From Candidatus Roizmanbacteria bacterium GW2011_GWC1_37_12 (lineage in GTDB: Bacteria; Patescibacteriota; Microgenomatia; UBA1406; GWC2-37-13), in the NCBI GenBank assembly GCA_000991135.1, contig LBST01000014.1, forward strand, positions 1 through 37,683: a DNA stretch of 37,683 nt, in the 5' to 3' direction. The notes beneath the pieces are model-generated. The model saw only the letters and a list, made by a program, of their open reading frames with translations, did no database searches and was not told the DNA's origin. How positions within the stretch are numbered: position 1 is the stretch's first letter; every line of letters begins with the position of its first letter. Of the stretch, positions 1-37,683 are shown in pieces. Position numbers and translations under genes: made by a program.

Positions 1-5095
<5,095 letters not shown>

Positions 5096-5096
5096 T

Positions 5097-5651
5097 ATGA
5101 ATAAAAACCGCCAATCGATCAGATTAAAAAATTATGATTATTCAAAATCAGGATTATATTTTGTCACAATTTGTACGGAAAACAGGGAATGTTTGTTGGG
5201 AGAAATTGTTGTAGGGGTCGGGCGTGACCGACCCTCATCCATAAAATGTGACCGACCCGTTTCAATGATTTTAAATCAATACGGAAAAATCATTGAAAAC
5301 GTATGGATATCATTACCCAAACATCATCCGGTTGAATTGGACACGTTTCAAATAATGCCAAATCACGTACATTTTATTTTACATATTGTTTCGGGTGCAC
5401 GACCGATGATTACGGGCGCGTCACGCCGCGCCCCTACAGGCACGTTGGGTTTCGTCGTTGGAATGTTCAAAACGGAATGCACAAAACAAATCAATAAATT
5501 ACAAAATACACCTGGTCAAAAAATATTTCAACGCAATTATTACGAACATATAATTCGCACCGAAAACGATTTAAATAAAATACGTGAATATATTATCAAT
5601 AATCCAACAATGTGGGATCGGGATCGAAATAATCCAAAAAATACAATATGA
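5097..5651 (+). CDS. REP-associated tyrosine transposase (RAYT, IS200-like Y1 HUH superfamily)
   Basis: An 184-residue Y1-type transposase. The N-terminus SIRLKNYDYSKSGLYFVTIC, the metal-binding HUH motif (HVH, residues 90/92, in MPNHVHFIL) and the nucleophile region RNYYEHIIR (Tyr148/149) are all present, so it looks intact. Known RAYTs bind and nick REP hairpins. I chose the ATG at 5097, which gives the family-typical start and lies 1 nt after the fibre stop; a TTG at 5085 would overlap that gene. The 3' end overlaps the next gene by 4 nt (ATGA), an unusually tight fit for a transposase. The gene itself contains two REP-like hairpins (5215-5234 and 5414-5433), the second encoding the ASRRAPT stretch common in RAYTs. 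Palindromes of similar design lie in neighbouring genes, which suggests they are its non-autonomous partners (inference). Confidence 0.9.
   Translation: MNKNRQSIRLKNYDYSKSGLYFVTICTENRECLLGEIVVGVGRDRPSSIKCDRPVSMILNQYGKIIENVWISLPKHHPVELDTFQIMPNHVHFILHIVSGARPMITGASRRAPTGTLGFVVGMFKTECTKQINKLQNTPGQKIFQRNYYEHIIRTENDLNKIREYIINNPTMWDRDRNNPKNTI
5215..5234 (+). repeat. REP-like hairpin inside RAYT gene
   Basis: GGGTCGG, a 6-nt loop, then CCGACCC, preceded by GTAG. The second arm sequence GACCGACCC recurs about 15 nt downstream. It is translated in frame (GVGRDRPS). Confidence 0.75.
5414..5433 (+). repeat. REP-like hairpin inside RAYT gene (GGGCGCG/CGCGCCC)
   Basis: Seven-base-pair GC arms with a 6-nt loop (TCACGC), flanked by TAC and CTAC. 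It encodes part of the ASRRAPT segment of the transposase. Its layout matches the palindromes at 5683-5712, 11865-11894 and 12096-12118. Confidence 0.8.
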
Positions 5652-8600
5652 AAAAAACATATCGATACATAAAACATCCATCTGTAAGGGCGATTCATGA
5701 ATCGCCCCTACAAATAATCTGGTCGAATATTGCCAGACGCAAAATAATGCTATTTTCGGTGATTTTTTTAATCATCACCCTGCCTATCTTCTTTTTGGTA
5801 ACAAAATATCAATCAAAAGTTCAGGCGGCGTGGATGAATGATAGCTGGGCTTACAGAACTGGCTTGACAATTGGTAATACAGGAAGTGCAGACAGTGATA
5901 AAAAGGTCAAATTCGATATTGATACGGCAACTCTGATTACGGCCGGAAAGATGCAGGCCGACTGTGGTGATTCAAGATTTACTGATATCAACGGACGTGC
6001 GTTAAAATATTTTATTGACACAGCAGGCGGCACATGCAATACAAATTCAACAGATTACTACGTATTAACACCAACTATAAATTCTGGTAATACTGTTCTT
6101 TACCACTACTACGGAAATCCTTCGGCGCAAAATGGCACCGTTTCCGCCCAATTTTCCCAAGCGACTTTTTCTCCGACTTCCGGACCGTCTGCGGGATCCG
6201 AAGAAAACGGCACCGCCCCGATCTCTTACTGGAAGTTTGATGAGGGATATGGAACGAACGCGAATGATTCTACACAAAACGCCAAAAATGGGACTTTAAC
6301 TGGAGTTCCAGAATGGAAACCGGAATCAGAATGTATCAGCGGTAAATGTCTATTTCTTGATGGAACTAATACTGATTATGTTTCCATTAGTGATAGTGGT
6401 ACGACTGATCCTCTTGATTTGGGAACAAAAAGTTTTACCGTTTCCTACTGGGGAAAAGCTATTGACTATACTTATCCAAAATCACTCTTTCCAATTAAAG
6501 ACGGTAGCGCTCCATATACTTCTGGAGCAGGCCATGAAGGATGGTCAATCTCTGACAATTATTCATCTACCACTGTACGTGTTGCAATTAATGATGGCAC
6601 TAACATGGTCTCAAGTGATATTACTTTAAATTCAGGTAGTCAACCTCCCGATCTTAAAAATAAATGGACTCACTATTCTTTTGTTTTCGATCGCACTAAT
6701 AATCTCGTATATATTTATATAAACGGCATTCAACAAAATAATACATTAAACATATCTTCCGTCACTGGTTCTATTTCTAATACAACCGCTCTACTGATTG
6801 GATATGGAACAGGCTGGAAAACTCATGGTTATATGGATGAATTCAAAATCTACCCCTACGCTCGCACGGCGGCTCAAATTAAATCTGACTTTGCTTCAAA
6901 AGGCTCTGGATCGGTAAAAGGCACAGCTGCTAGTTTAGGATCCAACATCAAAAATCTATCATCTCTTTCCGATGGGTTAGTTGGATATTGGAAGATGGAT
7001 GAGTCAACTACTAATACTTGTACAGGTGGAGTTAACGATTCTTGCGACTCTTCCGGTAACGCCAGCAACGGCGCTTGGAATGGTAATACTACTTCTGCCG
7101 CTGGAAAATTTGGAAATTCTACCACTTATGATGGAATTGATGATTACACTTCGGTGACAGAAAACTCTGCCTGGGAGTTTTCTTCATCTTTTACCTTATC
7201 AACTTGGGTTTATTCCAACGGTACTCAAATTGCTTACGCTGGCATTGTTGCTAAAGATCTATCTAGCAGTATGGGGAATTATGGTTTCTTTTACGATTCT
7301 GGTGGTACTATTGTAAGATTTGGTTTTTATGGAACTAACTCTGTCCAATCAGAAGTTGATACTCAAACCGCTATTCCCACAGGACAATGGGTTCATCTTA
7401 TTGGAGTTTTTGATGATGTAAATAATACTTTGTATATATATCAAAACGGTGAACTAAAAGAAAAAGATACTACCATTACAAATACGCCTTCTACAAATGA
7501 TAACTCTTTAATATTTGGTTCAAGACAGGCTGGTTTATCATCATATGAATTTAACGGCAAAATCGACGAAGCTCGCATATACAACCGCGCCCTCTCCCCC
7601 AAAGAAGTCCGCGATCTGTATAGCTGGGCGCCGGGACCGGCCGGATACTGGAACTTTGATGAAAAAACCGGTGCGTCGGTCAATGATATCAGTGGCAACG
7701 GATACACCGGCACTTGGAATGGGACAGGTGCAAGTCATTGGACGACCGGTAAATTTGGTTCGGCCGGAAATTTTAACGGCACTGATGACTATATTTCTCA
7801 AGGCACCGGTCCAACGATCGTTAACTCTGTTTCCTTTTGGACGTATCCGACCTCAACGACTAATTATTTTGTTGACTTGAACGGATCGGCATATATTTCC
7901 GCTACCTCCGGAACATTATCTGCAACCGGATTTACTTCTCCAACTATTTACGTTAACGGCGTCGTTTCTTCTACTTTAGCTGCTAATCAATGGCAATATA
8001 TAACTGTCACGACCGCAACTAATCTAAATGCTTCCGCCCTTAATTTTGGCAAAATTTCCACTAATTATTTAACCGGCAAACTTGACGAAGTGAGGCTGTA
8101 CAACTACGCCCGGACGCAAAAACAAATCGTCGAAGACATGAACGCCGGCCACCCCGTCGGTGGCTCCCCAGTCGGATCACAACTTGGATATTGGAAGTTT
8201 GATGAGGGGTATGGAGGCACCGCAAACGATACCGTTGCTAACCAGAATTTAACAATAACCAGTGCTTCTTGGACAAATTCTGGTAAATTTAATAAGGCCC
8301 TTAATTTTGATAACGGCGTGGCCGGATCAGAAGCATATTATAATGATGTGACAAGCAGTAAATATGATCTAACTAATGATTTTTCTTTTGGCGCTTGGGT
8401 TTACCGGACCAATTCTCCTTCAAACCAAGCCAGAATTATTAGTAAGGGAGATAAATATTTATTATTTACAACCACTAACAATATTCCCATCTGCTATATG
8501 AACGGTTTAAGTGCAACTAGTTTAACCGCCACATCCGCTCTTCCAGTTAATCAATGGATATATGTCTTATGTACATATAAAGATAATGCCCGAAAACTTT

Positions 8601-10255
8601 ATATCAATGGAATTTTAAACGCCCAAGATACTCCGACGGGAACGATTACGTCTGACAATACTGATTTGGTTGTTGGAAATTATGATGTTCCTTCAGACTC
8701 ATATCGTTTTAGAGGAATAATTGACGAAGTAAAAATTTATAATTCCGCTCTCACGTCAGACGAAATAAAATTGGACTATAACCATGGATCAGCTATGGTT
8801 TTAGGCTCTGTGTCAACCGATTCCACCGGCGCTGTAGCGGATAATTCTTCCGCCCGTGGATATTGCATTCCAGGAGATACGACTTCCTGCTCTGCTCCGG
8901 TTGGAGAGTGGAAGATGGATGAGAAAACCGGCACGAATGCGTATGATACGAGTGGAAATGGATTAACTGGAACATTTACTGGTAGCCCTAGGTGGCGTTC
9001 AGGAAAATTTGGTTCAGGTATTAATTTCGACGGGGGCAATGATTGGTCCGATCTGATCAGTATTCCATATAATTCCGCTACTACTTTTAGCACTAATAAA
9101 GATATCACTATTTCAGCTTGGTTTAAAAGCGCAGGATCCAGTTATACTCAAACAATCTTCGACAGCAGAGATGGGGATATTAATTGGGCTGGTATTGGAC
9201 TTTTTGTTGCTGGAACAGGAGAAGTTTCATATTATATTAGAGACAATGCTGGCCATTTCATTAATAGTGCGACTACCTCAACCTACATAGATAACAAGTG
9301 GCATAATGCCACCTTGGTTGGAGACCGAGACGGTAACGCCGTTCTATATATTGATGGATCAATTAATGTTGGAACTACACAACCAATGTCCACAATAATT
9401 GATATTACCAATGCTCAAAACGATATGTTAGGAAATGCTTGTTGTTCTGCTTCGGCATGGGAAGAATTTCAAGGTTCTATTGATCAAGTTCGTCTTTATA
9501 ACTACGCCCGAACACCTGCCCAGATCGCCTGGGATTATAATCGTGGTGGGCCAGTCGGTTGGTGGAAGATGGATGAATGTCAAGGAATAACAGCAAATGA
9601 TTCTAGTGGGAATGGAAACAATGGAACGATCACGATCGGAGCCACCGGGACCAATACTTCGGCAGGAACTTGCACCGGTTCGGCCGGCGAAGCCTGGAAA
9701 GATGGAGCTACTGGAAAATACAATTCCAGTCTGGAATTCGACGGGACGGATGATTATATTAATGTAGTAGATAACAATTCTTTGGATATGACCACTAATA
9801 TTACCCTATCTGCTTGGATTAAATTGTCAGATTTAACAATCACAAATGCCAATAATATTGTTGCAAAAGGAACTAATGGATACCAATTTACTGTAGGAGA
9901 TAGTAGCAGTCTAAAAGTAGGTTTAGCAAAACAAGATGTAGCCTGGGTAGTGCAATCTAACACAACAATATCTGACACCAACTGGCACTTCGTTTCTGTT
10001 ACTTATAACGGAACTACGGGCAAAGTGTATCTTGATGGAATAGATAGATCTGGTTCCACTAGCATCCAAACATTTTCAAACACTTCTGATAATTTATTTA
10101 TTGGATCAAAAAACCCGGTTACAGCTACCAAATATTTCAACGGCCAGATCGACGATATCCGGGTTTACAATTACGCCCTGACGGCAAATCAGGTGAAAAA
10201 TTTGTATAACGAAAATAGTTCAATTAGATTTGGTCCGGCAACAGGATCGCCATAA
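5648..10255 (+). CDS. Giant surface protein: DUF2341 domain plus six LamG (concanavalin A-like) domains
   Basis: 1535 residues. A basic N-terminus is followed by one hydrophobic segment (residues ~33-52, ending KVQAAW), consistent with a signal anchor and export. Residues ~60-170 match DUF2341 (YRTGLTI, YYGNPSA). Six LamG/LamGL jelly-roll units follow, each opening with a YWKFDE-like motif, at residues ~192, 445, 665, 846, 1085 and 1303, and each closing with an IDE(V/A)RIYNYAR-like strand. Such domains bind glycans or other surface ligands, so an adhesin or cell-surface role is likely. The start codon overlaps the transposase stop (ATGA). Residues ~12-21 (VRAIHESPLQ) are encoded by a REP-like palindrome at 5683-5712, so the cytoplasmic N-terminus is partly repeat-derived. 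The C-terminus ends shortly after the last LamG with no wall-sorting motif. Confidence 0.9.
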   Translation: MKKTYRYIKHPSVRAIHESPLQIIWSNIARRKIMLFSVIFLIITLPIFFLVTKYQSKVQAAWMNDSWAYRTGLTIGNTGSADSDKKVKFDIDTATLITAGKMQADCGDSRFTDINGRALKYFIDTAGGTCNTNSTDYYVLTPTINSGNTVLYHYYGNPSAQNGTVSAQFSQATFSPTSGPSAGSEENGTAPISYWKFDEGYGTNANDSTQNAKNGTLTGVPEWKPESECISGKCLFLDGTNTDYVSISDSGTTDPLDLGTKSFTVSYWGKAIDYTYPKSLFPIKDGSAPYTSGAGHEGWSISDNYSSTTVRVAINDGTNMVSSDITLNSGSQPPDLKNKWTHYSFVFDRTNNLVYIYINGIQQNNTLNISSVTGSISNTTALLIGYGTGWKTHGYMDEFKIYPYARTAAQIKSDFASKGSGSVKGTAASLGSNIKNLSSLSDGLVGYWKMDESTTNTCTGGVNDSCDSSGNASNGAWNGNTTSAAGKFGNSTTYDGIDDYTSVTENSAWEFSSSFTLSTWVYSNGTQIAYAGIVAKDLSSSMGNYGFFYDSGGTIVRFGFYGTNSVQSEVDTQTAIPTGQWVHLIGVFDDVNNTLYIYQNGELKEKDTTITNTPSTNDNSLIFGSRQAGLSSYEFNGKIDEARIYNRALSPKEVRDLYSWAPGPAGYWNFDEKTGASVNDISGNGYTGTWNGTGASHWTTGKFGSAGNFNGTDDYISQGTGPTIVNSVSFWTYPTSTTNYFVDLNGSAYISATSGTLSATGFTSPTIYVNGVVSSTLAANQWQYITVTTATNLNASALNFGKISTNYLTGKLDEVRLYNYARTQKQIVEDMNAGHPVGGSPVGSQLGYWKFDEGYGGTANDTVANQNLTITSASWTNSGKFNKALNFDNGVAGSEAYYNDVTSSKYDLTNDFSFGAWVYRTNSPSNQARIISKGDKYLLFTTTNNIPICYMNGLSATSLTATSALPVNQWIYVLCTYKDNARKLYINGILNAQDTPTGTITSDNTDLVVGNYDVPSDSYRFRGIIDEVKIYNSALTSDEIKLDYNHGSAMVLGSVSTDSTGAVADNSSARGYCIPGDTTSCSAPVGEWKMDEKTGTNAYDTSGNGLTGTFTGSPRWRSGKFGSGINFDGGNDWSDLISIPYNSATTFSTNKDITISAWFKSAGSSYTQTIFDSRDGDINWAGIGLFVAGTGEVSYYIRDNAGHFINSATTSTYIDNKWHNATLVGDRDGNAVLYIDGSINVGTTQPMSTIIDITNAQNDMLGNACCSASAWEEFQGSIDQVRLYNYARTPAQIAWDYNRGGPVGWWKMDECQGITANDSSGNGNNGTITIGATGTNTSAGTCTGSAGEAWKDGATGKYNSSLEFDGTDDYINVVDNNSLDMTTNITLSAWIKLSDLTITNANNIVAKGTNGYQFTVGDSSSLKVGLAKQDVAWVVQSNTTISDTNWHFVSVTYNGTTGKVYLDGIDRSGSTSIQTFSNTSDNLFIGSKNPVTATKYFNGQIDDIRVYNYALTANQVKNLYNENSSIRFGPATGSP
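5683..5712 (+). repeat. REP-like palindrome translated in the N-terminus of the LamG protein
   Basis: A 20-bp perfect palindrome (GGGCGATTCA and its complement) is flanked by TGTA and CTACA. It is read in frame as VRAIHESPLQ. The same palindrome with one mismatch recurs at 11865-11894 in the ligase gene as VRAIHESLLQ. Confidence 0.92.
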
Positions 10256-10269
10256 TTATTGCTATTGAT

Positions 10270-10339
10270 TCTGGATAGGATACTAGATGCTAGATACTGG
10301 ATTATAGATGCTAGATGCTAGATGCTAGATGCTAGATAA
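10270..10339 (+). repeat. Ten-unit heptamer array (TAGATGC-type) upstream of the four-helix gene
   Basis: Ten consecutive 7-nt units, including four perfect TAGATGC copies in a row, fill most of the gap between the LamG gene and the four-helix-bundle gene. This orientation has stops in some frames and here is untranslated. The complementary-sense array lies on the far side of the four-helix gene at 10733-10767. Confidence 0.9.
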
Positions 10340-10342
10340 AAT

Positions 10343-10723
10343 ATGATAAACGTAAAATTAAATACAAATGGAAATAGTTTTGAAAAATTAATCGTTTGGG
10401 AAAAAACCCACCAATTTGTTTTAGAAATCTATTCCATAACAAAAGAATTTCCAAGTGACGAGAAATATCTTTTAGTAAATCAAATAAGAAGATCCTCATC
10501 TTCTATTGCTGCTAATATTGTGGAAGGTAACGAAAGAAAATCAAAAAAAGAATTTATCCAATTTCTTTACACCGCTAAAGCTTCTCTTTCAGAAACCAAA
10601 TATCATCTTTTATTATCAAAAGATTTAAATTATTTAGATAAAAATATTTATGTTAAATTAAATGTACAAGCTAATGAAATTGGCAAATTAATAAATGGTT
10701 TGATTAATTATTTGAAAAAATGA
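10343..10723 (+). CDS. Four-helix bundle protein (S23/IVP family, 23S rRNA intervening-sequence protein type)
   Basis: 126 residues, with the family signature spread over its full length: FEKLIVWEKTHQFVLEIY, the central QIRRSSSSIAANIVEGNER, then EFIQFLYTAKASLSE. Members fold as a helical bundle; they are found in 23S rRNA intervening sequences, as stand-alone genes, and as the Avd accessory of diversity-generating retroelements. The molecular function of stand-alone copies is unknown. No reverse transcriptase or variable-repeat pair is visible here, so an Avd role is not supported. The gene is bracketed by inverted heptamer arrays (10270-10339 and 10733-10767), and its stop overlaps the prepilin ATG by 4 nt, as if gene plus repeats had been inserted as one unit in front of the prepilin gene. 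Confidence 0.9.
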   Translation: MINVKLNTNGNSFEKLIVWEKTHQFVLEIYSITKEFPSDEKYLLVNQIRRSSSSIAANIVEGNERKSKKEFIQFLYTAKASLSETKYHLLLSKDLNYLDKNIYVKLNVQANEIGKLINGLINYLKK

Positions 10724-11469
10724 AAAAGCATCATCTATCATCTAGGATCTATCATCTAGGATCTAACAAGGCTTTCACCCTGATGGAATTATTAGTAGTT
10801 ATTTCTTTATTGGTCATCATTGCCATTATTGTTTTAATCACCCTTAATCCCTGGGGTCAGATAAACAAAGGCAACGACAGCAAAAGAAAACAAGAATTAA
10901 CTCAACTGAATAAAACATTCGAAGATTTTTACAATGACAAAAACTGTTATCCGGCGCCAAGCGAAGTCTGTTACAACGACACCGGCGGGACAACCTGTAA
11001 TATCTGCGGCAGTGAATCGGCTCCGCCTGATTTTGCTAATTTTTCCCCATATCAAAATACCCTTCCCTGCGACCCCCTGCAGCCAACCAAAAAATATCTT
11101 TACCAGGTTGATGATGTTAGCTGCCCTTCTTGGTATCGGATCTATACGACATTATCCAACCAATCCGATCCAATAATTGCCTCCGTCGGGTGCAGCACTG
11201 GCTGTGGCCCGTCACCGGATTTTATTTATGACTACGGGGTTTCCAGCCCCAATACCGGCCTTGAATCCTCGCTGACCGCCTGCCTTACCTCGGGAAGCTG
11301 TGACAATTATTGCTCTTCTATCGGAAAAGCCTGTATTGCCTCGGCCGCTTTTAGCACATATTCTGACGACAGTTGCCAGACTCAATTAGGTATTTGCAGC
11401 GGCCCGACTTGCTGCAGTCAAAATCCTGTTGGCGGTCAGGTTCAGTCGTATAAATGTTTTTGTGAGTAA
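10720..11469 (+). CDS. Type IV prepilin-like (pseudopilin) protein with repeat-derived leader
   Basis: 249 residues. The class III signal is KA|FTLMELL followed by a ~20-residue hydrophobic helix (VVISLLVIIAIIVLITL). Phe at +1 and Glu at +5 are present, while -1 is Ala rather than the usual Gly. The soluble part is Cys-rich (about 18 Cys), so disulfides after export are likely. GspG-like features are a KRKQELTQLNKTFEDFY helix and a CYP segment. Its likely role is as a pilus or secretion-apparatus subunit, or a membrane-tethered surface protein. The leader is about 18 residues long, and residues ~4-16 (HHLSSRIYHLGSN) are encoded by the heptamer array 10733-10767. The start overlaps the preceding four-helix gene (ATGA). 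Confidence 0.8.
   Translation: MKKHHLSSRIYHLGSNKAFTLMELLVVISLLVIIAIIVLITLNPWGQINKGNDSKRKQELTQLNKTFEDFYNDKNCYPAPSEVCYNDTGGTTCNICGSESAPPDFANFSPYQNTLPCDPLQPTKKYLYQVDDVSCPSWYRIYTTLSNQSDPIIASVGCSTGCGPSPDFIYDYGVSSPNTGLESSLTACLTSGSCDNYCSSIGKACIASAAFSTYSDDSCQTQLGICSGPTCCSQNPVGGQVQSYKCFCE
10733..10767 (+). repeat. Heptamer array (ATCTATC/ATCTAGG x5) encoding the prepilin leader
   Basis: Five units: ATCTATC, ATCTAGG, ATCTATC, ATCTAGG, ATCTAAC. It is translated in the one fully open frame as LSSRIYHLGSN. It is roughly complementary in sense to the array at 10270-10339. Confidence 0.92.
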
Positions 11470-11476
11470 AAATTAA

Positions 11477-11485
11477 TGCTATAAT
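11477..11485 (+). promoter_or_regulatory. Extended -10 promoter (TGC-TATAAT) for the ligase-TPR gene
   Basis: TGCTATAAT lies 8 nt after the prepilin stop. No good -35 is visible at 17 nt. The predicted transcript would begin with the palindrome at 11490-11521, so the leader would fold into a stem. Confidence 0.5.
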
Positions 11486-11489
11486 TAAG

Positions 11490-11521
11490 ATCCCTCGTCC
11501 GACGTACGTCGGACTCGGGAT
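11490..11521. repeat. 32-bp palindrome between prepilin and ligase genes
   Basis: An 18-bp perfect palindrome (GTCCGACGT and its complement, 11497-11514) is extended by ATCCC and GGGAT arms. It lies in the 5' leader of the ligase gene. It could act as an mRNA hairpin or be a dispersed mobile palindrome. Confidence 0.8.
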
Positions 11522-11535
11522 GACAGAGGCGCTAT

Positions 11536-13548
11536 ATGAAAAAAATTTTTCTAAATATCATTTTATTTCTTTTTCCCTTTTTTTTTCTTAATGTAACTCA
11601 AGAATATTTTGTCACCAATAAATTATATCTTCTTGGCTTCGGTTCACTTTTCCTCCTACTCATATCAGGAGTAGAATTGCTCCTGACAAAAAAAATCTCT
11701 TGGCAGAAAAACCCTTTTGACAACCTTATTCTTCTTTTTTTGACGTCCGTGGCTGTATCAACTTTGTTTTCTTCACCCAACAAAATCCAGGCGCTTTTAA
11801 ATCCAAATTTTGGATTGGCGATGATGATCTCTTTGGCGGTTTTGTATTTTTATTTGTCTCGGAATGTACGGGCGATTCATGAATCGCTCCTACAATCTAG
11901 GATCTATCATCTAGGATCTATCATCTTGTCTATTATTACAATCATTTTCTATTTCCAACCCTTCAAAAACGTTGCTCTTCCCCAAAATCTTGCCTTTCTA
12001 AAAAATCCCGGATTTACACCGGTTGGCTCTCAATTGGATTTGGCGATCTTGTTGGGATTTTTCATAATTATTGGCATTGTAAATATATTGAAAAAGGGCG
12101 AGAAGACCTCGCCCCTACGATCTATCATCTATCATCTAGGGTCTATCATCTTGCCTCTAACCGCCCTATTTCTAACGATTTATTCATTAATTAAACCTGT
12201 CGGTACAGACGTGATTAATCACGTCTCTACGTTGATTTTGCCGCCATTCCGCCTATCCTGGTTTGCCGCTCTTGAAATTCTAAAAAACCCCGCCTCGGCC
12301 ATAATTGGCATCGGACCTGATAATTTTTCCGCTATTTTTACCCGGGTGAAAGACTTTGCTTATAATCAATCTCCGCTATGGCAAATCAATTCCTTTAATG
12401 TTTCACGTTCGGCGATTCTGCAAATCCTTACCGAAACCGGAATATTTGGTTTATTGACGTTTGGTTTGTTGATTTTTAACGCAATTAAACAATTGGTAAA
12501 GGGCGACCACAAGGGATCGCCCCTACAATTATTTTTATTTCTTTATTTGATCATTTGTTTATTAATTTTTCCTCCTTCTTTAATTCTCTGGTTTTTGTTT
12601 TTCATTTTAATTGCTGAATTATCTAAAATCTATAATCTAGGATCTAACATCAATAAACAGATTATTGATCTTTCCGATCTTCTTCCGATCTGCGTTGGTA
12701 TTGTTATTATTTCCCTAGGCCTAATCGGTGCTTCCGGATATTTTCTCGGCCGCACCTATGCCTCTGAATATTTTTTCAAAAAATCAATTGATGGCATAGC
12801 TCTAAACAACGCTAAATTAGTTTATGACAACCAAAGACAGGCAATTATTTTAAACCCATATATTGAAAGATTTAGAAGCAGTTTTGCCCAGACTAATATT
12901 CTGATTGCCAATAATTTAGCTTTAAAAAATAAAGACGGAAAAATAACAGAGCAGGATCGTCAAACCATTACCCAGGCAATCCAGGCGGGAATTTCTGAAG
13001 GAAAAGTAGTTGTTTCTTTAAATCCTCAAAAAGCCGGGAACTGGCAGAGCCTCGCATCAATTTATGCAAATATTATCAATGCCGCCGCCGGCGCCGACGT
13101 CTGGACGATTTCCGCCTTTCAACGGGCAATTTTAGCTGACCCACAAAATCCGGTTTATCGAGTCAGTTTGGGCGGGGTCTATTATTCTCAAAATAAATAT
13201 GACGATGCTCTAAGATTTTTTGAACAGGCGATTTCCTTAAAACCTGATTGGCCTAATGCCAGTTATAACTATGCCTGGGCAAATTTTCAGAAAAAAAATT
13301 ATCCCCAGGCCGTCAATGCCTTGCAGGCTACCATAAAACTAATCGACCCGAAACTAAATAAAGCCGATTATGATAAAGCGCTGAAAGAATTGGAAGAGTT
13401 CAAAAAAATGCTTCCAAATGAAGACGTCCAGGTCGACCAATCGGGAGAAAAAAACCAGTCGGGCAGTTTGAATTTACCTACACCGCCTACAACTCAAATC
13501 AGCCCGAAGCTGGAGCTACCAAAGGAAGCATCGCCGGAAGCCAAATAA
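11536..13548 (+). CDS. O-antigen ligase/polymerase-like polytopic membrane protein with C-terminal TPRs
   Basis: 670 residues. About ten or more hydrophobic segments occupy residues 1-420. The Wzy_C-like region around nt 12265-12470 (IGIGPDNFSAIF, then SRSAILQILTETGIFGLL) matches the periplasmic-loop and E-x-G motif of O-antigen ligases. After a final TM (~nt 12680-12750) comes a soluble tail with TPRs (YRVSLGGVYYSQNKYDDALRFF, then NASYNYAWANFQKKNYPQAV). In known relatives the enzyme transfers lipid-linked glycans to an acceptor, and TPR forms have been linked to protein or surface-polymer glycosylation; here this is inference. Four palindromes (11865, 12096, 12207, 12501) and three heptamer stretches (11895-11929, 12120-12154, ~12627-12650) are translated in loops between hydrophobic segments, the densest repeat load in the window. 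Confidence 0.82.
   Translation: MKKIFLNIILFLFPFFFLNVTQEYFVTNKLYLLGFGSLFLLLISGVELLLTKKISWQKNPFDNLILLFLTSVAVSTLFSSPNKIQALLNPNFGLAMMISLAVLYFYLSRNVRAIHESLLQSRIYHLGSIILSIITIIFYFQPFKNVALPQNLAFLKNPGFTPVGSQLDLAILLGFFIIIGIVNILKKGEKTSPLRSIIYHLGSIILPLTALFLTIYSLIKPVGTDVINHVSTLILPPFRLSWFAALEILKNPASAIIGIGPDNFSAIFTRVKDFAYNQSPLWQINSFNVSRSAILQILTETGIFGLLTFGLLIFNAIKQLVKGDHKGSPLQLFLFLYLIICLLIFPPSLILWFLFFILIAELSKIYNLGSNINKQIIDLSDLLPICVGIVIISLGLIGASGYFLGRTYASEYFFKKSIDGIALNNAKLVYDNQRQAIILNPYIERFRSSFAQTNILIANNLALKNKDGKITEQDRQTITQAIQAGISEGKVVVSLNPQKAGNWQSLASIYANIINAAAGADVWTISAFQRAILADPQNPVYRVSLGGVYYSQNKYDDALRFFEQAISLKPDWPNASYNYAWANFQKKNYPQAVNALQATIKLIDPKLNKADYDKALKELEEFKKMLPNEDVQVDQSGEKNQSGSLNLPTPPTTQISPKLELPKEASPEAK
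11865..11929 (+). repeat. Composite repeat: REP-like palindrome followed directly by a heptamer array, in frame
   Basis: The palindrome (GGGCGATTCATGAATCGCTC, one mismatch from the 5683 copy) ends in CTACA and is followed without a gap by five heptamers (ATCTAGG, ATCTATC, ATCTAGG, ATCTATC, ATCTTGT). Together they encode VRAIHESLLQ and then SRIYHLGSIIL. Confidence 0.9.
12096..12154 (+). repeat. Second composite palindrome plus heptamer array in the ligase gene
   Basis: GGGCGAG-5 nt-CTCGCCC plus CTAC is followed by ATCTATC, ATCTATC, ATCTAGG, GTCTATC, ATCTTGC. It encodes GEKTSPLRSIIYHLGSIIL. It has the same order and sense as the composite at 11865-11929. Confidence 0.88.
12207..12226. repeat. 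20-bp perfect palindrome (AGACGTGATT/AATCACGTCT) in the ligase gene
   Basis: Flanked by GTAC and CTAC as in the other REP-like copies but with a different core. It is translated as TDVINHVS. The core difference shows that palindromes of one design but different sequence are present. Confidence 0.85.
12501..12524. repeat. REP-like imperfect palindrome (GGGCGA/TCGCCC) in the ligase gene
   Basis: Six-base arms with a 10-nt loop, followed by CCTAC. It is translated as GDHKGSPLQ. Confidence 0.75.
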
Positions 13549-13560
13549 AATAAACATTGG

Positions 13561-14616
13561 TTATTTTAAAAAATTCCACGGATTAAGCAGTGTCCCACCG
13601 CTTCTTACTTCAAAATGAAGATGAGTCCCAGTCGACCTTCCGGTTGACCCCATCACTCCTATCTGTTGTCCTTGAGAGACAGACGCGCCGGCATCAGGAA
13701 TATAGGAGGACAGATGGGCATAAAGGGTCTGATAACCATTACCGTGGTCAATAATCACCGAACAACCGTATCCATAGCCCACGCACCCGGCATAACTGAC
13801 AGTTCCGCTGTCAGCCGCAAGAATTGCCGGAGCGGCATTGTTGGCAATGTCTAAAGCCATGTGGTACCAGACTGGATTCTGGGTGATCGATCCTGACGTC
13901 GGCCAGATAAAGTTGGAAGTTCCCCTAACCCCAGCCTGAATCTGGGCAATAAACTGTGGAGAAGTAATAGGAGCTAGTCTAATCACCCCATCTGGCACAT
14001 ATAGAGTCTGTCCGGCAGTAAGAGCAAAGGTGTCAGAATCGGCAAAATCATTCCAGATATAGTTGACGATGTTCTGGGCAGTGACACCGTATTTTTTTGC
14101 AATAGAATAAACTGTTTCTCCCGAGGCAACCTTGTGGACGACACCTGTTATTGGCGGAATTTTTAAGACTTGGCCAGGTTTGATGACATCGGTCTTCAAA
14201 TTATTAGCCCACTTGATTGTATCAACAGTTACGTCAAATCTCTTGGCAATCCCAGCAATTGTATCGCCACCTTTGACCGTGTAGTCTTCTATCTCGCTCC
14301 TTGGCTTGACCGAAACAACCGTCGAAAGAGCACCTTCATAAGGATTATAAGAAACAATCGAAGCCTGATAGTTGCTTTCCTGTTCTGGACCGCCTATAAA
14401 TGGTGAGTTCTCGGCAATAATCGGACCGCCTATTAAAACTGCCGCCACGATCAACAGGAAAGAGCTGTTTAAAAATGAAGACGAATATTTACCCCTTTTG
14501 ACAACCAGAAAGGCGACGATAACGTCTTTGACCGCTTCAAAACTATGCCCTGCCGCTGTCAGCCTCGAAATAGAATAGTCTTTAAAAAATAAAAAAAACT
14601 CCCTCAATTCTTGCAT
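13561..14616 (-). CDS. LysM-M23 cell-wall endopeptidase, membrane-anchored
   Basis: 351 residues. One TM segment lies at residues ~51-66 after a basic stretch, so the bulk is extracytoplasmic. Two LysM domains (residues ~111-154 and 160-207; DYTVKGGDTIAGIAKRF and HKVASGETVYSIAKKYGV) bind peptidoglycan. A C-terminal M23 (LytM/lysostaphin-type) domain carries the zinc and catalytic set His252-x3-Asp256, His301 (YAHLS) and His332-x-His334 (HLHFEV), so it looks active. It would cut peptide cross-links for wall remodelling or division. It is read from its own extended -10, which overlaps the gdhA stop. The ligase gene converges on it with a 12-bp gap that holds only a weak AT-rich inverted repeat. 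Confidence 0.93.
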   Translation of the reverse strand: MQELREFFLFFKDYSISRLTAAGHSFEAVKDVIVAFLVVKRGKYSSSFLNSSFLLIVAAVLIGGPIIAENSPFIGGPEQESNYQASIVSYNPYEGALSTVVSVKPRSEIEDYTVKGGDTIAGIAKRFDVTVDTIKWANNLKTDVIKPGQVLKIPPITGVVHKVASGETVYSIAKKYGVTAQNIVNYIWNDFADSDTFALTAGQTLYVPDGVIRLAPITSPQFIAQIQAGVRGTSNFIWPTSGSITQNPVWYHMALDIANNAAPAILAADSGTVSYAGCVGYGYGCSVIIDHGNGYQTLYAHLSSYIPDAGASVSQGQQIGVMGSTGRSTGTHLHFEVRSGGTLLNPWNFLK

Positions 14617-14627
14617 AACTACCTTTT

Positions 14628-14636
14628 ATTATACCA
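14628..14636 (-). promoter_or_regulatory. Extended -10 (TGG-TATAAT) overlapping the gdhA stop; drives M23 gene
   Basis: On the minus strand TGGTATAAT contains the TAA stop of gdhA and ends 11 nt before the M23 ATG. The predicted leader is about 4-5 nt with no Shine-Dalgarno, so it is near-leaderless. Confidence 0.6.
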
Positions 14637-15873
14637 TCGCTGACGTTATCCTTTCGATCGCGACTTCAAAAGCCGCCTGCTTCAAAGGCATTTTCTTGGT
14701 AACTGATTTTTCCCAGATCGATTCAAAAGCCCTGACTATCATCTCTTTTAATTTCTGATTGACTTCACTCTCGCTCCACCAATAGCCGGCTTTACCTTGG
14801 ACCCATTCTAGGTAAGAGACAGTAACGCCGCCGGAATTGGCAAGGACATCGGGAATGATAACAACGCCTTTTTTACTCAAAAAAAGATAGGCTTCTTCAG
14901 TAAGCGGACCATTGGCCATTTCTAAGATCACTTTGGCTTTTACTTTGGCAGCATTTTTTTCCGAGACGACATTTTCCAAGGCCGCCGGAACCAAGATGTC
15001 AACCGGCAAAGTCAATAGCTCCTCATTGGTAATCTTTTTACTAGAGTAGCCTGAAACGACGCCCTTTTTCTTTTTGTAAGCCAAGACTGCCACCGGATCC
15101 AGACCGTCTTTATCATAGACGCCTCCCCGCGAATCAGAGATCGCCACTACTTTAAAACCGGCCTCATGGGCTAGTTTAGCGAAATAATAACCGACGTTGC
15201 CAAATCCTTGGACGGCTATAGTTAAAGACGAAAATTTCGGCATCGAGCCTTTAATTTTCTCAAGTAATGCCTGTAAAACGAAAAGTCCGCCTCGTCCGGT
15301 CGCTTCAGTTCTTCCCAAACTCCCGCCTATCGACACTGGCTTACCGGTAAACGTTGCCGGCGATTTATAACCTTTTATTTTTTGATATTCGTCAATCATC
15401 CATGACATGATCTCTGGAGTTGTATTGACATCAGGCGCCGGAACATCAACGTCTTCTCCGATGACGTGAGTAATGCGAGCGGCAAAAGCTCGTGACAGTC
15501 TTTCCAATTCGGTTTTGGAAAGTTTTTTTGGGTCAACAGTAATTCCGCCTTTTCCGCCGCCATAAGGCAAGCCGGCAACGGCGCATTTAATCGACATTAA
15601 AGTAGCCAAAGCTTGGACTTCTTCTCTTACCGTTTCCGGGTGAAATCTAATGCCTCCTTTATAAGGCCCAAGAGCACTGTTGTGTTGGATCCTCCAACCT
15701 CGAAAAACCTTTTTCTTGCCGTTATCCATGGTCACGGTCAAGGAAAACTCGTGAGCAAATTCAGGCTCGATCACCCGCTTAATCATCTCTTCGTCTAACT
15801 TCATCTTTTCGGCGGTTTTTCTGATTAAAGCTTGTGCCGACTCAAGCATCTTTTTTCCTGGAGCATTGTCCAT
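14629..15873 (-). CDS. gdhA: Glutamate dehydrogenase (Glu/Leu/Phe/Val dehydrogenase family)
   Basis: 414 residues, the usual length for the hexameric family. It interconverts glutamate and 2-oxoglutarate plus ammonia with NAD(P). Substrate-domain motifs: GWRIQHNSALGPYKGGIRFH (residues ~59-78) and GLPYGGGKGG with catalytic Lys108. The Rossmann segment is VAVQGFGNVGYYFAKLAHEAG (here VQGFGNVG), followed by the late motifs EMANGP and PDVLANSGGVTVSYLEW. All key residues are present. It lies 17 nt downstream of trxB and is probably co-transcribed with csoR-trxB. In a CPR organism it may serve amino-acid catabolism or redox balance (inference). Confidence 0.95.
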   Translation of the reverse strand: MDNAPGKKMLESAQALIRKTAEKMKLDEEMIKRVIEPEFAHEFSLTVTMDNGKKKVFRGWRIQHNSALGPYKGGIRFHPETVREEVQALATLMSIKCAVAGLPYGGGKGGITVDPKKLSKTELERLSRAFAARITHVIGEDVDVPAPDVNTTPEIMSWMIDEYQKIKGYKSPATFTGKPVSIGGSLGRTEATGRGGLFVLQALLEKIKGSMPKFSSLTIAVQGFGNVGYYFAKLAHEAGFKVVAISDSRGGVYDKDGLDPVAVLAYKKKKGVVSGYSSKKITNEELLTLPVDILVPAALENVVSEKNAAKVKAKVILEMANGPLTEEAYLFLSKKGVVIIPDVLANSGGVTVSYLEWVQGKAGYWWSESEVNQKLKEMIVRAFESIWEKSVTKKMPLKQAAFEVAIERITSAMV

Positions 15874-15890
15874 ATTTTTTAGAAAAAAAT

Positions 15891-16847
15891 TTATAATTTT
15901 TCCAAAAATCGTTCAACTTCTAATGCCGCTGCCACTCCCATCCCAACAGCTGTTGCCGCCTGACGATACTTATGGTCAACGCAGTCCCCCGCAGCAAAAA
16001 CTCCTGGGACTGATGTCATATAATCTTTGACTAAAATATATCCTTTTTTATCAAGCTTAATATGATTTTTGAAGATGTCTGTGTCAGGCTTGTGACCAAT
16101 AGCTATGAAGACGCCGTCTAAAGTTAGATGGTAGATGTCAGATGATAGATGTTTGATTTCATTGTTTTTTTCTAAAATCTGAGATCTAGGATCTAAAATC
16201 TTTATCTTAATCCCTTCCACCTTTTTTCCCCCTACTATTTCTTCAACTTCACTATTAAAAATCACTTCAATCTTTGGATTATTTAATACTCTATCTTGCA
16301 TGATTTTTGACGCTCTAAATTCGGCACGTCGGTGAATAATATATACCTTTTTGGCGAACTTTGTCAAGGTCAATGCTTCTTCCATAGCTGTATCTCCTCC
16401 GCCGATTACAGCGACGGTTTTTTCTTTAAAAAAGAATCCATCACAAGTAGCGCATGCTGACACTCCTTTACCCCGTAAACGAGTTTCAGATGGAAGATTT
16501 AACCAAAGCGCCTTTGCGCCAGTGGCAATAATGACGGATTTTGATTGTAGGGACAATTTATGAATTGTCCCTACGGCAAACGGTTTTTTAGAAAAATCCA
16601 CTTTAACGACATTTTCATCGATAAACCTAACGCCAAACTTCTCTGCATGCTTCCTCATCTTTAAAATTAACTCCGGACCCATTATCGACTCAAACCCAGG
16701 GTAGTTTTCGACTTCAGTTGTCAGAATGAGCTGTCCCCCGGGTGGAGATCCGGCAATAACCAAAGGATTTAGTCCTGCCCGGGCATTATAAATTGAGGCA
16801 GCCAATCCAGCCGGCCCACCACCTATAATTACAACATTTTCAATCAT
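15891..16847 (-). CDS. trxB: Thioredoxin reductase (FAD/NADPH)
   Basis: 318 residues. FAD-binding GGGPAG at residues 9-14, redox pair CATC at 132-135, NADPH Rossmann VIGGGDTAMEEA, HRRAEFRAS for the NADPH phosphate, and the C-terminal FAD motif VPGVFAAGD. It reduces thioredoxin using NADPH. Two repeat-derived stretches are in frame: residues ~93-102 (VGTIHKLSLQ) from a palindrome, and ~216-242 from two inverted heptamer arrays, giving LDPRSQILE and KHLSSDIYHL between the NADPH domain and GVFIAIG. Homologues normally have only a few residues there. The start overlaps the csoR stop by 4 nt (ATGA), implying coupled translation. Confidence 0.95.
   Translation of the reverse strand: MIENVVIIGGGPAGLAASIYNARAGLNPLVIAGSPPGGQLILTTEVENYPGFESIMGPELILKMRKHAEKFGVRFIDENVVKVDFSKKPFAVGTIHKLSLQSKSVIIATGAKALWLNLPSETRLRGKGVSACATCDGFFFKEKTVAVIGGGDTAMEEALTLTKFAKKVYIIHRRAEFRASKIMQDRVLNNPKIEVIFNSEVEEIVGGKKVEGIKIKILDPRSQILEKNNEIKHLSSDIYHLTLDGVFIAIGHKPDTDIFKNHIKLDKKGYILVKDYMTSVPGVFAAGDCVDHKYRQAATAVGMGVAAALEVERFLEKL
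16124..16198. repeat. Inverted heptamer arrays inside trxB
   Basis: On the plus strand one arm is TTAGATG, GTAGATG, TCAGATG, ATAGATG (16124-16151) and the other is TCTAAAA, TCTGAGA, TCTAGGA, TCTAAAA (16171-16198). The arms are in inverted sense and could form a hairpin. Both are translated, as SSDIYHL and ILDPRSQIL. Confidence 0.85.
16547..16574. repeat. REP-like palindrome inside trxB
   Basis: GTAGGGACAATT, a 4-nt loop, then AATTGTCCCTAC. It has the same GTAGGG/CCCTAC ends as the palindromes of the plus-strand surface genes but a different core. It is translated as VGTIHKLSL. Confidence 0.9.
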
Positions 16848-17074
16848 AGATTAATGGCTCTTTCCATCATCTGCTTAACTTGACCCGTTTTGTCTTGAGG
16901 GATAATTTTGCAGATATCAGATATTACTATTTCTTTAGACAGCCCGTCAATGGCTTTTTTTACGGCCGAAATCTGTTGAAGGACATCAGAACATTCCCTT
17001 TTATTATCAAGCATCTTCTCGATTCCCCGCAGTTGACCAATTATCCTGTTAATCCTTTTCTTTGTATCTTCCAT
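16844..17074 (-). CDS. CsoR/RcnR-family (DUF156) repressor, metal- or persulfide-sensing type
   Basis: 76 residues. The helical family pattern is clear: KRINRIIGQLRGIEKML, then Cys28 in ECSDVLQQISAVKKAI, then Cys55. In copper-sensing CsoR the ligand set is Cys, His 25 residues later and Cys 29 later; here position +25 is Asp53 and the second Cys is at +27, so the classical copper site is not preserved. A two-Cys thiol sensor resembling CstR-type persulfide sensors is a reasonable alternative (inference), and it fits the 4-nt overlap with trxB. It probably represses its own csoR-trxB(-gdhA) operon, whose promoter lies directly upstream. Confidence 0.85.
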   Translation of the reverse strand: MEDTKKRINRIIGQLRGIEKMLDNKRECSDVLQQISAVKKAIDGLSKEIVISDICKIIPQDKTGQVKQMMERAINL

Positions 17075-17084
17075 ACTGGATAGT

Positions 17085-17114
17085 AGTATAGAGTATATCG
17101 GCAGAGGATGTCAA
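17085..17114 (-). promoter_or_regulatory. csoR-trxB promoter (TTGACA-18-TATACT), near-leaderless
   Basis: On the minus strand TTGACA (17109-17114) and TATACT (17085-17090) are separated by 18 nt. The start codon lies 10 nt beyond the -10, so the leader is about 3-5 nt. A repressor acting here would block polymerase directly. The region contains repeated AGTATA/TACTAT words that could be operator sequence (unproven). Confidence 0.72.
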
Positions 17115-17120
17115 GAGGCA

Positions 17121-17245
17121 AAAAAATAATAACCAAATCTACAAATAAGCAAATAAACAAATGAATGATTTAATCATTTAAATGATTAAAAACAATTTAA
17201 ATATTGATTTGTAGATTTGATTATTTGACTATTTGATTATTTTTA
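17121..17245. repeat. Large AT-rich inverted repeat between csoR promoter and rho
   Basis: A 12-bp perfect inverted pair (AAATCTACAAAT at 17135-17146; ATTTGTAGATTT at 17207-17218) is flanked by 8-nt tandem units (AAATAAGC, AAATAAAC, AAATGAAT on the left; TTGATTAT, TTGACTAT, TTGATTAT on the right). It lies downstream of rho and upstream of csoR. The stem could help end rho transcription, or it may be another repeat-pair element. The rest of this 215-bp gap holds nothing else I recognise. Confidence 0.75.
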
Positions 17246-17298
17246 TAGTCCTATAGTTCTCAAAATAACTATATCAAAGTAGTTGTTTAATGTATTGT

Positions 17299-18567
17299 TT
17301 ACGCACCTTTACTTAATGATTCAAGAAAGTCTTTATTGTCTTTTGTTTTTGACAGCTTTTCGACGAGCAAAGTCAACCTTTCTTCTCCGTGAAGCAGGCT
17401 CAACATTCTTCTTAAAGTATTGACTTTATTTAGGGTTTCTTTATCAAATAAAAGCTCTTCGTGGCGCGTCCCTGACTTTTCGACATCGATTGCCGGATAG
17501 ATCCTCTTGTCAGCCAAATTCCGGTCAAGGTGGATCTCCATGTTGCCGGTGCCTTTGAGTTCTTCATAAATAAGATCGTCCATCCTTGATTCTGTCCCGA
17601 CTAAGGCCGTACCAATAATCGTCAGTGAGCCGCCTTCTTCGCAGTTTCTTGCCGCTCCCAAAAATTTCTTGGCCGGATAAAGGGCTGATGGATCAAATCC
17701 ACCAGACAAACTTCTTCCTGTTCCTGTTGTTGACAGATTCAAAGCTCGAGCCAATCTCGTCACCGAATCCAAAAGGATAATCACGTTTTGACCGACTTCA
17801 ACGAGCCTTCTCGCTCTATCTAAGGCTAGATTTGCCACTTTTATCTGTTGACGCGGCGATTCGTCAAAGTTTGAGGCGGCTACCTCGCCTTTGATGAATC
17901 TTTTTATTTCCGTAACTTCCTCTGGCCTCTCGCCAATCAAAATCGCCATCAAATAGACGTCGGGATAATTTGTCCCGATGGCTTCGGCAATTTCTTTTAA
18001 AAAAGTAGTCTTGCCGGCTTTTGGCTGGGAAACAATTAAAGCTCTTTGTCCAAAACCAATCGGCGCCACCAAATCAATAATCCGTGTTGACAAGACGTCT
18101 TTTTTTGTTTCCAGTTTTACCTGTTTATTTGGGTGAAGCGAAGTCAGCTGGTCAAAAGTCTTTCTTTTGGCGCTTTCTTCCTCGGTCAACACCTTGCCAT
18201 TGATTTTTTTGATCAAAAGAAGCGAGTGAAATCTTTCTCCTTCTTTTGGCGGACGAGCCAAGCCTTCGACTTCGTCTCCGCGCCTTAGCCAAAAGCGTCT
18301 TATCTGTGAAGTCGATACATAGATATCGGCGTCAGGCGAAAGGACATAGTTTTTTCTCAAAAATCCATAGCCTCCATAAGTGATATCCAAAATTCCCTTG
18401 GCTTCATAGCTGATTTTTAAATCTTCTTTTAGTCTTTCTTCAAGCGGAATTTCTGTCCGTGTAATCGGTCTTTCTTTGGTAGGAATAATTGGCTTTTCTT
18501 CAATTTTTTCGATCAAAGTCGAAACATCAATCGGCTTATCTTCAGGCTTCTTATCTGTTTTTACCAT
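17299..18567 (-). CDS. rho: Transcription termination factor Rho
   Basis: 422 residues, full length. Residues ~1-50 are a charged N-terminal extension. An OB/cold-shock RNA-binding domain spans ~55-120 (GYGFLRKNY, DIYVSTSQIRRF). The ATPase has Walker A SQPKAGKTT at ~180-188 and Walker B VIILLD at ~262-267. The R/secondary-site segment is RSLSGGFDPSALYPAKKF, followed by RNCEEGGSLT and GTGNMEIHLDRNLADKRIYPA. Rho is a hexameric RNA helicase that ends transcription of untranslated RNA, relevant here because few intrinsic terminators are visible. It is transcribed from a consensus promoter ~270 nt upstream, through a structured leader. Confidence 0.97.
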   Translation of the reverse strand: MVKTDKKPEDKPIDVSTLIEKIEEKPIIPTKERPITRTEIPLEERLKEDLKISYEAKGILDITYGGYGFLRKNYVLSPDADIYVSTSQIRRFWLRRGDEVEGLARPPKEGERFHSLLLIKKINGKVLTEEESAKRKTFDQLTSLHPNKQVKLETKKDVLSTRIIDLVAPIGFGQRALIVSQPKAGKTTFLKEIAEAIGTNYPDVYLMAILIGERPEEVTEIKRFIKGEVAASNFDESPRQQIKVANLALDRARRLVEVGQNVIILLDSVTRLARALNLSTTGTGRSLSGGFDPSALYPAKKFLGAARNCEEGGSLTIIGTALVGTESRMDDLIYEELKGTGNMEIHLDRNLADKRIYPAIDVEKSGTRHEELLFDKETLNKVNTLRRMLSLLHGEERLTLLVEKLSKTKDNKDFLESLSKGA

Positions 18568-18638
18568 ATAATAAATAACTATTAATAAACACTAACAATC
18601 TATTTATTTCGGAAAGTAATGCTCATGGAGTAATAGAC

Positions 18639-18837
18639 GATCCTCCAGATTGGGGTTGGTTTTGACTTTTTCCCTCGAAAGATTTTCGGGTTGATGCCTC
18701 CCGAGCCTAATTCGGATCAGGAAAGTCATCTTATAATCCTGCAAATCTGCGGGACTTACCCAAGTTTTTTAATTGCGTAGAGAAAAAGTTTAATTCGTTC
18801 ACCCCGCTTTGCGGGGCTCTCCCCATTAGGAGGATCA
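18639..18837 (-). ncRNA. Candidate structured RNA: rho 5' leader or independent ncRNA (unrecognised class)
   Basis: Read on the minus strand from just after a consensus promoter. GATCCTCC (18829-18836) can pair perfectly with GGAGGATC (18639-18646), and GGGG (18821-18824) with CCCC (18652-18655), closing a ~198-nt domain. Inside are a CCCCGC-AAA-GCGGGG hairpin, a CCCGCA/TGCAGG stem, a GACTTT...AAAGTC helix, and a CGAAA/TTTCG hairpin capped by CCC/GGG. The 3' closing strand can alternatively form GGAG/CTCC with downstream bases. It does not carry the signature sequences of RNase P, tmRNA, SRP or common riboswitches that I know. It could autoregulate rho or be a separate RNA. Remaining bases 18568-18638 are AT-rich with a weak AATAAATA/TATTTATT inverted repeat. 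Confidence 0.5.
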
Positions 18838-18843
18838 ATTCTT

Positions 18844-18872
18844 AGTATATCGACCTTTATTTCAATTGTCAA
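18844..18872 (-). promoter_or_regulatory. Consensus sigma-70-type promoter TTGACA-17-TATACT upstream of the rho leader
   Basis: -35 TTGACA at 18867-18872 overlaps the last codons of the upstream gene, the spacer is exactly 17 nt, and -10 TATACT is at 18844-18849. Predicted start near 18837, at the 5' edge of the structured leader. This is the best promoter match in the window. Confidence 0.85.
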
Positions 18873-20796
18873 GTCCATGAACCGCGGTCGAATTTTTCTT
18901 TTGATAAAAATATAACAAAACTCCAGCAAAAACAAACAATAGAACCACCAATATCAATCCTGTCAAAATAAAATTGAAGTTCGGAGTGATTTTATTTGAC
19001 TCTTTTGGTGCTTCTATTTTTTTTATTATCTGATTGAGTTGACCTGTGGCCGGGTTGATGATCGGCTGGTCGCTTTTGGTCGAATTGATTAGATCCAAAC
19101 CTTCTGATTTAATGTATGATCCGTTGTCTTTGACAAACGCCGAGGTTGTTTTTTGATAAGCTTTGCCAAACTCGTCGGTAAATTCAAGATAATATTCAGG
19201 AAAAGGCAGGTTTTTGCCGTAGATCGTAAAAAAACCAGAATCATCGGCCTGGGTCGTATAAAAAGTCAAGTCTCCCTCTCTTAATTTAACAGTTATTTTT
19301 GGATTAGGAATCCGCTGGCCGTTTTCGTCATAAGCATAACCTTCTATATAGTTTAGAATCGGTTCAAATCCAAGACTATCCTTGCTTTCAAAATCAATTT
19401 TAGAAAGATCAACATTGTTATTTTTGATAATTGGTTTTGTCAAGTCAACTTTTTCCGCCGAGAGTAAAAGCCGCTCTTGAGGCAACTTATTCTTCTCGAC
19501 ATTAATTCTGAAACTGCCGTATTTCTCCGCATTGACGCAGTTGCCGACTACCTGCCGGCGATCCTCACCCACAAGACAGATTTTGGCTTTGGGAAAGGTG
19601 GCTTTCCCCGAATAGTTGACAAAGCCATTCATGTCGACTTGATGAAGAGACGATTTTATGACAAAGACTTCGCTCGGGTCAACCCGGTATGGCTCACCCT
19701 TTGGGACAAGAGGAATGTCGTGATGATAACTTGAGTAATCAAAATCTTCAGTGATCACCTCGGGCATCGGCGCTTCGTGAAAAATGTCACCTGGCAAATA
19801 GATATCAGAATAAACCAGCGAATAATTGGGATCGAGGTTGACTTCTCTTGTGAATAGGTGGCTTTCCGGCGCGTCTACTTTCAGTTGATAATCGGCCTCT
19901 TTGCTGACCAAAATATTATAGACGCCGTTGTCGATTTTTGTCGTGTCCCAATTTTTAAAAGGTCCGTCGACGACAGCCGGATTACCAAAACTATCAAGTA
20001 AGGTAACGTCAACCCCCGCAATCGGCTCTAAAGATTTGGCGTCGAAAACGCGGCCAAACGGATCCCAATAAAGAGTGACACAATCCTCTTTTCTTCCCTC
20101 TTCAGTAAAAGGATTAACTGTCGGTTGAGGGATAAGACCCAATTGTTGAGTGTTATTTTGATCAACGTCTTCTCCTCCTGTCCCCAAACCCTCACCTTCA
20201 AAAGATGTGTTGGCATCACCGATCGCATAATAACTATAAGCGACGTGGCCAGCATACCTGTCTTGAACAGAAATATCAACTTCGCCTGGAGGTACCATCG
20301 CCTCACTTTCTGTCCTCGTTGTTTCTTCTCCTAAAACTCTTTCGTCATTATTCAGGGCAATCTCAGTTCGACCTGGTCTGGCGGATAAAATCGTAAAATT
20401 GGTTATCCGCGTCCAGCCGGGCCTGACATTGACTTCACGAGCAATTTCATCTTCTATTTTTTGAGTATCGTTACAGTAGTTTTGCGTGCCGCCATTATTG
20501 CACTTTGCCAGCATTTGCTCATTAACATCGATATTGTCATTGCCACTATTATGAAGCCAGATTTCACAACCAGTTTGGGACAAACAACTCCCAGTCAGAT
20601 TTAAAGTTGCATTCATAACCATTTTTCCGGTGGCTGGATGAGCCTGATTGCCTCCAGAGGTTCTTTTGAGACAGGTCCTGTTGGCTCCCTGGCTCATGAT
20701 TGATGAAATGTCATCGACTCTTTGTGCGCCAATTAAAACTGGAAGAAAAAACAGATAAAAAAAAAGTGTCAAAAAGAAAGAAAAATATTTCTTCAT
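18862..20796 (-). CDS. Membrane-anchored surface protein with carboxypeptidase-regulatory-like domains (paralog 1 of 3)
   Basis: 644 residues. Signal peptide (residues 1-24, ending VLIGAQ), a Cys-containing N-terminal region, then a CarboxypepD_reg/Cna-B-like beta-sandwich at ~240-320 (DPFGRVFDAKSLEPIAGVDVTLLD, here split as DPFGRVFD and SLEPIAGV). A second such sandwich lies at ~485-560 (YIEGYAYDENGQRIPNPKI, DDSGFFTIYGKNLP), then a conserved PIINPATGQLNQ linker and a single C-terminal TM (~608-630) with a short basic tail. The family architecture suggests an outward-facing stalk or scaffold; no enzyme motif is seen. It is paralogous to the next two minus-strand genes. It has its own promoter, with the -10 ending 6 nt before the ATG. 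Confidence 0.8.
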   Translation of the reverse strand: MKKYFSFFLTLFFYLFFLPVLIGAQRVDDISSIMSQGANRTCLKRTSGGNQAHPATGKMVMNATLNLTGSCLSQTGCEIWLHNSGNDNIDVNEQMLAKCNNGGTQNYCNDTQKIEDEIAREVNVRPGWTRITNFTILSARPGRTEIALNNDERVLGEETTRTESEAMVPPGEVDISVQDRYAGHVAYSYYAIGDANTSFEGEGLGTGGEDVDQNNTQQLGLIPQPTVNPFTEEGRKEDCVTLYWDPFGRVFDAKSLEPIAGVDVTLLDSFGNPAVVDGPFKNWDTTKIDNGVYNILVSKEADYQLKVDAPESHLFTREVNLDPNYSLVYSDIYLPGDIFHEAPMPEVITEDFDYSSYHHDIPLVPKGEPYRVDPSEVFVIKSSLHQVDMNGFVNYSGKATFPKAKICLVGEDRRQVVGNCVNAEKYGSFRINVEKNKLPQERLLLSAEKVDLTKPIIKNNNVDLSKIDFESKDSLGFEPILNYIEGYAYDENGQRIPNPKITVKLREGDLTFYTTQADDSGFFTIYGKNLPFPEYYLEFTDEFGKAYQKTTSAFVKDNGSYIKSEGLDLINSTKSDQPIINPATGQLNQIIKKIEAPKESNKITPNFNFILTGLILVVLLFVFAGVLLYFYQKKNSTAVHGLDN

Positions 20797-20802
20797 AAAA
20801 TG

Positions 20803-20831
20803 AGTATATATTACGATTTTTTTATATACAA
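20803..20831 (-). promoter_or_regulatory. Leaderless promoter TTGTAT-17-TATACT for paralog 1
   Basis: -35 TTGTAT (20826-20831), 17-nt spacer, -10 TATACT (20803-20808), then 6 nt to the ATG at 20796. It lies in the 3' end of the upstream paralog. The predicted transcript starts at or next to the start codon. Confidence 0.7.
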
Positions 20832-22811
20832 GACTATTCCTAAAACAGCAAAAACAAGAATGATTAAAATAAAAACAATCAAAAAGACTTTCAGGTTCAT
20901 GTTGGTCTTTACTTGATTGGTGAGCTTTTGAGAACTATCATTGGATAGATTGTCATTAAAAGTTCTCTTGTTTAATTCTCCTGTTTGCGGATTGACAATC
21001 GGCTGGCTATTTTTGCTTGCTTCCATCAAGTCAAGATTCTCTGATTTAAGATAGGTTTCATTGTTTTTGACAAACTGGCTCGTCGTCTGGCTAAATTTTT
21101 CTTTTGTTTCAGGGTTTTCGATCATCAAATAGTAGTCCAAAAAGGGCAGGTCTTTTGAGTAGATCGTAAAAAAACCACTGTCATCAGCCGACGTCTGGTA
21201 GTAAACGCTTTTGTCCATCTTCAGTACGACGGAAATCTTGGCTTCAGGGATAATTTTTTGACCGCGGTCATAGGCAAATCCTTCAATATAGGTTAAAAGC
21301 GGATTAAAATCTGCAATGACAATGCTGTCGTCTGGAACCTCATCTTCTATACGGATTTTGTTTAGGTCGGCCGAGACTGTTTTTGTGACAATCCCTGTTT
21401 TAAAATACTTTGTATTTTTGGAAATTTCTATGCTGTAGCCATATTGGGACAGTAAGCTTTTTTTAATGACCGCCTGAAAGATTCCGCTTTTGTCAGTCTC
21501 ACCATCCATCAAAACTTTTCCATTGCTTATAACTTTTACCTTTGATAAAGGGTGGGTGACTTTAATAATAAATTGGGTGCCGGCGCTAATGTCTTTTTGA
21601 GTCATTTTTCCAATCTCTATTGGCCTTGAAAAGGGCGCACCTATTGGTTTTAGAGGAATATCAACGCGCTTTGGATCACTCGCCTTTTCAAAAAAGGGCG
21701 GGTCACCGGCTTTGTAAATAAATTCATATAGATCTTTATATAAAGGATTTACGTCAACCGATTCAAAAGAATGGTTGGTTTTCGGTGCTACTTTCAACTT
21801 ATAACTATCGTCTTTTATGACCAAGATATTATAAACTCCAAAAATATCAAGACTGTCGTCATTGGTCGGTAGGCTGACTCGATTATCGTTTTTGTCAAGA
21901 AGAGTAACGATGGCATCATCTTCACCTAATGGTTCAAGTGATTGACTATCAAAAACTTTTCCATATGGGTCCCACAAAATAATCGAACACATCTGTGGAT
22001 TACCTTCACTAATTTGAACTTGTGTTTGTCCAAAGTTAAGAGAGCTTAGCTTTTGAGAAGCATCGTCACCGCTCTTTTGGGTCGGAAGCGGTGAAAGCAT
22101 GGTAATTGTTGGAGCAATACCATTGATAGGGGCCGAATATATCATATAAATGGCATGACCATGGGCGTTGTGCAAGACCCCTGGAATATCTGTAAATGAT
22201 CCTGCTGGAAATGAGTTTTGTTCTTGATTACCATCAAATGTCACATATGGCATATAGAGCAAAACATTATCTGTATTTATGTTATTCCCTGGTCCAGCCT
22301 GGGCACTAACTGCACCGGCAAAAAACTGTTTAAGCTCTGGTGAGATATTAGTATCTTTATTTTTCCAGCATTTGTCATAGCAGTATTCAGGGATTTCTTC
22401 TTGAGGTCTCTCTCCATTTACTCCTGCTCCTCCCATACCAACACTAAGACATGGCTCTCTCGTGCTTCCCTCACCTTCTCGCCTTCCTCCACCTGTCGGC
22501 AAAGCACAAATGACAACTTCACAGCTTTCTGAATCATTGCAAACTCCTGACATTTTTATAGGAGACTTTGGTATTTTTCTTGGATCGATCTCATCGCCTT
22601 GACCTTCACCAAATTGAACCTGACCGTTCTGTTCGACGTGAACACAGCTCCAGGTTTGGTCGTATTCGCGGTCAGAAAAGTTGACTTCAGGTGAAGACGT
22701 CTGGGCGAAAATATTTGTATTTAGTATCGAGTATAGAGTATAAAGTATAAGAACAAAGACCATTGCTCTAATACTAAATACTAAATACTTTATACTAGAT
22801 ACTTTATTCAT
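20811..22811 (-). CDS. Membrane-anchored surface protein with carboxypeptidase-regulatory-like domains (paralog 2 of 3)
   Basis: 666 residues with the same plan as its neighbours: an N-terminal signal segment (residues ~1-36, ending NIFAQ), a Gly- and Cys-rich N-terminal region, a beta-sandwich around DPYGKVFDSQSLEPLGED (~residues 275-360), a second around YIEGFAYDRGQKIIPEAKI and DDSGFFTIYSKDLPF (~500-570), the linker PIVNPQTGELNKR, and a C-terminal TM (~640-662) ending KKS. It is presumably exported and anchored facing outward. Both flanks of the signal-peptide core are encoded by inverted heptamer arrays (22714-22803), so the hydrophobic core is the loop of a DNA hairpin. No catalytic motif recognised. 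Confidence 0.8.
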   Translation of the reverse strand: MNKVSSIKYLVFSIRAMVFVLILYTLYSILNTNIFAQTSSPEVNFSDREYDQTWSCVHVEQNGQVQFGEGQGDEIDPRKIPKSPIKMSGVCNDSESCEVVICALPTGGGRREGEGSTREPCLSVGMGGAGVNGERPQEEIPEYCYDKCWKNKDTNISPELKQFFAGAVSAQAGPGNNINTDNVLLYMPYVTFDGNQEQNSFPAGSFTDIPGVLHNAHGHAIYMIYSAPINGIAPTITMLSPLPTQKSGDDASQKLSSLNFGQTQVQISEGNPQMCSIILWDPYGKVFDSQSLEPLGEDDAIVTLLDKNDNRVSLPTNDDSLDIFGVYNILVIKDDSYKLKVAPKTNHSFESVDVNPLYKDLYEFIYKAGDPPFFEKASDPKRVDIPLKPIGAPFSRPIEIGKMTQKDISAGTQFIIKVTHPLSKVKVISNGKVLMDGETDKSGIFQAVIKKSLLSQYGYSIEISKNTKYFKTGIVTKTVSADLNKIRIEDEVPDDSIVIADFNPLLTYIEGFAYDRGQKIIPEAKISVVLKMDKSVYYQTSADDSGFFTIYSKDLPFLDYYLMIENPETKEKFSQTTSQFVKNNETYLKSENLDLMEASKNSQPIVNPQTGELNKRTFNDNLSNDSSQKLTNQVKTNMNLKVFLIVFILIILVFAVLGIVLYIKKS
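22714..22803. repeat. Inverted heptamer arrays (nnAGTAT / nnATACT) forming the signal-peptide region of paralog 2
   Basis: On the plus strand TTTGTAT, TTAGTAT, CGAGTAT, AGAGTAT, AAAGTAT (22714-22748) face TAATACT, AAATACT, AAATACT, TTATACT, AGATACT (22769-22803). The arms are complementary in sense with a 20-nt loop. Translated on the minus strand they give VSSIKYLVFSI and LYTLYSILNT. Confidence 0.9.
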
Positions 22812-22825
22812 AAAGGATTATTTTG

Positions 22826-22838
22826 ATTATAGTATAAT
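22826..22838. promoter_or_regulatory. Overlapping divergent -10 boxes between paralog 2 and the small + strand gene
   Basis: Plus strand TATAAT at 22833-22838, 6 nt before the ATG at 22845 (leaderless). Minus strand TATACT (22831-22836) and TATAAT (22826-22831) lie 14-19 nt before the ATG at 22811. The whole divergent spacer is 33 bp, so the two promoters must compete. Confidence 0.55.
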
Positions 22839-22844
22839 TTTTAA

Positions 22845-23129
22845 ATGAAGAAAACCCCTTATATCTTTATTACAGTCTTGATAGTAATCTTGTTTTCTTT
22901 AGTCGGTTTTCGCTTCGGACAGAACGTCGAGAAAACAAACGAAGTAATCAACTATTTTTTAAGTATCACGCCGACTAAAAAACCACCGACTCCCACGCCG
23001 ATAAAATATTCTGAATTCAAAAGCAAAAAATGGGGTTTAAAATTTATCTATCCTGATAATTTGTCAATTAAAGAATCAACTAATGCTTCGGAAGTTTTTT
23101 TTGAAATAAAAGAAAACAAAAACAAATAA
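22845..23129 (+). CDS. Small membrane-anchored protein, possibly truncated
   Basis: 94 residues. A hydrophobic segment (residues ~6-24, FITVLIVILFSLVGF) is followed by a TPTKKPPTPTP linker and YSEFKSKKWGLKFIYPDNLSI. The last is the opening of a domain that in many small lipoproteins and membrane proteins (PsbP-like, 'KYGFSFKYP' type) runs another 100 or more residues; here it stops after about 40. The final 54 bp overlap the 3' end of the convergent paralog-3 gene, so the ORF may have been cut short by rearrangement, or the short form may be real. A good -10 lies 6 nt upstream of the ATG, supporting expression as a leaderless mRNA. Confidence 0.55.
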   Translation: MKKTPYIFITVLIVILFSLVGFRFGQNVEKTNEVINYFLSITPTKKPPTPTPIKYSEFKSKKWGLKFIYPDNLSIKESTNASEVFFEIKENKNK

Positions 23130-24944
23130 AAGAATCACCAGAAAGAATACAATAAAAACAATTGGGTAAAAATTTTTCCCTATTTTGTTTGCTTTCACCT
23201 CTGTTTTATTCATATCTTTAAACCGACTATTTTCATTAAAACTATCTTCAAATAAATTAGAATCCCTAGCATTATTTTCTATCACAACTGACCTTCCATC
23301 TTTTTCTCCTTTCAGGAGATTGAGCTTTTGCTGTTCTATGTAGGAAGTATTGTCAGCGACGAACTTAGAAGTTGTTTTTTTCAAGACTGAGTTGTCTTCT
23401 GGATTGACAAAAACAAAGTAGTAATCAAGAGGTGGAAGATTTGTTGGTTGAACTATAAAATAACCTTTGTCATCCGTCGTGGTTTCATAAAAAACACTGT
23501 CATTTATCTTTAGTCTTACCTGGACTTTGGCATTGGGAATGATATTTCCAAAATCATCATAGGCATATCCTTCGATATAAGAAAGGATAGGATCTAAATT
23601 GAGAATTAAAGCACTACTCGGCTGACCAGCATACATGTAGTATTTTGGATTTTTTGATACCTGAACTCTAAAACCTCTTTGTGATAAAACTTTATAATCA
23701 CGCACCAAAACTCTCCAAAATCCATCTTTATCCGCTTCAATAGATAAAGCCTTACCCTCGCCATTCTCTTTGACAACAATGTCATTGACGATTAACTTCA
23801 CAAGTGATTTCGGATGGGTCACTCTTAACTCAATTTTGACGTATTTTTTTCCGTTAGCCCAAACCTGTTTATAGTCTGTTTGAACAACATCTATTGGTCG
23901 CTCATAAGGAGTTGATACCGGCTTTAATGCTACGTCAACCCTTTTTGGATTGTCTGCTGATTCATAAAAGGCCGGGTCGCCCGGCATGAAAATTGTTTCA
24001 TAGAGTTCTTTGTAGAAGTTGTTTGGAATAAAGCTAGAAAACAGATGTGAAGTTAACGGAGTTACATTTAATTTATACTCTCCATCATCTTTTATTAAGA
24101 TATTATATTTTCCTAAGATATCAGTACTAACATTATTGCCGGGAATAGAAACAATACTATCGTCTTTATTTAATAAGGTTACCTTGGCCTCATTTTTATT
24201 TAAAGGTTCCAGTGAAATACCGTCAAAAACCCGGCCATACGGATCCCAGAAGATAGATTCACAGTCAGCTTTTTCACCCGGAGCTAAACTTATTGATGGT
24301 GAAAATGATAGTGTTATTTGGCCAACTTGTTGAGTCCTGTTATCAGCAATCGTCGGTATCAAGCCTTGCGTCACTGCCGGAATAACCGTTCCCCTGTCTC
24401 CGGTGGCATAAAAGCTGTAAAAATCATGAGGTTGAGGATTGTTCAATATCACTTCTAAGTTAGTTACTGGCCCGTAACTAATATGATTGTCTGTCAATGA
24501 CGAAGCAGTCAAACTAGCCTTAGTTATCCTTGTATTATCTGAGCCAAAATAATGAATGTCTTTTGTAGCATTTCCTGTTGTGCATTTTTCGCCAGAATGA
24601 TCAACGTCTGATCTTTGTGTTCTTTGACCGACCTGTAAATCGCCGAATTTATCTCCTTTTTTTTCAATAACGCAAAGGGTCAGATCACATCCTGTTGGCG
24701 AAGAACACTGACCATTGAGATTCATGGTTATTGACGGCGGAGGTTTCCCGAGATTTGAAGTGACTGTGGTTCCCATCATGTTTCTTTCTGCTCCCATATC
24801 AGGAGGTAGTAAACACTCCATGCTGTAAGCAGATTGGATATCAGAATCATCTGTAGGATTTCTCGTTGGGATTTGAGCAGACAGATAACCAGAGATTGTC
24901 AGCAAGAATATTAAAACTGATGATGCTAAAAATATTTTTCTCAT
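23076..24944 (-). CDS. Membrane-anchored surface protein with carboxypeptidase-regulatory-like domains (paralog 3 of 3)
   Basis: About 622 residues from the ATG at 24944 (MRKIFLASSVLIFLLTISGYLSAQ, here a clean signal peptide like MKKYFSFF... in paralog 1). An in-frame ATG at 24962 adds MVFLIL, but those codons coincide with an extended -10, so I prefer 24944. The layout follows the paralogs: DPYGRVFDGISLEPLNKNE sandwich, YIEGYAYDDFGNIIPNAKV sandwich with DDKGYFIVQP, then a linker and a C-terminal TM (FYPIVFIVFFLVILLFVFVFF). The PxxNPxTGxLN linker of the other two is replaced by a different Asn/Asp-rich stretch. Surface stalk or scaffold role is inferred. The 3' end overlaps the small + strand ORF by 54 bp. 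Confidence 0.8.
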   Translation of the reverse strand: MRKIFLASSVLIFLLTISGYLSAQIPTRNPTDDSDIQSAYSMECLLPPDMGAERNMMGTTVTSNLGKPPPSITMNLNGQCSSPTGCDLTLCVIEKKGDKFGDLQVGQRTQRSDVDHSGEKCTTGNATKDIHYFGSDNTRITKASLTASSLTDNHISYGPVTNLEVILNNPQPHDFYSFYATGDRGTVIPAVTQGLIPTIADNRTQQVGQITLSFSPSISLAPGEKADCESIFWDPYGRVFDGISLEPLNKNEAKVTLLNKDDSIVSIPGNNVSTDILGKYNILIKDDGEYKLNVTPLTSHLFSSFIPNNFYKELYETIFMPGDPAFYESADNPKRVDVALKPVSTPYERPIDVVQTDYKQVWANGKKYVKIELRVTHPKSLVKLIVNDIVVKENGEGKALSIEADKDGFWRVLVRDYKVLSQRGFRVQVSKNPKYYMYAGQPSSALILNLDPILSYIEGYAYDDFGNIIPNAKVQVRLKINDSVFYETTTDDKGYFIVQPTNLPPLDYYFVFVNPEDNSVLKKTTSKFVADNTSYIEQQKLNLLKGEKDGRSVVIENNARDSNLFEDSFNENSRFKDMNKTEVKANKIGKNFYPIVFIVFFLVILLFVFVFFYFKKNFRSIS

Positions 24945-24952
24945 TAATATTA

Positions 24953-24961
24953 AGAATACCA
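24953..24961 (-). promoter_or_regulatory. Extended -10 (TGG-TATTCT) for paralog 3
   Basis: On the minus strand TGGTATTCT ends 8 nt before the ATG at 24944, predicting a leaderless or near-leaderless mRNA and arguing against the upstream in-frame ATG as start. Confidence 0.5.
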
Positions 24962-24966
24962 TATCT

Positions 24967-24972
24967 TATAAT
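24967..24972 (+). promoter_or_regulatory. Leaderless -10 (TATAAT) for fmt
   Basis: TATAAT is followed by exactly 6 nt and then the fmt ATG at 24979, so transcription should start at the A of the start codon. No Shine-Dalgarno is possible. Confidence 0.65.
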
Positions 24973-24978
24973 TTAATC

Positions 24979-25857
24979 ATGAAAAAAATAACTCTTGCCT
25001 ATTTTGGTTCTCCTGATTTCTCCGCCAAATTTTTGGAAAAACTATTGATTGATATTTCGATTAAACGTTTAATCGAAGTAAAACTCGTCATCACCCAACC
25101 AGATAGGCCCGTCGGAAGAAAACAAATCCTTACCCCTACTCCCGTTAAACAAGTAGCTCTAAAATACGGTTTAAAAGTTTTAGAAATTGGGAATTTTTTA
25201 GGTAAATTAGATCAATTAGAAATTAGAAATTTAGACTTATGTCTAATCTATTTTTACGGCCAAATTATTCCAAAAGATATTCTACTATTGCCAAAATACG
25301 GTTTTTGGAATATTCATTTTTCCCTCCTCCCAAAATACCGCGGACCAGCTCCGGCTGTTTGGTCTCTAATTAACGGTGATACAAAAACTGGTGTTTCTCT
25401 AGTGCAAACCGATGAAAAACTCGACCATGGAGATCTGATTGCCCAAAAAGAGGTAGGTATTAATCCCCAAGAAACAAAAATAGCCTTAGAAGAAAGACTT
25501 GATAATATAAGTTATGACCTTTTTAAAAAAGAAGCAAAAAATCTCCTCGACGGAAAAATTAATTTGACTCCGCAAAACCATGAGCTATCTACATATGCCG
25601 GATTTCCGACGAAACAAGACGGCTATATCGAAATTTCAAATTTCAAATTTCAAATTTCAAATTCCCCGAAAAAGTTATTTAACCTTTTTCGGGGCCTATA
25701 TCCTTGGCCAGGCATTTGGACCATCCTCCCCAACGGCAAACGGCTAAAAATCACTAATATGGAATTAGGAAAGATTAAGCGCGTACAATTAGAAGGCAAA
25801 ACCGAAGTAGACTTTGAAACGTTTAATAAAGCTTATAAGGTGTTTGGAAATTCTTGA
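24979..25857 (+). CDS. fmt: Methionyl-tRNA formyltransferase
   Basis: 292 residues, slightly short for the family (~310). It formylates Met-tRNA(fMet) from 10-formyl-THF for initiation. FGSPDFSA opens the Rossmann core. The catalytic trio matches Asn111 and His113 (NIHFSLLPKYRG) and Asp149 (LDHGD). The C-terminal OB-type domain begins near YPWPGIWT. Between DGYIEI and LFNLFRG a heptamer array (25631-25665) adds SNFKFQISNS, an insertion of roughly eight to ten residues at the domain junction. The 3' end overlaps the convergent beta-CA-like gene by 25 bp. The predicted mRNA is leaderless, and its product itself supports initiation, especially where no SD is present. Confidence 0.95.
   Translation: MKKITLAYFGSPDFSAKFLEKLLIDISIKRLIEVKLVITQPDRPVGRKQILTPTPVKQVALKYGLKVLEIGNFLGKLDQLEIRNLDLCLIYFYGQIIPKDILLLPKYGFWNIHFSLLPKYRGPAPAVWSLINGDTKTGVSLVQTDEKLDHGDLIAQKEVGINPQETKIALEERLDNISYDLFKKEAKNLLDGKINLTPQNHELSTYAGFPTKQDGYIEISNFKFQISNSPKKLFNLFRGLYPWPGIWTILPNGKRLKITNMELGKIKRVQLEGKTEVDFETFNKAYKVFGNS
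25631..25665 (+). repeat. Heptamer array (AAATTTC x4 plus AAATTCC) in fmt
   Basis: Four perfect AAATTTC units and one variant, read as ISNFKFQISN. The unit is itself partly palindromic (AAATTT), so one array can fold back. Confidence 0.95.
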
Positions 25858-27026
25858 ATTTGAGTGGTTTTTTCTTCCCTCACCTCATCTATTATTATTT
25901 TTCCTCCTCGTTGACTAATCCAATCTTGAATAAACTGGATTTTTAATAATCTATTAGCAATCTGGGCTGATAGTTCAAAGCTTGGAGTTTCTATTAAAAG
26001 ATCTTTCGTATCACTAAATCCCTTTTTAGGATCGTTCATTATCGAGTGGGATAATGGATAGTATATTTGACCTACAATTGACATTAAATCAATATCTTCA
26101 ATTGAAATTTCACCCGCTTCTGATTTCACAAATGGTTGACGGATAACAAAAGCCTTGTTAGGCTTCCCAAAAGTACCAGGATATCTCAGGGCTAAAGGCA
26201 TGGGACACGTAGAGATAACAACTGTAGAAGGATTTTGAATTCTTTGTCTTTCAATAAAACCAGGGTCTTTTTCTAGTCTTTTTATTGCTTTTTTTCTATT
26301 TTTCATAATAATACTTTGAAAAACTAGATAAAGATCTTCTAATTTCATCTCGGGAAATAAACCGCTGTCAATTGCTAAAAAATCCTTAAGATTATTTATC
26401 TGTCCTTTTTGAAACTTCAGCAAATAACCCTCGGGATATTTTGTCAACTTTTCTCCTATTAACTCCATTATTGGAAATGCTGCATAGGTAAGATGGTCAA
26501 CCAATGTTCCTAGAACTGGTTTTCCTGAGATGAAACCAGCTTCTTCAACTATTTTTCTGACGCTAGAGAAAAAAGCCGGAGATACTCTTTGTTCAATATA
26601 AGTATCAAGGTCGTGATTTTCTATCTTTACCTCTCCTGCTTTTAGCTTCTTACTTGTGTCTACCCCTCCGCAGCCGGCCATTCTACCCGTTTCGTTTATT
26701 TTTTCATGGTCAAAGTGACCAACAACAACTATTTGACCAACCATAGGATGTTGTAGAAGATATGAAAAAGGTTTCAAGTCACCAGAACTAGCGATAGACG
26801 AAATTGAAACAATTTTAAGCCCATCAAATATTTCAGCAGTTACAATTCTAGCATCACTACAAACTATATAAAGAGTCATTTGTCCTTCTCCAGATTCTTT
26901 AGCTTTCCTCCATTCTCTGTGATTATTGAGTGCCTTAGGTGATTTATTATCTGCAAGAAGAGTTTGGCAAGTTACTCTTAATTCTGGAGTTGATTGTCCT
27001 TGTTCAATTCGTCTTAGTAAACTCAT
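25833..27026 (-). CDS. Beta-carbonic-anhydrase-like protein with split zinc motif and long C-terminal region
   Basis: 397 residues. Residues ~50-125 read like a beta-carbonic anhydrase core: IVCSDARI (Cys56-x-Asp58-x-Arg60), EIFDGLKIVSI, ASSGD, and IVVVGHFD (His104, Asp106). In canonical enzymes HxDCG follows directly; here 12 residues intervene before Cys119-Gly (HFD-x12-CGG). The remaining ~270 residues match nothing I recognise, with a further STCPMPLALRYPG segment. A zinc-binding fold is likely; carbonic anhydrase activity is uncertain. A second protein with the same split motif is encoded at 36532-37302. The gene converges on fmt with a 25-bp overlap and has an extended -10 about 27 nt upstream. 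Confidence 0.6.
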   Translation of the reverse strand: MSLLRRIEQGQSTPELRVTCQTLLADNKSPKALNNHREWRKAKESGEGQMTLYIVCSDARIVTAEIFDGLKIVSISSIASSGDLKPFSYLLQHPMVGQIVVVGHFDHEKINETGRMAGCGGVDTSKKLKAGEVKIENHDLDTYIEQRVSPAFFSSVRKIVEEAGFISGKPVLGTLVDHLTYAAFPIMELIGEKLTKYPEGYLLKFQKGQINNLKDFLAIDSGLFPEMKLEDLYLVFQSIIMKNRKKAIKRLEKDPGFIERQRIQNPSTVVISTCPMPLALRYPGTFGKPNKAFVIRQPFVKSEAGEISIEDIDLMSIVGQIYYPLSHSIMNDPKKGFSDTKDLLIETPSFELSAQIANRLLKIQFIQDWISQRGGKIIIDEVREEKTTQIQEFPNTL

Positions 27027-27053
27027 TCAGTAATTAGCTATTTGTAAAAACTA

Positions 27054-27062
27054 ATTATATCA
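27054..27062 (-). promoter_or_regulatory. Extended -10 (TGA-TATAAT) of the beta-CA-like gene
   Basis: On the minus strand TGATATAAT lies 27 nt before the ATG at 27026, predicting a ~20-nt leader, one of the longer ones here. No strong SD is visible in it. Confidence 0.5.
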
Positions 27063-27097
27063 CAGAATATCCTATAATGTGTAAGAAGATGGGCGTT

Positions 27098-27122
27098 CCT
27101 GATCACCCTAGGAGTGACCAGG
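27098..27122. repeat. 25-bp palindrome downstream of the orphan sensor gene
   Basis: CCTGATCACCCTAG and its near-complement form a stem with two mismatches. It lies 12 nt after the stop of the minus-strand gene at 27134. There is no T-run on that strand, so it is a weak terminator candidate; on the plus strand TTTT follows. Confidence 0.6.
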
Positions 27123-27133
27123 TTTTCCACCTC

Positions 27134-27553
27134 TTATAACCTTTCCCAAAGATTGTCAAACTGATTTTTCAGATTGGCGACCAAATCAGAATCGTCGATT
27201 ATAAGAGCGTAAGGCATCTTCTTGTTGTAAGAAACAAAGATCAGCCTTTCATTAGTCAAGATAAAATCGCTCTCGCTCTTTTTTGAAAGTTTAATAAACT
27301 TGACTTGGTTTTTTCTCTGATCTTTTTTGACGCTATCTTTTCTGTTGCCAACTGTGTCCGGCAGAACTTCGCGGGTCGCGATCTTTGACCTGAAAAGCCT
27401 TGGCCCATAATCAACGTCAAAATATTTGCCTATGACGTTGGCGTAGTCGCTCGATAGACAAACGATATCAAGCCTGCTCTCTTTCAAAGTCATCTCGTAG
27501 GCCTGTTTTATGCCATCGGCGCCGTAGAGTATCTGTGTGCTTCCTGTTGTCAT
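27134..27553 (-). CDS. Orphan TrmB-type sensor/effector domain without HTH
   Basis: 139 residues from ATG 27553, chosen because GAGGTG sits 6 nt upstream, the clearest Shine-Dalgarno seen in the window. A longer ORF to 27640 has no such support and would run into the divergent gene. The protein starts at TQILYGADGIKQAYEMTL, which mirrors VIFHRGVDGIKQMVWNTL in the divergent TrmB-like regulator. Its ending (NERLIFVSYNKK, DDSDLVANLKNQFDNLWERL) parallels that protein's C-terminal sensor domain. It lacks the winged-helix part. It could modulate the partner by heterodimerisation or be a degenerate copy (inference). Confidence 0.65.
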   Translation of the reverse strand: MTTGSTQILYGADGIKQAYEMTLKESRLDIVCLSSDYANVIGKYFDVDYGPRLFRSKIATREVLPDTVGNRKDSVKKDQRKNQVKFIKLSKKSESDFILTNERLIFVSYNKKMPYALIIDDSDLVANLKNQFDNLWERL

Positions 27554-27607
27554 ATTTTTCACCTCAAATCTGTTTAATATTTGAACTATTAATTGATATA
27601 TGTTATT

Positions 27608-28417
27608 ATGAAAGCGAAGAATAGTAAAATTGTTGTCCAAAAAATGAACAAATATACTGTCGAAGATTTTCTCAATCAGCTCGGCCTAAGTGATCTCGAG
27701 ATAAAATTATTTACTTCTCTTATCAAAAAAGGCGCGCAGACCATCCTTGACCTTTCAAGAAACACGGAAATAAACAGAACAAAAATCTATAGGATAATAG
27801 ATGAGATGAAAAAACAGGGATTAATAGAGGAAATCGTTGACGAAAACAGACGTCTGGCAAAAGCAGTTGACCTGCCAAGGCTTGAACTTTTGGTAAAAAA
27901 CATCGAATCAAAGGCAAAAACTTTAAGAAACATCTTTCCAAACGTATCAAGTATTATCTCCTCCGTAAAAGAGACTTTTCAACCCGGAACAAGGGTGATT
28001 TTTCATCGAGGAGTCGATGGCATCAAACAGATGGTCTGGAATACCCTTTCGGCAAAGACAGAGGTTGTTGGATATACATATAGACGACTGGATGAAATCG
28101 TTGGTAAAAAATTTTCCCAAGAATGGCATGAGGAATGGGTCAGAAGAAATCTAAAAATGAGAGATATTTATTCTGATGAATATTTTAAAAGTTTAAAAAA
28201 AGAGAAAAGAATTAAATACTCTTCTAAAAATTTTCAATCTCGCTATATCCCTTCAAAAATCCTCAATGTCAATCATCAGGTTGATATCTATAACGACGTC
28301 ATCGCTTATTACAACTGGTTTGAAGGAGAGGTTTTTGGAGTAGAAATCAGTAATAGGAAGATCTTTGTCATGCAGAAACAACTCTTTGAAATCGTTTGGA
28401 AAATGGCTACACCTTAA
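27608..28417 (+). CDS. TrmB-family transcriptional regulator (winged helix plus PLD-like sensor domain)
   Basis: About 269 residues from ATG 27608; TTG 27593 or ATG 27644 are possible alternatives, and the N-terminal winged helix is intact from all three. Residues ~15-80 form the wHTH (LGLSDLEIKLFTSLIKKGAQ, DLSRNTEINRTKIYRIIDEM), then a coiled-coil linker (~85-110), then the sensor domain (~120-269) with GVDGIKQMVWNTL and a NWFEGEVFGVEI strand. TrmB proteins are common in archaea and in CPR genomes and usually sense sugars or small ligands; the ligand here is unknown. It is divergent from an orphan copy of its own sensor domain. The 3' end overlaps the VIT1-like gene by 11 bp. Confidence 0.85.
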   Translation: MKAKNSKIVVQKMNKYTVEDFLNQLGLSDLEIKLFTSLIKKGAQTILDLSRNTEINRTKIYRIIDEMKKQGLIEEIVDENRRLAKAVDLPRLELLVKNIESKAKTLRNIFPNVSSIISSVKETFQPGTRVIFHRGVDGIKQMVWNTLSAKTEVVGYTYRRLDEIVGKKFSQEWHEEWVRRNLKMRDIYSDEYFKSLKKEKRIKYSSKNFQSRYIPSKILNVNHQVDIYNDVIAYYNWFEGEVFGVEISNRKIFVMQKQLFEIVWKMATP

Positions 28418-29186
28418 ATAAACTCCCGACTAAATATCCAACCATCGCCGAGGCCATGCCGATGATAGTCATTTCGACGCCTGATTTAAAAAGGTGGCGG
28501 CCGATCGTCTGCTTCGCTTTGTAGTGGCCGACAAAAAATAGAGTTAAAGCAGAAGCGACTAGAGAAATGGCAATTGCCGTTTTGATCGGCCAAAATAAAA
28601 ACGGTAAAAGAGGAATAAATGATCCAACTAAGGCAGAAATTCCAACGATAATTCCGGCAGGGAACGCATCTTTCCTGTTAACTTTTTCAAGTTTCAACTC
28701 CTGCTCCATCATAATTTCCAACCAGACTTTTTTGTTGGAGCAGATTTTATCGACGACTTCGTCAAGGACTTTTCCTTCAAATCCGTAGTTTTCATACAAG
28801 GCTCTAATTTCTTCTCTTTCTCCATCAGGGACGTTATCAATCTCCCATTTTTCCCGCTCATATTCTGACTGATAGTAATCGGCCTCTGCCAGTTTTGACG
28901 TGTAGGCGACTGCCGCCATCGAAATCGATTCGGCAAAAGTCGCTGCCAGCCCGGCGACGATGATAATCTTTGAAGAAGACGTTGCCGCCGCCACACCCAA
29001 AATAACGCCAAGAACATTTACCAGTCCATCCTGTCCGCCCAAAATAATTTCCGGAAGATTAAAAGATTTTAAGTGGTGTTCGTGGTGGTGAAATGAATGA
29101 TGAATGGCGTCAACAGTATGGCTTTTTTTAATAATTTCAACGTCTCCTTTCAAAAACCCTTGCCTTGCCTGATCAACTCGACTCAT
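28407..29186 (-). CDS. VIT1/CCC1-family iron/manganese transporter
   Basis: 259 residues. A His-rich N-terminus (HHSFHHHEHH) precedes TM1 with the family motif GGQDGLVNVLGVILGVAAA (here GGQDGLVNV). TM2 carries AESISMAAVAYTSK. A cytosolic helical metal-binding segment (~residues 105-170, many Glu) is followed by three more TMs (~175-195, 200-222, 238-257). VIT/CCC1 proteins export Fe2+/Mn2+ from the cytosol. The ATG overlaps the tgt stop by 4 nt, so it is the last gene of a queA-tgt-transporter operon; no functional link between queuosine and metal export is known to me. Confidence 0.88.
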   Translation of the reverse strand: MSRVDQARQGFLKGDVEIIKKSHTVDAIHHSFHHHEHHLKSFNLPEIILGGQDGLVNVLGVILGVAAATSSSKIIIVAGLAATFAESISMAAVAYTSKLAEADYYQSEYEREKWEIDNVPDGEREEIRALYENYGFEGKVLDEVVDKICSNKKVWLEIMMEQELKLEKVNRKDAFPAGIIVGISALVGSFIPLLPFLFWPIKTAIAISLVASALTLFFVGHYKAKQTIGRHLFKSGVEMTIIGMASAMVGYLVGSLFKV

Positions 29187-30484
29187 ATTAAATCTCTCTT
29201 TATTAACTCTCTAATTTTCTCAAATAATTTTTCCATTGTCCAAAGATTATGATATGTTGCCAAAGTATATCCAAGAATCTCTCTTTGTTTAAACAAATGA
29301 TGAAGATATGACTTGGTAAAATTTATACAGACGTAACAATCACAGTTTTCATCGACTTTTTCAAGATTGTTTTTATAGATCGTTTTGGTTATGTCGATTT
29401 CATTTGAAAGCGAAGATACCAAATTTTTTTCACTTTCGGGGTAGGGACCCCGCTGTGATAAAAAATCTTGGTATCGAGCTTTATACAGAGTCCCCATGCG
29501 AGCAAGCCTCGTCGGCTCGACGCAATCAAAAGTATCAATTCCATACTTTACCAAATCTATAATGTCATCTATCTGTCCAACTCCCAGAAGATGCACCGGT
29601 CGGTCCTTAAGAAGATAATCACTCACCCATTTAACCTGCTCCCGCATTTCTTTTTTCGACTCCCCAACCGACACTCCTCCAATCGCCACCCCCGGAGTGT
29701 TTTGGGCCAGGACAACCTCGGCCGATTGTCTCCGTAAATCTTCAAAAGTCCCTCCTTGAATTACTCCGTACAAATACTGTAAAGGCGAAGACAACAAATT
29801 TCGTTGCCGAGCCTTATATATTATGCAACTTTTTAACCATTCATGCGTTCTCTTCATCGCCTTTTCCGCATATTCATGACTCGCCGGATAATAAGTACAC
29901 TCGTCAAACGCCATATTGATATCAGCACCAATTTTTGCCTGATATTCCATCGACTTCTCCGGAGTAAACTCAATTAATTTTCCATCAAACGTCGACCGAA
30001 ACCTCACCCCGTCTTCAGAAATTTTTACTAGCAATGGATGTTCGTCACCTCGAACATCTGCTTTTCTTGTTTGGTTAAGAGACGAGGGGGAGAAATTTTT
30101 TCGCTTTCGAGGGGACCACGAAGTGGTGAGACTCTCGTGCGACAAAAATTTCGACCCCGAGTCTCTTTTATCACGAGCCAATGAAAAAACCTGGAACCCT
30201 CCTGAATCACTCATCAAAGGAATATCTAACCCCGAATATTTATGGATCCCTGCTGCTTTTTGGATAATATCCACTCCCGGATGAGTCACTAGATGGTAAG
30301 TATTAACGAAGGCCGTTTGAACTCCGATTTCTCTCACCAACTCCGGCGTCAATGCTTTTACAGTCCCCTTGGTCGCAACTGGCACAAACCCCGGCGTCTT
30401 AATTATTCCGTGATCTGTCTTAATCTCGCCGAGCCGGGCTTTGGATTTTGAAGAATGATGTTTTACTTTGAAGAAATTATTCAT
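29183..30484 (-). CDS. tgt: tRNA-guanine(34) transglycosylase, with two hairpin-derived insertions
   Basis: 433 residues against ~370-385 for the family. It exchanges G34 for a queuine precursor in tRNAs with GUN anticodons. Motifs: SDSGGFQVF (catalytic Asp93), YGVIQGG, GGVSVGE, FDCVEPTRLARMGTLY (nucleophile Asp320), zinc site Cys381-x-Cys383-x2-Cys386 with His412. The core is intact. About 45 extra residues (103-148) follow DSGGFQVFSL, and ~20 more (~338-360) precede the zinc domain; each coincides with a hairpin element (30077-30168 and 29415-29475). It overlaps queA and the transporter gene by 4 nt each, so the operon is translationally coupled. Confidence 0.93.
   Translation of the reverse strand: MNNFFKVKHHSSKSKARLGEIKTDHGIIKTPGFVPVATKGTVKALTPELVREIGVQTAFVNTYHLVTHPGVDIIQKAAGIHKYSGLDIPLMSDSGGFQVFSLARDKRDSGSKFLSHESLTTSWSPRKRKNFSPSSLNQTRKADVRGDEHPLLVKISEDGVRFRSTFDGKLIEFTPEKSMEYQAKIGADINMAFDECTYYPASHEYAEKAMKRTHEWLKSCIIYKARQRNLLSSPLQYLYGVIQGGTFEDLRRQSAEVVLAQNTPGVAIGGVSVGESKKEMREQVKWVSDYLLKDRPVHLLGVGQIDDIIDLVKYGIDTFDCVEPTRLARMGTLYKARYQDFLSQRGPYPESEKNLVSSLSNEIDITKTIYKNNLEKVDENCDCYVCINFTKSYLHHLFKQREILGYTLATYHNLWTMEKLFEKIRELIKRDLI
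29415..29475. repeat. Hairpin element (T-run/CAC family), copy in tgt 3' part
   Basis: Outer arms GATACCAA/TTGGTATC are perfect, then ATTTTTTTCAC/GTGATAAAAAAT, then CGGGG-TAGGGA-CCCCG. Shares TTTTTTCACTTTCG with the copies at 30077 and 30724. It is translated as part of LSQRGPYPESEKNLVSS. Confidence 0.88.
30077..30168. repeat. Large hairpin element inserted in tgt
   Basis: Nested arms: AAGAGAC/GTCTCTT, GGGG/CCCC, GAAATTTTT/AAAAATTTC, TCGC/GCGA, and at the tip ACCAC-GAA-GTGGT. The inner ~56 nt match the queA copy (30728-30783) except for paired changes that keep the stems intact. It is fully translated within Tgt residues ~106-137. Confidence 0.9.
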
Positions 30485-31599
30485 AAAATTAACATTGCGT
30501 CACCAAAAGAATAAAAGCGAAAATTTTCCCTAATAGCAACATTATACAAGTCAACTAAACTTCGTTTCGACTTTTTAAACTGCAAAAAGGCTTCAACCAA
30601 CATCATGAGAGATGATTTTGGCAGATGAAAGTTAGTAATTAAAACATCAACCATCTTAAAATCATAAGGAGGGAAAATAAAAAGATCTGTTTTATCAAAA
30701 ACACTGTGAGGAGGAGACGTGTGAAAATTTTTCACTTTCGAGGGGACCGCGAAGCGGTGAGACTCTCGTGTGACAAAATTTTTATACGCCGACTCCAAAG
30801 TCCTCGTCACCGTCGTTCCCACCGCCACTAACTTTTTTCCTTTCGACTTCATTATATTAATATAATGTAGTGACTCCTCAAGAATTTCATAATATTCTTC
30901 GTGGAGTTTTTTCTCTGTAAGATTTTCTTCAGTCAATGGTGCAAATGTTCCTAGACCAACGTGCAAAGTAATAAAATATCTTTTTATTCCCTTTTCATCT
31001 AACTTTTCAAAAACTCTATCTGTAAAGTGCAAGGAGGCAGTCGGCGCAGCTGATGACGCAAACCGGGCGCCGACTGGTGCCCGGGCAAAAATCGTCTGAT
31101 ATTTTTCTATTAGTTCATCTCTTTTTAGAGGCGTTTTTTTCAGATAAAGAGGGATCGGCATATTGCCATACTTTTCCAGGATCTGAAAAAGCTTTGCTTT
31201 TGAAAATGAATACTCGAGAACAAAAATGTGTTCGTCTTGGCTTATTGCCTTTACAAACTCTCCATTTGGGAAAAATAATTTTTCACCGACGTTAATCTTT
31301 CTATCAGCCATTGCTTGAATAGATTCCTCTCTTCCAGAGGGGGTGTTAACTAAAAATAAAATAATTACTTTTCCTCCATTTTCTTTCTTCATCTCCACCC
31401 TCGCCGGAAGAACTTTTGTATTGTTTAACACCAAAAATGAATTTTTAGGAAGATATCTGTCGAGATTATAAAAATGATCAAAAACTATCTCATCAGTTTT
31501 CGTATCATAGACAAAAAGCCTTGATGAATCACGCGGGACAGTTGGAGTAAGGGCTAAATTGCTTTTTGGCAATATATAATCATAAGTTTTCAAATTCAC
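30481..31599 (-). CDS. queA: S-adenosylmethionine:tRNA ribosyltransferase-isomerase
   Basis: 372 residues (family ~340-350). It transfers and isomerises ribose from SAM onto preQ1 in tRNA to make epoxyqueuosine, the step after tgt. Motifs: N-terminal YDYILPKSNLAL and PRDSSRL, LVLNNTKVLPARV, PTASLHFTD, ITLHVGLGTFAPL, and ITNFHLPKSSLMMLV. The start is GTG at 31599, 9 nt after the preceding gene's stop. A hairpin element (30724-30785) adds about 25 residues (FVTRESHRFAVPSK and following) before the DLFIFPPYDF segment. It overlaps tgt by 4 nt. Confidence 0.94.
   Translation of the reverse strand: MNLKTYDYILPKSNLALTPTVPRDSSRLFVYDTKTDEIVFDHFYNLDRYLPKNSFLVLNNTKVLPARVEMKKENGGKVIILFLVNTPSGREESIQAMADRKINVGEKLFFPNGEFVKAISQDEHIFVLEYSFSKAKLFQILEKYGNMPIPLYLKKTPLKRDELIEKYQTIFARAPVGARFASSAAPTASLHFTDRVFEKLDEKGIKRYFITLHVGLGTFAPLTEENLTEKKLHEEYYEILEESLHYINIMKSKGKKLVAVGTTVTRTLESAYKNFVTRESHRFAVPSKVKNFHTSPPHSVFDKTDLFIFPPYDFKMVDVLITNFHLPKSSLMMLVEAFLQFKKSKRSLVDLYNVAIRENFRFYSFGDAMLIL
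30724..30785. repeat. Hairpin element inserted in queA, related to the tgt copy
   Basis: AAAATTTTTCAC / GTGTGACAAAATTTTT outer arms, ACCGC-GAA-GCGGT tip. Compared with the tgt copy, CGC-to-CAC in one arm is matched by GCG-to-GTG in the other, and ACCAC/GTGGT becomes ACCGC/GCGGT, i.e. two compensated changes. Confidence 0.9.
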
Positions 31600-31608
31600 T
31601 TTACAAAC

Positions 31609-32082
31609 TTACTTATAGTAGCTCTTGATTTGGAAAAGAATGTACAAAGAAATTCCGGTTCCGATCACCAACCCTCCCAAATTAAAACTCAAAACGCTTT
31701 GTACACCTCCAAGCAATGCTCCATAATAAATCAGCCTCCAAGCCGATAATTTTCTCTTAAAAAGACCGGGAATGGCCAATGCTTCCAAGACTAATATCAC
31801 GGCGCTAAAAACCATTCCAAACCCATAACTAACTCCTGCCTGAAGCCCGCCCAAAAAAGCAAAAGGGGCTAGAAATGTCCCCAAGCCAAAAGCAAAAAGC
31901 AAAGCCGGCAGGGCGAGAATTAATAAAATTAAAGTAATCCAAGGACCATACTTGACAATCGCTTCCTTGGCGCCACTGGGCAGCTGAAACGGAGCCTTGT
32001 CAACTAAATAAGTCGTAAGCGTGTCCTCGAGGCGACCCATCATTGATTTCAAATCAGCACTCTTTTCGTCTGATTTTGCCAT
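31609..32082 (-). CDS. Small polytopic membrane protein, function unknown
   Basis: 157 residues. A charged cytoplasmic N-terminus (~30 residues) carries PFQLPSGAKEAIVKYGPW, followed by about four hydrophobic segments (~48-66, 72-90, 93-112, 122-150). Gly-rich helices (FAFGLGTFLAPFAFLGGLQAG) suggest packed TMs. I do not recognise a catalytic motif; the family seems to be a CPR-type conserved membrane protein, but that is recall, not proof. It is transcribed just upstream of queA (9-nt gap), so it may belong to that operon. Its own -10 overlaps the stop of the upstream gene. Confidence 0.75.
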   Translation of the reverse strand: MAKSDEKSADLKSMMGRLEDTLTTYLVDKAPFQLPSGAKEAIVKYGPWITLILLILALPALLFAFGLGTFLAPFAFLGGLQAGVSYGFGMVFSAVILVLEALAIPGLFKRKLSAWRLIYYGALLGGVQSVLSFNLGGLVIGTGISLYILFQIKSYYK

Positions 32083-32097
32083 AAATATTTTAAAAAA

Positions 32098-32103
32098 ATT
32101 ATA
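32098..32103 (-). promoter_or_regulatory. -10 box (TATAAT) overlapping the stop of the stalk-protein gene
   Basis: The TAA stop of the gene at 32099 is inside TTATAAT. The next ATG is 16 nt downstream, giving a leader of about 9 nt. Confidence 0.5.
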
Positions 32104-32983
32104 ATATCAAACTCAAGATAATTATAGCCAATGGTATGACATACATCAATAAGGATCGCCCGTCACCCGAAACAGGCGCTGTTGTTGTTGGCGTCGCCGT
32201 TATTGAAGTTTTTGCCAAAATAATTTCCGTCGGAGTCGGCGTGTTAGTCGCTGTCGGGCCCGGTGTATTGGTTGGCTGACCTGGAGGAGTCGTCGGAGTC
32301 GCGGTTGGTGTTGGAGTATTTGTCGGTGTTGGCGAGGGAGTTGAGGTCGGAGTCGGTGTGTCAGTCGGGGTTGGAGTATTGGTGGGAGTCAAAGTTGGCG
32401 TCACTTCACCGGTCGGGGTTGGAGTGGGAGTGGTCTCACAAGTACAACTTGTATAACATTTAAATTGCATATCCCCAGTAGCACCGCATGATTCAAATGG
32501 TACAACAGGCTTATTGGGAAAAGCACATTGACCAATACTAACACAACCAATAGAATCTGGATCACAGGTTGGTGGTTGACCGTTAGGACATGTTTGTTGC
32601 CCCCCACCATCACCTCCACCACGACACGATTCTTCTACCCGGCTACACGACCAACCAGTAGCATTATAGAAACCTGCATTTTCACAACTTATTGGACCAC
32701 CTGTATCATCAACACAGGTTGATTCGTCTTTGTGTTCACACCATCTTTCTTGATCAAGCGTACAATAAGTATTAGTAGTATCAACACACGTACACTTAGA
32801 TTCTGATCTATAGCCGTCTCTTTCATCAGCTCTTTCCCTTGTTGTAATAAGCGTCTGGTTATAGTAAACAACACCAATAATAGCAACTAGTATAACTAAG
32901 AAAAGATTTCCAAAAATAAGAAGCTTATTTATTTTCTTTTTTGGTTTCTCTGTTTTTAATGGAGTAAAATTACCATTATCCAT
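32099..32983 (-). CDS. Surface stalk protein: N-terminal TM, Cys-rich domain, Thr/Pro stalk, C-terminal TM
   Basis: 294 residues. TM at ~22-42, then a Cys-rich segment (~18 Cys between residues ~62 and 186, e.g. CTCVDTTNTYC, CKCYTSCTC-like endings) that should form disulfides outside the cell. It is followed by ~70 residues of TPTPTxTP repeats forming an extended, probably glycosylated stalk, then a final hydrophobic segment (LLMYVIPLAIIILSLIL). No sortase motif. Cell-surface display is inferred from architecture. It has its own extended -10 (32994-33002), 10 nt before the ATG. Confidence 0.78.
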   Translation of the reverse strand: MDNGNFTPLKTEKPKKKINKLLIFGNLFLVILVAIIGVVYYNQTLITTRERADERDGYRSESKCTCVDTTNTYCTLDQERWCEHKDESTCVDDTGGPISCENAGFYNATGWSCSRVEESCRGGGDGGGQQTCPNGQPPTCDPDSIGCVSIGQCAFPNKPVVPFESCGATGDMQFKCYTSCTCETTPTPTPTGEVTPTLTPTNTPTPTDTPTPTSTPSPTPTNTPTPTATPTTPPGQPTNTPGPTATNTPTPTEIILAKTSITATPTTTAPVSGDGRSLLMYVIPLAIIILSLIL

Positions 32984-32993
32984 AGTTAATAAA

Positions 32994-33002
32994 ATAATAG
33001 CA
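32994..33002 (-). promoter_or_regulatory. Extended -10 (TGC-TATTAT) for the stalk-protein gene
   Basis: On the minus strand TGCTATTAT ends 10 nt before the ATG at 32983. Predicted leader about 4 nt, no SD. Confidence 0.5.
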
Positions 33003-33006
33003 GAAA

Positions 33007-33516
33007 TTATTTTATAAGTTCAATGAATTTAAAAAAATATTTCTCGTATGATTTTTTTTCTTCTTTTATTACTTTGAAATCTGAATAGTCTGGAAAAAAA
33101 GCATCGGCCTGGAATTTGCCCTTAACAATTGTCAAATAAAGTTTTTCCGCGTATTTTATGCCTTGACTAAAAATTTGCGCCCCACCGGAAATAAATACTT
33201 CTTCTGGCTCAATCTTCCTTGCTAAAACAAGCGCTTCTTCGATCGAATTTGCCCAATGGATCCCATGAGTCTCATTTGAGCCAATTGTTCTACTTACAAC
33301 AATCGTCTTTCTCTCCGGCATTGGCCTGCCAGACCTTTGATAATAACCCAAAAGCGACTCATAAGTTTTTCTTCCAAAAATTACGGTTTTTCCTGTTGTC
33401 AGATGCTTAAACCGAAGAAGATCTTCTCTTATATGCCAAGGAATTCTCCCTTGATAACCAATCCCTCGATTTTCATCCATCGCAGCAATCATGGAAATAA
33501 TTGGGTTTGTTTTCAT
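33007..33516 (-). CDS. folA: Dihydrofolate reductase
   Basis: 169 residues, usual length. It reduces dihydrofolate with NADPH, regenerating THF after thymidylate synthase. Motifs: SMIAAMDENRGIGYQGRIPWH, catalytic acid in REDLLRFKHLT, TVIFGRKTYES, KTIVVSRT, and VFISGGAQIFSQ (NADPH site). All expected core motifs are present. It follows thyA on the same strand across a 29-bp gap consisting mostly of a hairpin (33532-33560), so thyA-folA are likely one unit. Confidence 0.95.
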   Translation of the reverse strand: MKTNPIISMIAAMDENRGIGYQGRIPWHIREDLLRFKHLTTGKTVIFGRKTYESLLGYYQRSGRPMPERKTIVVSRTIGSNETHGIHWANSIEEALVLARKIEPEEVFISGGAQIFSQGIKYAEKLYLTIVKGKFQADAFFPDYSDFKVIKEEKKSYEKYFFKFIELIK

Positions 33517-33531
33517 AGGGACGGTCCTTAA

Positions 33532-33560
33532 AAGGACAGAACCTATCAGGTTCTGTCCTT
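33532..33560. repeat. Hairpin spanning the thyA stop
   Basis: AAGGACAGAACCT-ATC-AGGTTCTGTCCTT, a 13-bp perfect stem with a 3-nt loop. The minus-strand arm encodes the last ThyA codons (KDRT) and supplies its stop. A half copy (GGTCCTTAAAAGGAC) follows. No T-run, so it is more likely a repeat element than an intrinsic terminator. Confidence 0.88.
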
Positions 33561-34520
33561 AAAATTGAAAATGTTTTTCTTCTTCCCAAAATATCCTCCT
33601 GTCACACTTAAAGACGCCTTAATCGGGGAATGGGATTGGTAATTTTCCAGACTAACGTATTCTGGCTTAAAATCATCGATGGTTCTGAAATCATGATTAA
33701 AATTGACTTTTGGAAAAGGCAGTGGTTTTCTTTTCAGTTGTTCTTTTACTTGATTAAGATGAATTTCATAGATGTGGACATCGCCAAATGTATGGACAAA
33801 GTCACCCGGTTTATATCCGGCGACTTTAGCAATAATCAATGCTAACAAAGCGTAACTGGCAATATTAAAAGGCACTCCCAAAAAAATATCAGCGCTTCGT
33901 TGATAAAGCTGTAAAGATAATTTACCATCATTGACATTCAGCTGGTACATGTTGTGGCAAATTGGGAAGTGGGAAGTATCTTTGTAATCAGCCATCGTGT
34001 ATAGATATTCGGGATTCCAGGAAGTGACGATAGCATTATGTGCAGCTGGGTCTTGAATAACTTCGTTAACCGCCCATTTAAGCTGATCTATGGTTTTTTT
34101 TGTTCTCGTCGGCCAACGCCTCCAAAGTTCTCCATAGATCCTTGGCAGATTTCCCCACTTTAGCGCGAATTTTTTGTCCGTTCTTATATTTTCTATGAAT
34201 TCCTCTTTTAACATTTGAGATTTAACATTTAATATTTTGTATTTCCTAAAGGGGTAATCGTCCCAGATATGAACATTGTTATCAACTAAATATTTGATAT
34301 TTGACTGGCCTGATAAAAACCAGTAAAGTTCATGAAGAACACCTTTCCAATAGACTTTTTTAGTTGTCAATAAAGGAAAGCCTTGGCTTAAATCAAACCT
34401 CATCTGTCGGCCAAAGACAGTGTATGAAGCATCGGTCGTCCCCCGGTCGACCTTACGGACGCCGTTTTTCATAATATCTTTCATTAAGTCTAAGTATTGG
34501 TATTCAGAATGTTTAAACAT
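33546..34520 (-). CDS. thyA: Thymidylate synthase (ThyA type) with altered phosphate-binding segment
   Basis: 324 residues from ATG 34520; an upstream TTG (34535) adds five codons within repeat sequence and is less likely. It methylates dUMP to dTMP using methylene-THF. Motifs: FGRQMRFDLSQGFPLLTTKK, catalytic Cys188 in PICHNMYQ, LSLQLYQRSADIFLGVPFNIASY (phosphate Arg and dUMP-specific Asn), and FGDVHIY. The normally paired Arg-Arg before IVxxWNP reads His-Asn (DPAAHNAIVTSWNP), and six extra residues precede the Cys. Residues ~95-107 (KILNVKSQML) come from a heptamer array. The C-terminus runs ~18 residues past the canonical end, into a hairpin repeat. Confidence 0.93.
   Translation of the reverse strand: MFKHSEYQYLDLMKDIMKNGVRKVDRGTTDASYTVFGRQMRFDLSQGFPLLTTKKVYWKGVLHELYWFLSGQSNIKYLVDNNVHIWDDYPFRKYKILNVKSQMLKEEFIENIRTDKKFALKWGNLPRIYGELWRRWPTRTKKTIDQLKWAVNEVIQDPAAHNAIVTSWNPEYLYTMADYKDTSHFPICHNMYQLNVNDGKLSLQLYQRSADIFLGVPFNIASYALLALIIAKVAGYKPGDFVHTFGDVHIYEIHLNQVKEQLKRKPLPFPKVNFNHDFRTIDDFKPEYVSLENYQSHSPIKASLSVTGGYFGKKKNIFNFKDRT
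34207..34241. repeat. Heptamer array (TTTAACA-type x5) in thyA
   Basis: TTTAACA, TTTGAGA, TTTAACA, TTTAATA, TTTTGTA on the plus strand, translated on the minus strand as KILNVKSQML. Confidence 0.88.
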
Positions 34521-34527
34521 AATAATT

Positions 34528-34632
34528 AATGACAAACATCAAATAACAATTGAATAATAAATATCAAATTTACAAAAATTAAACTTTTGTAATTTGAAAT
34601 TCAATTGTGAATTTGTCATTTGTCATTTGTGA
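34528..34632. repeat. Inverted heptamer-phase element between folC and thyA
   Basis: A region largely in 7-nt phase: left units AATGACA, AACATCA, AATAACA; right units TTTGTCA, TTTGTCA, TTTGTGA. CAATTGAAT and ATTCAATTG pair between them. The right arm encodes the last folC residues (TNDK) and its TGA stop; the left arm forms the thyA upstream region. There is nothing else in this 95-bp gap. Confidence 0.82.
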
Positions 34633-35887
34633 TTATTTTATAAATTTCTCCTAACAAATACAACGAACCCGTAATAACGACTGTGTCTTTTGTTTCTTTC
34701 AAAATTGTCTCAAAAGCTTTTTTTGAGTCAGCGATAATTTTATAATTTTTAAAACCTAATTTTTCCAAGGCTCTCCCTATTTCTTTCGGTTTTTCGGAAA
34801 GATTGATCAAGTCTTGATTATCAACAAAAAAGCTCGTGATGGTGATTTTTGAAGCCAAAGGAACAATGTAACGAAGCATGTTCTGATAGTCTTTGCCTTT
34901 TTTAAAGGCGATTAAAAAATGGAATTTTTTTCCTTGGTATTTTGATTTTAAAGCAGCGGTAAAAGATTCCATTTTCAAAGGATTATGAGCGCCGTCTAGA
35001 ATAACAGTTCTATCCCTGATCTTCTTGATATCAAATCGTCCGGCAAAATGAGCTTGCCGGAAAACCTGCTTGATCTTAGTTTTGGCATTTTTAAAACTGT
35101 CTCTTTTGGCTAAAAGTTCTAAAGTCTTGAGTGCCAGACCGGCATTTTCCATTTGATAATCGCCTAATAAAGATAGATTAAGATGAACTTTTTTAACAAA
35201 ATCCAACTTGGCTTGTCTATCGTCTGCGACTTCTTTTATAACTTTTTTTATTTCAACCGACTGATCAAGCGCAATCGCCTGACTATCATGATTAATAATC
35301 GTGGCTTTTTGATAGGTAATTTTTTTTAGAGTCTTTCCCAATATCGCCATGTGGTCAAAACCGATCCTTGTCAAAACTGAAACCTTGTCTCTCCTATCAA
35401 CAACATTGGTCGAGTCATACAAACCGCCTAGACCCGTTTCCATCACTGCATAGTCAACCTTTTTTTTCCAAAAAATATAGAATGCCAAACCGACCAAAAC
35501 CTCAAAATAACTCAAGTCGCCAAATTTTGATTCTTCTACTTGATTAACAAACGGAATAATCTGGTTTAAGTAATAGATAAACTCTTTTTTACCGATGATT
35601 TTGTTATTTATTTGAAATCTTTCTCTCACATCCGTTAAGTGAGGTGAAAGATGGAGTCCGACCTTAAAACCATGAGCGGTTAAAAGAGAACTGATCAGAT
35701 AACAAGTGGAGCCTTTCCCGGCTGTGCCGGCGATGTGAATTACTTTTAATTTATTCTGCGGAGAACCAAAGAGCTTAAGAAAATATTTTTCTTTCTTGAG
35801 TCCTAGCTCACCTTGAAATATCTGTTTTGATCCTTGGCGGACGTGAGAATTAAGATATTTTTCCGCTTGAACAAAACTATAAATCAT
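34616..35887 (-). CDS. folC: Folylpolyglutamate synthase / dihydrofolate synthase
   Basis: 423 residues, full length. It adds glutamates to folates (and possibly makes dihydrofolate), retaining cofactor for ThyA, FolA and Fmt. Mur-ligase-type motifs: VIHIAGTAGKGST P-loop (~residues 49-61), SPHLTDVRERFQIN, METGLGGLYDSTN, TRIGFDHMAILGKT with QKATI, then ILDGAHNP in the C-terminal domain. All intact. The last four codons and stop lie in a heptamer repeat element. The order dcd-like, folC, thyA, folA on one strand forms a folate and thymidylate supply cluster. Confidence 0.94.
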   Translation of the reverse strand: MIYSFVQAEKYLNSHVRQGSKQIFQGELGLKKEKYFLKLFGSPQNKLKVIHIAGTAGKGSTCYLISSLLTAHGFKVGLHLSPHLTDVRERFQINNKIIGKKEFIYYLNQIIPFVNQVEESKFGDLSYFEVLVGLAFYIFWKKKVDYAVMETGLGGLYDSTNVVDRRDKVSVLTRIGFDHMAILGKTLKKITYQKATIINHDSQAIALDQSVEIKKVIKEVADDRQAKLDFVKKVHLNLSLLGDYQMENAGLALKTLELLAKRDSFKNAKTKIKQVFRQAHFAGRFDIKKIRDRTVILDGAHNPLKMESFTAALKSKYQGKKFHFLIAFKKGKDYQNMLRYIVPLASKITITSFFVDNQDLINLSEKPKEIGRALEKLGFKNYKIIADSKKAFETILKETKDTVVITGSLYLLGEIYKIITNDK

Positions 35888-35902
35888 GAAGTATAGAAGT
35901 GA

Positions 35903-35943
35903 GGGTATTAAATTTTTTTCACTGATAAAAAATTTCGATACCC
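35903..35943. repeat. Hairpin element (T-run/CAC family) between dcd-like gene and folC
   Basis: GGGTAT/ATACCC ends and AAATTTTTT/AAAAAATTT arms around TCAC-TGA. It resembles a minimal copy of the tgt/queA hairpin family lacking the GC-rich tip. It begins 7 nt after the upstream gene's stop and could act as a weak terminator or 3'-end stabiliser. Confidence 0.8.
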
Positions 35944-35949
35944 GAACTT

Positions 35950-36516
35950 TTAAATTTGCTTTTCTCTCCTCTTAGTTGTTACTCGTCCGCCTTGCCATTG
36001 ACCCTGATATTGATTTCCGCCTCCTTTGACTTCAAAAAACTGGGCATGAGCAAAACGACATCCTAACTCCATTGTCACGGGGATCGGCCCGGCATTGTAA
36101 CAGGCAAAAGTCACTTTGCCTTTATATCCTGGCGCCACGTTTCCTGTTCGAATAATCAATCCCGATCTGAACGTCGTCGTTCTCGGCTTGAAATTTACCG
36201 TCAAGTTTAAAGGAATATTAAACACTTCGATTGAAGATAACAAATAGAATTCTCCTGGCTTTATAGTTACTTTTAACTTTTGAGTTTCAGTTTTGACTTT
36301 TGATTTTTGACTTTTGATTTCAATTATTGTCTCTATCTGTGGCGTTTCTCTATGCGTCACCCCAAGGAATGCTTTTCCTCCAACTATCTTATGAACTTCT
36401 CCCAATCTTATATCAAACCCTGCTCCTTCGGGAGTGGTTAATTCTCTTTTGTCTAAATTCTCAACCAGTTTCTTTGTCTTTACTAACTGCAGTAATTTCT
36501 TAGGTCCTAAAATCAT
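35950..36516 (-). CDS. dCTP deaminase/dUTPase-fold protein lacking the usual acidic catalytic residues
   Basis: 188 residues. Fold motifs of the Dcd family: EGAGFDIRLG, KPGEFYLLSSIEVFNIPLNLT, KPRTTTFRSGLI (for GRSSLARLGL), GNVAPGYKGKVTFACYNAG, CRFAHAQFFEV, and YQGQWQGG. In E. coli Dcd the catalytic Glu138 lies in the segment VLEFYNSG; the aligned residue here is Ala138 (TFACYNAG). The Asp of IDPG, used by dUTPases, is Ala128. The deaminase reaction is therefore doubtful; a nucleotide-binding or altered-activity role is possible. Residues ~64-86 (EIKSQKSKVKTETQKLKV) come from a heptamer array (36269-36320). The -10 directly follows the upstream gene's stop. Confidence 0.8.
   Translation of the reverse strand: MILGPKKLLQLVKTKKLVENLDKRELTTPEGAGFDIRLGEVHKIVGGKAFLGVTHRETPQIETIIEIKSQKSKVKTETQKLKVTIKPGEFYLLSSIEVFNIPLNLTVNFKPRTTTFRSGLIIRTGNVAPGYKGKVTFACYNAGPIPVTMELGCRFAHAQFFEVKGGGNQYQGQWQGGRVTTKRREKQI
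36269..36320. repeat. Heptamer array (TTTTGAC-type) in the dcd-like gene
   Basis: Seven-nt-phased units, on the coding strand ATCAAAA, GTCAAAA, ATCAAAA, GTCAAAA and degenerate followers. Translated as a Lys/Gln/Ser-rich strand (KSQKSKVKTETQ) in a loop of the beta-barrel fold. Confidence 0.9.
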
Positions 36517-36525
36517 AGTAGACGA

Positions 36526-36531
36526 ATTATA
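36526..36531 (-). promoter_or_regulatory. -10 (TATAAT) abutting the stop of the upstream gene, for the dcd-like gene
   Basis: On the minus strand TAA (stop, 36532-36534) is followed immediately by TATAAT, then 9 nt to the ATG. Predicted leader is about 3 nt. Confidence 0.5.
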
Positions 36532-37302
36532 TTAAACCATTCCCTGCTGTTCAACCTTAAAACTTCCATCGTCTTTAAAAACAACGCTGTAGATCGGTAG
36601 TCCTTTTGCCAGTCTTCTCGCCGTCTCCATTAAATGGTTCTCTGACATTTCAGAAAAAGCATTGTATAACCACTCTTCATCTTCCCCATTTTTAAAAGTA
36701 ACTGTTTTGTTTTTGACCAATAATTTAGCCAGTTCTCTATGTCTTTCATCAACCAAGGTTTGATGATAGATAAAGACCTCTCCTAATTTTTTTCCATTGT
36801 CTGTTTCCAGTTGATACTGGGGATAGATGCCCCAGCTACCTTTGACTAACAAGACTGCTCCTTCTAAATGCTCTCCTTGAAGAGTAATTGATTTACCAAT
36901 ATTAAGATTTTTCTTAATAGTCTCTATTTGTGAACTTTCCAGAAAGTATGCTTTTGGATCAAGATTAAACTGTTTAAAGTGGCCGCAACCACCAGCAGGA
37001 ATTTTCGGATCAGCATGACTGTCTGTATGAGATCTGAAATTATCAGCGCCGCCAACAACATCAATAAAAACTTTTAGTGACTTTGGGAAGTCTAAGTCAA
37101 ATCCATAACTATTACTAGTAGCAAAGACCAAAGCTAGTTCACCAACATCAGCTCCAGGAAACGCTAAGGCCGGAAGATCTTTGTCATTTGTATATCGACC
37201 ATCAATACAGCGACTAATAAATTTTGTTTTTGGATCAATCTCATATCTATTCTCCATAACCAACTCATTAACCGCATCTTGTGAGAGAATAAGTTTGTTC
37301 AT
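36532..37302 (-). CDS. Beta-carbonic-anhydrase-like protein with split zinc motif (second copy)
   Basis: 256 residues. RCIDGR (Cys32-x-Asp34-x-Arg36) corresponds to the CxDxR of beta-CAs and FPGADVGELALV to the RNAGN strand. VFIDVVGG leads to SHTD (His92, Asp94), where canonical enzymes continue directly with CG; here 11 residues intervene before Cys106-Gly-His (HTD-x11-CGH). The extra loop is His/Asp-rich (SHADPKIPAGG) and might bind a second metal. The rest (~residues 115-256) I do not recognise. The protein at 25833-27026 shares the split-motif design but little else. Hydratase activity is uncertain. A -10 (TATAAT, 37313-37318) lies 10 nt upstream of the ATG. Confidence 0.6.
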   Translation of the reverse strand: MNKLILSQDAVNELVMENRYEIDPKTKFISRCIDGRYTNDKDLPALAFPGADVGELALVFATSNSYGFDLDFPKSLKVFIDVVGGADNFRSHTDSHADPKIPAGGCGHFKQFNLDPKAYFLESSQIETIKKNLNIGKSITLQGEHLEGAVLLVKGSWGIYPQYQLETDNGKKLGEVFIYHQTLVDERHRELAKLLVKNKTVTFKNGEDEEWLYNAFSEMSENHLMETARRLAKGLPIYSVVFKDDGSFKVEQQGMV

Positions 37303-37312
37303 ATAAGAAAGT

Positions 37313-37318
37313 ATTATA
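37313..37318 (-). promoter_or_regulatory. -10 (TATAAT, preceded by TG) for the second beta-CA-like gene
   Basis: TGTATAAT on the minus strand with 10 nt to the ATG at 37302. Predicted leader about 3 nt, continuing the near-leaderless pattern. Confidence 0.5.
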
Positions 37319-37339
37319 CAAAAAAAATATTAGGTGAGT

Positions 37340-37683
37340 CTATCCTTGTAAATCCCTTCCTCCACCCTCTGCTTCCATATCTAAAATTCTTCTACTTCCA
37401 TATAACGCCATTGCGTTAGCAAGAGCAAGTCCGGCCAGAGCAATTGCTTTTAATGATAATGGCAAGAAAGAATTTAAAGTTTCGTAAATGGCTATCGGAT
37501 TAACACCAACTAAGAAAGACTCAACCATATTCATAAGACCTGGTCTCTTAAGTTCTTCTACCTGATGACCTCCATTTTCTATAGCTCTAAAAATTGCATT
37601 TACTCCTCCTCCGCCGGCAGATGTTAAAAGTTGTGTTTCAATTTCTGGCGGAAAACTGCTTAATACAAATAATGACAAACCAG
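37340..37683 (-). CDS. Small membrane protein, unknown function (5' end at or beyond window edge)
   Basis: At least 112 residues; the frame stays open to the window edge, so the start is probably outside (the only in-window candidate is a TTG at 37678). The visible N-terminus LSLFVLSSFPPE looks like the end of a signal or TM segment. A Gly-rich stretch (TSAGGGGVNAIFRAIENGG) follows, then a hydrophobic segment (~PLSLKAIALAGLALANAMAL) and a basic/acidic tail (GSRRILDMEAEGGGRDLQG). The layout of hydrophobic helices around a Gly-rich turn is reminiscent of VirB2/TrbC-like pilin subunits, but I see no decisive motif. Confidence 0.6.
   Translation of the reverse strand, partial: GLSLFVLSSFPPEIETQLLTSAGGGGVNAIFRAIENGGHQVEELKRPGLMNMVESFLVGVNPIAIYETLNSFLPLSLKAIALAGLALANAMALYGSRRILDMEAEGGGRDLQG

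Follow-up and report, generated by a model that had tools for sequence, protein, structure and literature searches.

The closest described systems are the intervening sequences (IVSs) of 23S rRNA. According to passages of PMC4990558, the Coxiella IVS carries GACAGAT heptamers before S23p, in a number that varies between strains, and a terminal stem of 28 bp. It is processed by RNase III and is discussed as a former mobile element, and S23p forms a pentameric ring. Parts of PMC11270868 state that IVP can be encoded by CPR rRNA insertions. Heptameric SSRs, with the units GGGAATC in Xanthomonas, GGGGA(T/C)T in Nostoc and TAACTGA in Beggiatoaceae, are described in passages of PMC4692102 and PMC4679880. 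PMC4692102 contains none of the terms 'S23', 'four helix' and 'intervening', and PMC4679880 neither '23S' nor 'four helix'. In the open-access literature no paper was recognised that ties S23/IVP genes outside rRNA to heptamer arms.

The window, meaning the whole analysed stretch of 37,683 nucleotides, is contig C14 of a 994,505-bp genome (Candidatus Roizmanbacteria bacterium GW2011_GWC1_37_12). Two unrelated genes in it, trxB (16125-16202) and a fibre gene (4374-4448), each contain an inverted-heptamer hairpin, that is, an inverted pair of TAGATNN arrays (Table 1). The original prediction that both genes encode the same pair of peptides, derived from inverted heptamer arrays, is borne out by the codons and by the arms, which are paired + / - at both sites. 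In trxB the first part reads ATT TTA GAT CCT AGA TCT CAG ATT TTA and the second CAT CTA TCA TCT GAC ATC TAC CAT CTA; in the fibre gene they read TTA GAT CCT AGT TCG CAG ATC CTA GAT and CTA GCA TCT AAC ATC CAG GAT CTA TCA TCT. Both hairpins fold better than their dinucleotide shuffles, but moderately so (z -2.33 with 7 of 200 shuffles as good, and z -2.28 with 3 of 200). In the AlphaFold model of TrxB (mean pLDDT 81.5) the insert is predicted to form extra strands with lower confidence (66 for residues 221-230, 71 for 231-240). A further palindrome (GTAGGGACAATTTATGAATTGTCCCTAC, 16545-16580) lies inside trxB and is translated, and a RAYT-like Y1 transposase gene (PF01797, 5085-5651) overlaps the end of the fibre gene.

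Table 1. Repeat arms and associated genes in the window. Arm coordinates in trxB and the fibre gene are from TAGATNN matching with up to 2 mismatches.
Feature	Position	Strand	Remarks
Collagen-like surface fibre gene	170..5095	+	holds hairpin
TAGATNN arm, fibre gene	4173..4205	-	no recognised partner
TAGATNN arm, fibre gene	4259..4291	-	no recognised partner
Fibre hairpin, left arm	4374..4406	+	TAGATCC TAGTTCG CAGATCC TAGATTC TAGAA
Fibre hairpin, right arm	4416..4448	-	
S23/IVP element, left arm	10277..10337	+	TAGATGC type
S23/IVP gene, PF05635 (23S rRNA intervening sequence protein)	10343..10723	+	homologous to PDB 2gsc (XCC0516)
S23/IVP element, right arm	10730..10765	-	in 5' end of pilin-like gene
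TAGATNN arm, membrane protein gene	11888..11927	-	right after palindrome
TAGATNN arm, same membrane protein gene	12113..12152	-	right after palindrome
TAGATNN arm, same membrane protein gene	12621..12653	-	
trxB (thioredoxin reductase)	15891..16847	-	interrupted at residues about 216-240; shorter or different loop in relatives
trxB hairpin, left arm	16125..16157	+	TAGATGG TAGATGT CAGATGA TAGATGT TTGAT
trxB hairpin, right (inverted) arm	16170..16202	-	LDPRSQIL encoded on coding (-) strand
Inverted arms with another unit (AGTATAG type)	22714..22803	.	5' end of surface protein gene (20811-22811, -)

The agreement between the two peptides has a simple cause. A perfect (TAGATNN)n array has TAG in every frame once per 21 nt, so that no frame gets past three perfect units. 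The third unit of the first arm is CAGAT in both genes, and the third unit of the second fibre arm is ATCCAGG; these are the units that would otherwise give an in-frame TAG. The common LDPxSQIL is thus forced by the same repeat unit and the need to read through it (TAG to CAG), and does not reflect protein kinship; nor is the shared peptide evidence for copies of one fixed sequence. The partnerless arms in coding genes (4173, 4259, 11888, 12113 and 12621) have the CTA strand as sense in every case, which is what one would expect if stops weed out TAG-sense arms.

Of 57 genomes, 48 have a TrxB match, and 29 relatives with loci were aligned. The segment might have been conserved in distant trxB homologues, but it is absent or replaced in all 29. 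Site A is bounded by the KVEG motif and the conserved IAIGH. The window has 45 residues here, the two shortest relatives (L005 and L014) have 24, and the commonest form has 30. The gain of residues that had been predicted is real, but the figure of about 25 is too high: it amounts to 21 compared with the shortest relatives and to 15 compared with the commonest loop length. Heptamers of other units occupy site A in L015, L029 and L010 (lag-7 scores 29, 11 and 10, against 18 in the window), and 9-nt repeats do so in L030. A second site, B, is short in the window and holds arrays (lag-7 scores 13-38) in L004, L006, L011, L012, L014, L015, L020, L024 and L030. The repeats at the two sites are unlike in different relatives, and TrxB therefore has two tolerant loops that received repeats more than once.

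The hairpins in trxB and the fibre gene probably belong with a larger unit, which the original prediction had missed. At 10277-10765, 5.4 kb from the trxB hairpin and amid the TAGATNN clusters of the window, the same arms pair with each other and bracket an S23/IVP gene (PF05635 match, E 7.6e-40), an architecture that recurs across bacteria. The trxB and fibre arms have the unit of this element, and the ORF is absent from both. The S23 protein of the window is related to PDB 2gsc and 2rld, and it also has a bAvd-like Pfam match. A type IV pilin-like protein starts with residues encoded by the right arm (10720-10765), HHLSSRIYHLGSN, which precede its FTLMELLVV motif.

The TAGATNN unit is clustered around this gene. 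With up to one mismatch there are 10 array clusters in the 37.7-kb window, compared with 3 in 400 kb sampled elsewhere and 6 elsewhere in the whole genome. The other 29 letter orders of TAGAT served as controls because TAGAT reversed is again TAGAT, and the next best of them has 3 clusters in the window. Period 7 is by far the strongest repeat period, both here and in the genome sample. Arrays of this period, of any unit, number 11 in the window when the collagen repeat is excluded, whereas none of 10 second-order Markov shuffles contains a single one. Among 437,683 bases sampled from the genome (threshold 12) there are 71 arrays at lag 7, 14-15 at lags 8-9 and 0-4 at lags 4-6 and 10-13. At threshold 11 the same bases contain 84 arrays, of which 55 are inside ORFs of at least 90 aa and 39 can be paired with an inverted partner at most 650 bp away that scores better than 40 shuffles. 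The trxB and fibre arms are missing from the list at the strict threshold because their units have diverged.

Other repeats in the window combine differently. GGGCGA..TCGCCCCTAC palindromes stand immediately before TAGATNN arms twice in one gene (11867-11927 and 12096-12152), and both of these composites end in ATCATCTTG, forming a composite repeat. The inverted arms of the AGTATAG type (22714-22803) encode most of a hydrophobic stretch (YLVFSIRAMVFVLILYTLYSILNT) at the N-terminus of a surface protein, to which this element seems to supply a signal peptide.

Six genes in this genome match PF05635. Five have arms visible on both sides, with a period of 7 (L031, L033 and L035), 8 (L032) or 9 (L036), and L034 has an array on the left, its right side being lost to the contig end. 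Among the relatives, 44 of 57 genomes have a match. From these searches 35 S23 loci were read. A genome-contig search added 80 of 573 confirmed candidates, which by record title belong to Patescibacteria, Nitrospirae, Omnitrophota, Planctomycetes, Spirochaetaceae, Fibrobacter, Chloroflexi, Bacteroidota, Alpha- and Deltaproteobacteria, Verrucomicrobia, Synergistaceae, Acidobacteria and others. A plasmid search gave 36 records, and the 14 S23 loci taken first (12 together with L229 and L230) all have inverted short-unit arms by reading. When short, interrupted and identical proteins were dropped, the set from Patescibacteria, other phyla and cyanobacterial plasmids comprised 122 distinct proteins, 119 of them with both flanks.

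A best period of 7, 8 or 9 (score at least 9) is found beside 110 of the 119 genes (79, 18 and 13, respectively), compared with 13 of 110 control stretches located 410-520 bp away (6, 3 and 4). The arms are complementary with z>3 at 76 of 111 S23 loci and at 5 of 90 other ORFs drawn from 90 of these loci. A gene's own arm pair beats all swapped pairs at 23 of 34 loci and at 18 of 77 in the further set; in the controls this happens for 0 of 29 trxB flanks and 3 of 6 RAYT flanks. Arm similarity rises with the identity of the S23 proteins, from 8.7 at 30-50% to 12.2 at 60-70% (Spearman 0.197, 0 of 500 permutations, 119 loci), while the outer flanks stay near 9.4 whatever the identity, except above 70%, where whole loci are related. 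In the 70 of 119 loci with an arm score of at least 15, the median element is 459 bp and the median arm 36.5 bp. The left arms of these 70 are rich in G (47 have a GC skew above 0.2 and 7 one below -0.2) and in TAG (173 compared with 67). The arm units vary, and no end sequence is conserved among the elements. Very probably, S23 genes and inverted short-unit arms travel together. The elements are not IVSs in the strict sense, since they are not located in rRNA: an Rfam search of 29 sources gave tRNAs and no rRNA.

The length of the unit is not strictly fixed, as seen in the 9-nt or 8-nt arrays at site A of L030 and at L036, L032 and L229. Unlike S23 elements lie between cas6 and cas4 in type I-D CRISPR loci of two cyanobacteria, and another lies between cmr2 and cmr3 of PCC 7003 (L173, L227 and L180). 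A motif upstream of several S23 genes, TTTTGTAG..TATAGTC..GAC, is present at 8 of the S23 loci examined and was rejected as a part of the element, having 14 matches in 438 kb that are mostly away from S23. Its longer form ending in GACA is conserved at L152 (12543), L153 (19183), L155 (15589), L161 (13387) and ten other places and has no Rfam match in the loci searched.

The heptamers might instead be ordinary SSRs that have grown by slippage where hairpins or AT-rich DNA allow it, with S23 genes merely tolerating them. Many solo near-perfect arrays of 4-4.5 units in ORFs point in this direction, as do the 45 of 84 arrays for which no inverted partner was found and the unlike units in the trxB loops of relatives. 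Slippage leaves unexplained, however, why the arrays are linked to S23 genes, why the inverted arms match, why arm similarity tracks the protein and not the flanks, and why arms are gained and lost with the ORF. Direct arrays standing without a partner or an associated gene are not what is found at the S23 loci or at the trxB and fibre pairs. As an account of the whole pattern slippage is unlikely.

Gain and loss can be followed on plasmids. Relatives without an S23 gene at the site were found for 7 of the 8 plasmid loci searched, and none was found for L172. At these empty sites the arms and the ORF are absent together. GTAAT is duplicated in Trichormus variabilis (L179) relative to the Aulosira and Fremyella plasmids (L187 and L188), and TTCTA in Nostoc sp. 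ATCC 53789 (L181) relative to Nostoc sp. C057 (L191), each being 5 bp long. The other five empty sites (L174, L178, L180, L173 and L230) are diverged or complex and gave no clean junction. The sister plasmid L193 has an ORF-less arm pair where L178 holds an S23 element, L191 is also among the places with arms but no ORF, and the element in L189 looks truncated. Comparison with swapped loci shows no enrichment of 5-mers shared by the arm ends (5 of 70 compared with 6.2). Old insertions and uncertain ends may hide a duplication, or the duplication may not be general. Arms and S23 gene occur together in many phyla, and related plasmids either have both or lack both. The predicted landing of the hairpin as a discrete element is in this respect confirmed for S23-bearing relatives on plasmids, and would extend to trxB and the fibre gene.

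Another explanation is that S23 genes natively carry the arms as a regulatory or processing hairpin, such as a terminator or a site for RNase III, and that no mobile element ends there. In Coxiella the heptamers are cut by RNase III according to passages of PMC4990558, and S23 genes are co-directional with their neighbours at 66 of 71 loci (5 against), 24 of the 119 being excluded because of contig edge or distance and 24 having neighbours on unlike strands. This orientation bias is weak evidence, because genes native to an operon would be expected to show it as well. A native hairpin is nevertheless improbable, and somewhat more so than slippage, considering that arms and ORF are missing together at the empty sites, that two sites have 5-bp duplications and that arms occur without the ORF in L191, L193, trxB and the fibre gene.

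The best reading is that S23/IVP elements outside rRNA are mobile units of about 460 bp (arm, ORF, arm), and that ORF-less copies or arms in coding genes add residues. The segments in trxB and the fibre gene are then ORF-less or decayed copies of such an element, with a probability of roughly 0.7. They would be mobile copies rather than local repeat growth and would probably descend from the local S23 element. Some observations run counter to this reading: duplications are seen at two sites only, with no general 5-mer signal; the trxB and fibre copies have no empty counterpart at base level; and the length of site A also varies among relatives that have long loops without heptamers (L004, L008, L012 and L025).

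A full element has the S23/IVP gene between two arms, the left one built of tandem units of 7 nt (sometimes 8 or 9 nt) and the right one of the same units inverted. In the proposed mechanism, insertion might take place at the DNA level with a 5-bp stagger. Slippage would lengthen and shorten the arms, and hairpin-templated correction could keep them complementary. The ring formed by the S23 protein may handle the hairpin as DNA or RNA. In rRNA, RNase III would cut such hairpins out, as published for Coxiella, and in coding genes ORF-less copies would persist only if they are read through, which would force TAG to CAG changes and restrict them to tolerated surface loops. A classical transposase that recognises ends is hard to fit, because the arm units are not conserved in sequence. 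One rve transposase was found in this genome, and a search for DDE_Tnp_1 gave no match.

Spread through RNA, with a reverse transcriptase copying the hairpin RNA, is suggested by the kinship between S23/IVP and Avd of diversity-generating retroelements. The bAvd-like match of the window's S23 protein and the strong sense orientation (66 compared with 5) are consistent with it; yet the 5-bp duplications suggest a staggered cut in DNA, and RVT_1 (PF00078) has no match in this genome, which is 94% complete. A reverse transcriptase was therefore dropped as the mover, and this route is quite improbable. It is most doubtful that the hairpins are REP-type elements moved by RAYT-like Y1 transposases, even though RAYT genes are present (one in the window and six PF01797 matches elsewhere in the genome) and palindromes directly abut two TAGATNN arms, since the six RAYT loci have no lag-7 excess on the right flank and little on the left, the palindromes differ in sequence, and Y1 transposases are not expected to leave 5-bp duplications.

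A broader and more tentative proposal can be made. S23/IVP genes might define a pan-bacterial class of minimal mobile elements. Their sole gene would encode a four-helix-bundle protein that forms pentamers, and recognition of their ends would depend on the register of the repeats and the shape of the hairpin instead of on sequence. The well-known heptamer repeats of cyanobacteria, Xanthomonas and Patescibacteria could then be their arms and footprints, and ORF-less copies could continually supply new peptide segments, signal peptides and N-termini. The finding would give a context to the S23/IVP protein, a widespread protein with no known function, and would account for the abundance of seven-base repeats in many bacteria. 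It shows how enzymes and surface proteins can gain residues from a repeat element. It also makes a question testable: does S23 move its own hairpin or process it?

Compared with known systems, the RAYT/REP system resembles the present one in having palindromic repeats in the same window, but it differs in sequence, in gene family and in having no tandem units, and no clear heptamer excess was found beside the six RAYT genes. The heptameric SSRs share the abundant 7-nt units, and convergent pairs are reported in Xanthomonas, whereas no link to S23/IVP is reported in the passages of PMC4692102 and PMC4679880. Rickettsia palindromic elements (RPEs) and other MITEs are likewise small palindromes inserted in frame in coding genes, where they add residues, as described in parts of PMC10969869. 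An RPE has a length of about 150 bp and encodes a conserved peptide; the segments here are about 75 bp of inverted heptamers with no conserved sequence beyond the unit, and have an associated form that bears an ORF. Host and organisation differ as well. The 23S IVSs with an S23p/IVP ORF, in Coxiella and Leptospira, have the same plan of a PF05635-type ORF between inverted arms, and the tandem heptamers beside the ORF, in the passages on Coxiella, correspond to the short periods at 110 of 119 S23 genes. Unlike the IVSs, the elements described here lie between or inside protein genes, in 29 Rfam-searched sources that gave no rRNA; their arm units vary between elements, and their ORF-less copies are translated.

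Follow-up and report, generated by a model that had tools for sequence, protein, structure and literature searches.

A family of palindromic repeats in frame inside tgt, queA and other genes of Roizmanbacteria-like Patescibacteria: a probable mobile element

Why do two neighbouring housekeeping genes carry similar hairpins within their coding sequence, and why do these hairpins differ from each other by paired changes? The genes are tgt (queuine tRNA-ribosyltransferase, 433 aa, minus strand, 29183-30484), which hosts three inserts, and queA (372 aa, minus strand, 30481-31599), which hosts one. Both lie in the window, by which we mean the whole analysed stretch of 37,683 nt, contig 14 of a genome of 994,505 bases. 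A preliminary description had named four hairpin copies in the window and proposed, from paired differences between two of them, that the stem is or recently was selected despite being coding. The differences it quoted are real (CGC/GCG versus CAC/GTG, and ACCAC/GTGGT versus ACCGC/GCGGT), and the hairpins prove to be members of one repeat family whose copies are 54-102 nt long.

All four named copies are recovered by a covariance model, each on the plus strand. A full type A element lies antisense in tgt site 1 at 30077-30168 (model extent 30078-30165; 99.9 bits; fold z -4.2 against shuffled sequence). A second full type A element, antisense in queA in a different reading frame, is longer than first described and spans 30709-30797 (87.1 bits; the piece used for folding gave a weaker z of -2.2). 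Site 3 of tgt holds, antisense at 29407-29482, a 76-nt type B element with the shorter GGGGTAGGGACCCC tip (57.8 bits; z -6.8). The fourth copy, at 35896-35949, is a stripped, tipless element (36.5 bits; z -4.3) and is intergenic, between the genes at 34616-35887 and 35950-36516. Two remnants had been overlooked, both on the plus strand with boundaries set by eye: a minimal element at tgt site 2 (about 29783-29815), made of an outer stem, a GA-type loop and a short second stem, where congeners have full elements; and a remnant kept in frame within the glutamate dehydrogenase gene (about 15222-15253), where the related genome G010 has a full 78-nt type B element.

Read on the plus strand of the window, each copy has an outer stem that varies between copies; a GA/GA or GAA/GA internal loop separates it from a second stem, and this is followed by an A/T-rich stem carrying a one-base bulge and, at the end, a tip. 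The tips are exchangeable and define the types: A (GAGGGGACC...GGTGAGACTC), B (GGGGTAGGGGCCCC), C (CGGTTTGTTGTTTTCCG) and tipless, with further tip types met in Tgt genes of relatives. With the loop letters left free, so that GA was not rewarded, the 3' loop is GA in 54 of 77 distinct copies and the 5' loop is GA or GAA in 52 of the 77. In a loose scan of the window for XY/XY internal loops, GA was not enriched at the threshold used. The outer stems of coding copies comprise 29 different arms in 38 copies and are still 91% paired.

The follow-up proposed with the preliminary description, a covariance-model search of this and related genomes, was run with nine copies as input and finds 13 copies in the source genome at E<1e-5. 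Among congeners 16 of 19 have matches, as does one genome of the sister genus, a few of these matches being weak; about 97 copies were gathered across the source genome and its relatives. An order-wide search is positive in 8 of 43 genera and 26 of 83 genomes, all within one family of Microgenomates/Roizmanbacteria-like Patescibacteria, and in a phylum sample of 380 genomes under strict filters none of the 379 others matches. A 3' half-element pattern, aimed at finding a long gene-carrying copy, gives 63 matches in 7 genomes, against none for the reversed control pattern. The family matches no Rfam 15 entry at gathering score, and we located no account of such elements in Roizmanbacteria or CPR in the open literature, which does not by itself prove that none exists. 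Type C copies are identical at three places in one genome (G008), suggesting recent spread.

Of the 97 copies, 41 fall within open frames of 120 aa or more, 37 of them antisense and 4 sense, and at least one of the 41 (L224) may sit upstream of the true start. The hosts include tgt (three sites), queA, leuS, ileS, nadE, murD, fmt, tatD, dprA and the genes for glutamate dehydrogenase, a heavy-metal P-type ATPase, a SpoU methylase and transketolase. Every insert in queA or at one of the three tgt sites keeps the frame and lacks stops; peptides spanning inserts would be, for example, of the FLSQRGPYPESEK type. Type A copies are read in three antisense frames, giving SHES-, TRES- and TRVS-type peptides; the encoded peptide is therefore not the conserved thing.

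Tgt had been judged about 50 residues longer than usual; it is indeed long, by about 60 residues (433 aa versus 373-374 aa in two congeners whose Tgt has little insert or none). It is not an obvious pseudogene: the reading frame is uninterrupted, and the motifs shared with Tgt enzymes of solved structure are preserved. When the two proteins are aligned to chains of known structure, conserved blocks flank the Tgt inserts, and the QueA insert shows as a gap between TLES and TDLFI. These positions are consistent with the surface loops that the earlier proposal had in mind, although AlphaFold models for Tgt of six relatives (pLDDT 35) were unusable for placement. The copies appear to be translated within their host proteins. 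Other repetitive coding sequence is also present in the window: low-complexity in-frame stretches (ISNFKFQISNS, KSQKSKVKTETQKLKV) occur in formyltransferase-like (24979-25857) and dCTP-deaminase-like (35950-36516) proteins, similar stretches fill the same tgt and queA loops in relatives, and a long open frame at 2-5095 begins with a GPTGATGVT collagen-like repeat.

In congeners the three Tgt sites and the queA site are occupied by different tips, other repeats or low-complexity sequence, or are empty. A Fitch count on the Tgt-core tree gives at least 9-10 state changes per site (tgt sites 1-3 and queA; 12-16 genomes), with states assigned by eye and some branches weakly supported. Same-site copies could also descend from a single old insertion that was remodelled along the way, so the figure is weakened as a count of insertion events. 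At tgt site 1, G000 and G002 have common arms and different tips; site 2 of G004 is reduced to GAAGACTCGTCTTC, which is a type A foot, suggesting internal deletion. Some site 1 inserts have similar residues on both flanks with no exact duplication, and no clean target-site duplication could be established, the nearest genomes being separate species. Comparison between genomes leads us to infer movement, and suggests that mobile DNA has repeatedly added and removed stretches of these housekeeping proteins.

Two rearranged copies are worth recording. In G013 the type B tip at tgt site 3 (L198, 1266-1365) holds a nested repeat encoding RHAQDKP. At one intergenic site (L054, L189, L075) an A and a B element stand head-to-head, and their order in G010 is the reverse of that in G009, as though an inversion of the pair had taken place there. 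Intergenic pairs, head-to-head and 2-13 nt apart, occur at several loci.

We then have to ask what the paired changes mean. In a MAFFT alignment of 34 type A copies, the main type, pairing is kept in 95.0% of paired cells versus 84.3 +/- 0.6% after shuffling (0/500 shuffles), 15 of 25 pairs show two-sided changes versus 8.6 in shuffles, and the covariation score is 0.335 versus 0.129. The outer and second stems covary at all ten pairs. Because the copies are related, the shuffles overstate independence; slid registers retain the relatedness, and in all of them pairing drops to 40-55%. Covariation is thus borne out, and is far stronger than two copies could reveal; since type A copies occupy all three antisense frames, it does not reflect protein conservation.

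Selection on the stem does not follow from covariation by itself, because the hairpins of tgt and queA are probably two distinct copies rather than a single stem altered in place, and because polymerase template switching between arms also yields paired changes without selection (PMC8604942, PMC6649704). Three coding copies (tgt site 3 of G009, L076 and L213) have no GA/GA mismatch, are perfect or near-perfect palindromes there, and look like template-switching products; paired change in resident copies therefore need not mean selection. When the arms were tested for gapless pairing through the loop, no run reached 11, and since offsets between the arms defeat such a test, these three cases rest on our reading of the sequence. 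The mismatched GA/GA loop, retained in most copies, supports selection on structure, as arm-to-arm copying would erase it. Together with the covariation and the strand bias described below, this upholds part of the earlier proposal; selection on the stems in place is not proven, and the family warns against taking covariation alone as proof of a functional RNA.

GA/GA forms a tandem sheared mismatch on the GA-loop strand only. For 37 of 41 coding copies it is the strand opposite the mRNA. Among arm mismatches G-T outnumbers A-C, by 39 to 4 in intergenic copies and 26 to 13 in genes, with related copies counted as independent; this excess marks one strand as the folding strand. As the folding strand is opposite the mRNA, DNA is indicated rather than the gene's own RNA, and the folded active form is probably single-stranded DNA.

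Based on these results, we favour, with moderate confidence, the reading that the family is a non-autonomous palindromic mobile element of one Patescibacteria family that is translated where it lands. New copies would arise from a folded single DNA strand bearing the GA/GA loop, handled by some enzyme, and survival would be limited to insertions that preserve the frame and lie in protein loops able to tolerate them, where translation would add roughly 20-35 residues. Tips would be swapped in place, probably via recombination or template switching between similar arms, and resident copies may be reduced by internal deletions to short in-frame remnants. Paired changes would then have two sources: the structural needs of copies that are still mobile, and template switching from arm to arm in residents.

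A mobilising enzyme or autonomous copy was not found. The Y1 (IS200-like, RAYT) transposases of these genomes might mobilise the elements, which would make them REP/REPIN elements, a reading that we consider unlikely. Elements occur in 15 of 15 genus genomes with a Y1_Tnp match versus 2 of 5 without (Fisher p 0.009, Spearman 0.59, both uncorrected for phylogeny and genome completeness), and the head-to-head element pairs resemble REP dimers, which are described as head-to-head (PMC3733652). Yet around 33 Y1 loci, out to about 1.5 kb, there is no convincing element (best covariance-model match E 0.45), and a terminal GTAG at the stem foot is absent from the boundaries of the 97 copies. The Y1 gene of the window is followed by a classic GTAG palindrome (5684-5711) of a different family. 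A control search for GTAG hairpins near Y1 genes was positive at 0 of 33 loci, which gives no basis for assigning the Y1 repertoire to a repeat, and the link between Y1 genes and elements is unproven. That the family represents a new class of mobile element, a folded single DNA strand recognised via its tandem GA/GA loop, with its tip swapped in place, protein loops as its habitat and an enzyme other than a RAYT or an integron integrase, is a tentative idea, which we hold to be doubtful.

The GTAG palindromes form a second repeat family that shares the coding habit. The Y1_Tnp gene (RAYT-type) and its palindrome occupy 5085-5711 of the window, and palindromes of this type (5684-5711, about 11872, 12496-12526 and 16547-16574) lie in frame inside three other proteins, including the product of a thioredoxin-reductase-like gene (15891-16847), with the peptides VRAIHESPLQ, VRAIHESLLQ, VKGDHKGSPLQ and VGTIHKLSLQ. 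In G015, tgt site 2 (L087) has a REPIN-like GTAG double hairpin where congeners have GA-loop elements.

The hairpins could instead function where they are, as folds in mRNA, antisense RNA or DNA structure, with stems kept by selection gene by gene, which we judge improbable. Between species, same-site copies show 49 two-sided changes that keep pairing versus 22 one-sided changes that lose it, and the high pairing of such diverse coding outer stems fits this reading as well; however, same-site copies are perhaps not direct descendants of one insertion. The sites are empty or altered in relatives, the structural features lie opposite the mRNA in nearly all coding copies, and the hosts have no obvious common function, all of which speaks against function in place.

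Growth and upkeep of palindromes purely by replication template switching, with no transposition, is very improbable as a complete account: arm homogenisation of this kind has been documented for coding genes (PMC8604942) and put forward for the coding palindromes of nematomorphs (PMC6649704), and the three copies that lost the GA/GA mismatch agree with it, but arm switching cannot seed a new locus, near-identical cores stand at unrelated loci of one genome, and the conserved mismatched loop would have been erased. Removal or skipping of the segments, as with introns or with byp elements in Magnusiomyces mitochondria, a known case of short hairpins inside conserved genes (PMC6649704), is hardly credible, since removal would not demand inserts that are all in frame and stop-free, and nothing in Rfam matches.

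Rickettsia is the best-known case of palindromic DNA lying in frame within functional genes. A second bacterial group, unrelated to it, that reuses the same loops, including three variable sites in one enzyme, would show that mobile hairpins can drive changes in the length of proteins in streamlined genomes. Matching sites across about 20 species allow tests of movement, decay and the upkeep of pairing by selection versus template switching.

The nearest known kinds appear to be the Rickettsia palindromic elements (RPE; PMC10969869, PMC3733652, PMC6649704) and the REP families. Like RPEs, the elements are palindromes in frame in unrelated, functional protein-coding genes of small genomes, the protein tolerates them, and they have no known transposase. 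RPEs reportedly encode a conserved peptide and lose repeat identity with time, whereas the elements described here use three antisense frames, with no conserved peptide in a single frame among main-type copies, and keep their pairing, a common GA/GA loop and exchangeable tips; this comparison is with the published descriptions of the ten RPE families. GTAG and CGTC REPs are likewise short palindromes, mostly head-to-head intergenic dimers and some intragenic (PMC3733652), but are 20-40 bp long with stems of 5-13 bp, against 54-102 nt here, and no convincing element copy flanks a Y1 gene at the 33 loci. CGTC REPs have a terminal CGTC tag, an 8-9 bp stem and a 4-5 nt loop (PMC3733652); in our family CGTC occurs only within many type A stems, is absent in B and C, and stems and loops are far longer. 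Integron attC sites differ too, as the outer stems are AAGAC/GTCTT, AAAGC/GCTTT and others instead of GTT...AAC boxes, and copies are solitary or paired, not in a cassette array. Bacterial MITEs are similarly short, dispersed inverted repeats without a transposase gene that can yield in-frame fusions (PMC10969869), but the parent insertion sequence, shared terminal repeat and clean target duplication were not found for the elements. Finally, the coding palindromes of nematomorph mitochondria are also inverted repeats maintained in functional genes and gained or lost between species (PMC6649704); those are perfect repeats of up to 284 bp, whereas ours is a dispersed bacterial family with conserved internal loops.
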